A stretch of 64,000 nt of DNA from Dehalococcoidia bacterium (lineage in GTDB: Bacteria; Chloroflexota; Dehalococcoidia; DSTF01; JACRBR01): NCBI GenBank assembly GCA_021731085.1, contig JAKFYB010000006.1:17083-81082 (forward strand). Reading direction: 5' to 3'. A program made the position numbers and the translations under genes. Positions 1-64,000 of this stretch are shown here, in pieces. Numbering within the stretch: position 1 is the first letter of the stretch; every line of letters starts with the position of its first letter. Below the pieces are notes generated by a model. It saw nothing but the letters and a program-made list of their open reading frames with translations. It did no database searches and had not been told where the DNA came from.

Positions 1-2
1 AT

Positions 3-437
3 CTGTCGCACGAAGATGGCCGCACTTGGTACCGGTACCGTGGCAAGGGAGGGAAGACCGGGAAGCGCGAACTGCCCCAGCCGGCATACGCGGCGATCGT
101 GGCCGCACTGGCGGCGTTCGGGCACGACATAGCCACCCTGCGGCCTGACGCGCCGCTGTGGCCCGCGACGGGCCGAACGGGCGCGCTCACGTCGGGCACG
201 TTCTACGCGAACCTACAGCGCTACCTGCGCAGCGCTGGTCTCCCCGCGGCAGGCGTCCACATCTTCCGGCACTCAGCGGCGAAGCTCAGGCGCGATGCCG
301 GCGAGAGCATCGAGGACGTCAGCCGCTTCCTCGACCATTCGTCGCTGGCTGTCACGACGACGTACCTGCGCCGGTTGGAGGGGCAGGAGGACAAGTCGTG
401 GGCGAAGGTGGCCGAGGCGATAGGATTGCCTGCTTGA
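3..437 (+). CDS. Tyrosine recombinase (phage-type integrase), C-terminal part, cut by window edge
   Basis: The reading frame is open from the left edge, so only the last 144 residues are visible. They hold the second half of a tyrosine recombinase catalytic domain: a basic beta-hairpin region (RYRGKGGKTGKRELP) that would carry the catalytic lysine, the HxxR box (HIFRHSAAKLRRDAG), and the LDHSS..TTTYLR segment with the second histidine and the nucleophilic tyrosine. Such enzymes cut and rejoin DNA at attachment sites. The gene sits at the left of an island that ends at ssrA, a classic tyrosine-integrase target. The N-terminal core-binding domain and first catalytic arginine lie outside the window, so intactness is unknown. 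Confidence 0.88.
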   Translation: MSHEDGRTWYRYRGKGGKTGKRELPQPAYAAIVAALAAFGHDIATLRPDAPLWPATGRTGALTSGTFYANLQRYLRSAGLPAAGVHIFRHSAAKLRRDAGESIEDVSRFLDHSSLAVTTTYLRRLEGQEDKSWAKVAEAIGLPA

Positions 438-498
438 CAGAACGTCATAGCACGGGCGTTCTAGTACGGATACACTAGCAATCCTCTCAAAGGATTGC
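434..498 (+). promoter_or_regulatory. Possible promoter -35 box and RBS-sequestering hairpin ahead of the QueC cassette
   Basis: A perfect TTGACA lies at 434-439, overlapping the integrase stop codon; no strong -10 box is visible at the right spacing. Downstream, GCAATCC (478-484) and GGATTGC (492-498) form a perfect 7-bp inverted repeat with a 7-nt loop. The likely ribosome binding site (AAGGA, 490-494) of the gene starting at 503 lies in the loop and 3' arm, so the hairpin could limit translation. A weaker inverted repeat, CTAGT/ACTAG, spans about 461-478. Regulatory function is inference. Confidence 0.35.
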
Positions 499-502
499 GT
501 CG

Positions 503-1285
503 ATGGGACATCTCCGAGTCGGGCGACTTCCCAAGTTCCTCCGCTGGCGCGAGGTCGTCGCGCTCCTCGATGATCCTCAATCAACGCCACAACAGATCGC
601 GGATGCAATTGCTATCGCGGCCGACCGTCGCCTTCGGGGATTGGGTGATGCGCCATCCGTTGGGTATCCCGTCTGGTTGCTCGCGCACCTCACGAACGCC
701 GCGCGTGGGGACGAGTTCGTTGAGGAACTCCAGCGCCTAGAGCCGGAACTGACACAAGACTCGTCATCACTCGCCGTCGTATCGGGCCTGACATCTCATG
801 TTCGTGATGAGCTCACTGCATGGCCTGACCGTGATCACTTTAGTGAGATCAGCATTCAGGCGTTTCGTGAAGCATTGACGCGTACGGTCGGTCGCGAGGG
901 TGCGAGCCTCTTCGACGGGAATGCCGCCGACGTAGAACGCGCCTTTCGCAAGTTTGCTACTCGGGCTGGTTTTGCCGAACTCGCGCGCCGATATTTCTCG
1001 TCATTCCTGGAACGCACGCTGCGCGCATTTGTGGATCGTGAACTGGCCGCACACATCGGACCAGCGCGCCGCTTGGAGTCCTTCGAAGCCACCGACGAGT
1101 TTCGTTCCGCGCTCTCGCATCATGTCTGGCAGAGCTCGTTCATCGTTGAGGAGTTCGCCGGCGACTGGTACTCCAAGCACAACTACCAGTCAGGTGGGGA
1201 TATCTCCGCTGATGAAGCGCAGCGGTTTGTTGCGGTCGCTCTCCGCAAACTTCGGTCCGAGCTTCGACGCGAGGTCGGACGATGA
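503..1285 (+). CDS. Uncharacterised 260-aa partner of the QueC-like protein (begins MGHLRVGRLP)
   Basis: Soluble, mostly helical protein with no signal peptide, membrane segment or catalytic motif that I recognise. It starts Met-Gly-His-Leu-Arg; Gly2 would be exposed after methionine removal. The C-terminal half (about residues 140-255) is rich in aromatic and charged residues, with a run ending VEEFAGDWYSKHNYQSGG. The ATG follows an AAGGA at 490-494. Its stop overlaps the start of the QueC-like gene by four bases (ATGA), which implies translational coupling and joint function. QueC-like enzymes of Qat and type IV CBASS defence systems act with a partner protein, and I recall N-terminal glycine modification being reported there. 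I infer this protein is the substrate or effector; it does not obviously look like QatB. Confidence 0.7.
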   Translation: MGHLRVGRLPKFLRWREVVALLDDPQSTPQQIADAIAIAADRRLRGLGDAPSVGYPVWLLAHLTNAARGDEFVEELQRLEPELTQDSSSLAVVSGLTSHVRDELTAWPDRDHFSEISIQAFREALTRTVGREGASLFDGNAADVERAFRKFATRAGFAELARRYFSSFLERTLRAFVDRELAAHIGPARRLESFEATDEFRSALSHHVWQSSFIVEEFAGDWYSKHNYQSGGDISADEAQRFVAVALRKLRSELRREVGR

Positions 1286-3036
1286 AGGAATTCCTGATTC
1301 GCTGCGATCGCGCGCTCGTCTCTCCCAAGACGTTGAAGCAGTTTGGGTCCAACGTTCGAGAGATCAGCCATCGTGGCGAATCTCCACAGCTCAACATCAG
1401 CGTTCGCACTCCAGTGGTGGGGTTCGACAACATCTCAGGACGAGCCGCCGACCTTGTGCTCATTGCAGCATACGCCTTCGCCGCCGATCAAGAAGTCAGC
1501 CGGGGCGGAGACGCCGACGTCTATGGTTCGCGATGGTCGCGATCCTTCCGGATGGCGTTGCCCGTTGCAGATGCCGACTTCTGGAATCAGCCAGGCGTCA
1601 ACACTGCGCTTTGTTCAGTGCTTCAATTCGCTTCGGACGACCAGTGGTCGTTTGACTTCCTCGACGGAAGAAAGCAGACGGACCACGGCCCACTGCATCT
1701 TCAACTTGACCCAACCCAGACTCTCGGCTCTCCGGACCTCATTGCACTGATGTCCGGAGGCCTCGACAGCCTCGGTTCCGTCATCGAGCAGGTCACCAAG
1801 TTTGGTCGAAGGCCGGCGATCGTTGGGCACTCGCAGAACTTCCACATCGAGAAGCGTCAGGCATCGCTTTGCCGAGAGTTGAGGCGCCGCATACCCGACG
1901 TCCCCTTTCCTGTCGTAAGCGCCGCGGTTCATCGGTGGAAGTCAGATGCACCAGAGACCACACAGCGTACGCGGTCGTTCTTGTATGCGTGCCTTGCGGT
2001 GGCGGTCGGCGCATCGCTACAGATCGACGACATCCATCTCGCCGACAACGGGCCCGTCAGCGTGAATCTACCGATCAGTGACCAGATCCTTGGTGCGATG
2101 GCGACGCGGTCTACTCATCCTCGTTTCTTACGCCTGCTCAACGCGCTGCTCGAACTCACGTTCCCGAAAGGCCCGCGTGTCTCAAACCCGGTGCTCCATC
2201 GAACGCGCACCAGCGTGCTCGGGCTGATCGCCGATGCCGGACTTGCCGAATTACTGCCTCTGACGAACTCCTGCGCCCACCAGCGCAACCGTACACGAGC
2301 ACAGCCGTACTGCGGCCTGTGCTCGCAGTGCATCGACCGACGCTTCGCTGTACTTGCTGCAGGTCTTGAGGAATTCGACCCGCCGGAGCGGTACGAAAAG
2401 GATGTGTTCATAGATCCGTTGATAGCCACGAACCATCGCACGCTAGCTCTCGGTTTTTATCAGACGGCGCTCCGCATACGCGCCCTTTCTGATGACGAGA
2501 TGTGGAACGCCTTTCCCCTCGCAGAGTTAATTGATCCGAGGGGGCTAGACCAACGCGCCGAAGCGAACCTGCTGACGGAGATGTTACGCAGTCAGTCCAC
2601 CGCCATTCTCGAAGCCATGGAACGCGTGATTCAGGGTCGCGCTTTGGATCTAACCATGAGTGGATTGAGTCCCGACTGCTTGGTCGCGCTCGTCGCCTCC
2701 CAAGCGAATATCGGAGCCAGAGACCAGGCCAGACGCCCAGCTGGCTCATTCCTGCACTCGGCCGACTATCGTTCGATTACGTTTGGCCAGAGCCAGTACG
2801 CACTCAGAGAAGGTCCAGCCCTGGCCGTGTCCCTACTCCATGCGGCTGCAAACAACGGAACGCCAGATGTGCCATGGCGCCAGTTACAGGCTCTCCTAAA
2901 CGAACAGGAATTTGGAGCAAGGAGCATGGGTGAACTCTTCCGATCCGTGCCGGACTGGAAGACGCTGGTCGGCCAACGTAGTCGCGGAAGCTATCGACTG
3001 AACTTCCCAGAATCGGCTGCGGGCGAATTGCGCTGA
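1282..3036 (+). CDS. QueC-like PP-loop ATPase with zinc site, probable antiphage defence enzyme
   Basis: The central domain (about residues 150-360) is QueC-like: the PP-loop ATP-pyrophosphatase motif SGGLDS at 158-163, and a four-cysteine zinc site at Cys331, Cys344, Cys347 and Cys350 (QPYCGLCSQCIDRR). QueC makes 7-cyano-7-deazaguanine from carboxy-deazaguanine, ammonia and ATP. This protein has 584 residues against roughly 220-240 for housekeeping QueC, with about 150 extra residues before the PP-loop and about 230 after the zinc site. No queD, queE, queF or folE lies nearby. It forms a translationally coupled pair with the upstream gene between two recombinases. This points to the QueC-like enzymes of defence systems (QatC, type IV CBASS Cap9) rather than queuosine synthesis. 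Substrate and target are inferred. Confidence 0.8.
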   Translation: MKEFLIRCDRALVSPKTLKQFGSNVREISHRGESPQLNISVRTPVVGFDNISGRAADLVLIAAYAFAADQEVSRGGDADVYGSRWSRSFRMALPVADADFWNQPGVNTALCSVLQFASDDQWSFDFLDGRKQTDHGPLHLQLDPTQTLGSPDLIALMSGGLDSLGSVIEQVTKFGRRPAIVGHSQNFHIEKRQASLCRELRRRIPDVPFPVVSAAVHRWKSDAPETTQRTRSFLYACLAVAVGASLQIDDIHLADNGPVSVNLPISDQILGAMATRSTHPRFLRLLNALLELTFPKGPRVSNPVLHRTRTSVLGLIADAGLAELLPLTNSCAHQRNRTRAQPYCGLCSQCIDRRFAVLAAGLEEFDPPERYEKDVFIDPLIATNHRTLALGFYQTALRIRALSDDEMWNAFPLAELIDPRGLDQRAEANLLTEMLRSQSTAILEAMERVIQGRALDLTMSGLSPDCLVALVASQANIGARDQARRPAGSFLHSADYRSITFGQSQYALREGPALAVSLLHAAANNGTPDVPWRQLQALLNEQEFGARSMGELFRSVPDWKTLVGQRSRGSYRLNFPESAAGELR

Positions 3037-3089
3037 TCTTGCGTGCTCATTGCGCGCAACGCCCGCCTCGCTCGCTCTATCGTGCATTC

Positions 3090-3239
3090 GTGAGCGTAAA
3101 GCAACGACTTGATGTTCCAGCCAACTCTGAGCGTACATGTGACGCCGGCCAGCCTCGTCCCGAGGCGGTCGAACATCTGTGCCAGGAGTGGGCGGCGGTC
3201 GTCCGCGCGATCGTGCTGCGACGGGAGCAGGCCAAGTGA
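3090..3239 (+). CDS. Possible small ORF (49 aa) just upstream of the serine recombinase
   Basis: A GTG-started frame encodes a short helical peptide ending EWAAVVRAIVLRREQAK and stops five bases before the recombinase ATG. A TTG start at 3039 would lengthen it by 17 residues. Its position and lack of overlap with the recombinase are compatible with a small accessory protein or a leader peptide, but there is no recognisable domain and the start is uncertain. Confidence 0.35.
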   Translation: MSVKQRLDVPANSERTCDAGQPRPEAVEHLCQEWAAVVRAIVLRREQAK

Positions 3240-3244
3240 GGAAA

Positions 3245-4777
3245 ATGAAGGGCAGGAAGGTACTCGGCTATATCCGTGTCTCGGACGAGAGTCAGGTCGA
3301 CGGACACTCACTCGATGCGCAACGTGCGGAGATCCAGCGCTGGTGCGAACGAAATGACTACGAGTTGGTCGGCGTCTACGCCGATGAAGGTGTGAGCGCT
3401 TACACCGACAAGCTGAGCAAGCGTCCGGAGTTCGCACGCCTGCTGACGGACGCTGAACGTGGCATCGGCGACGTCGTGGTCGTCCACACCCTGGATCGTT
3501 GGGCGCGCAACTCGGCCCTTCAAGCGGAATCGCTGAGGCGGCTCGGCGAGGCTCACGTCGGCTTTGCGTCTATCTCCGAGAACATCGACTTCACGACACC
3601 CGCCGGCAAGATGATCCTGACGACGCTTGGCGCTGCGCAGGAATTCTTCTCGGCACAGACGGGCGTCCACGTGCGCAAGAGTCATCGGCAGAAAGCCTCC
3701 ACAGGTCTTCCAGTTGGACCCGTGCCGTTTGGCTATCGGAAAGGGTCTGAAGGAATCCCGGTGAAGGAGCCTCGTGAGGCGGCCGCCGTGTGTACATGCT
3801 TTCAGAAGGCGCTCGCCCGGGAGTCGCGCGGCTCCATTGCTGCATGGCTGAACAGCGAGGGCTTTCGCACGCGCAAGGAGAGCAGGTTCACCGCCCACGC
3901 CGTAAAAGACATGCTTGGATGCCGGTTTTATCTTGGCGTGGTTCGATGCCGGGACGATGAATTTGCAGCCAAGCATGAGGCCTTGATTGACTCGGAGACT
4001 TTCGACCAACTCCAGATTCTAAAGCGACATAACGGAGCACGCCGGTTGAACCTGCCCGCTGGCGTGCTGCAGGGCAGGGTAGGGTGCATCCGTTGCGGCA
4101 GGCCGCTTCATTCAGACCGCCAGCATCGCCAGGGCGCCCCCATGTACCGCGAGCGCCATGCCGGCGACTGTGACACCAACAACCATGCCTGCATGGCCGA
4201 CGGGGTCGACGCGCAGGTGGGCGAGATCATTAGCGCGCTCACGATTCCCGCGGGGTGGGCCGAACGCATAGCCCATCTCGCTTCGAGGGGTGCCTCGAAG
4301 AGCGTCGACGCGACGAAGCTGAGCGCGAAGCGCGAGCGGATCAAGGAGTCTTACTATGAAGGAGAGATCTCGAAGACCGAGAAGGTCGCGCGCCTCCAAG
4401 AAGTTGATCAGCAGGTGCGCGAAGCTCAACCAGTGAACTGCGTGCGCGCCAGAGATGTGATCGCCCTTCTCGGTGACCTGTCCTCCACGTGGCGTGTAGC
4501 GACGAATGATGAACGGACACGGCTGGTGGCTCCGCTGATTGAGCGCGCTTTCATCGACGTTGAAACGCGCCGTCTGGCAGGGATCGTTCCAGCGCCGGGA
4601 TTCGACTGGCTGCTGCGCGAGGTGCTGGATCAACAAGGCCGATCCGCATGCATGTTGCTCCCCGCGGAAGCTGCGAATCAGCCCAATTGGTGGACTTGGT
4701 GGAGACGGGGGAGAGTCGAACTCCCCGTCCAGGCAATAGGCGCCCTGAGTCTGCTACAGGCTTATCCCGACGGTTAG
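3245..4777 (+). CDS. Large serine recombinase (site-specific integrase)
   Basis: This 510-residue protein opens with the resolvase catalytic domain (GYIRVSDESQ, catalytic Ser13; then LDRWARNS and the AAGKMILTTLGAAQEFF-type segment), followed by the recombinase domain and a zinc-ribbon domain (Cys281-x2-Cys284, with further Cys/His to about residue 312), then a coiled-coil-like stretch around 360-400. The ATG at 3245 is chosen because it follows GAGGAAA and starts the conserved fold; an upstream ATG at 3179 adds residues unlike the family. The last 27 codons lie on the strand opposite the 3' end of ssrA, so the C-terminal tail (WWTWWRRGRVELP) is encoded by antisense tmRNA sequence. This marks the junction between island and chromosome. 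Confidence 0.93.
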   Translation: MKGRKVLGYIRVSDESQVDGHSLDAQRAEIQRWCERNDYELVGVYADEGVSAYTDKLSKRPEFARLLTDAERGIGDVVVVHTLDRWARNSALQAESLRRLGEAHVGFASISENIDFTTPAGKMILTTLGAAQEFFSAQTGVHVRKSHRQKASTGLPVGPVPFGYRKGSEGIPVKEPREAAAVCTCFQKALARESRGSIAAWLNSEGFRTRKESRFTAHAVKDMLGCRFYLGVVRCRDDEFAAKHEALIDSETFDQLQILKRHNGARRLNLPAGVLQGRVGCIRCGRPLHSDRQHRQGAPMYRERHAGDCDTNNHACMADGVDAQVGEIISALTIPAGWAERIAHLASRGASKSVDATKLSAKRERIKESYYEGEISKTEKVARLQEVDQQVREAQPVNCVRARDVIALLGDLSSTWRVATNDERTRLVAPLIERAFIDVETRRLAGIVPAPGFDWLLREVLDQQGRSACMLLPAEAANQPNWWTWWRRGRVELPVQAIGALSLLQAYPDG

Positions 4778-5049
4778 GTCTCGCTCCGTACGTCCGCCGC
4801 GGGCCCGTGCGTACGTTGCCAGCCAGTGTTCTTGAGCACCCGTTACCGGCATCGCGGGTGCAGCACCCCGGCTGTTCGTCGCTCATTCCCGGCCCGCCAG
4901 GGTGAGGCCGGGATGAACGTCACTGTTTTTTAGGCAGCGAGGGCGAGTTGTCGTTCGCCATGTAGGTTTTGGCCACGTATTAAGGAGGTAGCAGCCATCC
5001 TCCGCCTGCAACTCAGATCCGTCGATCCCTGTCGAGCCCCTTCGTCCCC
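4697..5049 (-). ncRNA. ssrA: tmRNA (SsrA), tag peptide GERQLALAA
   Basis: On the minus strand the RNA begins GGGGACGAAGGGGCTCGACAG and ends GGACGGGGAGTTCGACTC...CGTCTCCACCA. The 5' GGGGACG pairs with 3' CGTCTCC (one G-U), giving the tRNA-like acceptor stem, with a T arm and an encoded CCA. The tag frame (4959 down to 4930) reads Gly-Glu-Arg-Gln-Leu-Ala-Leu-Ala-Ala-stop, ending in the LAA degradation signal. tmRNA rescues stalled ribosomes with SmpB, whose gene is immediately upstream on the same strand. The 3' end coincides with the end of a serine recombinase gene, so ssrA is the integration site of the island to its left. A REP palindrome lies just upstream. Confidence 0.95.
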
Positions 5050-5055
5050 ACAGAT

Positions 5056-5080
5056 ACGACGACGGCATCGTCGTCCCTAC
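5056..5080 (-). repeat. REP-like palindrome (GTAG type) upstream of ssrA
   Basis: ACGACGA and TCGTCGT form a 7-bp palindrome with a 5-nt loop, followed by CCCTAC on the plus strand, i.e. GTAGGG at the 5' side on the minus strand. It belongs to the family described in the findings and lies seven bases beyond the ssrA 5' end, so it is probably within or next to the ssrA promoter region. Confidence 0.6.
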
Positions 5081-5135
5081 ATGGTATCAGGCAAGGGTGT
5101 GGTGGCGAGTTGCGGCAGTTAGGAGGGCGGTCCGC

Positions 5136-5594
5136 CTACCGGTTCCGCTCGCGAAGCGCTCGCTGCACGTCGCGCTGAGCGTCGCGGGCGGCAATGACCT
5201 GGCGTTTGTCGTACTGCTTGCGACCCTTGCCGAGGCCGAGCTCGATCTTAGCCATCCCGTCCTTCAAGTACATGCCGAGCGGCACGATGGAGAGCCCCTT
5301 TTCGGTGGTCGCTCGTTGCCAGGCGCGCAGCTGCTTCTTGTGCAGTAGGAGCTTTCGCGTGCGGGTGGGTTCGTGATTCTGGTAACTGCCGGAGGCGTAC
5401 TCCGCGATGTGCGCACCGACGAGCCACATTTCATCATGTTGAGGGCGCGCGTACGCCTCGCGGATGCTCGCGCCGTTCGTGCGGATCGATTTGATCTCGG
5501 TGCCGGTGAGGACGATGCCGACTTCCAACCGATCAACGATTTCGTAGTCGTGTAGGGCCTTCCGGTTGGAGGCTATCTGTTCGATCGTGGCCAC
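5136..5594 (-). CDS. smpB: SsrA-binding protein SmpB
   Basis: This 152-residue protein has the full SmpB fold: the N-terminal NRKALHDYEIVDRLEVGIVLTGTEIKSIR segment, a central beta barrel with RTRKLLLHKKQL, and a basic C-terminal tail (KGRKQYDKRQ). SmpB binds the tRNA-like domain of tmRNA and places it in the ribosomal A site; the C-terminal tail enters the mRNA channel. The start is GTG at 5594, preceded by GAGGG. The gene lies 18 bp after the stop of the processing protease gene and directly upstream of ssrA, so protein and RNA partners are probably co-expressed. Confidence 0.97.
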   Translation of the reverse strand: MATIEQIASNRKALHDYEIVDRLEVGIVLTGTEIKSIRTNGASIREAYARPQHDEMWLVGAHIAEYASGSYQNHEPTRTRKLLLHKKQLRAWQRATTEKGLSIVPLGMYLKDGMAKIELGLGKGRKQYDKRQVIAARDAQRDVQRALRERNR

Positions 5595-5612
5595 TCGTGC
5601 GATGCCCTCGAC

Positions 5613-6917
5613 TTATCCGCCTGGTTGTGTCGCCGTCGCGACGGGTGTTTCAGCTACGGGTGTGCGTTCGGGTGTGAAGTTCGTACCGCGCAGGACATCC
5701 AATGCTTTCCAAAGCTGCACATCGCGACGAGCATCGATGTCCTCGTCGCTGAGCTGAATGCTGACATCCGGGCGAATACCGACACCATCAATTAGCAGGC
5801 CATCGGGAGTGAGCCACTTTGCGACGCTCACGTACAACTGCCCACCATCTGACAGACTGTTGGACACGTTTACCGTTCCCTTACCGAATGTCTTCACACC
5901 AACAAGCTGTGCACGATCATTCTCCTGCAGCGCCGCAGAAAGAACCTCCGATCCACTCGCACTGAACTCGTTTACGAGAATTACTACCGGAATATTCGTC
6001 GCGATTCCGCCGTCGCTGGAGCGATAGACCTCTTCCTCTCCATCGCGGCCGCGCTCTGTGAGCACGATTAACCCGCCGTCAAGGAACTCATCGGCAATCT
6101 CGACCGTCGTGCGGAGGAGGCCACCGGGATTGTTTCGCAGGTCGATGATGATGCCAGTTTTCCCGCTGTCGACGGCATCCTGGAGCGCCGCCTGCATCTC
6201 ACCCTTGGACGGCTCGTTGAACTCGCGCAGGTAGATGTAGCCGATGTCGGTGATGATCTCGCCGGAGCCGTCTTCGAGAACGCCACCAGGCGGTACCGTG
6301 GTGACCGACTTCACGACGATCTCCTCACGTTCGATGGTGAGGGTTTCTTCCTGACCATCGGCGTGGCGGATCTTCAGTTCAACCTCCGTACCGGAGGGAC
6401 CGCGAATCTTCAGGACGGCCTTCTCTTGTGTCCAACCTTCCGTGGATTCACCGTCGACCGCAAGGATGACATCTCCGGACTGGAGCCCCGCGCGCTCTGC
6501 CGGCGTGTCTTCAATAGGGGACGTGATCACGATCTCGCCGTTCTGGGACGAGACAGTAGCGCCAATTCCTTCGAATGTTCCTGATGGCCCGACGCTCGTC
6601 GCGACGGTTGGGGCATCTACATAGAAGGTTCCGCTATCGGGGAAGGTTTCGAGCATGCCGTTAATGGCGGACTCATATTGGGTCTGCCGGTCGACTAGAT
6701 CCGGATCTACATAACGATCATCCAGGATCGAGAAGATCTCGTTGAGGTTGGCGAAGTCCGTATCAAGCTCGGAAGGTGCATCGTCTCCTGACTCGACGTC
6801 GGCAGAGGAGTTGGCCTCGCCACTGTCACCGAACACGTACCCAAGAGCGAACACAAGGACTAACACGGCAACGCCAAGCAAGCCGAAGACGGCTCCCTGT
6901 GCGGCTTTCATCGGCAT
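5613..6917 (-). CDS. C-terminal processing peptidase (S41 family) with PDZ domain
   Basis: The 434-residue protein starts with a single membrane segment (about residues 8-30) and an acidic spacer, then a helical cap, a PDZ domain (about 125-215, GIGATVSSQNGEIVI..AGLQSGDVILAVDG) and the S41 peptidase core. The Ser/Lys dyad is visible as Ser321 in SASGSE and Lys346 in KTFGKG, with the family's 25-residue spacing. Such enzymes are anchored outside the membrane and trim the C-termini of envelope proteins. It ends 18 bp before smpB on the same strand. A Pro/Ala/Thr-rich tail (TPVAETPVATATQPGG) follows the core. Confidence 0.94.
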   Translation of the reverse strand: MPMKAAQGAVFGLLGVAVLVLVFALGYVFGDSGEANSSADVESGDDAPSELDTDFANLNEIFSILDDRYVDPDLVDRQTQYESAINGMLETFPDSGTFYVDAPTVATSVGPSGTFEGIGATVSSQNGEIVITSPIEDTPAERAGLQSGDVILAVDGESTEGWTQEKAVLKIRGPSGTEVELKIRHADGQEETLTIEREEIVVKSVTTVPPGGVLEDGSGEIITDIGYIYLREFNEPSKGEMQAALQDAVDSGKTGIIIDLRNNPGGLLRTTVEIADEFLDGGLIVLTERGRDGEEEVYRSSDGGIATNIPVVILVNEFSASGSEVLSAALQENDRAQLVGVKTFGKGTVNVSNSLSDGGQLYVSVAKWLTPDGLLIDGVGIRPDVSIQLSDEDIDARRDVQLWKALDVLRGTNFTPERTPVAETPVATATQPGG

Positions 6918-7009
6918 GCGAAGGCTCCTCTGAACAGGGGATTGGTGTGGGCATATTTTCAGTGCAGTCTACCACCGTGCGGGCGAGCACCTGTTTCTGA
7001 ATGGTGACC

Positions 7010-7810
7010 CTAGGCAATTTCACGAAGACGCGGTGAACCCTTGCGCGCGGACTTGATCGCGTACAGGCGCCGGTCCGCGGACTCGAGCAACTCCCCTGGT
7101 AGCCGTGAGTCGTCCGGGCAGGTGGCTTGGCCGATTGACACGCCCACGCGAATGGTCTCCTCGCCGGGAGACATCGCATTCGAGTTTGCCACGGCCTCCT
7201 CAAGCTTTGCCGCGGTCAGGCGTGCTTCTACTGCATTGGTATTCGGAAGAATCACGGCAAACTCGTCGCCTCCATATCGCGCGCCAATGTCGCTGCTGCG
7301 TACATGTCGCGATACGATCTGGCCGACGATACCGAGGTACTTATCGCCAACGATGTGGCCGTAGGTATCGTTGATCTGCTTGAAATTGTCCATGTCGAAC
7401 AGCAGGATGGTCAGCGGCTGTCCGTAGCGGGTCGATCGGTCGATTTCATGCACAAGCTGTTCATGGAAGTACCTGTGGTTGTACAGGCCGGTGAGGACGT
7501 CTCGATAGGCCATTGTCCGCAGACGCTGGCTCAGTTCTTCGAGATGCGTTGAGTACAAGCGCTCGGTCTTGAGGTGAGCCGTGCGGGAGCGAACGGCGAC
7601 AAGCAGTGCATAGGCAACGCCGAACCCCAATGCCGCGAGTTCGAGGCTGACGAAGTAGTTACGAGACATAACTATTGGCCCAACGACAATCAATGCGGCG
7701 ACGGCGCCGAGGAGAACGGCACCGGCCAGCCAAGTCAAGGCTCCTACCTGGGGCCGTCCACTAGGTGGTGTCCCTAAGCTATCGAGGATTGTGCGGTGCT
7801 GGGCGGCCAT
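7010..7810 (-). CDS. Membrane diguanylate cyclase (GGDEF domain)
   Basis: Two hydrophobic segments in the first 80 residues are followed by a linker helix and a complete GGDEF domain (about 100-266). The active-site signature GGDEF is at 180-184 and the product-inhibition I-site RxxD (RSSD, 171-174) sits five residues before it; DMDNFKQINDTYGH carries the metal-binding Asp. The enzyme should make c-di-GMP from two GTP at the inner membrane face. I chose the ATG at 7810; a longer frame to 7897 adds an unlikely N-terminus. No c-di-GMP receptor or EAL protein is in the window. Confidence 0.93.
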   Translation of the reverse strand: MAAQHRTILDSLGTPPSGRPQVGALTWLAGAVLLGAVAALIVVGPIVMSRNYFVSLELAALGFGVAYALLVAVRSRTAHLKTERLYSTHLEELSQRLRTMAYRDVLTGLYNHRYFHEQLVHEIDRSTRYGQPLTILLFDMDNFKQINDTYGHIVGDKYLGIVGQIVSRHVRSSDIGARYGGDEFAVILPNTNAVEARLTAAKLEEAVANSNAMSPGEETIRVGVSIGQATCPDDSRLPGELLESADRRLYAIKSARKGSPRLREIA

Positions 7811-8043
7811 ATTCGTTCCATCGTCGGGCCGCCTGCATGGCTGGAGAATAGCCAGCCAGGAAGAGCCCGTTCGTTCACGAACGCGCCAGAAACGCACAGC
7901 CGACTAGACCAGATCACAACGACTGGAATGTGGCGGCTGATAGAATCCGGCGCTCCTTCGATATCAGTATCGGGCCGGATCCGTCGCACCTTGAATTGGT
8001 GGAACTACATAACAGCTATAGTGCGATCATTGACGCTGGAGGC

Positions 8044-8682
8044 TTATGACCGAGTTGGAGCGCTCTCCTTCGATGACCGCAGCACATCCATGACGGCGTT
8101 CAGTGGGCCCTGGTCATCGTCAACAGCCTGCTCCGTCCGGAAGATGTCGACGAGGGTCGTGTCAGGGGCCGTCCCGGTTTCGCTCGCCGTCGCTTCCGCG
8201 TCCAGGCGAGCGCTGGCCCGCCATCGTTCCAACATTGCGCCGGTCGAGGCCTGTAGGTCTTGGACATCGGACGTCGATCGCCTGGTGGTCCGAACCAGTG
8301 GCGTTGGACTCTTCTCCGAGGTGAAGACCGGTGCGACGACGGGGACTCCTACCTCATACGCCGGCGCCACGTCGCCAGGGTTCGTCCGCTTGAACCAGGA
8401 GCTGAGGCCGAAACCCTTCTTCCGCGAGGTGACGACCGGTGGCGCGGCCCATGTAACCCGCGGAGCGCGGTTCCTCAAGGTTTCGTCGTACTCCTCACGA
8501 AGCCGTGGCGTCCCTAGCACGCCATAGGCGTCATTCAGGTCGTCGAGTGACTGGCGTGCGCGCGGATCCGTTATGGCGAGCGTCTGGAAGGACTTGGCGA
8601 GGTGCCAATACGCCTGGTCAACCATCGCGCCGTCCGCGAACGGCTGCAGGCCGAGGACTTCATAGAGTTCTTGCGATTCCAT
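8044..8682 (-). CDS. J-domain-like protein lacking the HPD motif
   Basis: The first 65 residues (ELYEVLGLQPFADGAMVDQAYWHLAKSF...LDDLNDAYGVLGTPRLREEYD) match DnaJ helices I, II and III in order, but the His-Pro-Asp loop needed to stimulate DnaK is absent. The rest of the 212-residue protein is low in predicted structure, with a basic GFGLSSWFKR stretch near residue 90 and a final helical segment. ATG at 8682 has a good AGGGGTGA site upstream. It stands alone, convergent or divergent to no related gene. The J-like fold is clear; the function is not. Confidence 0.7.
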   Translation of the reverse strand: MESQELYEVLGLQPFADGAMVDQAYWHLAKSFQTLAITDPRARQSLDDLNDAYGVLGTPRLREEYDETLRNRAPRVTWAAPPVVTSRKKGFGLSSWFKRTNPGDVAPAYEVGVPVVAPVFTSEKSPTPLVRTTRRSTSDVQDLQASTGAMLERWRASARLDAEATASETGTAPDTTLVDIFRTEQAVDDDQGPLNAVMDVLRSSKESAPTRS

Positions 8683-8902
8683 CTGATCACCCCTGTTTGG
8701 CAGCAAAGCGTTGCCTTCTCGTTCATCAGTAGAAACGCGCCCGGATCGGCGGCGTTTCGCTACCGGCGAACGCGAGTCAACTAGAACGCGAAGCTGCTCG
8801 TTTTCTGACTCCCCTATGCTCACCATCGGCACGGGCTCGCGGTTCTGATGCGCTCAACGCAATGGGCTGACGCCTGGTGCGTTATGGAAATAGAGGTGAG
8901 TG

Positions 8903-9115
8903 ATGACGATGCTCCTATCTGATGTCCTACTAAGCCCGAATGGCAGACCGCTGCTCACCTGCGCTCGTTGCGCAGCGCCCTTGCGCGTGGAGGATCTCGT
9001 GGCGCAGAACCTCCGTCTCCCCGAACAGAGCGAGACCCGCGAGGACTACCTCGATGCCGAACTGCTCGACGACCTTGCTCACGTCGAATGCAACAAGGCG
9101 GCACGCTCCGCCTGA
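8903..9115 (+). CDS. Small hypothetical protein with CxxC
   Basis: A 70-residue frame preceded by AGAGGTGA encodes a peptide with a CARCAAPLR motif near residue 21 and an acidic helical C-terminal half (ETREDYLDAELLDDLAHVEC). A third cysteine near the end could complete a metal site. The CxxC suggests a small zinc-binding fold, but I do not recognise a family. An internal ATG at 8909 is an alternative start. The Mn2+ riboswitch begins shortly after its stop. Confidence 0.5.
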   Translation: MTMLLSDVLLSPNGRPLLTCARCAAPLRVEDLVAQNLRLPEQSETREDYLDAELLDDLAHVECNKAARSA

Positions 9116-9150
9116 TTGACGTTTGACGCTGATGCATGATTCGCGTAGCG

Positions 9151-9291
9151 TTTCTTTGCCCAAAGGGGAGTAACTGGATCGCGATCTCGCGATCAGTCTG
9201 GATCGCCAAACCCGGCCGCAAGGCCCGGTCCGGACACCCGCTCGCGGGGACGGTGAGACCTTTGATGACATTTGTCATCAAGGTCTTTTTT
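9151..9291 (+). promoter_or_regulatory. yybP-ykoY (Mn2+) riboswitch with intrinsic terminator
   Basis: The aptamer shows the family's two conserved elements: CAAAGGGGAGTAACTGG at 9161-9177 and GGTGAGACCTTTG at 9252-9264. CAAAGG (9161-9166) pairs with CCTTTG (9259-9264) as helix P1. The same 3' strand also starts a terminator: GACCTTTGATGAC with GTCATCAAGGTC (to 9284) and then a run of T (9285-9291). The two folds exclude each other, so metal binding should favour P1 and permit transcription, an ON switch. The next gene is a cation exchanger, a usual partner of this riboswitch class. The identification rests on motif matching and on this fit with the gene. Confidence 0.88.
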
Positions 9292-9341
9292 GTTGGAGGC
9301 CGCACCTGGACGCGCTAAGAAAGTGGCAGTGGCCCATCATC

Positions 9342-10517
9342 ATGGCGTTTCTCGCCTGGCCGGCTGCATCTCTACGATTCGACCTCTGGCAAAGTACGGT
9401 TGTGATCGAGACCTTCTTTTACGGCCTGAGCATTGTCTCGGCCGCGTTCCTTCTCACGTGGACCGCTGAGGCGGCAGAACGCGACGTGCCGCGTACATTG
9501 GCGCTTGCCGGCCTTGCGCTGATCGCGGTGCTGCCGGAATACGCCGTCGACATGCTCTTCGCTTGGAAGGCGGGGCAGGATCCATCGTACGCGTCGTACG
9601 CCACCGCCAACATGACGGGCGGGAACCGGCTGCTCGTCGGTTTGGGTTGGACGATGGTCGTGGCGATCTTCGCATTCAGGACGAAGGAGAGCGTCCTGAA
9701 GCTGGCGAGTGTGCATCGCAACGAAGTCGGGATTCTCGGGATCGCGACGATCTACTCCTTCATCATTCCATTTCGTGGCGGAATCACGTTGTTCGATGCG
9801 GCATTTCTTATCAGCCTCTTCGCCGTCTATGTCTATCTAGCGTCGCGTGGAGAGGTGGAGGAGGAGTCGTCGCTCGTCGGGCCGGCAGAGCACATCGCCA
9901 ACCTGCCCATGGTGCAACGACGTATCGTTCTGATTTTGATGTTCGTGTACGCAGGCCTTGCAATCCTGGTTGCAGCCGAATCGTTCGCAGAAGGCCTCAT
10001 CGAGAGCGGCACGGATCTAGGGATCGACGAGTATCAACTTGTTCAGTGGGTCGCGCCGCTCGCGTCAGAATTCCCAGAGTTTCTCGTCGCCGGGTTGCTC
10101 GCGTGGCGCATGCGCGCTGATGCGGCGCTCGGAGCGTTGGTGTCGTCCAAGGTGAACCAGTGGACGCTGCTGATCGGTACTCTACCGATTGCGTTCGCGA
10201 TTTCCAGCCGCAGCCTCAATCCACTTCCTACGGATGGTCGTCAGACAGAGGAGGTACTGCTGACGGCAGCGCAGTCCTTGTTGGCGGTCGTGCTGCTCAT
10301 CAACCTCCGCATGTCTACGCTCGAGGGCGGTATCCTGGCGGTTCTCTTCTTCGCGCAGTTTCTCACCCCACACTCGATTGTGTCGCGGGATGCATTCTCC
10401 GTCATGTATGTCGCGCTCGCTGCGATCTTCGGTGTACGTCAACTGATGGAGATGCGGCCGTACTTCCCGGGGCGATACCGTATGGTGGCGGCTCCGCTTG
10501 GACGACCGCCTCCGTAG
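9342..10517 (+). CDS. Cation exchanger of the Ca2+/cation antiporter superfamily (probable Mn2+ or Ca2+ efflux)
   Basis: An integral membrane protein with about ten to eleven hydrophobic segments. The two inverted alpha repeats carry the acidic pockets typical of the superfamily: ALIAVLPEYAVDMLFAWKAG near residue 60 and APLASEFPEFLVAGLLAW near residue 240. It would exchange divalent cations for protons or sodium across the inner membrane, and the Mn2+-type riboswitch upstream suggests manganese detoxification. The first ATG is 9342, but no ribosome site precedes it; GGAGG at 9295-9299 is six bases ahead of an in-frame CTG at 9306, which would add LDALRKWQWPII. Confidence 0.85.
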   Translation: MAFLAWPAASLRFDLWQSTVVIETFFYGLSIVSAAFLLTWTAEAAERDVPRTLALAGLALIAVLPEYAVDMLFAWKAGQDPSYASYATANMTGGNRLLVGLGWTMVVAIFAFRTKESVLKLASVHRNEVGILGIATIYSFIIPFRGGITLFDAAFLISLFAVYVYLASRGEVEEESSLVGPAEHIANLPMVQRRIVLILMFVYAGLAILVAAESFAEGLIESGTDLGIDEYQLVQWVAPLASEFPEFLVAGLLAWRMRADAALGALVSSKVNQWTLLIGTLPIAFAISSRSLNPLPTDGRQTEEVLLTAAQSLLAVVLLINLRMSTLEGGILAVLFFAQFLTPHSIVSRDAFSVMYVALAAIFGVRQLMEMRPYFPGRYRMVAAPLGRPPP

Positions 10518-10542
10518 GTCAGGAATCATCGATACTGATTGC

Positions 10543-10974
10543 ATGGACGGGACAGCCGACAAAACACTTGCGGAAGCTCGTCGGCTGCACGCGGCCGGCG
10601 ACGTTGCCGCTGGGTATGAGACGGCACAACTGGCGCTCGCGCTGGATCCCAATCACATCGGCGCACTTGAGTTTCTTGCGACGGCGCTGGTGGTTCGAAA
10701 GCATCAGTATGCGGAAGGCCTCGCCCTTATCGACCGCGCGGTCGTGAGCGCGCCTAACGACGCTGGCGTCTGGTATGCCCACGGCTGGTGCTATGAGTTC
10801 GCCGCGCACGAATTGCAACGGCGACCAAAGCAGGATTCCGTACTCGAACATGTGGTGCTCTACACCACTGCGGCGGAGTCGTTTCGGAAATGTCTCGCGC
10901 TGGATCCGGACGGCAAGCTGCTCGATGACGCGCAGGATCTCCTGGAACATGTGGAGAACGAACTCTCGCGTTGA
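10543..10974 (+). CDS. Tetratricopeptide repeat protein
   Basis: A 143-residue soluble helical protein with two to three TPR-like helix pairs (AEARRLHAAGDVAAGYETAQLALALDPNHIGAL; GLALIDRAVVSAPNDAGVWYAHGW; AESFRKCLALDPDG). TPRs mediate protein contacts. The start at 10543 is chosen because the upstream extension overlaps the exchanger gene. It follows that gene by 25 bp and may be co-transcribed under the riboswitch. No partner can be named. An inverted repeat TCAGGGG/ATCCCTGA lies just after the gene without a T run. Confidence 0.75.
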   Translation: MDGTADKTLAEARRLHAAGDVAAGYETAQLALALDPNHIGALEFLATALVVRKHQYAEGLALIDRAVVSAPNDAGVWYAHGWCYEFAAHELQRRPKQDSVLEHVVLYTTAAESFRKCLALDPDGKLLDDAQDLLEHVENELSR

Positions 10975-11058
10975 GACTAGCTAGCTCAGGGGATCCCTGA
11001 CCACTACCCTACTACGTGAAATGGTCGGGGGAGGCCGACCTCTGGGAGGTTCGACGTA

Positions 11059-12423
11059 TTGAGCATTGAGTCGCGTTATGTCGATTTACATCCAACATCT
11101 CGACGGCTGGCTGAGCGCGCGCGCAGCACGTTCCCGGACGGTGTGACGCACGACCTTCGCCACAACGCGCCCTTTCCGCTCTACGTTGATCGCGCCGTAG
11201 GAAGTCGGAAGACAGACGTCGACGGCAACGCCCTAATTGACTACGTCATGGGCCACGGCGCGCTGCTGCTCGGACACAACCACCCATCGATCGTGAGCGC
11301 GGTCGCAGAGCAACTACCGCGCGGGACGCACCTCGGCGCCTCGCACGAGTTGGAGATTGCGTGGGGTGAGTTGGTGCGGCAATTGGTCCCGTCCGCCGAG
11401 CGCGTCCGCTTTACGTCGTCGGGCACGGAAGCGACGATGATGGCCGTGCGGCTTGCGCGCAATTACACCGAACGCGAGCGCATCATTCGGTTGCGGGAGC
11501 ATTTCCACGGGTGGAACGACAGCGTTAGTGGCCAACCTGGTAGCGAAGGCACCGTGCCGGTGTCGCCGGGATTGCCCGAAGGCGTGCTTGACGCATCGGT
11601 TGTGATTCCACAAAACGATGTGGATGCGTTGGAGCGCACGGTCGAGGAATACGGCGACTCTCTGGCTGCGATGATCCTGGAGCCGACGGGCGCGCACTGG
11701 GGCGAGGAGCCGATAAGCATCGACTACGTGAAAGCGGCGCGAGAGATCACGGCGCGACGCGGGATCGTATTGATTTTCGATGAGGTGATTGCGGGCTTTC
11801 GCGTGTCACCGGGCGGTGCGCAGCAGGCGTACGGCATCATGCCCGATATGTCTACGCTCGCGAAGATCGTCGCGGGTGGACTTCCTGGTGGCTGTGTGGC
11901 CGGTCGTGCGGACATTCTCGACCAGATCTCGATCGGCATGGCCGTTTCACGCAATGTTGCCGGCGCGGATCGCATTTCGCACCCGGGCACGTTCAACGCG
12001 AACCCTCTCTCCGCGGCGGCCGGTGCTGCGTGTCTCCGGGAGATCGCGGATGGCCGACCACAAACGACAGCGGCTGCAACTGCGGAAACGCTTGCGAGGG
12101 GTCTCAACCAGATCCTGCGAAGCGAGTCGATCGAGGGATGCGTGTATGGCTACTCTTCGATGCTGCACATCGCGTTGGGCACGAACGACGTACCTGCGGA
12201 TGGCTACTCTTGGCATGGCGAACGTCCATCCCGTCCAATTGTGCAGACGGAGGGTGACCTCGCGCACAAGTTTCACCTCGCGATGCTCAATGAGGGCGTT
12301 CACCTGATGGGCAGCGGCATGATGGTCTCGTCGGTGCATGACGAGGCGGACGTTGCCCACACGCTTGACGGGTTTCGGAATGCGTTGACCAGCCTTGCTG
12401 CTGAAGGAGCCTTCAGGGGCTGA
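11059..12423 (+). CDS. Class III PLP-dependent aminotransferase, glutamate-1-semialdehyde aminomutase-like
   Basis: This 454-residue protein is a fold-type I PLP enzyme of the GSAM/class III family: cofactor phosphate loop SSGTEATMMAVRLAR, the DEVIAGFRV motif with the PLP-contacting Asp, and Lys269 in STLAKIVAGGLPGG as the Schiff-base lysine. TTG at 11059 is the start, preceded by GGGAGG. Family members include HemL, which moves an amino group within glutamate-1-semialdehyde, and other omega-aminotransferases. With no heme genes nearby and an atypical active-site neighbourhood, I call the family but not the substrate. An AsnC-type small protein is encoded convergently downstream. Confidence 0.88.
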   Translation: MSIESRYVDLHPTSRRLAERARSTFPDGVTHDLRHNAPFPLYVDRAVGSRKTDVDGNALIDYVMGHGALLLGHNHPSIVSAVAEQLPRGTHLGASHELEIAWGELVRQLVPSAERVRFTSSGTEATMMAVRLARNYTERERIIRLREHFHGWNDSVSGQPGSEGTVPVSPGLPEGVLDASVVIPQNDVDALERTVEEYGDSLAAMILEPTGAHWGEEPISIDYVKAAREITARRGIVLIFDEVIAGFRVSPGGAQQAYGIMPDMSTLAKIVAGGLPGGCVAGRADILDQISIGMAVSRNVAGADRISHPGTFNANPLSAAAGAACLREIADGRPQTTAAATAETLARGLNQILRSESIEGCVYGYSSMLHIALGTNDVPADGYSWHGERPSRPIVQTEGDLAHKFHLAMLNEGVHLMGSGMMVSSVHDEADVAHTLDGFRNALTSLAAEGAFRG

Positions 12424-12438
12424 CTCTGTGCGGCGTCT

Positions 12439-12681
12439 CTAGGCTGAAGGGAACGTCACCAGGGACGTCGTGCTCTCGATGCCGGGGATGATGCGAATCT
12501 GATCGCTCAAGATTGGCGGCACATCACTCAGCGAGCCGACCTCGATTTCGATGACAATGTCGTAAGGCCCCATTACCTCGTGCACCTCTACGACCCCGTC
12601 GATGCCTCTTGCCGCGTTGAATACGTTCTTGGTTTCGCCAGGCGTTGTCACCACTAAGACATATGCCTTAATCGAGCTCAT
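12439..12681 (-). CDS. Stand-alone Lrp/AsnC ligand-binding (RAM) domain protein
   Basis: An 80-residue protein consisting only of the AsnC C-terminal RAM domain (KAYVLVVTTPGETKNVFNAARGIDGVVEVHEVMGPYDIVIEIEV...GIESTTSLVTF), without the helix-turn-helix. Such single-domain proteins form ring oligomers that bind amino acids and may tune full-length Lrp regulators or enzymes. ATG follows GAGGAGAG. It converges on the aminotransferase gene with a 15-bp gap. Confidence 0.9.
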   Translation of the reverse strand: MSSIKAYVLVVTTPGETKNVFNAARGIDGVVEVHEVMGPYDIVIEIEVGSLSDVPPILSDQIRIIPGIESTTSLVTFPSA

Positions 12682-12829
12682 GAGACTCTCCTCGCTTCCG
12701 ATTGGTGACCAGGCCTAGATTGCCCTAGTCGGCGCCGTCGACGCAGCCGATACTTCCTCGGCTTTGCCAGATACCATGTTCATACAGTTTGACCCCGGTC
12801 TGGTCAATCGGCCGCATCGAAGAATCGAA

Positions 12830-12859
12830 TTAGTGAGGGGTATGCCCTTACGTTACAAT
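12830..12859 (+). promoter_or_regulatory. Candidate promoter for the CBS-korAB operon
   Basis: TTAGTG (12830-12835) and TACAAT (12854-12859) are separated by 18 bp, giving a plausible vegetative promoter about 65 bp upstream of the first CBS-protein codon. The interval also contains a near-repeat TTACGTTACAATCGTAAG that is partly palindromic (CTTACG/CGTAAG) and could be an operator. Confidence 0.4.
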
Positions 12860-12923
12860 CGTAAGTAGAAACGCCGGACATCGCGCCGGGGAGTCGCACA
12901 AGGATGGTGCGACAGAGGCAACA

Positions 12924-13391
12924 GTGGTCGAAGAGATCTTCCAGACAGACCCAATCAGCGCCCTCGGGCTCCCTCCACCCGTGTCGATCGGTCGTGATGC
13001 CACCGTTGGCAGTGCGCTTCGCGCCCTTCAGCGTGAGGGGCAGGGCTACGTCCTTGTCGTCGATCCGGAGGGCAGGCCCGTCGGCATCATGAGCGAACGC
13101 GAAGTGCTGATGCGCGTCGTGTCGCGGGATGTCAAGTATGACGAGAACGTCGACAAATATCTCGCCCATGGACTCGAGACACTGACATTACGCGAGCCGA
13201 TTGGCCGCGCGGTGCAGCTTCTCACCGAAGGTGGCGAGCGCAACATTCCCATCGTTGATGCAGCCGGGCACGCGACCGCGGTTCTTCGCACCCTCGATAT
13301 CATCCACTTCCTGGCGGAGGCATTCCCAGCGCAGGTGCTCAACCTGCCGCCTCGCCCTCATCAGTTAATTGCTGAACCGGAGGGTGCGTAA
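12924..13391 (+). CDS. CBS-domain pair protein
   Basis: The 155-residue protein has two CBS domains (about 12-70 and 80-140; VSIGRDATVGSALRALQREGQGYVLVVDPEGRPVGIMSEREVL, then LTLREPIGRAVQLLTEGGERNIPIVDAAGHATAVLRTLDIIHF). CBS pairs bind adenylates such as AMP or ATP and report energy state. Its stop is directly before the GTG of korA, and another CBS protein follows korB, so both probably regulate the oxidoreductase or its pathway. The start is GTG at 12924, read from the domain boundary; the ribosome site is weak. Confidence 0.85.
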   Translation: MVEEIFQTDPISALGLPPPVSIGRDATVGSALRALQREGQGYVLVVDPEGRPVGIMSEREVLMRVVSRDVKYDENVDKYLAHGLETLTLREPIGRAVQLLTEGGERNIPIVDAAGHATAVLRTLDIIHFLAEAFPAQVLNLPPRPHQLIAEPEGA

Positions 13392-13392
13392 C

Positions 13393-15258
13393 GTGGGAAG
13401 CGCGACCGCAGCAGAATCGCAGAGTTCGGGCCAACAGGAAGTCCTGGAGCTGGACCGCGTAACGATTCGTTTTGCTGGCGACTCTGGTGACGGCATGCAG
13501 TTGGCCGGAACGCAGTTCACGAAGACCTCGGCCGTCCTCGGCAACGACATTAGTACCTTTCCCGACATCCCAGCCGAGATCAGGGCACCGCAGGGCTCAC
13601 TGCCCGGGGTTAGTGGATTTCAGGTCAGCTTCTCGAGTCAGGACATCTACACACCGGGCGACCAACCCGACGTGCTTGTCGCGATGAACCCCGCCGCACT
13701 CAAGACGAACATCATGGACCTGCCGCGCGGCGGCCTTCTCGTCGTCAACGAAGACGAGTTCAACGACACGAACCTCAAGAAGGCAGCGTACGCCGCGAAT
13801 CCCCTCGACGACGGCAGCTTGCAGCCGTACCGCCTGTACCGCGTGCCGATCTCGACGCTCAACAATCGCGCGCTCAAGGACAGCGGGCTCACGGCGGTCC
13901 AAATGGATCGCTGCAAGAACATGTTCGCGCTCGGCCTCATGTTCTGGATGTACAGCCGTCCGCTTGAAACCACCCTTCACTGGATCGAAGAAAAGTTCGG
14001 GAAGAATCGCGACGTCGCCGAGGCGAACAAGACCGCATTGAAGGCGGGGTATTACTTCGGCGAAACAACCGAGGCTTTTGCGACTCACTATCACGTGCCC
14101 AAGGCCAAGCTGAAGCCCGGACTCTATCGGAACATCACGGGGAACGAAGCAGCGGCGCTGGGGTTCATCACCGCGTCAAAGCTTGCTGGCCGACCGTTGT
14201 TCTACGGCAGCTACCCGATCACCCCTGCGAGCGACGTACTGCACGAGCTTGCGCGGTTCAAGCGCTTCGGTGTGAAGACATTTCAGGCAGAGGACGAGAT
14301 TGCGGCCATCGGCGCCGCGATCGGCGCGTCTTTCGGAGGTTCGCTTGGGCTCACGGGGACAAGCGGTCCTGGTCTGGCACTAAAGAGCGAGGCGATTGGT
14401 CTCGCGGTCATGGTCGAGCTGCCGCTTGTGATCATGAACGTTCAGCGGGCCGGCCCGAGCACCGGCATGCCGACGAAGACGGAGCAAGCTGACCTTCTGC
14501 AAGCGATGTTCGGGCGCAACGGAGAGTCGCCTGTCGCCATCGTCGCGCCGGCAACTGCGTCCGACTGCTTCAACATGGCAGTGGAGGCCTGGCGCATTGC
14601 TATCAAGTACCGGACGCCCGTCATCTTCCTGTCCGATGGCTACCTCGGGATGGGCTCTGAGCCGTGGCTCGTGCCGGACACAAACGCCCTGCCTAGAATC
14701 GATCCGGACTTCGCCACCGACGCCGAGACATTTCAGCCATACGCGCGCAACCCCGAGACGCTCGCTCGCCCATGGGCGATCCCGGGCACACCGGGGCTCG
14801 AGCACCGGATCGGTGGTCTGGAGAAGGCTGACATCACCGGCAACGTCAGCTATGACCCGGCGAATCACGACAAGATGGTTCGACTGCGCGCCGAAAAAAT
14901 CGAGCGCGTCGCGCAGGATATTCCCGACGTCATCGTTGAAGGGGATCAGTCCGGGGGCCTGTTGGTTCTCGGCTGGGGTAGCACATACGGCGTCATCACA
15001 ACCGCGGTGCAGCGAGCGCGCGCCGAGGGCAAGAAGGTTTCGGCCGCCCATTTCCGACATTTGAACCCGCTGCCACCAAACCTCGGTGATGTCCTCGCTC
15101 GGTACGACAAGGTGCTGATGCCCGAGATCAATCTCGGCCAAATGCGGATGCTGTTGCGCGCGAAGTTCCTCGTCGACATTCAGGGACTGAATAAAGTGAA
15201 CGGGCGACCGTTCACCATCGCCGAAGTCGAAAACAAGATCTCAGAAATGGTCGGCTAG
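13393..15258 (+). CDS. korA: 2-oxoacid:ferredoxin oxidoreductase, fused gamma-alpha subunit
   Basis: The 621-residue protein begins with the gamma domain (VTIRFAGDSGDGMQLAGTQFTKTSAVLG, about residues 15-190) and continues with the alpha (pyrimidine-binding) domain (YPITPASDVLHELA; GTSGPGLALKSEAIGLAVMVELPLVIMNVQRAGPSTGMPTKTEQADL). With KorB it decarboxylates 2-oxoglutarate or a related 2-oxoacid, passing electrons to ferredoxin and making acyl-CoA. The gamma-alpha fusion without a ferredoxin domain is the two-subunit, KorAB-like form known from actinobacteria. GTG at 13393 follows the upstream CBS gene by one base, so translation is probably coupled. 2-oxoglutarate is the likeliest substrate, not proved. 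Confidence 0.93.
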   Translation: MGSATAAESQSSGQQEVLELDRVTIRFAGDSGDGMQLAGTQFTKTSAVLGNDISTFPDIPAEIRAPQGSLPGVSGFQVSFSSQDIYTPGDQPDVLVAMNPAALKTNIMDLPRGGLLVVNEDEFNDTNLKKAAYAANPLDDGSLQPYRLYRVPISTLNNRALKDSGLTAVQMDRCKNMFALGLMFWMYSRPLETTLHWIEEKFGKNRDVAEANKTALKAGYYFGETTEAFATHYHVPKAKLKPGLYRNITGNEAAALGFITASKLAGRPLFYGSYPITPASDVLHELARFKRFGVKTFQAEDEIAAIGAAIGASFGGSLGLTGTSGPGLALKSEAIGLAVMVELPLVIMNVQRAGPSTGMPTKTEQADLLQAMFGRNGESPVAIVAPATASDCFNMAVEAWRIAIKYRTPVIFLSDGYLGMGSEPWLVPDTNALPRIDPDFATDAETFQPYARNPETLARPWAIPGTPGLEHRIGGLEKADITGNVSYDPANHDKMVRLRAEKIERVAQDIPDVIVEGDQSGGLLVLGWGSTYGVITTAVQRARAEGKKVSAAHFRHLNPLPPNLGDVLARYDKVLMPEINLGQMRMLLRAKFLVDIQGLNKVNGRPFTIAEVENKISEMVG

Positions 15259-15278
15259 GCGGCGCGCGGCGCCCCGGA

Positions 15279-16334
15279 ATGGGAACACACATGGTTACGG
15301 CACAGCGAAACGCGAGCGAGATTCCGGTCCTGACGAGGAAAGACTTCGTCACCGACCAGGAAGTGCGCTGGTGCCCGGGATGCGGTGATTACTCGATCCT
15401 GGCGCAAACGCAGAAGGTCATGCCAGACCTCGGTGTCGCCAAGGAGAACATCGTCTTCATTTCGGGTATTGGCTGCAGTAGTCGCCTGCCCTACTACATG
15501 AACACGTTCGGATTCCACAGCATTCATGGCAGAGCGCCAACGATTGCGTCCGGGCTGAAGGCGTCGCGACCGGAACTGAGCGTCTGGGTCGTCACTGGTG
15601 ATGGCGACGCGCTGAGCATTGGCGGCAATCACATTTTGCATGTCCTGCGTCGCAACATGGATATCCAGATTATCCTCCACAACAACGAAATCTATGGTCT
15701 GACGAAGGGCCAGTACTCGCCGACGTCAGAGCTTGGCAAGCGCACAAAGTCCTCGCCATATGGCACCATCGACGCTCCCCTTCACCCGCTCAGCGTCGCG
15801 ATCGGCGCGGAGGCGACCTTTGTGGCACGCGCGCTCGATACGGACGCGCAGCTCATGGTGCAGTGCCTCGAACGAGCGCACAAGCACCGCGGGACATCGT
15901 TCGTGGAGGTCTATCAGAACTGCAACATCTTCAACGACGGCGCCTTCAAGGACTTCGCCGCAAAGGAAGTGCGCTCTGACCGCACCATTGTCCTGGAGCA
16001 CGGCAAGCCGATGATCTTTGGCAAAGAGCGGGAGAAGGGCCTTCGCTTCAACGGTATGCGCATTGAGGTCGTTGAAATCGGAGTCGACGGCGTGACCGAA
16101 AGCGACCTTCTCGTTCATGACGAGGAACGCGACGACCCGACCGTGGCATTCCTGCTATCGCGCATGGAGTGGCCCGAGTACCCGGTGCCGATGGGTGTGT
16201 TTCGCGCGGTCAAGCGTCCGACCTACGACGGATTGATGGCGAAGCAACTCGAGGAAGTCATCGCCGCCGAAGGTGAAGGCGAGCTGAGCGAGATTTTCCT
16301 CGAGGGCGACACCTGGACCGTCGAGGCTGAGTAG
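15279..16334 (+). CDS. korB: 2-oxoacid:ferredoxin oxidoreductase, beta (TPP) subunit
   Basis: This 351-residue partner of KorA has the [4Fe-4S] cysteines (RWCPGCGDYSIL and GIGCSSR, with a further Cys near residue 210 in QNCNIFNDGAF) and the thiamine diphosphate/Mg site (GDGDALSIGGNH...HNNEIYGLTKGQYSPTS). It follows korA by 20 bp in the same operon. A second ATG at 15291 is an alternative start. Conserved motifs are complete, so the enzyme should be active. Confidence 0.94.
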   Translation: MGTHMVTAQRNASEIPVLTRKDFVTDQEVRWCPGCGDYSILAQTQKVMPDLGVAKENIVFISGIGCSSRLPYYMNTFGFHSIHGRAPTIASGLKASRPELSVWVVTGDGDALSIGGNHILHVLRRNMDIQIILHNNEIYGLTKGQYSPTSELGKRTKSSPYGTIDAPLHPLSVAIGAEATFVARALDTDAQLMVQCLERAHKHRGTSFVEVYQNCNIFNDGAFKDFAAKEVRSDRTIVLEHGKPMIFGKEREKGLRFNGMRIEVVEIGVDGVTESDLLVHDEERDDPTVAFLLSRMEWPEYPVPMGVFRAVKRPTYDGLMAKQLEEVIAAEGEGELSEIFLEGDTWTVEAE

Positions 16335-16376
16335 TCGCGTCTTCCATCCTCATCGCTGCTGCAAGGAGCATCCACC

Positions 16377-16889
16377 GTGATCTGTCCTGAATGCAAGACC
16401 GACAATATCGACGGCGTCGACACCTGCGCGAACTGCGGCCAGGACTTGCAGTCGCTCGACCAGCCGGGTTCTTCGAAAGCGGATCACAGCAGGCCCGCAT
16501 TCATGTCCGAACGTCTCGCAGCGCTGCCTGCACAGTCTCCGGTGCGTGTCCAGACGCTCGATCCGGTGGGCCTCGCGGTGAGGCTGATGCAGAACTCGGA
16601 CACGGATTGCGTGCTCGTGATGAGCGCGAACCAGCTTGCAGGCATCATCACACCGTGGGACATCTTGCATAAGGTCGCGGGCCCAACCGAAGACCTCAAT
16701 GCCGTGACCTGCGGTCAAGTGATGACGGCTGACCCTGTGTTCCTACGCGACGATGACGATGTCGCCGTCGCGTTGAACAAGATGTCAGTCGGTGGCTTCC
16801 GTCACATCCCGCTGCTTCAAGGTGGAACGCCCACGGCAGTCGTGAGCATTCGCGATGTCTTCAAGCACATTGCACCGCATCTCGTATGA
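16377..16889 (+). CDS. Zinc-ribbon plus CBS-domain regulatory protein
   Basis: GTG start after AAGGAG. Residues 1-21 form a zinc ribbon (CPECKTDNIDGVDTCANCG), followed by a linker and two CBS domains (about 50-105 and 110-168). The fold suggests adenylate sensing joined to a zinc-binding protein-contact module. It sits between korB and a PPOX gene, and its stop overlaps the next start by four bases (ATGA). A role in tuning the oxidoreductase is inferred from context only. Confidence 0.88.
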   Translation: MICPECKTDNIDGVDTCANCGQDLQSLDQPGSSKADHSRPAFMSERLAALPAQSPVRVQTLDPVGLAVRLMQNSDTDCVLVMSANQLAGIITPWDILHKVAGPTEDLNAVTCGQVMTADPVFLRDDDDVAVALNKMSVGGFRHIPLLQGGTPTAVVSIRDVFKHIAPHLV

Positions 16890-17299
16890 AGGATCTCACG
16901 TCAGCCGTCCGAGCGTACATCGATGCGGCACGCGTGTGCCGCATTGCAACCGTGCGTCCTGACGGCGAGCCGCATGTGATTCCGGTCTGTCCCGTGTTCG
17001 ACGGCGACGCCACGATCTACGTCGACATTGGCCCGAAATCGGCGACCGGTCACGCTATCGCCAACGAGGCGCGCGTGGCTGTGCTCATCGACGACTACGA
17101 CGAGAACTGGACACTGCTGCGTAAGGTGCTGCTGAAGTGTCGTGCTGACGAGGTTACGGGCACCGAACGCGATACCGTTTGGGAACGGATTCGCACGAAG
17201 TACCCGCAGTACGCCAGTGTCGACTGGCAGCCGCGACAGACTATGGCGTTGCGCATCTACGACTGCATCCAAGAAGGCATCGCGGCGCCGGCCCACTAG
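16886..17299 (+). CDS. Pyridoxamine 5'-phosphate oxidase-family flavin/F420-binding protein
   Basis: A 137-residue split beta-barrel protein (RVCRIATVRPDGEPHVIPVCPVFDGDATIYVDIGPKSATGHAIANEARVAVLIDDYDENW). Members bind FMN, F420 or heme and perform small redox reactions. The neighbouring luciferase-like genes are F420-type, which favours an F420 or FMN role. Start overlaps the upstream CBS gene by four bases, so it is the last gene of the korAB operon. Confidence 0.85.
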   Translation: MKDLTSAVRAYIDAARVCRIATVRPDGEPHVIPVCPVFDGDATIYVDIGPKSATGHAIANEARVAVLIDDYDENWTLLRKVLLKCRADEVTGTERDTVWERIRTKYPQYASVDWQPRQTMALRIYDCIQEGIAAPAH

Positions 17300-17329
17300 C
17301 TCGCGCCATGCCAGGCGAAGCCGTCACGA

Positions 17330-18367
17330 CTACCAGACGATTCTTGCAGCCATCTCAAGGAACTGCGGCGGCCCGCCGATTAGAAGCGATGTGGCGACGG
17401 TGTCTGACCAAAGCTGCAGCTCATCCTTGATCTTCGCGACGGGCCCAATCAGCGCGACTTCCTCGACGAGTTTGGTCGGCACAGCGGCAATTGCGCCACG
17501 CTTATCGCCCGCGAGGTATGCATCCTGTATGCGGATGCATGTCTCCTCGTAACCCATGCGGGCGAACACCTCGAAGTGGAAGTTTGCCTCACGCGCCCCC
17601 ATTCCGCCGATGTACAACGCCAGCATCGGGCGCATCATGTCGGCCGCAGCCTCGACGTCGTCATTTGGGATGATCGAAAGAGCGAGGGGCACTTCAAAGT
17701 CATCGGCGGTGCGCCGTGCGCCTGGTCTCGCAAAGCCCTCTGCGAGGGCGTCACGGTAGTACGAATTCATCCGTGGGGAGAAGAACACAGGAAGCCAGCC
17801 ATCGGCGATCTCGGCCGTCATTGCGACGTTCTTGGGGCCCTCTGCGCCGAGGCATACGGGGATGTCTGTGCGCAGCGGATGGATCGTGGACTTCAGTGGC
17901 TTACCGAGCTTCATCCCGCCGGCGTGGGGAAGTTCATAGTGCCGTCCGCTGAACTCCACCGGGGCCTCACGGGCGAAGATGCGCCGCAGAATCTCAACGT
18001 ACTCGCGCGTCCGCTCGAGGGGGCGCGGATACGGTTGGCCGTACCAGCCCTCTACCACCTGTGGCCCCGACGCACCGAGTCCGAGGATGAAGCGCCCGTT
18101 GGAGAGATGGTCCAGGGTCATTGCCGCCATCGCCGTTGCCGCAGGTGTGCGCGCGGATAGTTGCATGATGGCGGTGCCGAGCTTGATGCGCGACGTCTTT
18201 GCGCCCCACCATGCGAGCGGCGTCAGGCAGTCCGAGCCGTACGCCTCGGCTGTCCAGAACGAGTCGTAGCCGAGGTCTTCGGCCGCAACAATCGCCTCGT
18301 CCATCCCGGGCGGCGGACCCGAGGACCAATAGCCAGCGGCGTAACCAAGCTTCAGCTTCTTCGGCAC
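17330..18367 (-). CDS. Luciferase-like monooxygenase-family oxidoreductase, probable F420-dependent (copy 1)
   Basis: A 345-residue TIM-barrel protein of the LLM class: KLGYAAGYWSSGPPPGMDEAIVAAEDLGYDSFWTAEAYGSDCLTPLAWWGAKTSRIKLGTAI at the start, FILGLGASGPQVVEGWYGQPY near residue 95. These enzymes use F420 or FMN to oxidise or reduce small organic substrates. It is a close paralogue of the adjacent gene (18369-19394), which ends one base upstream of this start, so the pair is a tandem duplication in one operon. The substrate is unknown. Confidence 0.9.
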   Translation of the reverse strand: MPKKLKLGYAAGYWSSGPPPGMDEAIVAAEDLGYDSFWTAEAYGSDCLTPLAWWGAKTSRIKLGTAIMQLSARTPAATAMAAMTLDHLSNGRFILGLGASGPQVVEGWYGQPYPRPLERTREYVEILRRIFAREAPVEFSGRHYELPHAGGMKLGKPLKSTIHPLRTDIPVCLGAEGPKNVAMTAEIADGWLPVFFSPRMNSYYRDALAEGFARPGARRTADDFEVPLALSIIPNDDVEAAADMMRPMLALYIGGMGAREANFHFEVFARMGYEETCIRIQDAYLAGDKRGAIAAVPTKLVEEVALIGPVAKIKDELQLWSDTVATSLLIGGPPQFLEMAARIVW

Positions 18368-18368
18368 G

Positions 18369-19394
18369 CTACGACACCGCCTTTGCTATGAGTTCAAGCA
18401 GCGGCGGGGGGCCGCTCACCAACATCGTCGTCAGGCAGGTTTCCTTCCACGCCGCGAGGTCATCGCGAATCTTCTCGACCGGCCCGATGAGCGCGGTGTC
18501 TTCAACCATTTGTGTCGGAATCGCAGCCATAGCTTCGCGCTTCTTGCCGACGAGGTAGAGATCCTGCACGCGGAGGCAGACCTCCTCATAGCCGAGACGC
18601 GCGAGAACATCGAAGTGGAAATTGGCGTTGCGCGCGCCCATGCCGCCGGCGTAAAGGGCGAGCATCGGGCGAACCATGTCCGCCGCAGCTTCGATGTCCT
18701 TGTTCACGATGACGGGGACGATTGCCGTGACTTCGAAGTCATCGGGCTTGCGCCGTGCGCCGTCTTTCGCAAAGCCGACTCCGAGCGCATCGCGGTAGAA
18801 CTTGTCGCTCTTCGGGGACATGAACAGTGGCAGCCAACCGTCGGCGATCTCGGCGGCGAGAGCGACGTTCTTCGGGCCTTCGGCCGCGAGGAATATGGGT
18901 ATGTCAGTCCGCAATGGATGGATCGTCGACTTCAGTGGCTTCCCGAGGTTCATCCCGCCCGGGTACGGCATTTGATAGTGATGGCCGGAGAATTCGACCG
19001 GCGCTTCGCGAGCGAAGATCCTGTGCAGGATCTCGACGTACTCACGCGTGCGCTCAAGCGGTCGGGGATATGGCTGACCGTACCAGCCTTCTACGACCTG
19101 GGGGCCAGATGCGCCCAGGCCGAGGATGAATCGTCCACCAGAGAGGTGGTCTAGCGACATGGCGGCCATCGCTGTCGCCGCTGGCGTCCGTGCGGAGATC
19201 TGCACGATCGATGTGCCGAGCTTGATGCGCGACGTCTTGGCGCCCCACCATGCGAGTGGTGTCAGCGCATCGGAGCCGTACGCCTCGGCCGTCCACAGCG
19301 AGTCGAATCCCAAGTCTTCAGCGGCGGCGATTTGCTCCTCGACGCCGGCGGGAGGCCCGCTGCTCCAGTATCCGGCCGAAAGTCCGAGCTTCAT
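18369..19394 (-). CDS. Luciferase-like monooxygenase-family oxidoreductase, probable F420-dependent (copy 2)
   Basis: This 341-residue LLM-class protein shares nearly every motif with its downstream neighbour (LSAGYWSSGPPAGVEEQIAAAEDLG; RFILGLGASGPQVVEGWYGQPYPRPLERTREYVEIL). The ATG at 19394 is preceded by GGAGGAGTGAGG and matches the paralogue's N-terminus; an upstream in-frame start adds 12 unlikely residues. Divergence is greatest in the C-terminal third, where substrate contacts usually lie, so the two may act on different substrates. Confidence 0.9.
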   Translation of the reverse strand: MKLGLSAGYWSSGPPAGVEEQIAAAEDLGFDSLWTAEAYGSDALTPLAWWGAKTSRIKLGTSIVQISARTPAATAMAAMSLDHLSGGRFILGLGASGPQVVEGWYGQPYPRPLERTREYVEILHRIFAREAPVEFSGHHYQMPYPGGMNLGKPLKSTIHPLRTDIPIFLAAEGPKNVALAAEIADGWLPLFMSPKSDKFYRDALGVGFAKDGARRKPDDFEVTAIVPVIVNKDIEAAADMVRPMLALYAGGMGARNANFHFDVLARLGYEEVCLRVQDLYLVGKKREAMAAIPTQMVEDTALIGPVEKIRDDLAAWKETCLTTMLVSGPPPLLELIAKAVS

Positions 19395-19500
19395 CCTCAC
19401 TCCTCCACAAATGTAGTTCCGCCGGATCATACGGCTCAGCCGTAGATGAGGGTAGTGAGTCTCGCGAGCGTTGAGCCCGCGCTCTTAGCGTGAGCCTCAA

Positions 19501-21030
19501 GTGTCCACGATGCCTATACTGAACGTCATGGTCGATAGCGTTGTGCCAGCGTATGTCGTGGGCGACGTCCCTCACGGAGTCGTGTCAGGGGCTCTCCTCA
19601 GCGCTCTTGAAGCGATCGTCGGCAAAACGTACGTTATGTCGACGCCTGAAGACCTGCTTGTATACGAATACGACGCGACCATTGACCGCGCACGTCCCCA
19701 AGCGGTCGTCTTGCCGAATACGGCTGAACAGGTGGCGGAAGTTGTGCGGGCCGCCAGGCGGTTCGATGTGCCGGTCATTCCTCGCGGGGCTGGCACCGGT
19801 ATCAGCGGTGGAGCACTCGCCGCAGTCGGTGGCGTTGTCATCGCGCTCACGCGCATGAAGCGCGTTCTGGAGGTCGACCCCGAGAACCGCATCGCAGTGG
19901 TGGAACCCGGCGTCGTGAACCTGGATCTGAGTCGCGCAGTAGCGAAGCACGGTCTCTTCTATGCGCCCGATCCTTCCAGCCAGCGGGCCTGTACGCTCGG
20001 CGGCAATGTCGCCGAGAACGCTGGCGGGCCGCATACGCTTGCGCACGGCGCCACCACCTCGCACGTCCTCGGGCTAGAGCTGGTGCTCGCAAATGGGGAC
20101 CTCGTTTGGGTTGGCGGCAGGACGCGCGATGTTCCAGGAATTGATCTGACTGGCGCATTCGTGGGATCGGAAGGGACGTTGGGCGTCGCGACCAAGATTG
20201 TCGTTCGGCTCTCGCGCCTGCCCGAGTCAACACGCACGTTGCTCGCAATCTTCAACCGCCTCGACGATGCAAGCAACGCCGTCACGGCGATCATCGCGGC
20301 CGGAATTGTGCCGTCCGCGCTCGAGATGATGGACAAGATGATCATTCACGCGGTCGAGCAAGCGCTCCACTGCGGGTATCCGCTGGACGCAGAGGCTGTT
20401 CTCCTGATCGAGGTCGATGGCCTCGAAGAAAGCACTGCAGAGGAATCCACGGAGATCGACCGCATCTGCATCGCTTCGGGCGCGCGCGAGGTGCGACAGG
20501 CCGTCGAGCAGGCGGGCCGGGATCTGCTTTGGGCGGGCAGAAAGTCTTCTCTCAGTGCGCTCGGGCGCTACTTTCCGAACTTCTACGTGCTCGATGGCGT
20601 CGTACCCCGAACGAGACTCGTCGAGGTCCTGCGTGAGTCGAACGCTGTCGCGGAACGATACGGTCTCGCCGTCGCAAACGTCTTCCACGCTGGCGATGGC
20701 AACCTACATCCCAACCTCTTGTTCGACGAACGAGTTCCCGGCACAACGGAGAAGGTGCTCGCCGCAGGGGCGGAAATAATGCGCCTCTGCGTAGACGCCG
20801 GTGGGAGTATCACGGGTGAGCACGGCGTCGGACTCGAGAAGCGCGATTTCATGGCGTGGTTGTTTGATGACGCTGATATGGCGGCAATGGCAAAGCTGAA
20901 GCAGGCTTTCGGCGCGGACGAATACTTCAACCCCTGCAAGGCGTTCCCATCGCACCGAGGATGCGGGGAGGTAGGACACGCTAACCTCCAACAAGCCGCA
21001 GGCCGACTAGGCGGTGAGCTGTATGTCTGA
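19501..21030 (+). CDS. glcD: Glycolate/D-lactate oxidase FAD subunit GlcD
   Basis: A 509-residue FAD-linked oxidase of the PCMH type. The FAD-binding domain (about 65-245) shows VPVIPRGAGTGISGGALAAVGG and GGNVAENAGGPHTLAHGATTSHVLG; the C-terminal domain ends with VFHAGDGNLHPN and GSITGEHGVGLEKR. It oxidises glycolate or a similar 2-hydroxyacid, passing electrons through GlcE and GlcF to the respiratory chain. GTG at 19501 and ATGs at 19510 and 19528 are all possible starts. It overlaps glcE by eight bases in a three-gene operon. Confidence 0.93.
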   Translation: MSTMPILNVMVDSVVPAYVVGDVPHGVVSGALLSALEAIVGKTYVMSTPEDLLVYEYDATIDRARPQAVVLPNTAEQVAEVVRAARRFDVPVIPRGAGTGISGGALAAVGGVVIALTRMKRVLEVDPENRIAVVEPGVVNLDLSRAVAKHGLFYAPDPSSQRACTLGGNVAENAGGPHTLAHGATTSHVLGLELVLANGDLVWVGGRTRDVPGIDLTGAFVGSEGTLGVATKIVVRLSRLPESTRTLLAIFNRLDDASNAVTAIIAAGIVPSALEMMDKMIIHAVEQALHCGYPLDAEAVLLIEVDGLEESTAEESTEIDRICIASGAREVRQAVEQAGRDLLWAGRKSSLSALGRYFPNFYVLDGVVPRTRLVEVLRESNAVAERYGLAVANVFHAGDGNLHPNLLFDERVPGTTEKVLAAGAEIMRLCVDAGGSITGEHGVGLEKRDFMAWLFDDADMAAMAKLKQAFGADEYFNPCKAFPSHRGCGEVGHANLQQAAGRLGGELYV

Positions 21031-22270
21031 GGTCTCAGCTACTACCCGCACAATCGATGCGCGCCACCATGACGTCGACGGTCTCGAACCAGAACTGACC
21101 GTCGCGCCTTCGTCGTTGGTGGAGTTGCAAGCCGCGTTATGCGATGCCCATCGTGAAGGACATCCAGTGGTTCCGATTGGTTCTGGCGCCCGACTTGGAA
21201 TCGGCAATATACCGAGCGCCTATCACACCGCGATCTCTACAGAGGCGTTGGACAAAGTCATTGCGTGTGAACCCGCTGACATGACAGTGACGGTTCAAGC
21301 CGGAGTTCATATCGCCCATCTCCAGGAAGGGCTCGCCGAACATGGTCAGTTTCTGCCGCTGGATGTCGTCGGCGCGCCAGGCACAGTCGGTGGGCTACTC
21401 GCGGCGAACGCCTTCGGAGCGCTCCGCCACCGGTACGGAACCGCGCGCGATTGGCTCATTGGACTTCGGGTCGTGCACGCTGATGGCACGACGAGCAAGT
21501 CCGGCGGTCGCGTTGTGAAGAACGTCAGCGGGTACGATCTGCACAAGGTTCACGTCGGAGCGCTCGGTTCGCTCGCGATCATCGCTGAGGCGACATTCAA
21601 GCTAGCGCCGCTTCCCAAAGCCGACCTGACGCTCGCCCTCGCGTGCCCGTCAGGCAGTGCGGCTGCCTCTGTCATCGCCGAGTGCCACGAACGCGGTCTG
21701 AGTCTCATCGCCGCCGAGATGCTGTCTCCAACAACGGCTCACGCGATCGAGCAACCGTCGCGGTGGACGGCGCTGCTGCGGATCGCGGGAGGCGCCGCGG
21801 CGGTTATTCGCACCGTGCGAGATGTTCGCGATCTCGCTGTTCTGGCGGATGCAGAAATCGGCGAAGTAGATGAGACGGTATGGGATCGCTGGGGGGCTGT
21901 CCTTTCAGGCGATCCACTCAGACTGCGAGTGAGCGTCCCACCGACGCGCGTAGCCGATACAGCAGAGGCCATCGACCGCCGCTTTGCCGGCGACGGTGTC
22001 GCACTTTCGGCCACCGCCACTGTCGGACTTCTGAGGGTCAACATGAGTCCGCGCGACGATGCCCGTGTGGCGGTCATCCTGGATCAGGTCAAGGAGATCA
22101 CATCGGGCCGCGGCGGGCACATCATGGTCGATGCCGCGCCACTTGTGGTTAAGCGCGACATCGATGTCTTCGGCCCCTCACGAGACGACATGATCATCAT
22201 GCGGAGGCTCAAGTCGGAATTCGATCCGACGGCCATCTTGTCTCCTGGTCGCTTCATGGGTCGTCTCTGA
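21023..22270 (+). CDS. glcE: Glycolate oxidase FAD-binding subunit GlcE
   Basis: A 415-residue protein with a PCMH-type FAD domain (PVVPIGSGARLGIGN; LPLDVVGAPGTVGGLLAANAFGALRHRYGTARDWLIGLRVV; GRVVKNVSGYDLHKVHVGALG). GlcE is a diverged second flavin-domain subunit of the GlcDEF complex. The start at 21023 lies inside the end of glcD, and the stop overlaps the glcF start (TGATG), typical of coupled translation. Confidence 0.92.
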   Translation: MSEVSATTRTIDARHHDVDGLEPELTVAPSSLVELQAALCDAHREGHPVVPIGSGARLGIGNIPSAYHTAISTEALDKVIACEPADMTVTVQAGVHIAHLQEGLAEHGQFLPLDVVGAPGTVGGLLAANAFGALRHRYGTARDWLIGLRVVHADGTTSKSGGRVVKNVSGYDLHKVHVGALGSLAIIAEATFKLAPLPKADLTLALACPSGSAAASVIAECHERGLSLIAAEMLSPTTAHAIEQPSRWTALLRIAGGAAAVIRTVRDVRDLAVLADAEIGEVDETVWDRWGAVLSGDPLRLRVSVPPTRVADTAEAIDRRFAGDGVALSATATVGLLRVNMSPRDDARVAVILDQVKEITSGRGGHIMVDAAPLVVKRDIDVFGPSRDDMIIMRRLKSEFDPTAILSPGRFMGRL

Positions 22271-23565
22271 TGTCGATTGATCTTCACCCAGAAGCCGAAC
22301 CGCACACCCACGCCCTCCAGGACGATCTGTCCCGCTGCATCCACTGTGGGTTTTGCCTGCAGGCATGCCCGACGTATCTCGAACTTGGCCTGGAAGCAGA
22401 CTCGCCACGGGGGCGTATTCAGCTCATTTCTGCACTCGCGGAGGGTCGCGCGCGCCCAACACCGTCCGTCCTGGGACACCTGGACCTCTGCCTACAATGC
22501 CGCGCCTGTGAGACGGCCTGTCCCTCGGGCGTTCAGTACGGCCGTATCATGGAGACGGCGCGGGCAACGCTCGTCGAGACGGGAGAGCGACCGTTTGCGT
22601 GGCGTCTCCGCATCGCCGCGATGAGACAGGTTCTCCCCCACAAGACACGCCTGCGCGCGCTTATTGGGCTGCTGCGCGTCTATCAGCAGTCCCCGCTTCG
22701 GGAGCGCGTACGCAAGTCGGGCATCCTTAAACGCCTCCCGGGCGACGTCGCTGAGGCCGAGTCCTCGTTGCCCGAGATGCCACCCGCCTCGTTTGCGCCA
22801 ACGCCACAGCCCCCTGGTCTCACAAGCGCAGTCGCCATGCTGACAGGCTGCGTTATGCCGCACCTGTTTCCCAAAGCTCATGAGGCGACCGTGCGGGTGC
22901 TGAACCGCCTCGGTTATCGCGTCGTTTTTCCTGAGAACGAGACATGCTGCGGAGCCTTGAACTTGCACGGTGGGGATCGTGTATTCGCACGCCGACTCGC
23001 ACGTCGAAACATCGACGCATTCCTGTCTCAAGGCGTAGAGGCAATCATCGTCAACTCAGCGGGCTGTGGCTCGACGATGAAGGAGTATGCAGATCTGCTT
23101 GCCTATGACGATCAGTACCGTGAACGTGCTCGGCGATTCAGTGAACTCACACGGGACGTTCTCGAATTCGTCGCGGCGCATGATCTCGGTCCACTCGGAG
23201 AAGTCAGGCGTGTAGTGACATATCAGGACTCCTGTCACCTCGTACATGCTCAACGCGTGAAGACAGCGCCGCGCGCGATTCTACGTCAGATCCCGGGGTT
23301 GGAGCTACGAGAGATGGACTCGCCAGACAAGTGCTGTGGAAGTGCTGGTCTCTATTCGATGGTGCAGCCCGAGATGTCGCAGCGGCTGCTGTCATCGAAG
23401 ATGGACGATGTGGAAACAACAGGAGCGACGTGCGTCGCCACAGCGAATCCCGGCTGCATGACGCAATTGGAGACGGGTTTGCGCCAGCGCGGACTCGGTG
23501 GCAGCGCACCGCACGTGATCGAACTCCTCGACGAAGCGATGCGCGCAACCCACGGTCGCGACTAG
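22270..23565 (+). CDS. glcF: Glycolate oxidase iron-sulfur subunit GlcF
   Basis: The 431-residue protein carries two [4Fe-4S] motifs near its N-terminus (CIHCGFCLQACPTY and CLQCRACETACPSG) and two CCG heterodisulfide-reductase-type domains (NETCCGALNLHGGD about residue 220; DSCHLV and DKCCGSAGLYS about residues 320-360). It passes electrons from the flavin subunits to the quinone pool. Stops four bases into the convergent PfkB kinase gene. Confidence 0.93.
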   Translation: MSIDLHPEAEPHTHALQDDLSRCIHCGFCLQACPTYLELGLEADSPRGRIQLISALAEGRARPTPSVLGHLDLCLQCRACETACPSGVQYGRIMETARATLVETGERPFAWRLRIAAMRQVLPHKTRLRALIGLLRVYQQSPLRERVRKSGILKRLPGDVAEAESSLPEMPPASFAPTPQPPGLTSAVAMLTGCVMPHLFPKAHEATVRVLNRLGYRVVFPENETCCGALNLHGGDRVFARRLARRNIDAFLSQGVEAIIVNSAGCGSTMKEYADLLAYDDQYRERARRFSELTRDVLEFVAAHDLGPLGEVRRVVTYQDSCHLVHAQRVKTAPRAILRQIPGLELREMDSPDKCCGSAGLYSMVQPEMSQRLLSSKMDDVETTGATCVATANPGCMTQLETGLRQRGLGGSAPHVIELLDEAMRATHGRD

Positions 23566-24539
23566 ATCAAATCTCTCAGTTGCACCGCGGGTCGGGCGCC
23601 AAAGTGGGAGATGATCTCGGCAGCTGCAATGCTTGCAATGCGGCCACTCTCCGCCAGGCCAAGCCCTTGTGTGTAGCCATAGAGAAACCCGGCCGCGTAC
23701 AGGTCCCCGGCGCCAGTCGTATCGACCACGCGCTCGACCGGTGCTGCTTCGATAATGTGTAGCTCGGCACCGCTCATGACGACGCTACCCTTCGCGCTTC
23801 GTGTAAGTGCTGCGATTTCACAGCGATTTCGCACCTGTTCGAGTGCATCCTCGAAAGTTCCGACTTGATACAGCGACATGATCTCTGACTCATTCGCAAA
23901 CAAGATGTCTACGTGATGATCCACGAGATCGCGAAACTCTTCGCGGTAGCGGTCGACGCAAAAGTCATCGGAGAGCGTGAGTGACACTTTGCGTCCGGCT
24001 TCGTGCGCTATACGCGCGGCCTTGAGAAACGCCTCTTTGGCCCCGGGAGGATCCCAGAGATATCCCTCGAGGAATGTGACCTTGGCACTGGCGATCAAAT
24101 CCACACCCACGTCGTCGCCCGTGAGTTCCACTCCGGCCCCCAGGAATGTACACATCGTCCGCTGTGCGTCAGGTGTGACGGCGACGAGGCAGCGTCCCGT
24201 CGGTGCGCCGCTTACGCTTGGCGCAACATCGTAGGTTGCGCCCGACGCCTTCATATCGTGCCGGAACACGCGACCAAGCTGGTCATCGGCCACCTTGCCG
24301 ATGTACGCAGCACGGCCACCCAGTGAGCCAAAGCCCGCGACAGTGTTGCCGGCCGATCCACCCGACATCTCAAGCGCCGAAGGCATTGCTGCGTAGAGAG
24401 CTTCAGCCTGTTCCGCATCCACAAGCGTCATCGCGCCACGCACGAGGCCGTTCGCTGCGATGAACTCCTCGTCTACATCCGCGATTACATCGAGAAGCGC
24501 GTTCCCGATGGCGACGATGTCGTGCTTCGGCTCTGTCAC
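23562..24539 (-). CDS. PfkB-family sugar/nucleoside kinase, adenosine kinase-like
   Basis: The 325-residue protein has both PfkB signatures: GGSAGNTVAGFGSLGGRAAYIGKVADDQLG in the N-terminal half and VVDTTGAGDLYAAGFLYGYTQG with the catalytic Asp near the C-terminus. The overall pattern (AIGNALLDVIADV...) is closest to the adenosine-kinase-like branch, which phosphorylates ribosides or sugars with ATP. GTG at 24539 is selected because GGGAGGATC precedes it and the fold begins there; a much longer upstream frame overlaps the divergent nuclease gene. Substrate is uncertain. Confidence 0.9.
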   Translation of the reverse strand: MTEPKHDIVAIGNALLDVIADVDEEFIAANGLVRGAMTLVDAEQAEALYAAMPSALEMSGGSAGNTVAGFGSLGGRAAYIGKVADDQLGRVFRHDMKASGATYDVAPSVSGAPTGRCLVAVTPDAQRTMCTFLGAGVELTGDDVGVDLIASAKVTFLEGYLWDPPGAKEAFLKAARIAHEAGRKVSLTLSDDFCVDRYREEFRDLVDHHVDILFANESEIMSLYQVGTFEDALEQVRNRCEIAALTRSAKGSVVMSGAELHIIEAAPVERVVDTTGAGDLYAAGFLYGYTQGLGLAESGRIASIAAAEIISHFGARPAVQLRDLI

Positions 24540-24561
24540 TGGGTGAGATCCTCCCGCAAGA

Positions 24562-25128
24562 ATGGCTCGGCTTCGTGCTACGATCGGCGCGATGCTCGCA
24601 CGAACTTTCCTGATGCTTTTAGGCACTTCATTGACGCTGATTTCCTGCGAACAACGGGTGGCCGACACCACGGATGCCGAACGTAGCTGTCCCCCACTCT
24701 CTTCGACCCCCGCCCCCACAGCCGAAACGGTGTTCTGCGCCGACACGACGACGATGCTACTCGCGCCAGTTGTGCGCGTCGTTGATGGCGACACGATTCG
24801 CGCCAAGGTCGACGGCGTGGAGGAGCCTGTGCGATTCTACGGCATAGATACGCCTGAGCGTGGTGAACGCTGCTTCACGGAAGCTACGGAGCGCACGAAG
24901 GATCTCGTCGACCGCCAGGTGCACCTTCTAGCCGACGCACGCAACCGCGATCGCAACGGCCGACTGTTGCGTTATGTATACACCGAAGGTGGCCTCAGCG
25001 TGGACGCTACGCTCATTGCCGAAGGTCTGGCGTCCGCATGGACCGAGGACGGCGCGCTCCGCGATCCACTTATTGAGCTTGAGCGGGTGGCGAGGGCGGA
25101 TGGCGTCGGGTGCCTCTGGGAAGGCTGA
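24562..25128 (+). CDS. Thermonuclease-like (SNase) lipoprotein
   Basis: The 188-residue precursor has a lipoprotein signal (LISC, Cys29) and then an SNase domain: VVRVVDGDTIRAKVDG, RFYGIDTPERGERCFTEATERTKDLV, RNRDRNGRLLRYVY and LIAEGLASAW. The catalytic arginines and metal-binding acidic residues of staphylococcal nuclease are present. It would be anchored outside the membrane and degrade extracellular nucleic acid. It is divergent from the PfkB kinase with only 22 bp between starts, so one gene's promoter lies inside the other. Confidence 0.88.
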   Translation: MARLRATIGAMLARTFLMLLGTSLTLISCEQRVADTTDAERSCPPLSSTPAPTAETVFCADTTTMLLAPVVRVVDGDTIRAKVDGVEEPVRFYGIDTPERGERCFTEATERTKDLVDRQVHLLADARNRDRNGRLLRYVYTEGGLSVDATLIAEGLASAWTEDGALRDPLIELERVARADGVGCLWEG

Positions 25129-25221
25129 CGGAAGCCTCCCCAAACGCCGATAGACACTGAGGAGTAGCCTTGCCAGCCTGTGCTACTCTTTGTCGAGTTG
25201 AAGGCTAAAAGGAGTACCCAG

Positions 25222-26145
25222 ATGCGCCCATTTCTACTGATGGCAGCCCTTCTGTTTGCCGCAACATCCGTATTGGCGGCGTGTGGCGGCGACGACAAGA
25301 CGATCGATATCGGGGACGGAGAGATCAACGTCAGCGACGACATTCCGGACGACTTTCCTGATGACTTCCCGAAGTACGACGACGCGGAGGTGATGGGTAG
25401 CGTCACCAGCGATGCCTCCGGGAGCGAAGGCACCCTTGTAACGTTCCAGACCGATGACAGCCTGGAGGACGTTGAGGCGTTCTACGAGAGCGAGTTTGAG
25501 GACGGGCCATGGCAGCAGGTGTCGAATAGCAGCTCGAGCCAGGGCGGGAGCTTCCTTGTGGAGAAGGGAGACACCGCGGCTTCCGTGTTCTTCGCCGAAG
25601 TTGACGGCAAGACGAGCATCCTCGTCACCTATGGCACGAAGGAGGACCTTGGTCTGGACGACTCGTCCGGTGACGACGCATCTGACGACGACGGTAGCTC
25701 TTCGGACGACGATGGAGAGCCTACATCGGAGAGCGACTCATCAACGGATGATGATGCGGGTTCGTCGGACGACGGTGACAGCAGCTCAGGTTCAGACGAC
25801 CTTCCTGACGAGGTCGACCTCGAAGAGGATTTTCCTTCGAGCATTCCACTCCCGGATGGCAGCCGCGTGACGAGCAGCAGTTCGATCGCCAGCGGCGGGT
25901 TCAGTACGGTGTATGCGGAGCTGTACGTGGACCAGAGCATCGATGACTTGCAGACCTACTTCGAAGACACGCTCGCCGATGCTGGCTACACGGAGTCTAT
26001 CTCTTCATCGTCGGGCGGTCAGATCTTCCTCTCGTATACGGAGGGAGATGGCAGTAGCGGCAATGGCGTTCTCGTCAACATTTCGGAATCGGGCGTCGAC
26101 GGATATGCGCTCGTAACGATCACGGTTAGCGGGGCTAGCGAGTAA
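25222..26145 (+). CDS. Acidic lipoprotein with two related domains joined by an Asp/Ser-rich linker
   Basis: After a lipoprotein signal (LAAC, Cys21) the 307-residue protein has two similar domains of about 100 residues. Each starts with DFP-x-P (DDFPDDFPKYDDAEV; EEDFPSSIPLPDGSRV) and contains a helix of the type DSLEDVEAFYESEF or QSIDDLQTYFEDTL. A low-complexity Asp/Ser stretch of about 50 residues lies between them. The ATG follows AAAGGAG. An internal duplication is clear; the role is unknown, perhaps envelope binding or calcium binding by the acidic linker. Confidence 0.82.
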   Translation: MRPFLLMAALLFAATSVLAACGGDDKTIDIGDGEINVSDDIPDDFPDDFPKYDDAEVMGSVTSDASGSEGTLVTFQTDDSLEDVEAFYESEFEDGPWQQVSNSSSSQGGSFLVEKGDTAASVFFAEVDGKTSILVTYGTKEDLGLDDSSGDDASDDDGSSSDDDGEPTSESDSSTDDDAGSSDDGDSSSGSDDLPDEVDLEEDFPSSIPLPDGSRVTSSSSIASGGFSTVYAELYVDQSIDDLQTYFEDTLADAGYTESISSSSGGQIFLSYTEGDGSSGNGVLVNISESGVDGYALVTITVSGASE

Positions 26146-26171
26146 GACAGGCAGGCACTCTCAGCGAGACA

Positions 26172-26199
26172 GGCCCGGGTGTAGAATCCGGGCCTTTTT
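26172..26199 (+). terminator. Rho-independent terminator after the acidic lipoprotein gene
   Basis: GGCCCGG (26172-26178) pairs with CCGGGCC (26188-26194) across a 9-nt loop and is followed by TTTTT. It lies 26 bp after the lipoprotein stop and ends that transcript before the convergent galK gene. Confidence 0.85.
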
Positions 26200-26265
26200 C
26201 CTCCTCCGCGGCATGGAGTGTCGTCACGTACTTCGTCCGATCAGCAACGACAGGTTGAATTGGGC

Positions 26266-27501
26266 TTACAGACGCCAGGTGCGCAGCCCGTCGCATGGCT
26301 CTGACACGTACATCACCGCCGGCAACCGTGTCCGCTCTCGATACGGCGCAATCACATCGCGCGCGAAGTCCTCAACGCGCTCGGCTCGCACAAGGTTCAC
26401 GGTGCAGCCACCAAATCCCGCGCCTGTCAGCCGTGCGCCCAATACGTACTCTTGCGACGACGCCAGTTCGACCAGCAGGTCGAGCTGTATCGAACTGACC
26501 TCGTAGTCATCTCGGAGGCTCGCGTGCGATGCGGCCATCAGCGTCCCGAGACGCTTGAAGTCGTCGTTCTCCAACGCATCCACCGCTTCCGCCACCCGGT
26601 CGATCTCGCCGACGACGTGCCTCGCGCGACGCAACACCACATCGTCAGCATTGATTTCGAGTGTGGCGATCTCATCGGCTCGAACATCGCGCAATGAATG
26701 CAGAGAAGGTCGCCCGAGCAGGTCGCGCAGCCGCGACACTGCCTCCTCGCACTCTCGCCTGCGTTCGTTGTACGCCGACATCACCAGCTCGCGCTGGACA
26801 GCGCTGTTCGCTATCACGATCGCCAGGCCGTTCTCGGCGAGACGCAGCGGCACGTGCTTGTACGCCAACGTCCTGCAGTCGATCAGTAGCGCATGTCCAG
26901 CCTTCGACAGCGCCGAAGCAAACTGATCCATGATTCCGCACTGCACGCCCACATACTCGTTCTCCGCCCGCTGGCACAACAGCGCGAGATCTCTGTCCTT
27001 GATGCCCAGTTCGAATGCGTCGCGAAACGCAACGGCCGTAGCGACTTCGATGGCGGCCGACGACGAGAGGCCCGCCCCTTGGGGCACGTCGCCGCTAAAC
27101 GCGGTGTACATGCCATCGGACTCAACATCGGGACCACGCGCGCCCGCCCACATCACGCCCATGGGATAGTCAAACCACTTGCCTCTCGTGTGGGCGCTCG
27201 ACCCTTCGGCAAACTCCTCGATGTCGATGAGCGACGGAGGATCTGCATGATTGACTGACCACCAGTTGACGATATGATCCCCAGACTTTGCCCACGCAAA
27301 CATCACGGATCGGTTGATCGCAAATGGCAGCACCAGACCGTCGTTGTAGTCGACGTGCTCGCCGATCAGGTTCACGCGCCCCGGTGCCGCCGCAATGCCC
27401 GATGGATTCAGACGAAACTTCTCGCGAAACGCCACCACAAGCGCCGCCACGCGTTCGTCATGGGGCACTGGCACATCGACCAGCGGCAGTTCATCGTCCA
27501 T
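26266..27501 (-). CDS. galK: Galactokinase
   Basis: This 411-residue GHMP kinase shows the galactokinase signature GRVNLIGEHVDYNDG near residue 42, the ATP-binding GDVPQGAGLSSSAAIEVA motif, and the C-terminal GARLTGAGFGGCTVNLV. It phosphorylates galactose to galactose-1-phosphate for the Leloir pathway. It follows galT on the same strand with a 3-bp gap, so the order of the operon is galT-galK. No galE or galactose transporter is in the window. Confidence 0.95.
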   Translation of the reverse strand: MDDELPLVDVPVPHDERVAALVVAFREKFRLNPSGIAAAPGRVNLIGEHVDYNDGLVLPFAINRSVMFAWAKSGDHIVNWWSVNHADPPSLIDIEEFAEGSSAHTRGKWFDYPMGVMWAGARGPDVESDGMYTAFSGDVPQGAGLSSSAAIEVATAVAFRDAFELGIKDRDLALLCQRAENEYVGVQCGIMDQFASALSKAGHALLIDCRTLAYKHVPLRLAENGLAIVIANSAVQRELVMSAYNERRRECEEAVSRLRDLLGRPSLHSLRDVRADEIATLEINADDVVLRRARHVVGEIDRVAEAVDALENDDFKRLGTLMAASHASLRDDYEVSSIQLDLLVELASSQEYVLGARLTGAGFGGCTVNLVRAERVEDFARDVIAPYRERTRLPAVMYVSEPCDGLRTWRL

Positions 27502-27504
27502 CCT

Positions 27505-28605
27505 CTATCGTCCATCCTCGGCTCGCACCAACGAAGCTCTGAGTTCAGCGGCACAAGCCTCCGGCGCCGTGTCGTTGATGAACGTCCCAGCGCCCGTCTC
27601 GACTCCCGCGAGGTACTTCAGCTTGTCTTTCGTGCGGTACGGTGGCATGAACTCGATGTGCAGGTGGTCGCCCGCACGCTGTACGCCGTCCGTCGCCCGC
27701 TGATGCATCGACATCGTGTACGGCATCGGGAAGCCCCACAGCGCGTCGTAAGCTGACTGCACTCGCCGCAACAGCCGCGCAAGCCCGTCGCGCTCCACCG
27801 GCAGCAGTTCTAACAGCGACTCACGATGCGCCGTCGCCGCGACGTACACCTCATACGGCAATCTCGCCGCGAACGGCACGTACGCCACGAACCCTTGCTC
27901 GCTGGCGATGACGCGAGATCCACCAGCGATCTCTTCCGCGACGATGTCGCATTGCAGACAGCGCGCCGTCTTCTGGAAATGGACAAATGCGGCTGCCTGC
28001 TCCTGTTGCACCTGCGGCGGCACGAACGGAAACGCGTAGATCTGTCCGTGCGGATGGGTCAGCGTGACGCCGATTTCCTTCCCGCGATTCTCGAACACGA
28101 ACACATACGACACACCTTCGGTCATCGCGAGTTCACCGTAGCGGTCGCACCAGACGTCGACCAGATGCCGCACCTGAGACTCTGGCAACGACGATAGCGT
28201 CGCCTCGTGCAGTGGCGAATAGAGTACGACTTCGCACCGCCCGCTCGCGCGCATCCGGCCATACAACGCCGACTCGTCATCGACCGTCGGTGCGTCCGGC
28301 CGAAACGACGGAAACCTGTTCTCGAAGACGGCCAGTTCGTACCTCGCCGCGGGTACCTCCGTCGCAAACGCATCCTCCGAGAGCGTCGGACACAACGGGC
28401 AGTGCTCCGCGGGCGGCAGGAACGTCCGTCCCTGACGCCCCGTCGACACAATCACCTGCTCGGCGAGCACCGGATTCCAGCGCAGCTCGACCTGGTCGAT
28501 GCCACGCTCCTGTTCCGCTGTCTCGACGATCGCCGGCAGCGACTCGTCGAAGGCGTAGAACAGCACATAGCGCCCGTCGGCTCGGTCGAAACGCAGCTTC
28601 TGCAT
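27505..28605 (-). CDS. galT: Galactose-1-phosphate uridylyltransferase
   Basis: The 366-residue protein has the HIT-superfamily active site THPHGQIY with the uridylylated histidine near residue 180, FENRFPSFRP, and the zinc-binding CPLCP motif near residue 70. It moves UMP from UDP-glucose to galactose-1-phosphate, the step after GalK. The start at 28605 is ATG. It is the first gene of the galT-galK operon. Confidence 0.95.
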   Translation of the reverse strand: MQKLRFDRADGRYVLFYAFDESLPAIVETAEQERGIDQVELRWNPVLAEQVIVSTGRQGRTFLPPAEHCPLCPTLSEDAFATEVPAARYELAVFENRFPSFRPDAPTVDDESALYGRMRASGRCEVVLYSPLHEATLSSLPESQVRHLVDVWCDRYGELAMTEGVSYVFVFENRGKEIGVTLTHPHGQIYAFPFVPPQVQQEQAAAFVHFQKTARCLQCDIVAEEIAGGSRVIASEQGFVAYVPFAARLPYEVYVAATAHRESLLELLPVERDGLARLLRRVQSAYDALWGFPMPYTMSMHQRATDGVQRAGDHLHIEFMPPYRTKDKLKYLAGVETGAGTFINDTAPEACAAELRASLVRAEDGR

Positions 28606-28769
28606 GGCGTGATTGTAATCGTAGTCGCGTGCAAGCGATGGACCCTACCCGGTTGCGACACACCGTTGGCCTGCGCCCATTCAAATTGCGGCTTAGGTTA
28701 GGTAACTCTCCTGTGGGAATTGAGATGCGAACGACACCATAACGTTCTTGAAAATGGGTTCGGGTCGTA

Positions 28770-28980
28770 GTGTCGTAGAGAAGTCCCGAGTGGCTGAGCG
28801 CAGCCCGGCAGACGAAACCGAAGTCCAGACGAACGGCGAGCGAAAGCTCCCGAACATCAGGTTTTCGGTAGAGGGTGAAGCCGGGAAGAGCAGCGAAGTT
28901 ACTCGGGGCGCTTCGCGCCCATCACCAACTGCGAACCAACCGATACAGCAAGAAGGCGGCCCAATGGCCGCCTTCTTTGT
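28770..28980 (+). ncRNA. Candidate structured non-coding RNA with nested helices and a 3' hairpin
   Basis: Between the divergent galT and the acyl-CoA dehydrogenase gene, nested complementary segments form a rod: CCCGAGT 28785-28791 with ACTCGGG 28901-28907; CCCGGC 28804-28809 with GCCGGG 28880-28885; ACCGAA 28817-28822 with TTCGGT 28864-28869; and an apical GAGC-GAAA-GCTC GNRA hairpin at 28838-28849. A GGGCGC/GCGCCC hairpin and a strong 10-bp stem (28952-28975) followed by TTTGT complete the 3' end. No convincing protein frame is present. Shape recalls 6S-type rods, but no known family motif is found. The last hairpin may instead terminate the minus-strand dehydrogenase gene. Confidence 0.5.
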
Positions 28981-29003
28981 CACCTGTATCCAGTAACTGT
29001 CCC

Positions 29004-30257
29004 CTAGTTACCGAAGTCCCACGATTCTCCGCGGTGGTACTTCGTCAGGATGTTCTTCGCTATCAGGATCTTGTGCACCTCGTCCGGACCGTCGGCGATA
29101 CGCAGCGTCCGCGCACCCTGGTACATCCCGGCGAGCGGCAGGTCCTCCGAGACGCCGGCAGCGCCCCAGACCTGAATTGCGCGGTCGACGACGCGCTCGT
29201 ACGCTGCCGGCACGAAGATCTTGATCGCGGAAATGTCTGTCCGCGGGTCCATCCCACTTTCGATGACTTCTGACGCATGGATGGTCATCAGCCTTGCCGC
29301 CTGGATGTCGATGTACGACTCGGCGATGAAGCCCTGCATGAACTGCTTGGTCTCGAGCTTGCCGCCGTGTACATCACGAGACATGATGCGCTCTACCATG
29401 AGGTCAAACGCTCGCCACATCTGGCCGATCGAGTTCATGCAGTGGAAGACACGTCCCGCGCCCAAACGGTCCTGTGCCGCCTGGTGCCCCGAACCCGTGG
29501 AACCGAGTTGGTTCGTAACGGGTACGCGCACGTTGTCGTAAATGATCTCGCAGTGGTCGCTGTCATGCGCGCCCCAGATGCCGACGCCGCGCACTATGTT
29601 CACCCCCGGTGTGTCCTTGGGGACGATAATCTGTGTCATCTTGCCGTTGCGCTCCGCTGGGCCGTCCGGGTCATCCGTGCGGCACATGACGATGAAGAAG
29701 TCCGCACGCTTGCCGTTCGACGTGAACCACTTGTGGCCGTTGATCACCCACTCGTCGCCATCACGCTTTGCCGTAGTCTTGATCGAACGCGGATCCGAAC
29801 CCGCATTATCCGGCTCTGTCATCGAGAAGCCGGACTCCATCTTCCCCTCGATAAGAGGCATCAGCCACTTCTTCTTCTGTTCCTCCGTGCCGTACTTCAC
29901 CAGGATCGTCTGGTTCCCCGAATTCGGCGCGACGACACCGAACAGCGAGGCGGCCCCCGACGCGTAGGCGAGCACCTCGTTCATGTAGGCGTGCTCGAGG
30001 AAGTTCAAGCCGGAACCGCCGTACTCGACAGGCAGGTGCGGTGCCCAAAGACTTGCCGCCTGCACTTTGTGCTTGATGTCCTCCCGGAGCTCCCGGCCAT
30101 GCGCGATCTCGGCCTCAGACGCGCGGCCGCCGCGCATCGCCCAGATGGCGCGCTCGTTCGGCAGGATGTCTTCGTTGACGATCGTCGCCGTCTTATGCCG
30201 GATCTCGTTGATGCGGTCGGAAATCGTCGGGATTGGCTGTACGTTCATTCGTGGCAT
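29004..30257 (-). CDS. Acyl-CoA dehydrogenase (ACAD10/11-like)
   Basis: A 417-residue flavoenzyme: substrate/FAD segment FSMTEPDNAGSDPRSIKT, WVINGHKWFTSNGKRADF, and the C-terminal DGPDEVHKILIAKN helix whose Glu is in the catalytic-base region. It introduces a double bond into an acyl-CoA and passes electrons to ETF. ATG at 30257 is preceded by AAGGAG at good spacing; an upstream in-frame start adds 42 residues unlike the family. Nearby MaoC, SDR and 3-hydroxyacyl-CoA dehydrogenase genes suggest a fatty-acid or hydroxyacyl-CoA pathway, but these are separate transcripts. Confidence 0.93.
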   Translation of the reverse strand: MPRMNVQPIPTISDRINEIRHKTATIVNEDILPNERAIWAMRGGRASEAEIAHGRELREDIKHKVQAASLWAPHLPVEYGGSGLNFLEHAYMNEVLAYASGAASLFGVVAPNSGNQTILVKYGTEEQKKKWLMPLIEGKMESGFSMTEPDNAGSDPRSIKTTAKRDGDEWVINGHKWFTSNGKRADFFIVMCRTDDPDGPAERNGKMTQIIVPKDTPGVNIVRGVGIWGAHDSDHCEIIYDNVRVPVTNQLGSTGSGHQAAQDRLGAGRVFHCMNSIGQMWRAFDLMVERIMSRDVHGGKLETKQFMQGFIAESYIDIQAARLMTIHASEVIESGMDPRTDISAIKIFVPAAYERVVDRAIQVWGAAGVSEDLPLAGMYQGARTLRIADGPDEVHKILIAKNILTKYHRGESWDFGN

Positions 30258-30392
30258 TCGAAACAACTCCTTCGGCGCCGAACTCAGGCGCCGCATCGAT
30301 TCTAGGCCCAATTGGACTCTGAACAAACCTTCAGAATGAGCGAACTGGCGTCCAGATTGGCGAATGAGCCTTGATACCGTCATCCTTCGCTC

Positions 30393-31481
30393 ATGAAGGA
30401 CGTTCTCCGTCGCATCCGCGAGAAGTGGCTCACATTGCTCGGCGGCGGGATCGGGGCGATTGTCATCTTCGTCGTGTTCTTCATCGTCCTGCCTAGTATC
30501 GCCGACCCGCGCGATGTTTGGGACGCCGTCAAGACGCTCTCCTGGCCCTGGCTGATCGCCCTCGGGCTAGTCGCTGCCCTAAATGTGCTGACGTACGCCC
30601 CGCCGTACATGGCTGCGCTTCCCGGCCTCAAGTTCCGTCCGGCACTCGCAGTGACGACGACGTCCACAGCGTCCACGTACGTCGCACCGGGTGGTTTCGC
30701 CGTCGGTATGGGACTGTCGTTCGCCATGCTGCGTGCCTGGGGATTCGCCGGCAGTCCCGTGACTATCGCGGTCACGATCACGACGATCTGGAATCAATTC
30801 ATCATCTTCGGCACGCCGGTGATTGCGTTGACGCTGCTGTCCTGGGAAGGCGGGACGAATCCGCTCTTACGGACTTCGGCGTTCGTCGGGATGGGTATAT
30901 TCGTGGCGATACTCGTTGGCTTCGTGCTCGCGATGAGCAGCGCGGGCCAGGCTCGCCGCGTTGGAAATTTCGCGGCCAGCCTCGTTTCGCGGCTCCTGCG
31001 CATCATCCGTCGCGATTCAGTGAAGTGGGGCGGGCAGACATTCGTCGACTTTAGAGCAGACACGGTCGGGCTGCTTGCGGCCCGTTGGCACGTCATCACC
31101 TTATCGGCGGTAGTCGGCCATGGCACTGTGTATCTGGTGCTCATCGTGACATTGCGCGCGCTCGGCATTTCGAATGATGAGGTGACCATCATCGAGTCCT
31201 TTGCCGCGTGGGCGCTCGTCCGTGTGCTCGGTTCAATTCCAATCACGCCGGGTGGGTTTGGAGTCGTGGAATTGGGCCTGACGGGTGCGCTCGTGGCGTT
31301 CGGTGGCCCCCAAGCCGAAGTTGTGGCGGCTGTGCTGGTCTATCGCTTTCTTACGGTCGTTCCTTCGCTTGTTCTTGGCGTTCTATTCGGCGCGACCTGG
31401 CGCCGCCACCACCCCGGTGTCGATGTCGAACAAGTGAGCACAGAAGCCGCCGGCGCGGGGTCCTCGACTGTTCGGGACTGA
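30393..31481 (+). CDS. UPF0104/lysylphosphatidylglycerol synthase-like membrane protein
   Basis: A 362-residue integral membrane protein with about eight to ten hydrophobic segments, including the family's signature near residue 285 (SIPITPGGFGVVELGLTGALVAFG). The family includes flippase/synthase relatives such as MprF N-terminal domains and AglD; most members are poorly defined and may move lipid-linked intermediates. ATG at 30393 lies 136 bp from the divergent acyl-CoA dehydrogenase start. Function is a family-level guess. Confidence 0.85.
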   Translation: MKDVLRRIREKWLTLLGGGIGAIVIFVVFFIVLPSIADPRDVWDAVKTLSWPWLIALGLVAALNVLTYAPPYMAALPGLKFRPALAVTTTSTASTYVAPGGFAVGMGLSFAMLRAWGFAGSPVTIAVTITTIWNQFIIFGTPVIALTLLSWEGGTNPLLRTSAFVGMGIFVAILVGFVLAMSSAGQARRVGNFAASLVSRLLRIIRRDSVKWGGQTFVDFRADTVGLLAARWHVITLSAVVGHGTVYLVLIVTLRALGISNDEVTIIESFAAWALVRVLGSIPITPGGFGVVELGLTGALVAFGGPQAEVVAAVLVYRFLTVVPSLVLGVLFGATWRRHHPGVDVEQVSTEAAGAGSSTVRD

Positions 31482-31521
31482 AGTCGTATGTCGAAGCGCA
31501 CTGGTCGCACGGGATCGTCCG

Positions 31522-32226
31522 CTACAACACGACGAACGCTATCAGCGAAAAGTGGATCGCAGAGGCGGCCACAACCAACGTGTGAAACACCTCGTGGTAG
31601 CCAAACCATCTCGGATTTGGATCCGGCCAGCGGCGCGCGTACACGAGTGCGCCCACTGTGTACAACATGCCGCCTCCTGCGAGCATCGCCACGCCCCACG
31701 CGGGGAGATTGTTGACGACGGGCCAGGCCGCCACGAAGCCAACCCAACCAAGGCCGAGGTATAGCGCGACGCTCAACCACCGCGGTGCGTCCGGACGGAA
31801 CACCTTGAGGAGTACACCCAGGCCAGCGACCGTCCACACAAATGCAAGCATCGGGATGCCCCACGCATCGCCGACGACGGAGAGGCAGAACGGCGTGTAT
31901 GTGCCCGCGATCAAGATGAAAATCATCGAGTGATCGAGGCGCATGACGACACGGCGAGCACGCGCCGGCCATGGCGCCAGGTGGTACGACGCGCTCGTTG
32001 TGTACAAAAGCATCAGGCTGGTCGCGAAGATTGAGGCGCCAACATAGCCTCGTGGTGAATCGGCGAGCAGCAGCAGGACAACCGTGAGGGCGGGTGCAAG
32101 TACGGCGACGCCGCCGTGCAACGTTCCACGCAGGTATGGACGCATCGCTGCGGGCGGCGCCGAAGAAGGCAAGCCAGGGCTCGTAGCTGCGATGGAATTG
32201 CTGTGTGGATTCATCTCATCCGCCAA
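31522..32226 (-). CDS. Hemolysin III / PAQR-family membrane protein
   Basis: A 234-residue protein with seven predicted membrane segments and the PAQR metal-site residues: SASYHLAPW (first His), LDHSMIFILIAGTYTPFCL (Asp) and YHEVFHTLVV (last His pair). Members are thought to be membrane hydrolases of ceramide-like lipids or pore-related proteins. Starts at 32226 or 32211 are both possible. It converges with the UPF0104 gene. Confidence 0.9.
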   Translation of the reverse strand: MADEMNPHSNSIAATSPGLPSSAPPAAMRPYLRGTLHGGVAVLAPALTVVLLLLADSPRGYVGASIFATSLMLLYTTSASYHLAPWPARARRVVMRLDHSMIFILIAGTYTPFCLSVVGDAWGIPMLAFVWTVAGLGVLLKVFRPDAPRWLSVALYLGLGWVGFVAAWPVVNNLPAWGVAMLAGGGMLYTVGALVYARRWPDPNPRWFGYHEVFHTLVVAASAIHFSLIAFVVL

Positions 32227-32247
32227 TGGCCGGCGTTCGTGGCCCTG

Positions 32248-32619
32248 TTAGGTCGCGTCTTCACCACGATCATCGTCAGCAGCAGCGGCATCACGAGAGG
32301 GTGAGCGCGTGCTCGGGCCCAGAATCGACGAGAGCAGCGTGTCCGGCCGAAGGGACATCAGCGCCTCCACCCAGTCGTTGTAGCGCCTGAAGGAGTCGTT
32401 CCCCATGCGCATCATTTCGACCTGATACTTCATCGACTCGGACCGCAGAGTGAGGAACTCACCCAGCGCGACCATCGCCTTGCCCTCGGCCTCCCACACC
32501 TTCTGGTAGCGCTCGACGAACTGGATGACATCGTCAGACGTGTCGACGAGATCCTTCAAGCGCATGAACCGCAATGGCGGGCGCGCGTCGCGCCCGGTTC
32601 GATCGTTGGATTCAGCCAT
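32248..32619 (-). CDS. Hypothetical helical protein (phasin-like character)
   Basis: This 123-residue protein is mostly amphipathic helix (DTSDDVIQFVERYQKVWEAEGKAMVALGEFLTLRSESMKYQVEMMRMGNDSFRRYNDWVEALMSL) with a disordered, charged C-terminus. The shape recalls phasins, but there is no PHA synthase in the window and no sequence signature, so I leave it unassigned. It is 21 bp upstream of the PAQR gene on the same strand. Confidence 0.6.
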   Translation of the reverse strand: MAESNDRTGRDARPPLRFMRLKDLVDTSDDVIQFVERYQKVWEAEGKAMVALGEFLTLRSESMKYQVEMMRMGNDSFRRYNDWVEALMSLRPDTLLSSILGPSTRSPSRDAAAADDDRGEDAT

Positions 32620-32682
32620 GATTCAGACTACCTGAAATCCCGAAACCCTCTCCAGCGCGAACCCTGAGAGAACGTCAGCCGC

Positions 32683-33600
32683 CTAGCTCGACGCCGAAGG
32701 CGCTTCGGGACGAAGCGTGGCGATGAACGGCAGGTTGCGAAACCGCTGCCGGTAGTCGAGTCCATAGCCGACGACGAACTCATCTGGAATCTCGAAGCCG
32801 AGGTAGTCGATACGCGTGTCGACCAGCCGGCGCGCCCGCTTGTCGAGGAGTGCGCAGACTCGCAGACTCGCCGGGAAGCGTGCCTGGAGCTGCGTCACGA
32901 GCGCCTGAAGCGTCATACCTGTGTCGATGATGTCTTCGACAATTATCACATCACGTCCGGCGATGTTCTCCGTCAGGTCTTGCACGATACGCACGGCTCC
33001 GCTTCGGTCGCCGTCGTACGACGAGATCGTCATGAAGTCGATGCTCACGGGCAGCGCGGTGTGTCGCATCAGATCTGCCATGAAGCACGTGACGCCCTTG
33101 AGCACGCCGACCAGGAGCGGCTCCTTCCCTGCGTAGTCTCGGGAAATCTCCGCACCCAGTTCGTTCAGGCGACGCTCGATCTGGGAGGCGCTGATGAGCA
33201 CCTCGCCAGGTGCAAGGCGCTCCTGCTCATCCACCATGCTGATGCCGTACTTCGCGAGCAAGGAGAGGTAGTCGCGCTTGTAGAGAAGCTTTATGTTGAT
33301 CTCGGGATGCAGCTCGCGCAGGGTGCGGATTTTCCGGTGCTTGTCGGTTACCAACCCTTGCTTCAGCGTTGTCAGCTCGATGTAGAGGTCGAGATCTGGC
33401 AGGTAAAAGTCTGGCGAGAATGCTTCGACAACACGACCGTCGTCCGATTGCTTGAGCGGGAACGTACGCGGCTCGTACTCCCATCGAACCCGGTAGAAGT
33501 CCAGGATGCCCGCAAACTCCTCTTCGCTCTCGTGGGCGAAACGCGCATCCTCGATCGTCGTCGGGGGAGGCGTCTTGGCTTCGAGATGACGGATGTTCAT
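32683..33600 (-). CDS. hpt: Hypoxanthine phosphoribosyltransferase fused to an N-terminal nuclease-like domain
   Basis: Residues from about 130 to 305 are a standard HPRT: PLLVGVLKGVTCFMADLMRH, the PRPP-binding loop VIIVEDIIDTGMTLQAL, and the C-terminal FEIPDEFVVGYGLDYRQRFRNLPF. It salvages hypoxanthine and guanine with PRPP. The first ~125 residues are an extra domain with an endonuclease-like pattern (WEYEPRTFPL, then FSPDFYLPDLDLYIELTTLKQ), reminiscent of PD-(D/E)xK folds but with no lysine at the canonical ExK position. From memory this fusion occurs in other Chloroflexota and actinobacteria. A single frame covers both domains. Confidence 0.87.
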   Translation of the reverse strand: MNIRHLEAKTPPPTTIEDARFAHESEEEFAGILDFYRVRWEYEPRTFPLKQSDDGRVVEAFSPDFYLPDLDLYIELTTLKQGLVTDKHRKIRTLRELHPEINIKLLYKRDYLSLLAKYGISMVDEQERLAPGEVLISASQIERRLNELGAEISRDYAGKEPLLVGVLKGVTCFMADLMRHTALPVSIDFMTISSYDGDRSGAVRIVQDLTENIAGRDVIIVEDIIDTGMTLQALVTQLQARFPASLRVCALLDKRARRLVDTRIDYLGFEIPDEFVVGYGLDYRQRFRNLPFIATLRPEAPSASS

Positions 33601-33610
33601 GCGGCCTCGT

Positions 33611-34267
33611 TCAGGTGATGCCTTGTACCACGTGCTGCATGGCGACCTCGACGTGTCGCATCAGGGCCGGCGGCGGGGTATCCGCCGGGCGTTCCTTTGC
33701 GGGCGTCATCATGTAGTCAGCGAAGGCGCCGATGACCGTTACGGCGATTTGCGTCGCGAGCTCGTCGACGGCCTCTGTTCGCAGAAGGCCGCGTTCGGCG
33801 TAGTGGCGCAAGATGCGGGCCAATGCCCGTTCCCAACGCTCGACGAGCGCTCGGTACTCCTCGGCGGCAACCTCGTCTTCGGCCATCGCCTCGAGCATGA
33901 GGACCTTCATGAGGTCCTTGTTCTGATAGATGAACTCCAGGGCACCGGTGGCGAGGCCAACGACGGCCTCTCTCGGGGCAATATTGCGCTCGGAAACCTC
34001 AGCCTTTTCGAGGTTCTCGAGGGCTGATGTAAAGCCTCGCTCGTCGAGTAGCGCCTCGAAGAGATCGCGCTTGGAGTCGAAGTGGTAGTAGATCGCCGCG
34101 TCTGTGATTCCGGCGGCCTGGGCAATGTCACGGACGCTCGTCCTTGCGAAGCCTTTGTCCGAGAAGAGCCTGAGGGAGGCGTCGAGGATCTGCTTGCGGG
34201 TGAGCGGCCCCCGTCGGAGCTTGCGCTTCCCATTCGTATCGGCAACCGTCGCAGCCCGTGCTGGCAA
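33611..34267 (-). CDS. TetR-family transcriptional regulator
   Basis: A 218-residue regulator: N-terminal helix-turn-helix (KQILDASLRLFSDKGFARTSVRDIAQAAGITDAAIYYHFDSKRDLFEALL) and a helical ligand-binding domain. TTG at 34267 is used as start, 8 bp after GGGAGG. It is divergent from the MaoC hydratase gene and next to acyl-CoA genes, so it may control fatty-acid metabolism, a common TetR role (FadR/AcrR-type). It ends 10 bp upstream of the HPRT start on the same strand. Confidence 0.88.
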   Translation of the reverse strand: MPARAATVADTNGKRKLRRGPLTRKQILDASLRLFSDKGFARTSVRDIAQAAGITDAAIYYHFDSKRDLFEALLDERGFTSALENLEKAEVSERNIAPREAVVGLATGALEFIYQNKDLMKVLMLEAMAEDEVAAEEYRALVERWERALARILRHYAERGLLRTEAVDELATQIAVTVIGAFADYMMTPAKERPADTPPPALMRHVEVAMQHVVQGIT

Positions 34268-34290
34268 AAGCGCTTTCCTCCCGATAGCTG

Positions 34291-34319
34291 AGCGTATGCT
34301 AGAACAGAAAGCCTGTCAA
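34291..34319 (-). promoter_or_regulatory. Promoter of the TetR gene
   Basis: On the minus strand TTGACA (34319-34314) and TACGCT (34296-34291) are 17 bp apart, about 24 bp upstream of the TetR start codon. The -35 hexamer is consensus. It lies close to the divergent MaoC start region, so TetR could repress both. Confidence 0.55.
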
Positions 34320-34408
34320 CGCATATCGAAGAGCAAACCTAGCAGTTCCTTGGATCAGACCGTCCGGGATTCCCGTGTCGCAATCGAAGATCGCTCGCGT
34401 GCGCAGCA

Positions 34409-34424
34409 TGTTTCACGTGAAACA
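34409..34424. promoter_or_regulatory. parS centromere site (ParB-binding)
   Basis: TGTTTCACGTGAAACA is an exact match to the 16-bp chromosomal parS consensus and is perfectly palindromic. ParB loads here as a CTPase clamp and works with ParA and SMC in chromosome segregation. Most parS sites lie near oriC. It sits between the divergent TetR and MaoC genes. There is no parAB locus in the window, so this is probably one of several scattered sites. Confidence 0.92.
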
Positions 34425-34502
34425 ACACCATTTGTCGATTCGCCCTTTGCCCAGCGTCCATCGCGAAGTACGCTCCCGAGGTTCAGGATTGGTTCAACTA
34501 GA

Positions 34503-34931
34503 ATGGACAACACGATGGCCACCCTTCCCGCGATCGGGCACAAGGTTTCCTTCACGAAGGTAGTCACGGATGCCGATATCCGTGCATTCGCGCAGGCTTC
34601 CGGTGACGACCAGCCGCTGCACCTGGACGATGGTTTCGGGGCGCGCACCCGCTTCGGCAAGAAGATCGCGCATGGCATGCTGTCCGCCGGCTTCATCTCT
34701 GCGGCACTGGGGACGCGCTTGTATCCGCAGGGTATCGTGATTTACATGGGGCAGTCACTGCAGTTTCGTCGGCCAGTCGGCGTCGGCGACACGATTACGG
34801 CGGAAGTCGAAGTCCTCACGGCAGATGCCGAGAAGAGCGTTCTGACGCTGCGCACGGACTGCACAAACCAGGACGGAGACGTCGTCACGCGCGGTGAGGC
34901 GACCGTGATGCTGGACGACCTGCGTTCATAG
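34503..34931 (+). CDS. MaoC-type (R)-specific enoyl-CoA hydratase
   Basis: A 142-residue hot-dog-fold protein with the hydratase motif DDQPLHLDDGFGARTRFGKKIAHGMLSAGFISAALG, including the catalytic Asp and His. It should hydrate trans-2-enoyl-CoA to (R)-3-hydroxyacyl-CoA, as PhaJ does. The ATG at 34503 (or 34515) is chosen because longer upstream frames overlap TetR. A GC-rich hairpin (GCCCCC/GGGGGC) lies just after the stop at 34938-34962 without a T run. Neighbouring acyl-CoA genes fit a beta-oxidation or PHA-type pathway. Confidence 0.88.
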   Translation: MDNTMATLPAIGHKVSFTKVVTDADIRAFAQASGDDQPLHLDDGFGARTRFGKKIAHGMLSAGFISAALGTRLYPQGIVIYMGQSLQFRRPVGVGDTITAEVEVLTADAEKSVLTLRTDCTNQDGDVVTRGEATVMLDDLRS

Positions 34932-35006
34932 GCAGCATGCGCCCCCGGCTTTTGGGGGGCACTCTCAGCGGATTGTCTGCTAACGGAGCCGCGCAGGCGT
35001 GCTGGA

Positions 35007-36011
35007 TTACGTCCGCTTGCGATAGATCGCGACGGTGTTCATGGGCGAGAACATCGCGGCGTCCGTCACGAGATCGTCGATCAGGCTGAGCTCACGAAAG
35101 CATTGGTCGGAAAGTAGCATTTCCCAAGCAATCGGGGTTGGCGCCGTTGGAGGTAGCTCCTTCCGCAGGCGTCCGAACCGGCGCCGAGGTCGCTGGACAG
35201 ACGCTGGTGTGAAGTCGCGCAGGATGTCGCAGAACATCGGCATCGCAAATATCGTGCCGGCATGGCGGCGATGCACTTCTCGGAGATGCGCCGAAAGAAC
35301 CTGGACGATGTCGGCGGAACGCACCGCCTCGAACGGGCTTGTGTCGTAGTTGTCAACGTCCTTCCAGTCTGGTTCTGGCAGACCAGCATCCGGACGGCGG
35401 GCTCGTTCGCGTGCGTAGACGCTCTCGAAGATGCGCTTTTGTTCGATCGGAAAGCGAAAGCCGGATGCGCCGGTGAAGTCGTGGAGGAAGAACCAGCCAG
35501 CATGCGTGAGCGCGCGGTTGATCTGCTTCGCGATGTGTTCGAGGTTGACGACGTGGTGCAGGGTGTCGGCCGAAATAATGAGGTCGTAAGCGTTCGGTTC
35601 GAACTCTACGAAGTTCAGGTCCATCGGCTGGACGGTAACGCGTCCCGGGAAACGTTGGTCAAACATAGCCTGCCGTTTGGATAGTCCCTGCTCGTCGATG
35701 TCACAAAAGGTCAGATGTACGCCCGGGTTCTGGTCGAGCATTGCGGCTTCTTCAATGGTCGAGCCTGAACCGAGAACCAGGCCGCGCTTGTACGGGCCGT
35801 GCTCGGCGATGCGTTCATACCAGTAGCGATCTTCAAATCCAGCAAGCCGCTTGTTGTGATGGCGCTTGAATGGGCCGAGTGGCGCGGCGGCGTATGCGTC
35901 CGCAATGGCGAGCGTCGTGGGGCTAGCCCAGAACTCTGCTTCCGCGAGGACGGCCGACTGATACGCCGGATCATCCGCGCGCGCTTGCCCATTGGGGACG
36001 AACGGATTCAC
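35007..36011 (-). CDS. Class I SAM-dependent methyltransferase
   Basis: A 334-residue protein with motif I LVLGSGSTIEEAAML, an acidic motif LTFCDIDEQGL and the post-motif VEFEPNAYDLIISADTLHHVVNLEHI. The methyl acceptor is unknown. The conserved HHVVN and Tyr-rich context recall bifunctional or small-molecule methyltransferases. It is divergent from the mutase gene, with a 192-bp intergenic stretch. Confidence 0.82.
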   Translation of the reverse strand: MNPFVPNGQARADDPAYQSAVLAEAEFWASPTTLAIADAYAAAPLGPFKRHHNKRLAGFEDRYWYERIAEHGPYKRGLVLGSGSTIEEAAMLDQNPGVHLTFCDIDEQGLSKRQAMFDQRFPGRVTVQPMDLNFVEFEPNAYDLIISADTLHHVVNLEHIAKQINRALTHAGWFFLHDFTGASGFRFPIEQKRIFESVYARERARRPDAGLPEPDWKDVDNYDTSPFEAVRSADIVQVLSAHLREVHRRHAGTIFAMPMFCDILRDFTPASVQRPRRRFGRLRKELPPTAPTPIAWEMLLSDQCFRELSLIDDLVTDAAMFSPMNTVAIYRKRT

Positions 36012-36203
36012 ATCATTTTCCTGTCGGCGGTGCGCGCCGAATCAGCGCGACCAACGCGGCACCTGAGGTCGCGCCCGGCGAATTGTACAGGCGACACAAA
36101 GCCGGGTTCTGTCGCGTCAAGAGGCGGCACGGGGTCTCGTGCAGGCCCAAGTCGTATTCGGTACGATCTGGGCGCAACGTGGACGCGTGCGGATCGAGGA
36201 TGC
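36012..36203. other. Intergenic stretch with an orphan RNase P 3' motif and an inverted repeat
   Basis: On the minus strand 36116-36098 reads CGCGACAGAACCCGGCTTT, which contains the near-universal 3' segment of RNase P RNA, but the 5' consensus (GAGGAAAGTCC) is absent for several hundred bases upstream, where the mutase gene is encoded. GCGACA (36091-36096) and TGTCGC (36110-36115) form an inverted repeat around it. It may be a fragment, an attachment-site remnant or chance. No complete gene is visible. Confidence 0.35.
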
Positions 36204-37898
36204 ATGGCTGAGAACAACGGAAACGGTGCCAAGGGCGAGAGTGCGGGGGTGCGCGAAGGGATGGGCGCCTGGGAGTCTGGATCGCTGAAGAAGGCTCTTG
36301 ACCGCGGCGGCGAGCGCCAGGAGCAATTCGCGACGACATCCACCGAGACGCGCCGGCTGTACACCCCGCTGGACACGGAAGCACCGGCGTACGAACGTGA
36401 CCTTGGTAGTCCAGGCCAGTTTCCGTATACGCGCGGCGTGCAGGAGACGATGTACCGCGGACGTCTATGGACGATGCGGCAGTACGCAGGATTCGGAACC
36501 GCGATGGAGTCCAATCGGCGCTTCAAGTTTCTTCTGAGCCAGGGGCAAACGGGGCTGTCGGTGGCATTCGACCTGCCAACGCAGATTGGACTTGATTCCG
36601 ACGATCCGAACGCGAGCGCGGAGATTGGGCAGGTCGGCGTCGCGATCGATTCTCTTGCTGATATGGAAGACATGTTCGAGCAGATCCCGCTCGATAAGGT
36701 AAGCACGTCGATGACGATCAACGCCCCGGCCGCGGTGCTGGTAGCGATGTATCTGGCGGTGGCGGAGAAGCAGGGTGTGCCAGGCAGCGACGTGATGGGC
36801 ACGGCGCAAAATGATGTACTCAAGGAGTATGTCGCGCGAGGCACCTACATCTATCCGCCGCGACCGTCCTTGCGGCTCGCTGCGGATCTGATTACATACG
36901 GCGCTGCGCACGCGCCGAAGTTCAACACGATCAGCGTGAGCGGATATCACATTCGCGATGCCGGTTCGACCGCAAGTCAGGAAATCGGCTTTGCATTCTC
37001 GAATGCGATCGCTTACCTCGAGGCCTGCCAGCGATCCGGTGTCGATGTGGACGAGGTAGCGCCGCGCATCTCCTGGATATTCAACACGCACAACAACTTC
37101 TTCGAGGAGATCGCAAAGTACCGTGCATTGCGACGCATGTGGGCGAAGCTTCTGCGCGAGCGGTTCGGGGCGAAGAATCCGAATTCGTGGAAGCTCCGCA
37201 CGCACATCCAGACTGGTGGCGCGACGCTCACGGCGCAGCAGCCGGAGAACAACATCGTGCGGGCGTCGGTGCAAACGCTAGCTTCTGTTCTGGGTGGCGT
37301 GCAGTCGATCGCGCTGTCCTGCTACGACGAGGCGCTGGCGATCCCGACGGAGGAAGCGCAGCGCATCGCACTCAGGACGCAGCAGATCATCGGGCATGAG
37401 ACAGGCGTGACGGACACTGTGGATCCGTTTGGCGGCTCGTACTACGTCGAAGCGCTGACGGACGAGATCGAGGCCGCAGCACAAGAGTACATCAACCGTA
37501 TTGAGGACATGGGCGGATCGGTTTCGGCGATCGAGTCGGGCTACATGCAGACGGAGATCCAGGAAGCTGCCGTCGAGCAGCAGCGCGCGATCGAGTCCGG
37601 TGCGCGCGTCGTGGTTGGCGTGAACAAGTTCAAGAGCGATGAAGAGCCGGAACCGACGATCTTCCGGATGAATCATGAAGTCGCTCAGGCGCAGATTGTG
37701 CGACTCAAGCGGGTTCGGGCAGAACGTGATAGCGCGGCGTCAGGCAAGGCGCTGGCCAGATTGCGTGAAGCCGCACAGGGCGACGACAACCTGATGCCGG
37801 CGATTCTCGACGCGGTCAAGGCGTACGCCACGCTGGGCGAGATCTGCGGGGAGCTTCGTACGGTTTGGGGCGAATACCGCCCGCCGACGGTGGTGTGA
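36204..37898 (+). CDS. Methylmalonyl-CoA mutase large (catalytic) subunit
   Basis: The 564-residue protein is the substrate-binding TIM-barrel part of an adenosylcobalamin acyl-CoA mutase, without a cobalamin-binding domain. Recognisable segments are FPYTRGVQETMYRGRLWTMRQYAGFGTAMESN, QGQTGLSVAFDLPTQIGLDSDDP, STSMTINAPAAVLVAMY and DPFGGSYYVEALTDEIE. It isomerises methylmalonyl-CoA and succinyl-CoA, or a related pair such as 2-hydroxyisobutyryl-CoA, with a separate B12-binding subunit not in the window. ATG at 36204 follows GAGGA. Specificity between these mutases cannot be decided here. Confidence 0.92.
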   Translation: MAENNGNGAKGESAGVREGMGAWESGSLKKALDRGGERQEQFATTSTETRRLYTPLDTEAPAYERDLGSPGQFPYTRGVQETMYRGRLWTMRQYAGFGTAMESNRRFKFLLSQGQTGLSVAFDLPTQIGLDSDDPNASAEIGQVGVAIDSLADMEDMFEQIPLDKVSTSMTINAPAAVLVAMYLAVAEKQGVPGSDVMGTAQNDVLKEYVARGTYIYPPRPSLRLAADLITYGAAHAPKFNTISVSGYHIRDAGSTASQEIGFAFSNAIAYLEACQRSGVDVDEVAPRISWIFNTHNNFFEEIAKYRALRRMWAKLLRERFGAKNPNSWKLRTHIQTGGATLTAQQPENNIVRASVQTLASVLGGVQSIALSCYDEALAIPTEEAQRIALRTQQIIGHETGVTDTVDPFGGSYYVEALTDEIEAAAQEYINRIEDMGGSVSAIESGYMQTEIQEAAVEQQRAIESGARVVVGVNKFKSDEEPEPTIFRMNHEVAQAQIVRLKRVRAERDSAASGKALARLREAAQGDDNLMPAILDAVKAYATLGEICGELRTVWGEYRPPTVV

Positions 37899-37980
37899 GA
37901 GACCGGCATCTTGACGGCGTTGGGGCGCGGCTATGCCGTTGAATCTCGATGCTGTACAGTCTCCGCCGATGTGCAATTCC

Positions 37981-38014
37981 CCCGCCTCGGCGTGATGCAC
38001 GGGCGGGTTTTCAT
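37981..38014 (+). terminator. Hairpin between mutase and SDR genes (possible terminator or attenuator)
   Basis: CCCGCC near 37981 pairs with GGGCGGG at about 38001-38007, followed by TTTTC. It lies 83 bp after the mutase stop and just before the ribosome site of the SDR gene, so it could end the mutase transcript or attenuate the next gene. Confidence 0.4.
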
Positions 38015-38026
38015 CGTGGAGGAAGA

Positions 38027-38773
38027 ATGGCGAAGCGCCTCGAAGGGCAAGTGGCGGTTGTTACAGGAGCCTCCCGCGGGCTAGGGCGCGCGTGCGCTCT
38101 TGAATTGGGCCGTGAGGGCGCGACGGTCGTCGTGAACTACTTCACCAGTCCAGATCCGGCGAAAGAGGTTGTGGCCGAGATCGAGGCTGCGGGCTCGAAG
38201 GCTATCGCCGTCGCGGGTAACGTCGGCGTTGCGGCGGAAGCCAAAGCACTCATCGACAAGACGATCGAGACGTACGGCCATATCGACATCCTCATCAACA
38301 ACGCCGGCATCAACAGAGACAAGACCCTCAAGCGGATGAGCAACGAGGACTGGGACGACGTCATCACCACGGACCTGAGCAGCGCGTTCTACTGCACCTC
38401 GGCAGCGGTTCCACACATGACTGAACGCAACTACGGACGGATCATCGTGATGTCCAGCATCATCGGTCAGATGGGCAATCTGGGGCAATCGAACTACGCC
38501 GCAGCCAAGGCGGGCCTGATCGCGTTCGCGAAATCGGCGGCGAAGGAGCTGGCACGGAACAACATCACCGTAAACGCGATGTGCCCGGGTTTCGTTGAGA
38601 CGGATATGGTCATTGCCTTGAGTGACGAAGTCAAGGCCGCCTTGCTGAAGAACATCCCACTTGGCCGATTCGGCAAGCCGGAGGAAGTCGCGAACTTTGT
38701 GCGCTTCCTTGTGACCGAAGGTGACTGGATCACGGGTCAGCAGTTCAATCCAAACGGTGGCCAGTACATGTAG
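38027..38773 (+). CDS. SDR reductase, 3-oxoacyl-ACP / acetoacetyl-CoA reductase type
   Basis: This 248-residue short-chain dehydrogenase has the cofactor motif TGASRGLGRA, the NNAG motif, catalytic Ser (SSIIGQMG) and YAAAK, and PGFVETDM. It reduces 3-oxoacyl groups on ACP or CoA with NADPH, like FabG or PhaB. ATG at 38027 follows GGAGGAAG. With MaoC and 3-hydroxyacyl-CoA dehydrogenase nearby, a hydroxyacyl-CoA role is likely. Confidence 0.9.
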   Translation: MAKRLEGQVAVVTGASRGLGRACALELGREGATVVVNYFTSPDPAKEVVAEIEAAGSKAIAVAGNVGVAAEAKALIDKTIETYGHIDILINNAGINRDKTLKRMSNEDWDDVITTDLSSAFYCTSAAVPHMTERNYGRIIVMSSIIGQMGNLGQSNYAAAKAGLIAFAKSAAKELARNNITVNAMCPGFVETDMVIALSDEVKAALLKNIPLGRFGKPEEVANFVRFLVTEGDWITGQQFNPNGGQYM

Positions 38774-38841
38774 GTTCGTCGAGAACCAAGAAGCAGGACT
38801 TTTAGAAGCCGCGCTATGAACGATCGAAGGGCGTCCACACC

Positions 38842-39591
38842 ATGAACATCGATGACATCAAGCTGGTTGGGGTTATGGGTGGCGGCGTCATGGGTGGCGG
38901 TATCGCGCAGTCGTTCATTGCCGCCGGGTTCTCGGCAATCGTCCGCGACTTGAACGACGACCTGATCGAGAAGACTCGTGCGTCGATGATCGATGGCCGG
39001 TTCGGACTGAAGGGCGCCGTCGACCGTGGCAAAATGTCACAGGCGGACTACGACGCGACGGTCGCGCGACTGTCATTCACGCAGGACGTAGGGGATCTGG
39101 CGGCTTGCGATTTGATCATCGAGGCGGTGCCAGAGAACCTCGAGCTAAAGAAGACTGTGTTCAAGGAGTTGGACGCGATCGTAAAGAAGGACGCTATCTT
39201 CGCTACGAACACATCCGGGTTCGCGATCTCGGATGTGAACAAGGCAGTGTCGCGCCGTGATCGGTTCATCGGGTTTCACTGGTTCAGCCCGGCCTTCATC
39301 ATGAAGCCCATCGAGATTATCTACGCGCCGGAAACGTCGCAGGAGACGATCGACACGATGGTGGCAATCACGAAGAAGATGGGGAAGGCGCCGATTCTTG
39401 TGAAGGACGCGCCGGGCAAGTACGGGTTTGTCGGCAATCGCATCTACTTCGCGATGGTGGCGGAGGCGCGCAAGGTCCTGGAAGAAGGGATTGCGAGCGC
39501 CGAAGACATCGATGAGGTGATGAAGCTGGGATACAACTGGCCGGTGGGGCCGCTGGGCATGACGCGCGGCGCACGCGGCGGCTGGCAATAG
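38842..39591 (+). CDS. 3-hydroxyacyl-CoA dehydrogenase with shortened C-terminal domain
   Basis: The NAD-binding half is complete: GVMGGGVMGGGIAQSFIAAGFSAIVRDLN, and the catalytic region NTSGFAISDVNKAVSRRDRFIGFHWFSPA. It oxidises (S)-3-hydroxyacyl-CoA to 3-oxoacyl-CoA with NAD+. At 249 residues it is about 30 shorter than typical 3-hydroxybutyryl-CoA dehydrogenase, ending GPLGMTRGARGGWQ where relatives continue for one or two more helices. A hairpin (GCTGGTGC/GCACCAGC) directly follows the stop. This may be a short subfamily or a truncation. Confidence 0.85.
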   Translation: MNIDDIKLVGVMGGGVMGGGIAQSFIAAGFSAIVRDLNDDLIEKTRASMIDGRFGLKGAVDRGKMSQADYDATVARLSFTQDVGDLAACDLIIEAVPENLELKKTVFKELDAIVKKDAIFATNTSGFAISDVNKAVSRRDRFIGFHWFSPAFIMKPIEIIYAPETSQETIDTMVAITKKMGKAPILVKDAPGKYGFVGNRIYFAMVAEARKVLEEGIASAEDIDEVMKLGYNWPVGPLGMTRGARGGWQ

Positions 39592-39628
39592 GGCTGGTGC
39601 TGTGGCACCAGCTGCGTAGTTAACGTCG

Positions 39629-40216
39629 TTGTTGATTGATCTCCACTGTCACACGAAGGTTCACTCCGCTTGTAGCGCCCTGACTCCGGAGGCGCTCGTG
39701 CGCGCTGCACAGGCCCGTGGGCTCGATGGCGTGTGTATCACCGAACACGATGCCCTGTGGCCACTGCGTGACCTCGAGCGGCTCGCCTCCGAGATGGACT
39801 TTCTTGTGTTGCGCGGCATGGAGGTTACGACTGAGGTCGGGCACGTATTGGTGTACGGCGCATCCGCTCATCGGCCGGAGATGGCAACCCTGGCCGAACT
39901 GCGCGCAATCGTGCGGGCGGAGCGGGCTATGATGTTTCTTGCGCACCCTAGTCGGAAGTACGGATCGCTGCTGCCGGATGATCTGGGGGTCTATTTCGAT
40001 TCGGTCGAGGCGCAGAATGGGACTGAGGGGGTGTTGCAAAACACAGATGCGACGAGACTCGCGGCAGGACTGTCTCTGCCTGGGATTGGAGGCAGCGACG
40101 CACATTCGGTGCGGGAGGTCGGTGTGTGCGCAACGAAGTTCGATGGGATCGTGCGCAACGAGGATGATCTTCTGCTCGCGCTACGTTCGGGCGCGTTTTC
40201 GGCTGTGAAATTGTAG
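39629..40216 (+). CDS. PHP-domain phosphoesterase
   Basis: A 195-residue PHP hydrolase: DLHCHTKVHSACSALTPEALVRAAQARGLDGVCITEHDAL gives the metal-binding HxH and EHD, with FLAHPSRKYG and GGSDAHSVREVG supplying the later ligands. Metal-dependent phosphomonoesterases of this type act on histidinol phosphate, nucleotides or sugar phosphates. The start is TTG at 39629 or 39632. No substrate is suggested by the neighbours. Confidence 0.87.
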   Translation: MLIDLHCHTKVHSACSALTPEALVRAAQARGLDGVCITEHDALWPLRDLERLASEMDFLVLRGMEVTTEVGHVLVYGASAHRPEMATLAELRAIVRAERAMMFLAHPSRKYGSLLPDDLGVYFDSVEAQNGTEGVLQNTDATRLAAGLSLPGIGGSDAHSVREVGVCATKFDGIVRNEDDLLLALRSGAFSAVKL

Positions 40217-40324
40217 CGCGCGCGCATTTCCCCTACGCCTGCTAGCAACGCATACGCTTGTTCTGATAGCCTTACGCGATTGCATAGCGATCAATGACGC
40301 TGGGATGAGGCAAGGAGGTCGGTG

Positions 40325-41470
40325 ATGGGTGAAGGCGCCATTCTTGGACGGAACATTTCGCGGCGGAAGTTTCTCGCGGCATCGGCAGCAACCGTAACAG
40401 CGGCGGCCGGGTTGGGCATTTCGGCTTGCGACCCGTACATCGTGCGGAAGATTCAGCAAGACAAGACACCTCGGCAGCCGCATCACACCGCGTGGGTGTG
40501 GCAGTTCTCGACGGACGGTGGACTTGACACAGTGGCGGAGCGCTTGCAGGGCAGGAACGTCGGCGTCGTCATCAAGACACACGACGAGTTGGACTGGATG
40601 TCGCGGTATGACCACCACGGCGACGCGATCTCCAGCGCGCAACGCGCTGCGAACGTCGGGCGCTTCTTCGAGGACCGAGGGGTTCCGTACCACGCTTGGT
40701 GCGTGATCAAGGGCATTCATCCGGAGCGAGAAGCGGAGATGTGCGCGGAGGTTCTCGCGGGCGGGGCTCGCAGCCTCGTGCTTGACATCGAGGCGGGATC
40801 GGGCTTTTGGGTGGGTGGCGTCGCGGAGGTGGAGCGATTCGGGAACCGGCTGCGCACGTTGCAGCCGTACGCGCGCGTGGACATTTCGATTGACGCGCGG
40901 CCGTGGCGTATCAATCTTGTGCCGATGGCGCCGTTCGTGTCGCTGAGCGACGGCATTTGGCCCCAGCTGTACTGGGACACCTTCAACACGTCAGGGAACT
41001 ACGACGGGTATCGAGCAGCGGGGTTCACGATCCCCGCGGATGGACTGACACCGGAGTTCCTGGTGGACGCGACGGCACAGATTCTGGCACCGTATGAGCG
41101 GCCGATCATTCCGATCGGACAAGGCGCTACGACCAACCCGCAGGCTTGGCCGCGGTTTACGCATCGTGCATGGGAGTTGGGGCAGACGGAGGTATCAATC
41201 TGGCGGCTCGGTGTGACGCCCAATGAGACGGTTGATTATCTAGGCGCGAATCAGCCCGGGCCGGAGCCAATCGCGCCGCCACCAACGGCAACGGCGACAT
41301 CGAACGCAAAGACGAAAACGGCCACGCCGACGAAGACGCCAAAGCAGCCGACGGCGACCAAGACCTCAACGCGAACGCCAACGCCGACGCGGACCCACAC
41401 TCCCACGCGAACACCGTCGCCGCTCTCGACATCAACGTCGACACCGACGCCGACTCCAACCATGCCCTAG
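40325..41470 (+). CDS. Tat-exported lipoprotein with Thr/Pro-rich tail, unknown function
   Basis: The 381-residue precursor has a twin-arginine motif (SRRKFL, residues 12-17) and a lipobox (GISAC, Cys35), so it folds in the cytoplasm before export. The mature domain (about 60-310) looks like a beta/alpha barrel with VVIKTHDELDW, LVLDIEAGSGFW and DGIWPQLYWDTFN motifs, resembling glycoside-hydrolase or glucosaminidase-like folds. The last ~70 residues are Thr/Pro/Ser repeats of a surface-spanning linker. RBS AGGAGG precedes ATG at 40325. The enzyme activity is not established. Confidence 0.8.
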   Translation: MGEGAILGRNISRRKFLAASAATVTAAAGLGISACDPYIVRKIQQDKTPRQPHHTAWVWQFSTDGGLDTVAERLQGRNVGVVIKTHDELDWMSRYDHHGDAISSAQRAANVGRFFEDRGVPYHAWCVIKGIHPEREAEMCAEVLAGGARSLVLDIEAGSGFWVGGVAEVERFGNRLRTLQPYARVDISIDARPWRINLVPMAPFVSLSDGIWPQLYWDTFNTSGNYDGYRAAGFTIPADGLTPEFLVDATAQILAPYERPIIPIGQGATTNPQAWPRFTHRAWELGQTEVSIWRLGVTPNETVDYLGANQPGPEPIAPPPTATATSNAKTKTATPTKTPKQPTATKTSTRTPTPTRTHTPTRTPSPLSTSTSTPTPTPTMP

Positions 41471-41520
41471 GCAAGGTTCTGGATCAGCGCACCTACGAAG
41501 GGTACGGAAACCTGGGAGTG

Positions 41521-41754
41521 CTAGCTCTCGCGCCAGGTTACGAAGTCGTGGACGAGGCGCTTGAGCGTGCTTTGTTGAGGCTGCGCTCGCCGTTCGTACC
41601 GGGTGAAGCAGCGTGTGCACCTGTACACGCTCTGTGCCGCGCCGAGGGAGTGGCGGACGATGCTGCCCCGGCAGCCGTCCTGCGCGCAGTCGCGAACTGA
41701 CGCGTCGATAATGTGGATACGTGGCGCTTCGACTTCGTGGACTGGTAGGTTCAT
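41521..41754 (-). CDS. Possible small zinc-ribbon protein
   Basis: A 77-residue minus-strand frame has a Cys pattern consistent with a zinc ribbon (RDCAQDGCRGS and YRCTRCFTRYERR) and a basic helical C-terminus. Third codon positions favour G and C, as in real genes here. It has no good ribosome site, and an overlapping plus-strand frame also exists, so the call is tentative. Confidence 0.4.
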   Translation of the reverse strand: MNLPVHEVEAPRIHIIDASVRDCAQDGCRGSIVRHSLGAAQSVYRCTRCFTRYERRAQPQQSTLKRLVHDFVTWRES

Positions 41755-41807
41755 GACAGGGAAATCGTAGTGGTCGTGCGACCGAAGGCGATCCGGCTTA
41801 TGTGCAG

Positions 41808-41835
41808 CGTTAACGCACGTTAATCAATCGTTAAC
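41808..41835 (+). promoter_or_regulatory. Three helically phased CGTTAA repeats, candidate operator
   Basis: CGTTAAC (41808-41814), CGTTAAT (41818-41824) and CGTTAAC (41829-41835) start 10 and 11 bp apart, on one face of the helix, about 52 bp upstream of the Gfo/Idh start. This arrangement suits cooperative binding of a regulator or a bent promoter. No regulator is encoded nearby. Confidence 0.45.
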
Positions 41836-41886
41836 CTAGAGCCGCCTGCTGCGTGCGCCGGTGTTCTCGTCAATCATGGAGGTCCA

Positions 41887-43122
41887 ATGGGGCGTAGTCT
41901 GGGCATCGGATTCGTGGGAGCCGGGTTCATGAACCGCTTTCACGTGCAGAGTCTCGTCGGCGTGCGGGACTGCGACGTGACGGGTGTGTTCAGTCCGACG
42001 CAGGCGAACGCTGAGGCTCTTGCGGGCCTGGCGAAAGAGCTTGGGGTCGGCGAGCCGCGGGTGCACGCGTCGCTGGCCGAGCTTGTCGCAGACCCTGCTG
42101 TGGACGCGCTGTGGATCGCAACGACGAACGACACGCGAATCGCGGTGATCGAGGAGATCGTCGATGCGGTGAAGTCCGGGAAGGGCACGCTCATCGGGAT
42201 TGCGTGCGAGAAGCCGCTGGCGCGCAACCTGGCTGAGGCGCGGAGGATGATCGCGCTGATCGAGTCGACGCCGTTGCTGCACGGCTACCTTGAGAACCAA
42301 GTGTTCGAGCCGTCGATCGTTCGGGGCAAGGAGATCATCTGGCGGCGTGCGGCGCCGATCGCGGGGCGCCCGTATCTCGCGCGGGCGGCGGAGGAACACA
42401 GCGGGCCGCACATGCCGTGGTTCTGGGACGGCGTGCGCCAGGGTGGCGGCGTTCTGAACGACATGCTGTGCCATAGCTATGAGGCGGCACGTTTTCTGCT
42501 GACGTCGCCAGATGAAACGCGTGAGGCGTTAGTGGTCGAGGAAGTGAACGCACAGATTGCGTCGCTTAAGTGGACGCGGCGGGAGTACGCCGAGTTGTTG
42601 AGCGAGCGCTACGGTGGGGCCGTGGACTACAAGCGCGCGCCAGCGGAGGATTTCGCGCGGGCATCTGTGAAGCTGCGGGCGCCGGGCGGCGAGACGCTGC
42701 TGGTGGAGGCGACGACGTCGTGGAGCTTCGTGGGGCCGGCGTTGCGATTGCGGGCAGAGTTGCTGGGGCCGGAGTATGCGCTGGAGGTCGACAGCCTGAA
42801 GGCGGATCTCAGTGTGTTCCTGAGCCGGCGCGTCACCGGGGCGGAGGGCGAAGACCTCGTCGAGAAACAGAATGCCGAGCAGGGGCTGATGCCGGTAGTT
42901 GCAGACGAGGCCGGTGTGTACGGGTACGTCGCGGAGAACCGGCATATGGTGCGCCGGTTTCTCGATGGCGTCATGCCGGACGAGAACTGGTGCGACGGTC
43001 TCGCTGTGACGGAAGTATTGATGGCGTGCTACAAGTCGGCAGAAGAGGGACGGACGATCGCGTTTCCCGCGAACCTTACGGACTTTGTGCCGCAGGTGGC
43101 GCAGGGGACGTGGCGGGGATAG
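41887..43122 (+). CDS. Gfo/Idh/MocA-family NAD(P)-dependent oxidoreductase
   Basis: A 411-residue protein with a Rossmann start IGFVGAGFMNRFHVQSLVGVRDCDV and the family's active-site region IGIACEKPLARNLAEARRMIALIE, then a C-terminal alpha/beta domain. It oxidises or reduces a sugar or inositol hydroxyl. ATG follows GGAGGTCCA. It lies near a second Gfo/Idh gene and a sugar isomerase, which suggests a sugar-acid or inositol pathway. Confidence 0.9.
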   Translation: MGRSLGIGFVGAGFMNRFHVQSLVGVRDCDVTGVFSPTQANAEALAGLAKELGVGEPRVHASLAELVADPAVDALWIATTNDTRIAVIEEIVDAVKSGKGTLIGIACEKPLARNLAEARRMIALIESTPLLHGYLENQVFEPSIVRGKEIIWRRAAPIAGRPYLARAAEEHSGPHMPWFWDGVRQGGGVLNDMLCHSYEAARFLLTSPDETREALVVEEVNAQIASLKWTRREYAELLSERYGGAVDYKRAPAEDFARASVKLRAPGGETLLVEATTSWSFVGPALRLRAELLGPEYALEVDSLKADLSVFLSRRVTGAEGEDLVEKQNAEQGLMPVVADEAGVYGYVAENRHMVRRFLDGVMPDENWCDGLAVTEVLMACYKSAEEGRTIAFPANLTDFVPQVAQGTWRG

Positions 43123-43146
43123 CGCGTGGAGATTCGTGCTTGGTGA

Positions 43147-43497
43147 TTGGTGGACGCTGAAGCAATCGTCTCGGCACAACATCAGACTTGTAGGGTGCAT
43201 GGTCTTGAACCGGTGTTTCCTGACTCTGATTCTATGATCGTCGGGCGCGGCTTCGACAACGCCAACGCTCCAATCCACGAACTCCGACATCCACCGGAAG
43301 GGCAAAGCTGCGGTTGGTACATCTGGACGGGTGACTGGTCGGACGCAGCTGACTTCTTTTCGCCGGTTCATGTTCACCATGCCGCCGACTTGTATCCGGA
43401 CGTGCTTTCGTACCTCGCGCTTCCGCCCGGCTGGAGATTCTTGATCGCGCCGGACTATGAGGACGTGTGGTTCGACAGCGCGCTGCTTGAGATTTAG
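43147..43497 (+). CDS. Imm33-like (DUF2185) small protein
   Basis: This 116-residue protein has the pattern GWYIWTGDWSDAADFFSPVHVHHAADLYPDVLSYLALPPGWRFLIAPDYEDVWFD, which I associate from memory with the immunity protein Imm33/DUF2185 family. Such proteins neutralise toxins in polymorphic toxin systems, but no toxin gene is adjacent. It follows the Gfo/Idh gene by 24 bp and its end overlaps the next, convergent gene by four bases. Family assignment is from recall, not a search. Confidence 0.6.
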   Translation: MVDAEAIVSAQHQTCRVHGLEPVFPDSDSMIVGRGFDNANAPIHELRHPPEGQSCGWYIWTGDWSDAADFFSPVHVHHAADLYPDVLSYLALPPGWRFLIAPDYEDVWFDSALLEI

Positions 43498-44546
43498 GCC
43501 TCAACGGTTACGTCTCGGCCTTCTTCGGCGCTGCGGTAGGCGGCGTCGATGATGCGCTGGACGTTCAGGGTTTCCTCGGGTCTTACCAGTTGTTCGGCTT
43601 TGCCGGCGATGACGTCGAGCCAGTGGCGGATCTCGCGGGTGTAGGAGGCGGTCCAGTCGGCGGGGGCGACTTGGAGCTTCTCGTCGACGGGAATGCCGGC
43701 ATGGTTGCGGTAGATCATGGGTGGGATCGTCGTGGCGCCTGCCTCGGTGCCGACGATGCGAACGGAGAACTGCTCGGCGTCGATATGGGTTGCCCACGAT
43801 GTGCGGAGGAGGAGCGAGGCGCCGTTGTCGAAGTGGACGAGGGCAACGGCGAAGTCCTCGACGTCGAACTTCGCGGGATCCCATGCGTTGCGGAACTGCT
43901 TCGCGATCTCGGGACGCTGGCCAAACTTCGAGGCCATGTGGGATGAGACGCGGACGGGCGCCGGGTTGTTCATGAGGTAGATGGCGAGATCCAGCATGTG
44001 GACGCCGACGTCGAGCATCGCGCCGCCGTGGGAGTGCTGCTTGTAGTGGAACAGACCCCATGCCGGGATGCCCATACGTCGCAGGGCGGTCGCCTCGCCG
44101 TAGTAGATCTCGCCCATGTCGCCACTGTCGATGATGCGGCGGATGGCGCGTGAGTTCTCGTTCCAGCGCCAGTTCTGTGCGGCCATCAACGCTTTGCCGG
44201 CGGACTTCGCGGCGGCGAACATCTCTTTCGCTTCGGCGACGCTGATGGCTAACGGCTTCTCACAGAGGACGTGGGCGCCGGCTTCGAGGCAGCCGAGGAC
44301 GAGTTCCCGGTGGTAGACGTTGGGCACGCAGACGCTGACGGCGTCGGGCCTCTCTTTCTCGACCATCTCCAGCCAGTCGCTGTAGACCTGCGGGATGCCA
44401 TGCTTCTTCGCCTCTGCGTTGGCGATGTCGGCATTGAGGTCAGCGATGGCGACGGGGGTGATGCGGTTGGCGGCGTAGGCGGGGAGATGGGCGATGCGCG
44501 CGGCCCAACCTGCTCCGATTACGGCGATTTTAGGTTGGTCTGGCAT
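43494..44546 (-). CDS. Gfo/Idh/MocA-family oxidoreductase (second)
   Basis: A 350-residue protein: KIAVIGAGWAARIAHLPAYAANRITPVAIADLN for NAD(P) binding and HVLCEKPLAISVAEAKEMFAAAKSAGKALMAAQNWRWNENS around the catalytic Lys. It is a dehydrogenase for a sugar or polyol. It is not a close paralogue of the 41887 gene. Converges with the Imm33-like gene. Confidence 0.9.
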   Translation of the reverse strand: MPDQPKIAVIGAGWAARIAHLPAYAANRITPVAIADLNADIANAEAKKHGIPQVYSDWLEMVEKERPDAVSVCVPNVYHRELVLGCLEAGAHVLCEKPLAISVAEAKEMFAAAKSAGKALMAAQNWRWNENSRAIRRIIDSGDMGEIYYGEATALRRMGIPAWGLFHYKQHSHGGAMLDVGVHMLDLAIYLMNNPAPVRVSSHMASKFGQRPEIAKQFRNAWDPAKFDVEDFAVALVHFDNGASLLLRTSWATHIDAEQFSVRIVGTEAGATTIPPMIYRNHAGIPVDEKLQVAPADWTASYTREIRHWLDVIAGKAEQLVRPEETLNVQRIIDAAYRSAEEGRDVTVEA

Positions 44547-44976
44547 GGGCGTCTCCTTGGTTGGCGAAACACCAAATTACGCGGGTCGAATCCGAATTAC
44601 TTGGCAGTTTTCTTGTTTATGGAGCCGAACGAGCAGTTGCGATCTAGATTCTTCGTTTTCCGCAGAAGTTCGAGTGAGGCGATCGGGTGACCAAGATTTT
44701 TGAACACGCCATGAGAGCAGCGCTACTCGTAACGTCGTCGGCGAACCGGCACCGCTACATACGCTAACCACGCGACCACCAAGGTACAAGGCAGTCGTGG
44801 CACCTTTGATGCCGGTCGAGCGACGATATTCAGTTCTCTCGAGAACCGGCGCTGTCTCCGGTCTGCGGACAGGTCTGAAGACCCGTCCTTACGTGTCGTG
44901 CCGCCGCAAACATTAGATCTGGTGGCACCATACATTCTCGTTGATCGACGATTGGGACGGAGCTGAAGCTTCGTCC
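44547..44976. other. Intergenic region with two REP palindromes
   Basis: This 430-bp stretch has no convincing gene on either strand. It holds GTAG-type REP palindromes at 44867-44892 and 44954-44980 (the latter reaching into the 3' end of the isomerase gene). Confidence 0.6.
44867..44892 (-). repeat. REP-like palindrome
   Basis: GGAC-AGGTCTGAAGACC-CGTCC with a CTGAAG loop and a CTTAC tail on the plus strand (5' GTAAG on the minus strand). Member of the family in the findings. Confidence 0.55.
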
Positions 44977-44980
44977 CTAC
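44954..44980 (-). repeat. REP-like palindrome overlapping an isomerase stop
   Basis: GGGACGGAGCTGAAGCT followed by TCGTCCCTAC forms a 10-bp imperfect stem with a CTAC tail. It shares its last bases with the end of the sugar isomerase gene. Confidence 0.65.
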
Positions 44981-45774
44981 ATCTCCAGCTGTTGCAGTTT
45001 CTCCAGCAGTTTCTTGCAGGCGAGGATGCCGTCGCGCTCGGAGAGGCGTTCGCCTTCGTACTCGATGCCAACGTAGCCGCTGTAGCCGGCGCTAAGGGCG
45101 ATGTCCATCATGCGTTTGAAGTCAATCTTTGTTTCGTCGCCAGTTTGGTCATCGAAATCGTAACACTTGGCGCTCAGAGCTTTCGCGAAGGGCATCATTT
45201 GTTGGACGGCGTCGTAGCGATCAATGGTGTCCGGGAAGTTGCCGAAGTCGGGCAGCGTGCCGAAGCGCGGGTGGTTGACTCTCTTCATGAGCCCGACCAG
45301 CCAATCGGGTTCGGAGGACAGGCCCCAGTGATTCTCGATGGTGACGTTGATGCTGTTGGCGTCGGCGTACTCGAGGAGTGAGGCGAAGGATTCGGCGCAG
45401 CGATCCTGGGCTTCAGCGTCGCCCTCGCGAGCGCCCGTGTTGCAGCGAATTGAGTGGCAGCCGAGGATTGCGGCGATGTCGATCCATTTGTGGTGGTTCT
45501 TTACGGCTTGGGCACGGCCCGTGGCGTCAGGCGAGGCCATGCTGCCTTCGCCGTCGCACATGATGAGAAGCATCTTGACGTTGTTGTCGTCGGCGCGCTG
45601 CTTGAGTTGCTTGAGGTAGGCGTATTGTGGTGACGGGAAGAAGGTGTTGACCATCTCGAAGCCGGTGATCCCGTGCTTGGCGGTGAAGTCGACCATGCCC
45701 ATCTGGTCGATCTCTTTTGCGAAGAACATCTTGTGGAGGGACCAGGCGGCGAGGGAGATGTCGAATTTGGGCAT
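44977..45774 (-). CDS. Sugar phosphate isomerase/epimerase-family protein
   Basis: A 265-residue xylose-isomerase-like TIM barrel (FDISLAAWSLHKMFFAKEIDQMGMVDFTAKHGITGFEMVN; INVTIENHWGLSSEP; VGIEYEGERLSERDGI) with the metal-binding Glu and His expected of the family. ATG at 45774 follows GGAGG. With two Gfo/Idh enzymes on either side of the block, it fits a sugar or inositol catabolic route. The last codons overlap a REP. Confidence 0.9.
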   Translation of the reverse strand: MPKFDISLAAWSLHKMFFAKEIDQMGMVDFTAKHGITGFEMVNTFFPSPQYAYLKQLKQRADDNNVKMLLIMCDGEGSMASPDATGRAQAVKNHHKWIDIAAILGCHSIRCNTGAREGDAEAQDRCAESFASLLEYADANSINVTIENHWGLSSEPDWLVGLMKRVNHPRFGTLPDFGNFPDTIDRYDAVQQMMPFAKALSAKCYDFDDQTGDETKIDFKRMMDIALSAGYSGYVGIEYEGERLSERDGILACKKLLEKLQQLEM

Positions 45775-46004
45775 GGAGGTCCTCCGGTTTCGGATCTTGG
45801 TGCGGCGCAATGTAGCGAGGCTGGAGGCTGGAAGCTAGACGTTGGGTGTTCGAACCACTGCCGACATCCTTCACTTGCTGACCGCTGGCTCCAGTCTTCT
45901 TCGGAAATGCAGCGCGAACAAACATTCATGCGGCCGCTTACACCACCGCATAGGACGTGTTATATCCGGGCACGGGTTGAGGTTGATGCGTATGGAGACT
46001 GAAT
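45775..46004. other. Intergenic stretch upstream of the acyltransferase pair
   Basis: I see no RNA gene, strong repeat or convincing ORF here. It holds the divergent promoter region of the sugar isomerase and the first acyltransferase gene. Confidence 0.5.
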
Positions 46005-47255
46005 TTGTCAGACGGGGAGTCTGAGGCGCCGCTTTCGACGGTCCGCGTACCCGCGCTAGACGGTGTACGCGGCATTGCCATTCTTTCGGTGATGCTGCTG
46101 CATTTCTGGGAGACACCATTTTCCCGAACGCGTCAGCCTTCCGTCCGGACCATCGATGAGGGGCTGCTCAAGATGATGCAGCCTGGATGGGCCGGCGTTG
46201 AGCTCTTTTTCGTACTGTCAGGATTTCTGATCACGGGGATCTTGCTCGACGCGAAGGGCGGCGCTGGATACTTTCGTGCTTTCTACGTGCGCCGTATCCT
46301 GCGCATCTTCCCGGTCTACTACCTGTTCCTGTTCCTCATGCTGTACGTGGCACCGCATTTCGAGGGTACGGAGGCGGCAAGGGCTGGAACGATGTCGGTC
46401 GATGACCAGTGGTGGTTCTGGCTGCACGGCGTGAACATCGCGATTTCGTTTCCGGCGACGAACGCGACGATTCCGCTCGACACTGTGCACCTGTGGTCGT
46501 TGTCGTTCGAGGAGCAGTTTTATGTCGTGTGGCCACTGGTCGTGCTCGCCCTTTCTCGCGAGTGGTTGGCCGCGCTGTGTTGTGCGATCTTCGTCGTGAC
46601 GTTGCCATTCAGATACCTGATGGGTGTGGAGCCGCTGTCTGATGTCTTCAGTACGGGCGCCCCGCGGGAATTCACTCCTGCGCATGCGGACACGCTCGTT
46701 GCTGGCGCATTACTGGCCGTGCTTGTGCGCGACGCGCACTATCGGAGCGTGGTCGCGAGATACACCGTACCGGTTGGCGCCGTCGCGGGCGGTTGCGTCT
46801 TCCTCATGTTTCTCATCAGGGATGGGCTAGACCCGCGCGATCCGTGGGTGTATACGATCGGATTTGTGTTTCTCAGCATGTTCTTTGCAGCGCTGGTGAG
46901 CTTCGCAGCACTGTCCGCCCAGAAAGTACTTGGGGTGCGACTGCTGTCTGTGGCACCACTGCGATCTCTGGGAAAGTACAGCTACGGCATGTATATCGTG
47001 CACATTTTCGTCGGGTTCGGGCTCGCGCGGATCGCGGCGGAGCGCGGCTGGATCCGTCCCATCGCAGGGCTGCATTTACCCGTAAATCTCATTTTTACGG
47101 CATCGTGCATCGCCATCACATACGGCATCGCGTGGGTTAGCTGGAACTTCTTTGAGTCACGGATCTTGTCGCTAAAGGATCGCTTTCCGTATACACGAAA
47201 CGCTCGCGCAGATCCCAGGGAGGAGGGAGCCGATGGGGCGAAGTCCGGTATCTAG
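46005..47255 (+). CDS. Acyltransferase family 3 membrane protein (copy 1)
   Basis: This 416-residue protein has about ten membrane segments. The first carries the acyltransferase-3 motif DGVRGIAILSVMLLHFWETPF with the catalytic His; ELFFVLSGFLITGILL and EEQFYVVWPLVVLAL also match the family (OafA/YrhL type). It transfers acetyl or other acyl groups to cell-surface sugars. Start is TTG at 46005, uncertain. It is a tandem paralogue of the next gene. Confidence 0.9.
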   Translation: MSDGESEAPLSTVRVPALDGVRGIAILSVMLLHFWETPFSRTRQPSVRTIDEGLLKMMQPGWAGVELFFVLSGFLITGILLDAKGGAGYFRAFYVRRILRIFPVYYLFLFLMLYVAPHFEGTEAARAGTMSVDDQWWFWLHGVNIAISFPATNATIPLDTVHLWSLSFEEQFYVVWPLVVLALSREWLAALCCAIFVVTLPFRYLMGVEPLSDVFSTGAPREFTPAHADTLVAGALLAVLVRDAHYRSVVARYTVPVGAVAGGCVFLMFLIRDGLDPRDPWVYTIGFVFLSMFFAALVSFAALSAQKVLGVRLLSVAPLRSLGKYSYGMYIVHIFVGFGLARIAAERGWIRPIAGLHLPVNLIFTASCIAITYGIAWVSWNFFESRILSLKDRFPYTRNARADPREEGADGAKSGI

Positions 47256-47312
47256 GACACAGGGCACACTGCACCTCCTGTTTCGCGCTACGTGTGAGCG
47301 GAAAGCGGCTAT

Positions 47313-48512
47313 ATGACGGGTGAGCGATATCCGGCACTCGATGGCGTGCGGGGCATTGCCATTCTTCTCGTGATGCAATTGCACTTCTGGGGCATGCCCT
47401 TTCGATTCGAGGGCGAACCGGTTGTACATCGTTTCGATCGGTGGGCCGCCGAGATCGTGGACGTGGGATGGACGGGCGTCGAGCTATTCTTCGTGCTGTC
47501 TGGGTTCTTGATCACGCGCATTCTTCTTCAAGCCAAGGGCTCGAATGGGTACGCCAGGAACTTCTATCTGCGCCGAACGCTGCGTATCTTCCCTGCGTAC
47601 TACGGCTTTCTGCTTGTGTCGATCTTCGTACTGCCACGGTTGGGCTTCCTCGCCTCCAGCGAAGCTGCGGGAACGCTGACCAGTGAACAACTATGGCTCT
47701 GGACGTACACACTCAACATCGGCTTCACCTTTCAGGAGACGACTCCGGATATTTCGATCTGGTTCGTGCACTTGTGGTCACTATCGCTTGAAGAGCAGTT
47801 CTACATCGTGTGGCCGTTCGTCGTCCTCGCAGTCGGACGGCGGAACCTGGCGATGTTTTGTGTTGCCGTTGTCGTCGGCTCGCTTGGGCTTCGCTTCGCG
47901 CTGGGGCTGGATGCATTCAGCGACGTGTTTACGGCGGCAGCCCCACGTCAGCTCATGCCCGCGCACGCAGACGGGTTGGCGCTCGGTGGGCTGCTGGCTC
48001 TGGCGGCTGTGCGTGGGACACTACCCAGCTTTCAAGCACCGATTCGCATCGGCGGCACAATCGGGGCGCTGGCACTTGTCGCGATTTTCATTGCGAAGGA
48101 CGGGCTGCCCTTGCAAGATCGCGTTGTACAGACATGGGGATTCGCCGCGCTCGGGTTCCTGTTCTTTTGGCTGGTATACGTCGGAATAACGGCGCGGGAG
48201 GCCACGAAAACATTCTCTGTGCTCAACGTTTCCCTGTTGAGGGCGTTCGGGCGCTATTCGTACGTGATGTACCTCGTGCACATCCTGGTGGGACTGGAGC
48301 TGGCAAACCTGCTGGCAAAGGCCGGCGTCCCATTCACGATCGCGGGACTGCAGGCTCCGTTTAATGTGCTGTTCGTCGCGCTGGCATCCATGGTGACGCT
48401 GGGGATCGGTTGGCTAAGTTGGACGTTCTATGAGACCCGGTTTCTGGATCTTCGGCCGAAGTTCGGCGAGGACAAAGTCTCAAGCTTCGCCGAGGTCACA
48501 CCGCAGAGCTAA
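47313..48512 (+). CDS. Acyltransferase family 3 membrane protein (copy 2)
   Basis: A 399-residue paralogue of the upstream gene: DGVRGIAILLVMQLHFWGMPF, ELFFVLSGFLITRILLQAKG and SLEEQFYIVWPFVVLAVG. Position 57 bp downstream on the same strand, with the same gene length and topology, points to tandem duplication. The pair may decorate the same glycan with different acyl groups. Confidence 0.9.
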   Translation: MTGERYPALDGVRGIAILLVMQLHFWGMPFRFEGEPVVHRFDRWAAEIVDVGWTGVELFFVLSGFLITRILLQAKGSNGYARNFYLRRTLRIFPAYYGFLLVSIFVLPRLGFLASSEAAGTLTSEQLWLWTYTLNIGFTFQETTPDISIWFVHLWSLSLEEQFYIVWPFVVLAVGRRNLAMFCVAVVVGSLGLRFALGLDAFSDVFTAAAPRQLMPAHADGLALGGLLALAAVRGTLPSFQAPIRIGGTIGALALVAIFIAKDGLPLQDRVVQTWGFAALGFLFFWLVYVGITAREATKTFSVLNVSLLRAFGRYSYVMYLVHILVGLELANLLAKAGVPFTIAGLQAPFNVLFVALASMVTLGIGWLSWTFYETRFLDLRPKFGEDKVSSFAEVTPQS

Positions 48513-48544
48513 CGCCTCATCCCCACCGGCGCTACGCCACAATT

Positions 48545-50407
48545 TCAGTTCTTGCGGTTCTCTCGCGCGCGGTCGTTGGCGCTGAGGAATCGCTTGCGGA
48601 TCCGGAGGGCCTTGGGCGTGACCTCGAGCATCTCGTCGTCGCTGATCCACTCGAGTGCCTGCTCGAGCGAGAGCTTGCGCGGCGGGAGGAGCTGGACGGC
48701 GATGTCTGAGGTGGACGAGCGGATGTTGGTGAGCTTTTTCTCGCGTGTGATGTTGACGTCGATGTCTTGATCGCGGGCGTTCTCGCCGATGACCATGCCT
48801 TCGTAGACTTGCTCGTTCGGGTCGACGAACATCTCGCCGCGGTCCTGCAGGTGCTCGATGGCGAACGGCGTCACGCGGCCCATGCGATCAGCCACGAGGG
48901 CACCGTTGGTGCGGTGGGGGATCTCTCCCATCCACGGCTCGTAGCCGTCGAAGATGTGGTTCAGGAGACCGGTGCCGCGCGTGTCCGTGAGGAACTGGTT
49001 GCGGAATCCGATGAGACCACGAGAGGGGATGCTGAAATCGAGGCGAACGCGGCCGGTGCCGTGGTTGACCATGTTCTTCATGCGGCCCTTGCGGAGGGCG
49101 ATGCCCTGTGTGGCAACGCCGACGTAGTCCTCGGGAACGTCGATGATGAGTTCTTCCATCGGCTCGTGGCGCTTGCCATCAATCTCTTTGGTGATGACCT
49201 GCGGCTTGCTGACGGAAAGCTCGAAACCCTCACGGCGCATCGTCTCGATGAGGACGGCCATCTGGAGCTCGCCACGACCGGAGACCTTGAACGCGTCGGC
49301 CGAGTCGCCGGGGACGACCTGTAGTGCAACATTCGTGAGGATCTCGCGCTCAAGGCGGTCCTTGAGGTTGCGGGATGTAACGAGCGTGCCTTCCTTACCG
49401 GCGAAGGGCGAGGTGTTGATCGAGAAGAGCATGCTGACAGTGGGCTCATCGACATGCACACGGGGGAGGGCCTGCGGGTTGGCGGGATCGGTGATGGTGT
49501 CGCCAATGTGCGCTTCGTCGAAGCCGGCGAGGGCGACAATGTCGCCGGGGCCTGACTCTTGCACTTCGACGCGATCGAGGCCTTCGAAAGCGTAGAGATA
49601 GGTCACGCGCGCTTTGTCTATGCTGCCATCCTGGCGGACGAGGGCGATCTCCTGCTTGGGCACGAGATTGCCGTTCACGATGCGTCCGATCGCCAGACGC
49701 CCGACGAACTCCGAGTAGTCGAGGTTGAGGACGAGCATTTGCAAAGGCGAGACGGGATCGTATTTCGGCGCTGGAATGCTGCGGATGATCTCATCAAAGA
49801 GCAGTTTGAGCTGGTGATCCTCGCCGTCCGGCTCGGTGCGAGCGATGCCTTCGCGGGCGATGGTGTAGAGGACGGGGAAGTCGAGTTGCTCTTCGGTCGC
49901 GTCGAGGTCGATGAATAGGTCGTAAATCTCGTTCAAGACTTCCTGCACGCGAGCGTCCTTGCGGTCGATCTTGTTGACAACGACGATCTGCGGGAGGCCG
50001 AGTTCGAGGGCCTTCTTCAGGACAAAGCGTGTCTGCGGGAGCGGGCCTTCGCTGGCGTCGACGAGCAGCAGCACGCCATCGACCATCTTCAGCGTGCGCT
50101 CGACCTCACCGCCGAAGTCCGCGTGGCCGGGGGTGTCGACGATGTTGATCTTGATGTCGCCGTAGCGAACGGCCGTGTTCTTCGCGAGGATGGTGATGCC
50201 CTTCTCGCGCTCGAGGTCGTTGGAGTCCATGACACGATCGACGACCTCTTCGTTTTCGCGGAAGATGCCGGACTGCCAGAGCATCTTGTCGACGAGTGTG
50301 GTTTTGCCGTGGTCGACGTGGGCGATGATGGCGATGTTGCGGATGTCCTCGCGGATCTTGAGGTTGTCCACAGATTTTTCAGATGACACAGATGTCGTGG
50401 AGGTCAT
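48545..50407 (-). CDS. typA: Translational GTPase TypA/BipA
   Basis: A complete 620-residue TypA: G1 [15 protein letters not shown]3 [11 protein letters not shown]4 [11 protein letters not shown], then domain II, and the TypA-specific C-terminal domain (about 495-600). It binds the ribosome in a GTP-dependent way and supports assembly and stress tolerance. A REP lies just upstream (50497-50520) between it and the divergent PPOX gene. All catalytic motifs are present. Confidence 0.97.
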
Positions 50408-50496
50408 AACGGCGTCCTTGATGAGGGGCGGGGCTCGTAGGCCCTGTCCAGATTCGTTCGTGCCGAAGCCATGTTGGGGTATCGGACACAGAGGGA

Positions 50497-50524
50497 GACG
50501 CCGCGAACGGCGGCGTCCCTGCTA
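50497..50524 (-). repeat. REP-like palindrome (variant tail)
   Basis: GACGCCGC/GCGGCGTC forms an 8-bp stem around a short loop. The plus-strand tail is CCCTGCTAT rather than CTAC, so this is the most diverged family member here. It lies between typA and the PPOX gene. Confidence 0.45.
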
Positions 50525-50595
50525 TGTGCAATGTAACACATGTAAGCTGCGCCTTGAGCAAAAGGGCTAACAGCAAAAGTCAGAGGGACAAGCAC

Positions 50596-51075
50596 ATGCC
50601 GATTCCGAAGGAACTCTCGCTAGCGGATGAAGAACTCGATTCATTGATGGCGTCATCGTGGAACATGCGTATTGCAACGGTAGGGCCGGGGACGCGAATC
50701 AACATGACGCCGCTGTGGTTCGTATGGGTCGAGGGACGGATATTCACGTACTGTCGCGGGCAGAAGGTGGCGAACCTGCGGCGGAATCTGCAGGCGACGA
50801 TCCTGGTCGACAAGAACGAGCGGTTTCCGGAGCTAGTCGGGGCGATGTTCCAGGGGACGGCGCGGGTGCTTGAGGACGCTGACGCCGAGAGCGCGGAGGC
50901 AGGGATGGATCAGGCGCGCGACCTTATGGGGGCGAAGTATGCGGGCGGACACGGCGGTCCGGCGGTGGCGACTCGCAATGAGGCGACGGCGCGGGGGCGG
51001 AACTGGCGGTGGGTGGTGTTCCAGCCTACCCGGACGGTCACGTGGGATAATCACAAGATCAAGCGACCGGGCTAG
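50596..51075 (+). CDS. Pyridoxamine 5'-phosphate oxidase-family protein (F420/FMN type)
   Basis: A 159-residue split-barrel protein (MASSWNMRIATVGPGTRINMTPLWFVWVEGRIFTYCRGQKVANLRRNLQATILVDKNERFPELVGAMFQGTARV). ATG at 50596 is preceded by GAGGGA; a longer frame adds an unrelated start. Such proteins bind flavin or F420. Distinct from the PPOX gene near korB. It ends four bases before the tRNA-Pro 3' end. Confidence 0.86.
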   Translation: MPIPKELSLADEELDSLMASSWNMRIATVGPGTRINMTPLWFVWVEGRIFTYCRGQKVANLRRNLQATILVDKNERFPELVGAMFQGTARVLEDADAESAEAGMDQARDLMGAKYAGGHGGPAVATRNEATARGRNWRWVVFQPTRTVTWDNHKIKRPG

Positions 51076-51078
51076 AGG

Positions 51079-51155
<77 letters not shown>

Positions 51156-51244
51156 TTTCGGGTGCAGGATAGCAGGCTGGGCGAGCCGCACGCACCGAAG
51201 CAGGACCCCGTGTCAGTGCACCACCCGACGACGTACGCAGCAGC

Positions 51245-51268
51245 GGGCATGCTGCAGCATGCCCCTAC
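51245..51268 (-). repeat. REP-like palindrome next to tRNA-Pro
   Basis: GGGCATGCTG/CAGCATGCCC forms a perfect 10-bp palindrome followed by CTAC on the plus strand. It overlaps or abuts the 3' end of the CYTH gene. Confidence 0.6.
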
Positions 51269-52077
51269 GATCCAACGGAGGGCGACTCGACGTGCGGCGC
51301 GCCGTCGGCACTGGGGAGGTTCTGGCTAAAGAATTCGAGGGCTTTCTTTGTTTTCGTTTGTTGTTCGCCGGACAGGTCAATGCCGCGCTCAGTGAGGAAC
51401 GCGCGGGATTCGGCAGCTACCTGAAAGGCGGTGTTGGGCGCGCTCTTGGTAGAGAGTTCGACGACGCGGGAGCCGTCGGGGTAAAGCCATAGCTCGGCGA
51501 CGAATTTGCGGTTGATGCCGGCGGGAGAGAACTTGAGCTTTAGCACCAAAATCGGACCGAGGATCGAAAGGTCGTCGAGGGCTATGCCCGCTGGTGCGTG
51601 CTCTGTATAGAACTTTCGCTGGTCCTTCGAAAAGAGTTTCTTGATCGGGCGCTGGCCGAGGGCAACCTCGCGTACGACGGGAGTTTCGAGAGCAGCCTTC
51701 AGCGAAGCTGAGCAGACGAAGCCGCCGGGCATGGCATCGACCTCGACGCCAAAGCCCGGCGCGGCGCGGACCTTCGCCGGAAGGTCGTGGGGATCGACGG
51801 GTCGCAGTTTGATGACGGTGTCGTCGCCCTTCCGCTGCACGCGCCGCGCACGCACCACGAGGCCGCTCTTGTTCAGCGCGAGATCGGGTGTATCGAAGAA
51901 GAACACTTGGCGGATTTCTGCGTCGAGCGGGTCCAGCCGCAGGGCCGCAACCGCCGAGCGGAGGTCTGAGTCCGGTAGCGTGAGCTTAAGCTCGACGCTG
52001 TCCGCGCCTTCGATCAGCCTAAGGAGTTCGGCTTGCTTCTCGTCCGATAGTGCCAACCGTGGCTCTGCACTGACCAT
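51265..52077 (-). CDS. CYTH-domain protein
   Basis: The N-terminal ~190 residues show a CYTH-like pattern ([12 protein letters not shown]...[36 protein letters not shown]), the fold shared by class IV adenylate cyclases, thiamine triphosphatase and short-chain polyphosphatases. The rest is a helical C-terminal region with several conserved Lys. The acidic/basic tunnel residues are visible, so a triphosphate or polyphosphate substrate is likely. I cannot choose between hydrolase and cyclase. Confidence 0.78.
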
Positions 52078-52254
52078 GTGTCGCCTCCGAGATTATGTGT
52101 TGCGTCCTGCGGGGAAGTGAATCCTAACCCACGGTCAGCGCCAACACACGGAGCCGACAAGTTTCGGGCGCTTCCGGCAACACCGCGACACGTTCTTGGG
52201 GACAGCCGCGGCAGACGTTGGCCACGCGAGTGCGGCCGGTCTTCATGACGTTGC

Positions 52255-52987
52255 CTACTGGACGATGAGGGTGCCGGTCATGGCGCTGTGGCCTGCGATG
52301 GTGCACTTGAACGTGTGCGTGCCGGGGTTCGAGATCGGCGGTGAGGAGTTTGGACTCTTTGGGTCCGAGGTCGAGGCTGATGCCCTGTTCCTTGATGACG
52401 AAGTTGTGGAACGAGAGGTCCTTGTTGTCGACGACGATGCGCGCCTCGCCGGCCGCGGCGATCATGGTGAAGGGCTGATTGCCGTTGACTACGGCGATGT
52501 TCTTGTAGTCGATGACGAGTGCGTTCTCGCGGTCAGATGCGCTGACTGTGTCGCGGCTGGCGATCGTGACGACGGCTGACGCTGCACCGACGGCGACGAG
52601 CACGGTGACAGCGGTCGCGAACGAACGGACGACGATGGGCGCGATCGTGCTCGAGTGATTGCGCTCACGGGCGATGAGGTCGGTGACGCCGAGTGTAACG
52701 GCGATGACGCCGAGCGTGAGGGACGAGGTGGCCGCGGTGAATTCGGGGGTGCTTTCGAAACGCGTGAAGGCGGTGTAGAAGGCGAAGGTGTGGACGGCGG
52801 CGACTGCTGCGGCCACGATGCCGGGCGCTACGGCCCACCAGCGGTCGACCCGCACTGCGAGGGCTGCAAGGGCGAGGAACGCGACGCCGATGGCGGCAAG
52901 TGCGGGGACGTTTACGGCTACGGTGAGCAGGAAGTGCGGGAGGGCGAGGAACGCGAGCGTTACGGCGAACAGGGTTCTGGTCTTCAT
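52255..52987 (-). pseudogene. Membrane/cupredoxin protein with a one-base frameshift
   Basis: The first ~150 residues hold about five hydrophobic segments, followed by a domain ending in a copper-type motif. A frame shift at 52324-52327 (GGGG, one G too many) breaks this end: removing one G restores LEPGTHTFKCTIAGHSAMTGTLIVQ-stop at 52255, with the Cys-x4-His-x2-Met ligands of a cupredoxin. Without that, the frame continues to 52124 with nonsense residues. It may be a true lesion or a sequencing error. The natural function could be copper electron transfer in the membrane. Confidence 0.72.
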
Positions 52988-53105
52988 GTCTCGTACATCT
53001 CCGTTTGGTGTCTGCTTTATCTAGTCGATGGGGACATGATCGTCTCGCGTGCGTGGGCACGCCTCGGTCGTTGGGCGGAGATGGAGTCGGACCTTGGCGG
53101 TGGGG

Positions 53106-54038
53106 TTAGGTTGAGGTTGGGCGGGCGGCGCCGATGACTTCATGGATGTCAGCGATGTTGTTCTCGCGCATGTAGGACTCGATGCCGTCGAGAACGCGGA
53201 TGGGGGCGAGCGGGTCGCGGAAGGTGGCGGTGCCGACCTGGACGGCGGTCGCGCCCGCCATGAGGAACTCGATGGCGTCGGTGGCGGTCGAGATGCCGCC
53301 GCAGCCGATGACGGGGACGCTCACAGCGCGGGCAACCTGCCAGACCATGCGGAGGGCGACGGGTTTGATGGCGGGACCAGAAAGGCCGGCGAACGTGCGC
53401 GCGATGCGTGGCTGGCGCGTGCGAACGTCGATGGACATTGCCTGCAGAGTGTTGATGCAACAGAGGGCTGATGCGCCAGCATCGACGACAGACTTCGCGA
53501 TGTCGACGATGCTCGTGACATTTGGAGTGAGCTTCACGATGACGGGTAGTTGGGTCGCGCGGACGCAGGCGGCGGTGACAGCGGCAGCGACGTCGGGATC
53601 CTGACCGAACTCCATGCCGCCCTTCTGCGCGTTCGGGCTGCTGATATTGAGTTCGATGGCCGCGACGCCGGGCGTCGTCTCGAGAAACGCCGCGCAGTCG
53701 CCATATTCCTCGACGGTGCTGCCGATGATACTGACAATAACAGGCACCTTCCAACGCGCCCATTTCGGCGCGAGGTCACGGGCGAGGACGCGCATTCCGA
53801 CGTTCTGGAGGCCGATCGAGTTCAGCATCCCCGCCGGGGTCTCGTCGATGCGCTGGGTGGGGCTGCCGGCGCGCGCCTGCATTGAGGTCGTCTTGCTGAC
53901 GATGGCGCCGAGACGCTGGATGTCGAAGATCTTGGCGTAGTCGACGCCGTAGCTAAATGTGCCGGAAGCGACCATCACAGGGTTGGTGAGGGTGAGAGAG
54001 CGCTTGCCTGCGGTAGCAATGTCTACGGAGAGGTTCAT
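53106..54038 (-). CDS. pyrD: Dihydroorotate dehydrogenase (class 1 type)
   Basis: A 310-residue FMN TIM-barrel. Recognised segments are NPVMVASGTFSYGVDYAKIFDIQRLGAIVSKTTS, the active-site loop IELNISSPNAQKGG and GCGGISTATDAIEFLMAGATAVQVGTATF. It oxidises dihydroorotate to orotate for pyrimidine synthesis; class 1B enzymes need PyrK, which is absent here. In class 1 enzymes the catalytic base is usually Cys in SCPN, but here it is Ser134 (NISSPN), as in class 2 enzymes. Start ATG at 54038 matches the fold. Confidence 0.9.
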   Translation of the reverse strand: MNLSVDIATAGKRSLTLTNPVMVASGTFSYGVDYAKIFDIQRLGAIVSKTTSMQARAGSPTQRIDETPAGMLNSIGLQNVGMRVLARDLAPKWARWKVPVIVSIIGSTVEEYGDCAAFLETTPGVAAIELNISSPNAQKGGMEFGQDPDVAAAVTAACVRATQLPVIVKLTPNVTSIVDIAKSVVDAGASALCCINTLQAMSIDVRTRQPRIARTFAGLSGPAIKPVALRMVWQVARAVSVPVIGCGGISTATDAIEFLMAGATAVQVGTATFRDPLAPIRVLDGIESYMRENNIADIHEVIGAARPTST

Positions 54039-54093
54039 TCGTGTTCCGACTGTGTCACTGCTGACAAGCAACATTCGTGTTGGCAGTGACACT

Positions 54094-54120
54094 GCGGCGG
54101 AGCTAAAGCTCCGCTGCTAC
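54094..54120 (-). repeat. REP-like palindrome upstream of pyrD
   Basis: GCGGCGGAGCT/AGCTCCGCTGC forms an 11-bp imperfect palindrome with a TAA loop and a CTAC tail. It lies 56 bp from the pyrD start codon. Confidence 0.6.
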
Positions 54121-54231
54121 TCGCCTCTGTTTCCGGAGTATATCGGTGGCCTGCGAGTGGGCGGAGTGGCTGATAGGGTGTAAGCGAACCGCACAGTTCG
54201 TCACGCCAACAATGCACGATGGAGGTCACAC

Positions 54232-54456
54232 ATGGGACGGAAGGAACTTGAGGCGCTGATGAAGGCGCTGCAGAAGCAGCTTGATGGCTGGAAGGACAAT
54301 GTGATCGTCGGGACGTGGACGATCATCTACAGCAAGGATCACGGCGCGTTCTTGTTCGAGAAGTGTGAGCTGGGCGGGTATTGCGAGGAACGTCCGAGCG
54401 TTATTTCTCTTGACGGGAAGGTGGTCGACAAGGGTGGGCCGTTGTTGCAGGTGTAG
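54232..54456 (+). CDS. Small hypothetical protein
   Basis: A 74-residue protein (helix LEALMKALQKQLDGW, then a beta-rich part with FEKCELGGYCEE). ATG follows GGAGGT. Two Cys near residue 45 could bind metal. I do not recognise a family. It converges with the HAD hydrolase gene. Confidence 0.6.
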   Translation: MGRKELEALMKALQKQLDGWKDNVIVGTWTIIYSKDHGAFLFEKCELGGYCEERPSVISLDGKVVDKGGPLLQV

Positions 54457-54467
54457 CGGTCAGGCGC

Positions 54468-55199
54468 TCAGAAGTTCGTCAGGATCTGTAGGACATGGGC
54501 GGTGTCGCTGAGGTCTTTCAGCGCGACATCGGCGCGAGCGGCTTGCAGGTCTTCGACGGAGTCCTTGCCGGTGGCGACGGCGAGGCAGAACGCGTTGTTG
54601 GCGCGCGCAGCAGCGACGTCGTGCGGCGTGTCGCCGACAATCACGATGCGATCGGCGTGGGTGTTACCACGAAGGCGGCCGATACCGATGCGGATCAATT
54701 CCTCACGTTGTTCGTGATCGTCGCCGAAACCTCCGACGCAATTCGGGAAGAAGTGGTCGATGCCGTAGTGGCGGAGCTTTGCCTCGCTGGTGCGGCGGAA
54801 GTTTCCCGTGCCGAGGCCCTGCACGACATCATTGCGTTCTTCAAGAGCGGCTAGCGCTGCCTCCACGCCAGGCATCAGCGATCCTGTCGTCTCCTTGAGC
54901 GCGACATCCATCTGCAGCGCGTAAGCATCGACGAAGTCGCCCATGGCTGCGTGTGGATCTTTTACGCCATTGATACGCGCAGTCTCGAGAAAGATGGCTG
55001 TGTCGCTGCGGCCTGAGACTTCGACCTGTCCGAATGCATCCGGAACGCCATAAAGCTCCTCGAACGCGCGCGACATGGCGATTCTGCCTGCACCCCGCGT
55101 GTAGAGGAGGGTGTAGTCGATGTCCCACAGGATGATCGTGCGCGTGATGTTTGGTGGCCTTTCGCGCGGGCTGAAGGCGTAGTGCCGCGTGGCGAACAC
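54468..55199 (-). CDS. HAD-superfamily phosphatase
   Basis: The HAD motifs are present: DIDYTLL with the nucleophilic Asp (the second Asp is kept, though Gly is replaced by Tyr), GLGTGNFRRTSEAKL, and VIVGDTPHDVAAA. It dephosphorylates a small metabolite. The start is ambiguous: GTG at 55199 lies between a REP (55201-55224) and a degenerate partial REP (55164-55187) that encodes residues ~5-12, and no better start codon exists before the first motif. Confidence 0.84.
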   Translation of the reverse strand: MFATRHYAFSPRERPPNITRTIILWDIDYTLLYTRGAGRIAMSRAFEELYGVPDAFGQVEVSGRSDTAIFLETARINGVKDPHAAMGDFVDAYALQMDVALKETTGSLMPGVEAALAALEERNDVVQGLGTGNFRRTSEAKLRHYGIDHFFPNCVGGFGDDHEQREELIRIGIGRLRGNTHADRIVIVGDTPHDVAAARANNAFCLAVATGKDSVEDLQAARADVALKDLSDTAHVLQILTNF

Positions 55200-55224
55200 C
55201 GCGCGGGCTGAAGGCCCGCGCTAC
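55200..55224 (-). repeat. REP-like palindrome (canonical example)
   Basis: GCGCGGGC-TGAAG-GCCCGCGC-TAC: a perfect 8-bp palindrome with a CTAC tail on the plus strand, i.e. 5' GTAG on the minus strand. The adjacent degenerate copy at 55164-55187 lies inside the HAD reading frame. Confidence 0.75.
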
Positions 55225-55240
55225 GAGTCCGATTGGAGGG

Positions 55241-55582
55241 CTAGGCTTCGGTGGGTTCACCGGCTTTCTTCCAGGCGTCCGTGCCGCCTTCGAGGTTGTA
55301 GATCTGGTCGGCGGGGAGGCCGGCGGCTGCGGCGAGTTCGGAGGCGAGTCCGCTTCTTTGGCCGACAGCACACACGAAGATGATCTTCTTGTCCTTCGGG
55401 AGTTCGTCCTTGCGGGCGAAGACGCTATTGACGGGAATAAGGGTTGCACTGGGGATATGCCCGGAGCTGTATTCGTGCGGCTCGCGAACGTCGATGATGA
55501 CGACGCCGTCGTCGGTCAGCATCTCCTTCGCTTCTGCGACGGTTACACGGTGAAAGGGTTCGCGCTCGTCTTTTGTGGGCAT
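55241..55582 (-). CDS. Single-domain rhodanese
   Basis: The 113-residue protein has a complete rhodanese domain: DVREPHEYSSGHIPSATLIP and the active-site loop VCAVGQRSG with catalytic Cys71. It transfers sulfane sulfur. ATG at 55582 has AAAGGAG upstream. Ends 16 bp beyond the REP. Confidence 0.93.
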   Translation of the reverse strand: MPTKDEREPFHRVTVAEAKEMLTDDGVVIIDVREPHEYSSGHIPSATLIPVNSVFARKDELPKDKKIIFVCAVGQRSGLASELAAAAGLPADQIYNLEGGTDAWKKAGEPTEA

Positions 55583-55643
55583 TGTGTCGTAGGCTCCTTT
55601 GTTGAATCTGTGATCCTTTATAGCGAATCTGCGGACCACGCAC

Positions 55644-56408
55644 TCAGGCGCGAGGGAGAAAGGTGACCATACGCTCGGCCTGGACGGCAGCGAGCCCCGT
55701 GATGTCCTCAACGGCGTTGGGAGGCTCGTCGTCGCGCGAGTAGCGTAGGATGAGCTGGCCCGACATTGGTCCCTGTGCCCATGTTAGTTCGAGCGAGCCG
55801 CCGTCCGCGGTTGTCACGCGGATCAGCGTCGAGGCGTCGCCAATCTCGGGCGAGGGGAGCAGCTCAAGATCCATCGCGCCAGCAAAGTCGCTCGCTTCGA
55901 GGGCGGCGTTGGCCGCGACGAAGTCAGCGGCATCCGCGTCGTCAGCGAAGAGGTAGATGATCGAGCTCAGTGCGAGCGTTGGTGGGCCGGATTGTGCGAA
56001 GAGAGCGGCCCACGACCCGCGGAGAGACGAATCCGCGAGGTAGCCCGCGAGAGGCGGGACACCTTGCTGCGCGGCGATGATGTCGTCTCGAAAAGCGCCC
56101 TGCTGGCTCTGTACGATGGAGCCTTCTGGGAGATCCTGCTCCGAGAGGACGAGTGTCCCCAGCGTGCGAATCTGGAGCAGCGTCGCTGCGTCCGGTGTTG
56201 GCGCAGGAGCAATACTCGGCGGGCCCGCATCCGGTGAAGGCGTCGGCTGCGCGGTCGTGGCTGTGGGAGTCGTTTGCGCGGATGGGCTACCACCGGCCTG
56301 TTGTGTGAGACGATCAGTGAGGTCGACATCCGGCACGGATTCGCCACCACAGGCGGCGAGCGAGCAGGTGAGCGCGGTCGCAATAAATATGAACAGCCGT
56401 AATTTCAT
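55644..56408 (-). CDS. Lipoprotein with Pro/Thr-rich linker, unknown function
   Basis: The 254-residue precursor has a lipobox (LAAC, Cys20) followed by a Pro/Thr/Ser-rich stretch of about 50 residues and a C-terminal alpha/beta domain (LYFADDADAADFVAANAALEASDFAGAMDLEL). Its architecture resembles envelope lipoproteins of this lineage, but no enzyme motif is seen. Confidence 0.8.
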   Translation of the reverse strand: MKLRLFIFIATALTCSLAACGGESVPDVDLTDRLTQQAGGSPSAQTTPTATTAQPTPSPDAGPPSIAPAPTPDAATLLQIRTLGTLVLSEQDLPEGSIVQSQQGAFRDDIIAAQQGVPPLAGYLADSSLRGSWAALFAQSGPPTLALSSIIYLFADDADAADFVAANAALEASDFAGAMDLELLPSPEIGDASTLIRVTTADGGSLELTWAQGPMSGQLILRYSRDDEPPNAVEDITGLAAVQAERMVTFLPRA

Positions 56409-56548
56409 CAGGAGCCTCGCGGCGCATCGTAACGGTGGCTTCGGTGCGTGGCAACGCGAACAGCGAGTTCGTTGACCGCGTTGGGGGTGTTGGATAGAGT
56501 AGGCAACCGATGCCGTGAGACACTTCAGAACGCCTAGTGAGGTACCGC

Positions 56549-58291
56549 ATGGACTACGAGATCATCGACAAACCACCCGTCGACGAGTTCGCGGTGCGGC
56601 CGAACCTCGACAACTACGTCGCCCAGCGCGCGGCTTTTAACTACCCGGATGTGATCAAGGAACTTGACGGCCTTCCCGGCGGGGGGCTCAACATCGCGTA
56701 CGAAGCGATCGACCGGCACCTCGTGCACGGACGGGCGGATAAGTTGTGCTGGATCTGGGAGGGTAAGGACGGACGGGTCGAGAACTACACCTACGCCGAC
56801 GCCTCGCGGATGTCGAACCAGTTCGCGAACGTGTTGGTGAAGTTGGGCGTCGCGAAGGGCGACCGGGTGTTCTGTTTCATGGACCGCGTACCGGAGTTAT
56901 ATGCCGCCGTCTTCGGGACACTCAAGGCCGGGTGTGTCACCGGGCCGCTGTTCTCGGCTTTCGGGCCGGACGCGGCAGGCGATCGGATGGCGGACGCCGG
57001 CGCCAGGGTCCTGGTGACGACGCCGGATCAACGAGCGAAACTCACGGCGATGCGGCCGAATCTCCCTGCATTGCAGCACGTCATCATGGTCGAGCACGGG
57101 AAGGAACCTGCGCTTGAGGCCGGTGAACTGTCGTGGAACGCACTCATCAAGGATGCCTCCGAGGTATTCGAGATCGTGCGGACGGAACCGGAAGATCCGG
57201 CTGTGATGCACTACACATCGGGAACAACAGGCAAGTCGAAGGGGGCGGTGCACGTCCACCAGGCGGTGCTCGGTCACTACGCGACGGGCAAGTACGTGCT
57301 GGACTTTCACGAGGATGACATCTACTGGTGCACGGCAGACCCAGGATGGGTGACGGGGACTTCGTACGGGATGTTCGCGCCGCATACGAACGGCATGACA
57401 TCGGTGATATACGAAGGTGGGTTCTCGGCGAACAAGTGGTACGAAACGATCCAAAAGTACAAGGTGACGGTCTGGTACACGGCGCCAACCGCGATTCGCT
57501 TGCTGATGAAGGCAGGCGATGAAGTGCCGAGGAAGTACGACCTGTCCACCTTGCGATACATCATGTCGGTGGGCGAGCCATTGAATCCCGAAGCCGTCGT
57601 CTGGTCGAATCGCGTGCTCGGGCTGCCCTTTCACGACAACTGGTGGCAGACGGAGACGGGTTCAATCATGATCGCGAACTATCCATGGATGCCGATCCGG
57701 CCGGGTAGCATGGGCAGGCCGATGCTTGGCATCGAGCCGGGGATCATCGATGACGATGGGAATCTCAAGCCGCCGGGTGAAGAGGGTGACCTCGCAGTGC
57801 GACCTGGGTGGCCGTCAATGTTCCGCACGTACTGGCACAACGATGACATGTACCAGTCGAAGTTCCGAAACGGCTGGTACATCACCGGTGACCGTGGGCG
57901 CATGGACGCCGACGGCTACTTCTGGTTTGTTGGGCGTGCTGACGACGTGATCAATACGGCGGGGCACCTTGTCGGGCCGTTCGAGGTAGAGTCTGCGATG
58001 CTCGAACATCCAGCGGTGGCGGAGGCAGGCGTCATCGGGAAGCCGGATCCGGTGGCGATGGAGATCGTCAAGGCGTTCGTGACGCTGAAGGACGGATATG
58101 AGCCGTCGGACAAGCTGCGCGGCGAACTGATGCAGTTCGCGCGGAAGAAGCTCGGGCCGGGCGTGGCGCCCCGGGAAATCGACTTCTTGATGGTGCTGCC
58201 CAAGACTCGCTCGGGAAAGATCATGCGGCGATTGCTTAAGGCTCGGGAACTGGGGCTTCCGGAGGGCGACACGAGCACGCTTGAGGAGTAA
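56549..58291 (+). CDS. acsA: Acetyl-CoA synthetase (AMP-forming)
   Basis: A 580-residue ANL enzyme: P-loop YTSGTTGKSKGAVHVH, ADPGWVTGTSYG, NWWQTETGS, YITGDRGRMDADGYFWFVGRADDVINTAG, and the C-terminal LPKTRSGKIMRRLL with the acetylatable Lys. It activates acetate to acetyl-CoA. ATG at 56549 is 4 codons downstream of a GTG and matches the family N-terminus. The B. subtilis-type length fits AcsA. Confidence 0.93.
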   Translation: MDYEIIDKPPVDEFAVRPNLDNYVAQRAAFNYPDVIKELDGLPGGGLNIAYEAIDRHLVHGRADKLCWIWEGKDGRVENYTYADASRMSNQFANVLVKLGVAKGDRVFCFMDRVPELYAAVFGTLKAGCVTGPLFSAFGPDAAGDRMADAGARVLVTTPDQRAKLTAMRPNLPALQHVIMVEHGKEPALEAGELSWNALIKDASEVFEIVRTEPEDPAVMHYTSGTTGKSKGAVHVHQAVLGHYATGKYVLDFHEDDIYWCTADPGWVTGTSYGMFAPHTNGMTSVIYEGGFSANKWYETIQKYKVTVWYTAPTAIRLLMKAGDEVPRKYDLSTLRYIMSVGEPLNPEAVVWSNRVLGLPFHDNWWQTETGSIMIANYPWMPIRPGSMGRPMLGIEPGIIDDDGNLKPPGEEGDLAVRPGWPSMFRTYWHNDDMYQSKFRNGWYITGDRGRMDADGYFWFVGRADDVINTAGHLVGPFEVESAMLEHPAVAEAGVIGKPDPVAMEIVKAFVTLKDGYEPSDKLRGELMQFARKKLGPGVAPREIDFLMVLPKTRSGKIMRRLLKARELGLPEGDTSTLEE

Positions 58292-58410
58292 AGCCGGTAC
58301 ATCCGTCAAGCAGGAGTGCGATACGACCGATTCGTGGCCCGTTTCGTATTCTGAAGGTCAGGTGACAGGCCGCGGATCGCGGAACACGCGCAGCGGAAGG
58401 GATTGGAAGC

Positions 58411-59304
58411 GTGGGGAAGAAGAAGCGCGGGTACTCAGCCGAACCAAAGGAGCCGTCCCGACTTGACCGGCTGTTCGCCAACCGAGCGTTTGCGATTGGC
58501 GCAGGGCTAATTGTAGTTGGCGCGTTTGCAGGACTGGCGGTGCTCGTCGTGACGTGGTTCGGGGGTGATGAGCTGAGCGCGGGCGATGCCAACCTGGAGC
58601 CTACGGATGTCGTCGCTCCTGCCGTGTACGAACGCAGCTCCATTGCCGACGTGTTCGGGACGAAGACATGGGATGAAATGACGTCAGACGAGCAAGAGAC
58701 CGTCGAAACGGAGATCCGTCGGGTGTTCGATAACTCGACGTTTCGCGCGAGCAGCGATGTGATCGTGGCATTCGATGTGCATCGCGTCGGCGGCGAGACG
58801 CTGTTCTCCCGCCAATACATCGAGACGGAAACGCCCGGGGGCGATCTCGCGCTCGCCGAAACGATGTACATGCACTGCCGAGACGATAACGACCGGCGTG
58901 TGACATACCGCCTGATCGTTACCCCGGTAGAGTCACTTCTATCAGAGGACATTGATGAGGCGGTCCAGCAACCCGCGTGGGACGCGATCCTGGATGGCAC
59001 CAACTGGTCCGGAGCGCGGGACCTTGGGTTTAAGGAGAGCACGGTCACAGGACGTCGGCTTCACGGTCTTGACCTCCCATTCGCTCTGAACCCTGCACAG
59101 GTTGAAAAGCGACCTACGGAATACTGGTTCGACGCGGAGAGCGCGCAGCTTGCCGAACGAGCGATCATCGTCGAGGGCGACGAAGCGAGCACTGAGGGCA
59201 ACTGGTACTACCTGTCGTACGATCAGCTTCCGCCCGTGATTATTCCGTCCACGATCGAAAAACCGGCATGCGTTGAGGGAATCCTGAGAGATCTCCCCTT
59301 CTGA
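58411..59304 (+). CDS. Single-pass membrane protein, unknown function
   Basis: GTG start, then a basic N-terminus, one membrane segment (about residues 30-52: FAIGAGLIVVGAFAGLAVLVVTWF) and an acidic extracellular domain of about 240 residues (DELSAGDANLEP, KTWDEMTSDEQETVETEIRRVFDNSTF). No recognised catalytic motif. It lies between acsA and the thrS T-box, on the same strand. Confidence 0.7.
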   Translation: MGKKKRGYSAEPKEPSRLDRLFANRAFAIGAGLIVVGAFAGLAVLVVTWFGGDELSAGDANLEPTDVVAPAVYERSSIADVFGTKTWDEMTSDEQETVETEIRRVFDNSTFRASSDVIVAFDVHRVGGETLFSRQYIETETPGGDLALAETMYMHCRDDNDRRVTYRLIVTPVESLLSEDIDEAVQQPAWDAILDGTNWSGARDLGFKESTVTGRRLHGLDLPFALNPAQVEKRPTEYWFDAESAQLAERAIIVEGDEASTEGNWYYLSYDQLPPVIIPSTIEKPACVEGILRDLPF

Positions 59305-59340
59305 CCTATTGCGGGGCGATTGGCCGGCGTGTTAGTTTTC

Positions 59341-59628
59341 GCGCAACGGCGATGACCGGGACGAGTAGGGTCTGGTGAGGCCTAGAGAAGGCGCGTTTTT
59401 GGTGCGAGCGCCTGCCTGCACAGATGCGAAGACCACCCGCGATGCCGCGCCCCGAAGTTCCAGCGCCAAGGCTTGAGGCCTGGCGGTGTCACCGAGGCGG
59501 CGCCGTTCGGCCTGCGTTAGACGGCCCGCATGAGCCCAGTTCGCTTCGCGGAGGCGCGAATCGGATTGGGGAACCAGGGTGGAACCACGGAGCGCGCCCC
59601 GTCCCTGTGACGGTGGCGCGCCTTTTTG
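59341..59628 (+). promoter_or_regulatory. T-box riboswitch (threonine) upstream of thrS
   Basis: The T-box core AGGGTGGAACCACGG lies at 59576-59590. Stem I starts with GATGACCGGGACGAGTAG (AGTA at 59364-59367). A candidate specifier is ACC (59432-59434, followed by A), a Thr codon. The terminator GCGCGCCCCGTC/GACGGTGGCGCGC is followed by TTTTT (59623-59627). Uncharged tRNA-Thr would form the antiterminator and switch thrS on. Specifier placement is inferred from codon and position. Confidence 0.9.
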
Positions 59629-59679
59629 CGCCCGCGAGGGTGCGCCTGCCGACAGCCGCCGGCAGGATGGAGGTTCGTT

Positions 59680-61467
59680 ATGTCGCTTGAAGAGTTGGAG
59701 CAGGAGGAACGGCTGTATCGAATGCGGCATTCGGCCGCACACATCATGGCGGAGGCGGTGCTGGGGATGTTCCCTGACGCGAAGTTCGCCATCGGTCCAC
59801 CGATCGAGACGGGGTTCTACTACGACTTTCTGCTGCCACGCGCGCTGACGCCGGAAGATCTGCCAGAGATCGAACGGCGCATGAAGTTCCGCGTGAAGTC
59901 GGACGTGCCATTCGAACGCGCAGATGTCACGAAGGACGCTGCCTGGGAGCGGTTTGCGGACCAGCCGTTCAAACTGGAGATCATCGACGGTGTGCCGGAC
60001 GAGACGGTGTCGCTGTACACGCACGCGAAGTTTACGGATCTGTGCCAGGGGCGTCACACGGACACGACCGGTCAGGTCGCGCCGTTCAAGCTCGTGAGCG
60101 TGGCCGGCGCGTACTGGCGCGGCGATGAGAAGAAGCCGATGTTGCAGCGCGTCTACGGCGTCATGTTCGAGACGCAGGAGCAGTTGGACGACTATCTCGC
60201 GCGGATGGAAGAGGCGGCGAAGCGCGATCATCGCAAACTCGGTCGCGAACTTGGCATTTATATGACGAGCGACCTCGTCGGCTCTGGCCTGCCGCTGCTG
60301 CTGCCGAAGGGCGCGACGGTACGTCGGCTGCTCGAGGAGTACATGTTGAAGCAGGAGCGTGACGCCGGCTATCAGCATGTGTACACACCGGATCTCGGCA
60401 AGGTAGAGCTGTACAAGACCTCGGGGCACTGGGATCACTATCGCGACATCATGTACCCGCCGATGGATCTCGAACACGAGCAGCTGGTGCTGACGCCGAT
60501 GAACTGTCCGCACCACATTCTGATCTACAAGGATGGGCTTCATAGTTATCGCGAGTTGCCGATCCGCATCGGTGAGTTCGGCACGATGTACCGATATGAG
60601 AAGTCGGGGGCAGTAGGCGGACTGAGCCGGGTAAGGGCAATCAATCTCAATGACGGGCACCTGTTCTGCCGGCCCGACCAGGTCAAGGCCGAGTTCGCGG
60701 GCGTGATGCGGCTGGTGGAGCGCGCGTACGCGACGCTTGGCATCACGGACTACTCCTACCGCCTATCCCTGCGGGATCCCGCTGACAAAGAAAAGTACGT
60801 CCAGAACGATGCAATGTGGGAGATGGGCGAGCGTGTTCTGCGCGAGGCGATGGTTGAACTGGGGTTACCGTTTGTCGAAGCGCCTGGCGAGGCGGCGTTC
60901 TATGGACCCAAGCTCGATATTCAAGTGCGCGACGTGCTCGGGCGCGAGGAGTCGATCTCGACGATCCAGGTGGACTTTCACTTGCCGAACCAGTTCGAGC
61001 TTGAGTACGTCGACGAGGAGAGCAACCGCCAGCGGCCCGTGATCATCCACCGCGGCATCATCGGCGCGACGGAACGGATCATGGCGTACCTCATCGAATT
61101 GTACGCTGGAGCTTTTCCGACGTGGTTGGCGCCAGTGCAGGTGACGGTGATTCCGATTGCAGATCGGCACATCGACTATGGCCATCAAGTTTTGTCGTCA
61201 TTACGGGCGACCGACATTCGAGCTGAGATGGACATCCGCAGCGAGCGGATGAACAACAAGATCCGGCACGCGCAGCTTCAGAAGATCCCCTACATGCTGG
61301 TAGTGGGCGATAAGGAAGCTGAGGAGCAGGCAGTCTCGGTGCGGACGCGGGCGGGTGAGGATCTAAAGTCGATGCCGCTATTTCAGTTCCTCGATCGGAT
61401 CAAGGACGAGATTGCTGAGTCGCTCGATCCGGAGGTGGCGGGTCCGGACGTCGGCGCCCGAGCGTGA
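59680..61467 (+). CDS. thrS: Threonyl-tRNA synthetase lacking the TGS domain
   Basis: The 595-residue enzyme starts directly in the editing domain (HSAAH, His17 and His21; CQGRH, Cys122) and runs through the class II catalytic core: motif 1 region, NCPHHILIYKDGL, FGTMYRYEKSGAVGGLSRVRAINLNDGH, and the anticodon-binding domain. It charges tRNA-Thr. About 60 residues of the usual N-terminal TGS domain are missing. The start follows GGAGG and is fixed by the T-box upstream, so the shortness is probably real. Confidence 0.95.
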   Translation: MSLEELEQEERLYRMRHSAAHIMAEAVLGMFPDAKFAIGPPIETGFYYDFLLPRALTPEDLPEIERRMKFRVKSDVPFERADVTKDAAWERFADQPFKLEIIDGVPDETVSLYTHAKFTDLCQGRHTDTTGQVAPFKLVSVAGAYWRGDEKKPMLQRVYGVMFETQEQLDDYLARMEEAAKRDHRKLGRELGIYMTSDLVGSGLPLLLPKGATVRRLLEEYMLKQERDAGYQHVYTPDLGKVELYKTSGHWDHYRDIMYPPMDLEHEQLVLTPMNCPHHILIYKDGLHSYRELPIRIGEFGTMYRYEKSGAVGGLSRVRAINLNDGHLFCRPDQVKAEFAGVMRLVERAYATLGITDYSYRLSLRDPADKEKYVQNDAMWEMGERVLREAMVELGLPFVEAPGEAAFYGPKLDIQVRDVLGREESISTIQVDFHLPNQFELEYVDEESNRQRPVIIHRGIIGATERIMAYLIELYAGAFPTWLAPVQVTVIPIADRHIDYGHQVLSSLRATDIRAEMDIRSERMNNKIRHAQLQKIPYMLVVGDKEAEEQAVSVRTRAGEDLKSMPLFQFLDRIKDEIAESLDPEVAGPDVGARA

Positions 61468-61483
61468 TCGGTATGCTGAAACG

Positions 61484-62881
61484 ATGGTAACCGAGGTTCG
61501 ATCGGCGGGCGGTACTGGTAGTGAGGGCGGCGTACGCGCTCCCAACATCGAGGCGCCCGAGTCGCGACACGAATCGTGGGGGCGGTTTCCGCGCGTCAAC
61601 CACGCTGGCGTCATACGGCTGACGTCTCTCGCAGACCTACCGGATCTGGGCACCATCGAGGGAGACATTCTGCCGTTTGGATATGGGCGGAGTTACGGCG
61701 ACTCGTGTTTGAACGACGGCGGCGTGCTGCTCGACGCGACGGGCCTGAACCGGCTGATCGAGTTCGATGATGAGCTTGGGGTACTGCGATGTGAGGCCGG
61801 CGTGATGCTGGCGGACATCTTGAAGGTGATCATGCCGCGCGGGTGGTTCTTGCCGACTACGCCGGGGACGAAGTACGTGTCGGTGGGCGGCGCGATCGCC
61901 AACGACGTACATGGCAAGAATCATCACGTCGCGGGAACCTTTGGAGCGAATGTCACGCGATTCGAGTTGCTGCGATCCGATGGCAGCCGGCTGGTTTGTT
62001 CGCCGTCGGAGAACGCGGAGATGTTTTCGGCGACGATCGGTGGGCTGGGGCTGACGGGTCTGATCCTGTGGGCGGACTTTAGGCTTCGCGCGATCTCGGG
62101 GCCGTACATCCAGATGGAACAGATCCCCTTCGGGTCGCTGGACGAGTTCTTCGACGTGTCCGCTGATTCGGACAAGCACTACGAGTACACGATGTCGTGG
62201 GTGGACTGCCTGGCAGTCGGACACCATCTTGGGCGTGGGCTGTTCATGCGAGGGAATCATTCGTGGCAGTGCGCAATTCCTGGGAAGGATTGGCGGCCCA
62301 AGGAACGATTCACGGTGCCGTTCAGCCTGCCATCGTTTGCGCTCAACAACCTGACCGTGAGGGCCTTCAACGCCGTGAACTACCGATCGCAGTACTTGAT
62401 GACAAAGCGCGGCACCGTTCCGTACGACGGCTTCTTCTACCCGCTGGATGTCGTTAGCCACTGGAACCGCATCTACTGCAGTGATGGGTTCCTGCAGTAC
62501 CAGTGCGTCGTACCTTTCGTGGCAGATCGGAGTGCGATCAAAGACCTATTCAGCACGATCAGTTCGTCCGGGCAGGGGTCCTTCCTGGCGGTGCTCAAGA
62601 CATTCGGGAATCGGCAGTCGCCGGGGTTGCTGTCGTTCCCGCGTCCCGGCGTGACGCTGGCGCTGGACTTCGCGCATCGCGGCGAGCGTACGCTGGAGCT
62701 GCTGAATCGGCTGGATGAGATCGTGGTCGCGGCAGGCGGAGCTGTGTATCCGGCGAAGGACGCGCGGATGTCGGGCGATGTGTTTCGCCACAGTTTCCCG
62801 CGCTGGGAAGAGTTCTTGCAGTATCGGGATGTGAGGTTCTCGTCGAGTTTCTGGCGGCGCGTCACGGATGCCGCGGCATGA
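61484..62881 (+). CDS. DprE1-like FAD-dependent oxidase
   Basis: A 465-residue VAO/PCMH-type flavoprotein resembling DprE1: FGYGRSYGDSCLN, PTTPGTKYVSVGGAIANDVHGKNHH, YPAKDARMS with the catalytic Lys, and YEYTMSWVDC. DprE1 oxidises the 2' hydroxyl of decaprenylphosphoryl ribose, the first step in epimerisation to arabinose donor. The residue matching the mycobacterial benzothiazinone target Cys appears to be Ala (LALDF). ATG at 61484 matches the family; it is followed by a DprE2-like gene. Confidence 0.85.
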   Translation: MVTEVRSAGGTGSEGGVRAPNIEAPESRHESWGRFPRVNHAGVIRLTSLADLPDLGTIEGDILPFGYGRSYGDSCLNDGGVLLDATGLNRLIEFDDELGVLRCEAGVMLADILKVIMPRGWFLPTTPGTKYVSVGGAIANDVHGKNHHVAGTFGANVTRFELLRSDGSRLVCSPSENAEMFSATIGGLGLTGLILWADFRLRAISGPYIQMEQIPFGSLDEFFDVSADSDKHYEYTMSWVDCLAVGHHLGRGLFMRGNHSWQCAIPGKDWRPKERFTVPFSLPSFALNNLTVRAFNAVNYRSQYLMTKRGTVPYDGFFYPLDVVSHWNRIYCSDGFLQYQCVVPFVADRSAIKDLFSTISSSGQGSFLAVLKTFGNRQSPGLLSFPRPGVTLALDFAHRGERTLELLNRLDEIVVAAGGAVYPAKDARMSGDVFRHSFPRWEEFLQYRDVRFSSSFWRRVTDAAA

Positions 62882-62894
62882 AAGCAGGGATGCG

Positions 62895-63629
62895 TTGAAG
62901 ATCCTGATTTTGGGCGCGACATCGACGATCGCGCATGAGACGGCGAAGTGCTTTGCGGCCGACAGCGCTGAGTTGTTTCTTGTGGGACGCGATGCGCCCC
63001 GACTGCGAGCGCTGGCGAGCGATCTCACTGCGCGCGGCGCCAAGCGTGTGGAGGTGATCGCGGCAGATCTGGCTCAGATCGATGGTCATCCGGCGCTGGT
63101 TTCGCACGCTGTGGAGTCGCTCGGCGGGATTGATGCGGCGCTGGTTGCACACGGAACCCTCGGGGATCAGGCAGCGTCGCAAGCCGACGTGCAGGAGACG
63201 CTGCGCCAATTCACGACGAATGCGACGAGCTACATCTCGCTGCTAACGCTAATTGCGAATCACATGGAGGAGCGGCGTACGGGATGCATCGCAGTGATTT
63301 CGTCCGTAGCGGGGGAACGCGGGCGCGGGAGCAACTACGTGTACGGGGCAGCGAAGAGCGCCGTGACGCAGTTCGCCAGCGGGCTCCGGGCGCGGATGGC
63401 TAAGTGCGGCATAGCAGTCGTGACCATCAAGCCGGGCGTAGTTGATACGCCGATGACGTCCGGCATTAAGAAGGGCCCGCTGACGGCGAAGGCCGAGAAG
63501 GTCGGGCGGCGGATCTACGTGGCGATGTTGAAGGGCGAGGATGTTGTGTACACACCCTGGTTCTGGGGGCCGATCATGCTGGTGATTCGGACGATTCCGG
63601 AAGGGATTTTCAAGAAGACGAAGCTGTAG
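62895..63629 (+). CDS. DprE2-like short-chain dehydrogenase
   Basis: A 244-residue SDR: KILILGATSTIAHETAKCF, and the active site SSVAGERGRGSNYVYGAAKSAV (Ser and Tyr-x3-Lys), ending FWGPIMLVIRTIPEGIFKKTKL. DprE2 reduces the 2'-keto product of DprE1, completing the epimerisation. TTG at 62895 is preferred over ATG 62868, which overlaps dprE1. The gene order dprE1-dprE2 matches the mycobacterial pair. Confidence 0.84.
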   Translation: MKILILGATSTIAHETAKCFAADSAELFLVGRDAPRLRALASDLTARGAKRVEVIAADLAQIDGHPALVSHAVESLGGIDAALVAHGTLGDQAASQADVQETLRQFTTNATSYISLLTLIANHMEERRTGCIAVISSVAGERGRGSNYVYGAAKSAVTQFASGLRARMAKCGIAVVTIKPGVVDTPMTSGIKKGPLTAKAEKVGRRIYVAMLKGEDVVYTPWFWGPIMLVIRTIPEGIFKKTKL

Positions 63630-63706
63630 TTGCTAGCGACCCTCACCCGCTCAGAGTTCCGGCGCGCTCACTCCTAGGTCAACCCGCTGTGCCACTGCCG
63701 GCGACC

Positions 63707-63731
63707 GCGCGGGCTGAAAACCCCGCGCTAC
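63707..63731 (-). repeat. REP-like palindrome
   Basis: GCGCGGG-CTGAAAAC-CCCGCGC-TAC: a 7-bp palindrome with a CTAC tail, nearly the same as the copy at 55200. It lies between the DprE2-like gene and the translin-like gene. Confidence 0.65.
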
Positions 63732-63747
63732 GTGCCGCGCAGTTAGT

Positions 63748-64000
63748 TCACTTGTTCAGGCGATCGATCTTTGACTCGAGGCGCTTCTGTTGGAGGGACA
63801 TGGTGTAGTCGCCGCGGGTGCGTTCGAGGATGCCGCGGACGTTGTCAGTGGTGCGGCGGAGGCCGCCCGTCATCGCGTCGGGGTAGTCGACGGTGACCAT
63901 GACGGCGTACATCTCATCCATTGCGGTGAGCCATTGCTCGCATTTGTCGATGTCGCCGGTGCGTAGCGTGTCGAGCAGATGACGACGGAGTTCGCCGATC
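63748..64000 (-). CDS. Translin-family protein, C-terminal part, cut by window edge
   Basis: Only the last 83 residues are visible. They are helical and match the C-terminal part of translin-like proteins as I remember them (IGELRRHLLDTLRTGD, DYPDAMTGGLRRTTDNVRGILERTRGDYT). Translin and its bacterial and archaeal relatives bind single-stranded nucleic acid. The stop is TGA at 63750-63748; the start is outside the window. Confidence 0.65.
   Translation of the reverse strand, partial: IGELRRHLLDTLRTGDIDKCEQWLTAMDEMYAVMVTVDYPDAMTGGLRRTTDNVRGILERTRGDYTMSLQQKRLESKIDRLNK

Follow-up and report, generated by a model that had tools for sequence, protein, structure and literature searches.

A two-gene relative of QatB-QatC with an exchangeable C-terminal tail, probably an anti-phage module, on putative mobile DNA of a Dehalococcoidia bacterium

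What is an enzyme of the QueC family doing between two recombinase genes, in overlap with a small gene whose product starts with Met-Gly? The stretch of DNA analysed here as a whole (64,000 nucleotides, referred to as the window) opens with a tyrosine recombinase (1..437, plus strand) that begins upstream of the window and has a frame of 328 codons from stop to stop. Genes B (503..1285) and C (1282..3036) follow on the plus strand, overlapping by ATGA, and behind them lie a large serine recombinase (Resolvase + Recombinase; 3245..4777, plus strand, with a likely ATG at 3245 and a mechanical ORF from 3179) and ssrA, the tmRNA gene (4697..5049, minus strand), whose 3’ end overlaps the serine recombinase ORF. 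An earlier, sequence-only reading had described this arrangement, including the overlap with a 260-residue protein starting Met-Gly-His-Leu-Arg, and the ORF coordinates confirm it. That reading proposed a minimal antiphage pair, in which the enzyme attaches a deazaguanine to the glycine at the partner’s N-terminus.

Gene C has an ATG start and encodes 584 aa, which is indeed more than twice the size of a housekeeping QueC, the canonical QueC cluster having a median length of ~222 (PMC13329287). The PP-loop SGGLDS (residues 158-163; 1753..1770, plus strand) and the four-Cys zinc site (Cys331, 344, 347 and 350; 2272..2331, plus strand) are intact, as had been claimed, and the cysteines are kept in 120/120 (331 and 344) and 119/120 (347 and 350) C homologs; alignment A3 covers 50 of these 120. 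By profile and by predicted fold, C is a QatC. It scores 179 bits against an NCBIfam QatC cut-off of 280, an annotation threshold missed by all 11 of the members scanned, and 12.3 bits with the QueC model against a cut-off of 150.3. Several relatives carry the public name ‘7-cyano-7-deazaguanine synthase’, and family members thereby sit under queuosine-enzyme names in public data.

Could C then be a housekeeping or divergent queuosine QueC that happens to have a bystander gene? Such naming of relatives speaks for it, but the 12.3-bit score, the strict pairing of C with B and the gene content of the host leave this explanation with practically no probability. In the window’s own genome (96.57% complete), PF06508 (QueC) gave no match at E <= 0.001, TIGR00364 gave one partial match of 23.8 bits, and no TGT was found. 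The only QueE match is partial as well (22.9 bits) and lies in a 369-aa frame that we take to be MoaA. There is one PTPS-family gene, which seems to be without the QueD cysteine. The earlier view that C is not a queuosine-pathway QueC therefore stands on both its score and the absence of TGT and of a full QueE match from this genome.

The start of gene B (260 aa, MGHLRVGRLPK..., predicted to be all-helical) at ATG 503 is supported by an AGGA 8 nt ahead, which fits a ribosome site, and this makes the glycine residue 2. An inverted repeat with two perfectly matching arms of 8 bp, GCAATCCT-ctcaa-AGGATTGC (478..498, plus strand), spans this ribosome site and sits in a stem when the RNA of 440-560 is folded (z -1.64, for that whole stretch); it is possibly an operator, or a hairpin that masks the ribosome site. 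Profile searches, by which the sequence-only reading had hoped to place both proteins, placed C in the QatC family below cut-off, but in Pfam, NCBIfam, PADLOC and the PDB no useful match to B, and no sequence-level match to QatB, was obtained. Since Foldseek alone listed nothing at E <= 1e-3, the identity of B relies on a second fold comparison together with profile support for QatB, which is weak. The best folds are those of QatB, with no CD-NTase among the matches listed, and by predicted fold B is a QatB, well above background.

The N-terminal tail of B (residues 1-15; 503..547, plus strand) is of the type MGHxRLGxLPxxxxW, with Gly2 as the predicted acceptor. B and C were both found on the plus strand at 153 of 173 loci, 86 of which remain without near-copies, and in 79 of these B could be aligned from residue 1. 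The other seven comprise five in which the contig ends too early (L051, L108, L121, L128 and L139), L061, with an interrupted frame that still opens MGHIRLG, and L004, a nonredundant locus without a recognisable N-terminal motif. Among the 79, Gly2 is invariant, so that the expected conservation of glycine at position 2 holds, and His3 (78/79), Pro10 (73/79) and Trp15 (67/79) are nearly so or frequent. Database homologs of B have Gly2 in 65 of 67 cases, the remaining two apparently having an extended and a truncated start; P0155 is scored as Gly2 here, yet its annotated start falls inside the motif, and it is one of four homologs (with P0174, P0186 and P0187) dropped from alignment A1. Because the N-terminal pattern was one of the two patterns of the genome scan, the Gly2 counts from that scan are biased. 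The viral loci found through C are free of that bias, and there Gly2 is present in 73/73, near-copies included. Residues 1-11 have a pLDDT below 50 and are predicted to be flexible, though they are conserved.

B and C also stay together, as the pair’s recurrence in other genomes had been expected to show. C lies downstream of B at 59/62 genome loci and 14/17 viral loci, and 83 of the 86 nonredundant pairs are at most 60 bp apart. B is carried by 78 of the 80 viral loci found through C, the other two being at contig edges, in a count made apart from seven minus-strand loci (L088, L089, L090, L094, L095, L097 and L099). At L056 and L070, B was seen without C, with 9.9 and 6.8 kb covered downstream. 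The pair is spread over many bacterial phyla as well as viral contigs, and this conserved pairing across phyla argues that it is not due to chance. On one Leptospira noguchii plasmid, B is immediately followed by a C relative; distant C proteins occur in two Listeria phage records, and B was found in no named phage record.

The additional Qat genes, which the earlier reading had not seen, are missing throughout: tblastn with two queries each for QatA (KAP ATPase) and QatD (TatD nuclease) found neither at any of 79 loci nor in the window, while both control operons, L080 and L081, were recovered, and no common third gene was seen across 87 nonredundant pairs. In a tree of 50 hand-picked rows, the two-gene group is split at 96/99 from six short-tailed QatC, beside which Qat partners were seen only at L080, L081 and L098. 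That tree holds four of the eight short-tailed loci of the phylum (L091-L098), as L094, L095 and L097 are on the minus strand and L096 has no SGGxDS string. Judged by these sequence comparisons, the pair is real, and it is a sister group of QatBC. The idea of a minimal two-gene version thus survives in that QatA and QatD are dispensed with, but the pair is not the orphan that it seemed, and QatBC without QatA and QatD is already known as phage defence (PMC13279940).

The neighbourhood fits mobile DNA. The commonest recognisable neighbours are recombinases, with PF07508 in 10 and PF00589 in 9 of 128 neighbouring ORFs, a set narrowed down from 190 candidates by distance and by limits on length and residues. 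The survey found the pair to be recurrent, but it gave no hint of defence islands, each PADLOC family being confined to at most 2 of the 128 ORFs. A copy of the ssrA 3’ end that would mark an element boundary was not found in the 17 kb upstream.

So what does C attach to its partner? Residues 262-279 of C (2065..2118, plus strand), with Thr275 and Ser277, are taken as equal to the QatB-contact loop N265-H282 of Pa QatC, which has T278 and T280 in place of Tyr/Asp; this equivalence comes from alignments, conservation and published numbering (PMC13279940). On that footing, the CDG-binding Tyr/Asp occurs in 0 of 120 C proteins, and positions 275 and 277 are both Ser or Thr in 118/120. A row-by-row count (S,S 42; T,T 42; T,S 30; S,T 4; I,S 1; T,V 1) rules out a joint trade of T/S for S/T at these positions.

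Attachment of 7-carboxy-7-deazaguanine (CDG), the base being obtained by external salvage or the host being no more than a dead-end carrier, has precedents in Cap9, which deazaguanylates the N-terminal Gly of its partner (PMC11996544; PMC13279940), and in the carboxydeazaguanylation proposed for QatC (PMC13329287). QueC over cut-off in 33 of 49 named host genomes, a survey drawn from 50 of the 62 loci, points the same way. Against it, besides the loss of Tyr/Asp, stand the hosts closest to home. In 18 genomes of the host’s order, TGT and QueC over cut-off were found in none, and QueE gave no match in six and partial radical-SAM matches (model 28-120 of 238) in twelve. Among 400 genomes searched in the same phylum, 13 have a QatC-family C, with QueC over cut-off in three and a QueE match from the model N-terminus in two. 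We judged QueE by where the match starts, as the model matched in 10/14 control genomes and only 1/14 passed its cut-off: matches beside QueC start at model 2-7 (e.g. G011, G032, G035 and G042), and those of other radical-SAM proteins at ~20 or later. ‘QueE absent’ among the 49 genomes refers to our own threshold of 1e-7, and TGT in 8 of the 11 that are without both QueC and QueE makes salvage or assembly gaps possible. Hosts without detectable QueC or a full QueE match, including the highly complete genomes G404 (100% complete) and G445 (95%), which have canonical Qat neighbours, argue against host-made CDG as a universal substrate. Given the replaced Tyr/Asp and an order without TGT, over-cut-off QueC or full QueE, the deazaguanine tag of the sequence-only reading becomes doubtful, and we regard a CDG-tagged version of the module as rather unlikely.

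One could also imagine that, in hosts that have no CDG, the base comes only from a phage producing 7-deazaguanine for its own DNA, so that tagging of B reports infection. This would suit a host without detectable QueC, TGT or full QueE, and 7-deazaguanine derivatives have been found in phage DNA (PMC13329287), but the CDG-binding residues are gone from C. We know of no deazaguanine production by the phages lambda, T4 or P1. Canonical Qat acts on all three (PMC13279940), and we give this trigger a very slim chance.

The effector, which had been left blank, can be narrowed to the C-terminal tail of C. QatC matches stop at residue 470-473, and an exchangeable tail of ~residues 474-584 (2701..3033, plus strand) lies beyond the QatC fold. 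In relatives, this place is taken by a ThsB-like TIR (1.3e-47, P0031), a ThsA-like SIR2 (2.6e-22, P0083) or nuclease-type domains. TIR_2 and SIR2_2 exceed Pfam cut-offs in such tails, the TIR- and SIR2-tailed relatives (P0031, P0039 and P0083) being known here as proteins alone. DpnII-like tails were recognised by phmmer in 21 of 193 proteins, a set that includes near-copies and truncated frames and in which 63 belong to no tail class. On a tree of 43 hand-picked rows, tail labels change 13 times, and this exchange pattern suggests that the tail is an effector or output module. In the window’s own C, the tail has no Pfam match and no known domain; the order of its predicted elements (DSSP: H510-524, H532-541, H549-552, E563-567, E570-573) is winged-helix-like, an assignment that stays unconfirmed, as hhalign aligned only 17-61 columns when this class of tail was compared with six sets of others.

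A toxin-antitoxin or stability module would make a different use of such a tail: B would keep it inactive, loss of the element would free it, and the N-terminal chemistry would be irrelevant. Overlapping genes, small then large, adjoining recombinases and the toxic-type exchangeable tails of relatives are all in line with this, but conserved ATP and zinc sites and a conserved Gly2 would be superfluous, and the related QatBC has a published defence role that requires both sites; we therefore think it quite improbable.

We consider it probable that B and C form a naturally occurring QatB-QatC module of two genes, carried by mobile DNA, in which acylation of Gly2 would activate the fused tail of C, likely against phage; by homology, the pair would have an anti-phage function. 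QatBC without QatA and QatD suffices against phage lambda, and QatB G2D and QatC PP-loop mutants lose defence (PMC13279940). Following the work on QatBC and Cap9, Met1 of B would be removed, the flexible tail would enter the active site of C, and C would activate a small carboxylic acid with ATP and join it to Gly2, the acid presumably not being host-made CDG. Tagged B would then switch on the tail, which is presumably NAD-cleaving in TIR- and SIR2-tailed forms, DNA-cutting in DpnII-like forms and a winged-helix-like module in that of the window. More tentatively, we suggest that the QatC-type tag may generally not be deazaguanylation, and that another acid on the Gly-His of B may arm whichever tail C carries (TIR, SIR2, nuclease or winged-helix-like), in a self-sufficient, effector-swapping immune class of integrase-bearing and viral elements. 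Two papers from 2026 leave open both the group attached by QatC and the executor of defence (PMC13279940, PMC13329287); this subfamily gives handles on both, and recognisable fused tails (TIR, SIR2, nuclease) would offer a measurable output. As a whole, the sequence-only reading is partly supported: C does not match queuosine QueC, the pair recurs and position 2 is Gly, while its deazaguanine is doubtful.

How does the pair compare to known systems? From queuosine QueC, C differs in size, CDG residues and a conserved partner gene, and in a genome where no TGT or QueE was found. In Type IV CBASS (Cap9 with its CD-NTase, PDB 9nto; PMC11996544), Cap10 is of the TGT family, whereas no TGT-family gene was found in the host genome, the pair’s partner matches QatB and C is without the base-recognition Tyr/Asp. 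With Thoeris, the likeness is limited to the tails of two relatives, P0031 and P0083, which match the ThsB and ThsA models; TIR and SIR2 are there fused behind a QatC core, unlike in the window’s own C. The QatB-QatC core of qatABCD (PMC13279940; PDB 9y01/9y02) shares the QatC fold with its N- and C-terminal extensions, the QatB-contact loop, the QatB fold, a flexible Met-Gly N-terminus, the PP-loop, the zinc site and the order of B before C. In contrast to it, the pair is without QatA and QatD, its C falls under the NCBIfam QatC cut-off, its B is unrecognisable by single-sequence search, and it forms its own tree group. Furthermore, where Pa QatB has a flexible tail of 63 residues starting MGTS, B has one of ~10 residues starting MGH, and C adds an exchangeable tail of its own, ~110 residues here and longer in many relatives.

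Gene B (503-1285, plus strand), encoding the QatB-like partner of 260 residues, and gene C (1282-3036, plus strand), encoding a 584-residue QatC-like enzyme of the QueC family, overlap by ATGA and are flanked by a tyrosine recombinase on one side and a large serine recombinase on the other. The tyrosine recombinase gene begins upstream of the window, and the end of the serine recombinase gene overlaps the 3' end of ssrA. The sequence-only reading had the coordinates, motif positions and surroundings of the pair right. As a ribosome-site-like AGGA lies 8 nt ahead of the ATG of B, Met-Gly-His is very likely the true N-terminus. A perfect inverted repeat (8-bp arms, 5-nt loop; window 478-498) covers this ribosome site, and is possibly an operator or an RBS-masking hairpin. 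Between C and the serine recombinase, a 66-aa ORF with a TTG start (window 3039-3239) stops just ahead of the likely recombinase start. Some 1-8 kb before the window begins (L085:9430-16463), a 2087-aa frame with Rhs/YD-repeat-type sequence and then a 250-aa frame are located just ahead of the tyrosine recombinase; judged by eye, these look like a polymorphic-toxin locus adjoining the same mobile region.

A scan of named genome records yielded 62 B loci, spanning Chloroflexota, Planctomycetota, Pseudomonadota, Acidobacteriota, Omnitrophota, Myxococcota, Zixiibacteriota and others; scanning of viral sequences yielded another 17. C lies downstream of B in 59 of the genome loci and 14 of the viral loci; the six loci without C include two (L056 and L070) that lack it despite 9.9 and 6.8 kb, respectively, of sequence after B. 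Conversely, searching viral sequences with C returned 80 loci, of which 78 carry B directly ahead and the other two are cut by a contig edge. Furthermore, C starts within 60 bp of the B stop in 83/86 nonredundant pairs. B and C are thus a real conserved pair, as had been supposed, and so is the glycine at position 2 of B conserved: it is present in 65 of 67 homologs (query included), the remaining two having a seemingly extended and a seemingly truncated start, and in all 79 B proteins from the 86 pairs that align from residue 1. Within these 79, His3 (78), Pro10 (73) and Trp15 (67) are also conserved. One of the seven not so aligned, in locus L004 (~9941-10060), is a B relative without the MGHxRLG motif, followed by a C fragment. 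A Leptospira plasmid B shares the start MGHERLGILPKTRSW at an overall identity of 25%. Flexible by prediction yet strictly conserved, this N-terminal segment behaves as a tail docking into an enzyme would. In five relatives (L019, L022, L027, L049 and L061) the B or C frame is interrupted or strongly shortened. Two further pairs in the window's phylum, L088 (genome G136) and L089 (G079), lie on the minus strand, and one of their B proteins begins MGHERVGTLPKTQRW.

Beyond residue ~473, C carries ~110 residues not present in QatC, and its relatives have different tails at about the same position. Two relatives, read as protein sequences only, carry a ThsB-like TIR (P0031; PADLOC 1.3e-47, Pfam TIR_2 7.2e-11) and a ThsA-like SIR2 (P0083; PADLOC 2.6e-22, SIR2_2 3.7e-27). 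The tail of P0026 is a DpnII-like nuclease (1.5e-5, slightly below the Pfam cut-off), a type found by phmmer in 21/193 proteins; for five of these, B precedes C in the locus. Another class is long (~230 residues) and, judged by eye, includes a coiled coil; smaller or unclassed tails also occur, with 63/193 proteins fitting no tail class. On a core tree of 43 rows, tail labels require 13 changes versus a possible minimum of seven, and the SIR2-tailed form is sister to a nuclease-tailed form (100/95). Antiviral effector domains swapped behind a constant core are commonly read as marking an effector slot, and by this analogy the effector would reside in the C-terminal tail of C. The effector, previously given as unknown, can thereby be narrowed to the tail. 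Pfam gives no match to the window's own tail, whose elements follow an order like that of a winged helix, a reading that profile comparison did not confirm.

Which acid might C use? In Cap9, the QueC-like enzyme of type IV CBASS, it is 7-carboxy-7-deazaguanine (CDG; PMC13279940, PMC11996544), held by a Tyr and an Asp. C of the window instead has Thr275 and Ser277 at the matching places; both positions are Ser or Thr in 118/120 C homologs, and Tyr or Asp in none. The window's own genome (96.57% complete) has no match to PF06508, the Pfam model searched for QueC, and no TGT. The QueE model, which matches in 10/14 control genomes and exceeds its own cut-off in one, gave a single partial match there (22.9 bits), in a frame that we read as MoaA. 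The only PTPS-family gene (L083:1486-1965, minus strand) has a MEPLHGH stretch seemingly without the Cys that we presume QueD to carry, and may therefore belong to pterin and not to queuosine synthesis. Among 18 genomes sampled from the window's order, none has TGT or QueC over cut-off; most show short sub-cut-off QueC matches, with one full-length at 53 bits (G060), and QueE is unmatched in six and matched only partially, as radical-SAM, in 12. Elsewhere in the class, TGT does occur (over cut-off in 28/60 relatives).

QatC-family C occurs in 13 of 400 genomes searched in the window's phylum. Three have QueC over cut-off, two have a QueE match beginning at the model N-terminus, and ten have neither (eight if weaker matches in G194 and G198 are counted as possible). 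Among the ten, G404 (L098; 100% complete) and G445 (L095; 95% complete) have QatB and QatD, and QatA and QatD, respectively, beside C. Neither of these carriers of canonical Qat genes has QueC over cut-off, and QueE matches are partial only. The single-contig genome G079 has TGT, no QueC over cut-off and no QueE match. Of 49 other host genomes (completeness not given), 33 have QueC over cut-off and 11 lack both QueC and QueE; eight of the latter have TGT, so salvage may operate there. Carriage of QatC-type genes does not seem to depend on host-made CDG. Weighing the replaced Tyr/Asp and the undetected genes against the QueC of 33/49 hosts, we consider host-made CDG an unlikely substrate in the window's host. 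Of the proposal that a deazaguanine is attached to the N-terminal glycine, the conserved Gly2 stands, while the deazaguanine is doubtful.

We infer that C would acylate Gly2 of B in an ATP-dependent manner, that its tail would then be activated, and that the pair would serve against phages. The assignment to the QatB-QatC family is very probable by itself; the folds of B and C are seen on predicted models. The whole explanation, from module to anti-phage role, is somewhat better than an even prospect.

QatA and QatD are absent from the window, as the sequence-only reading had noted for the ATPase and TatD nuclease. They are also absent from each of the 79 loci found through B, in flanks of up to 10 kb where available, with both control Qat operons recovered. 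Nor is there a common third gene: in 87 nonredundant pairs, the biggest downstream and upstream neighbour clusters have nine members each. Recombinases are the commonest recognisable neighbours (PF07508 in 10/128 and PF00589 in 9/128 ORFs scanned), and the two of the window have homologs in 24/79 loci. When 50 hand-picked C cores are placed on a tree, the 44 two-gene C split from six short-tailed QatC (support 96/99). Public sources call several family members 7-cyano-7-deazaguanine synthase, a misnomer for a QatC-type protein that has a partner gene. A natural QatBC-only system was not found described in the open-licence PMC literature. Gao, Wassarman and Kranzusch report that QatBC without other genes protects E. 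coli from phage lambda, and that defence fails in QatB G2D, QatC PP-loop and QatC T278/T280 mutants (PMC13279940, which cites two further E. coli QatBC studies). Such sufficiency makes a natural QatBC-only system plausible. The qatABCD system comprises four genes; the pair of the window consists of B and C without QatA and QatD.
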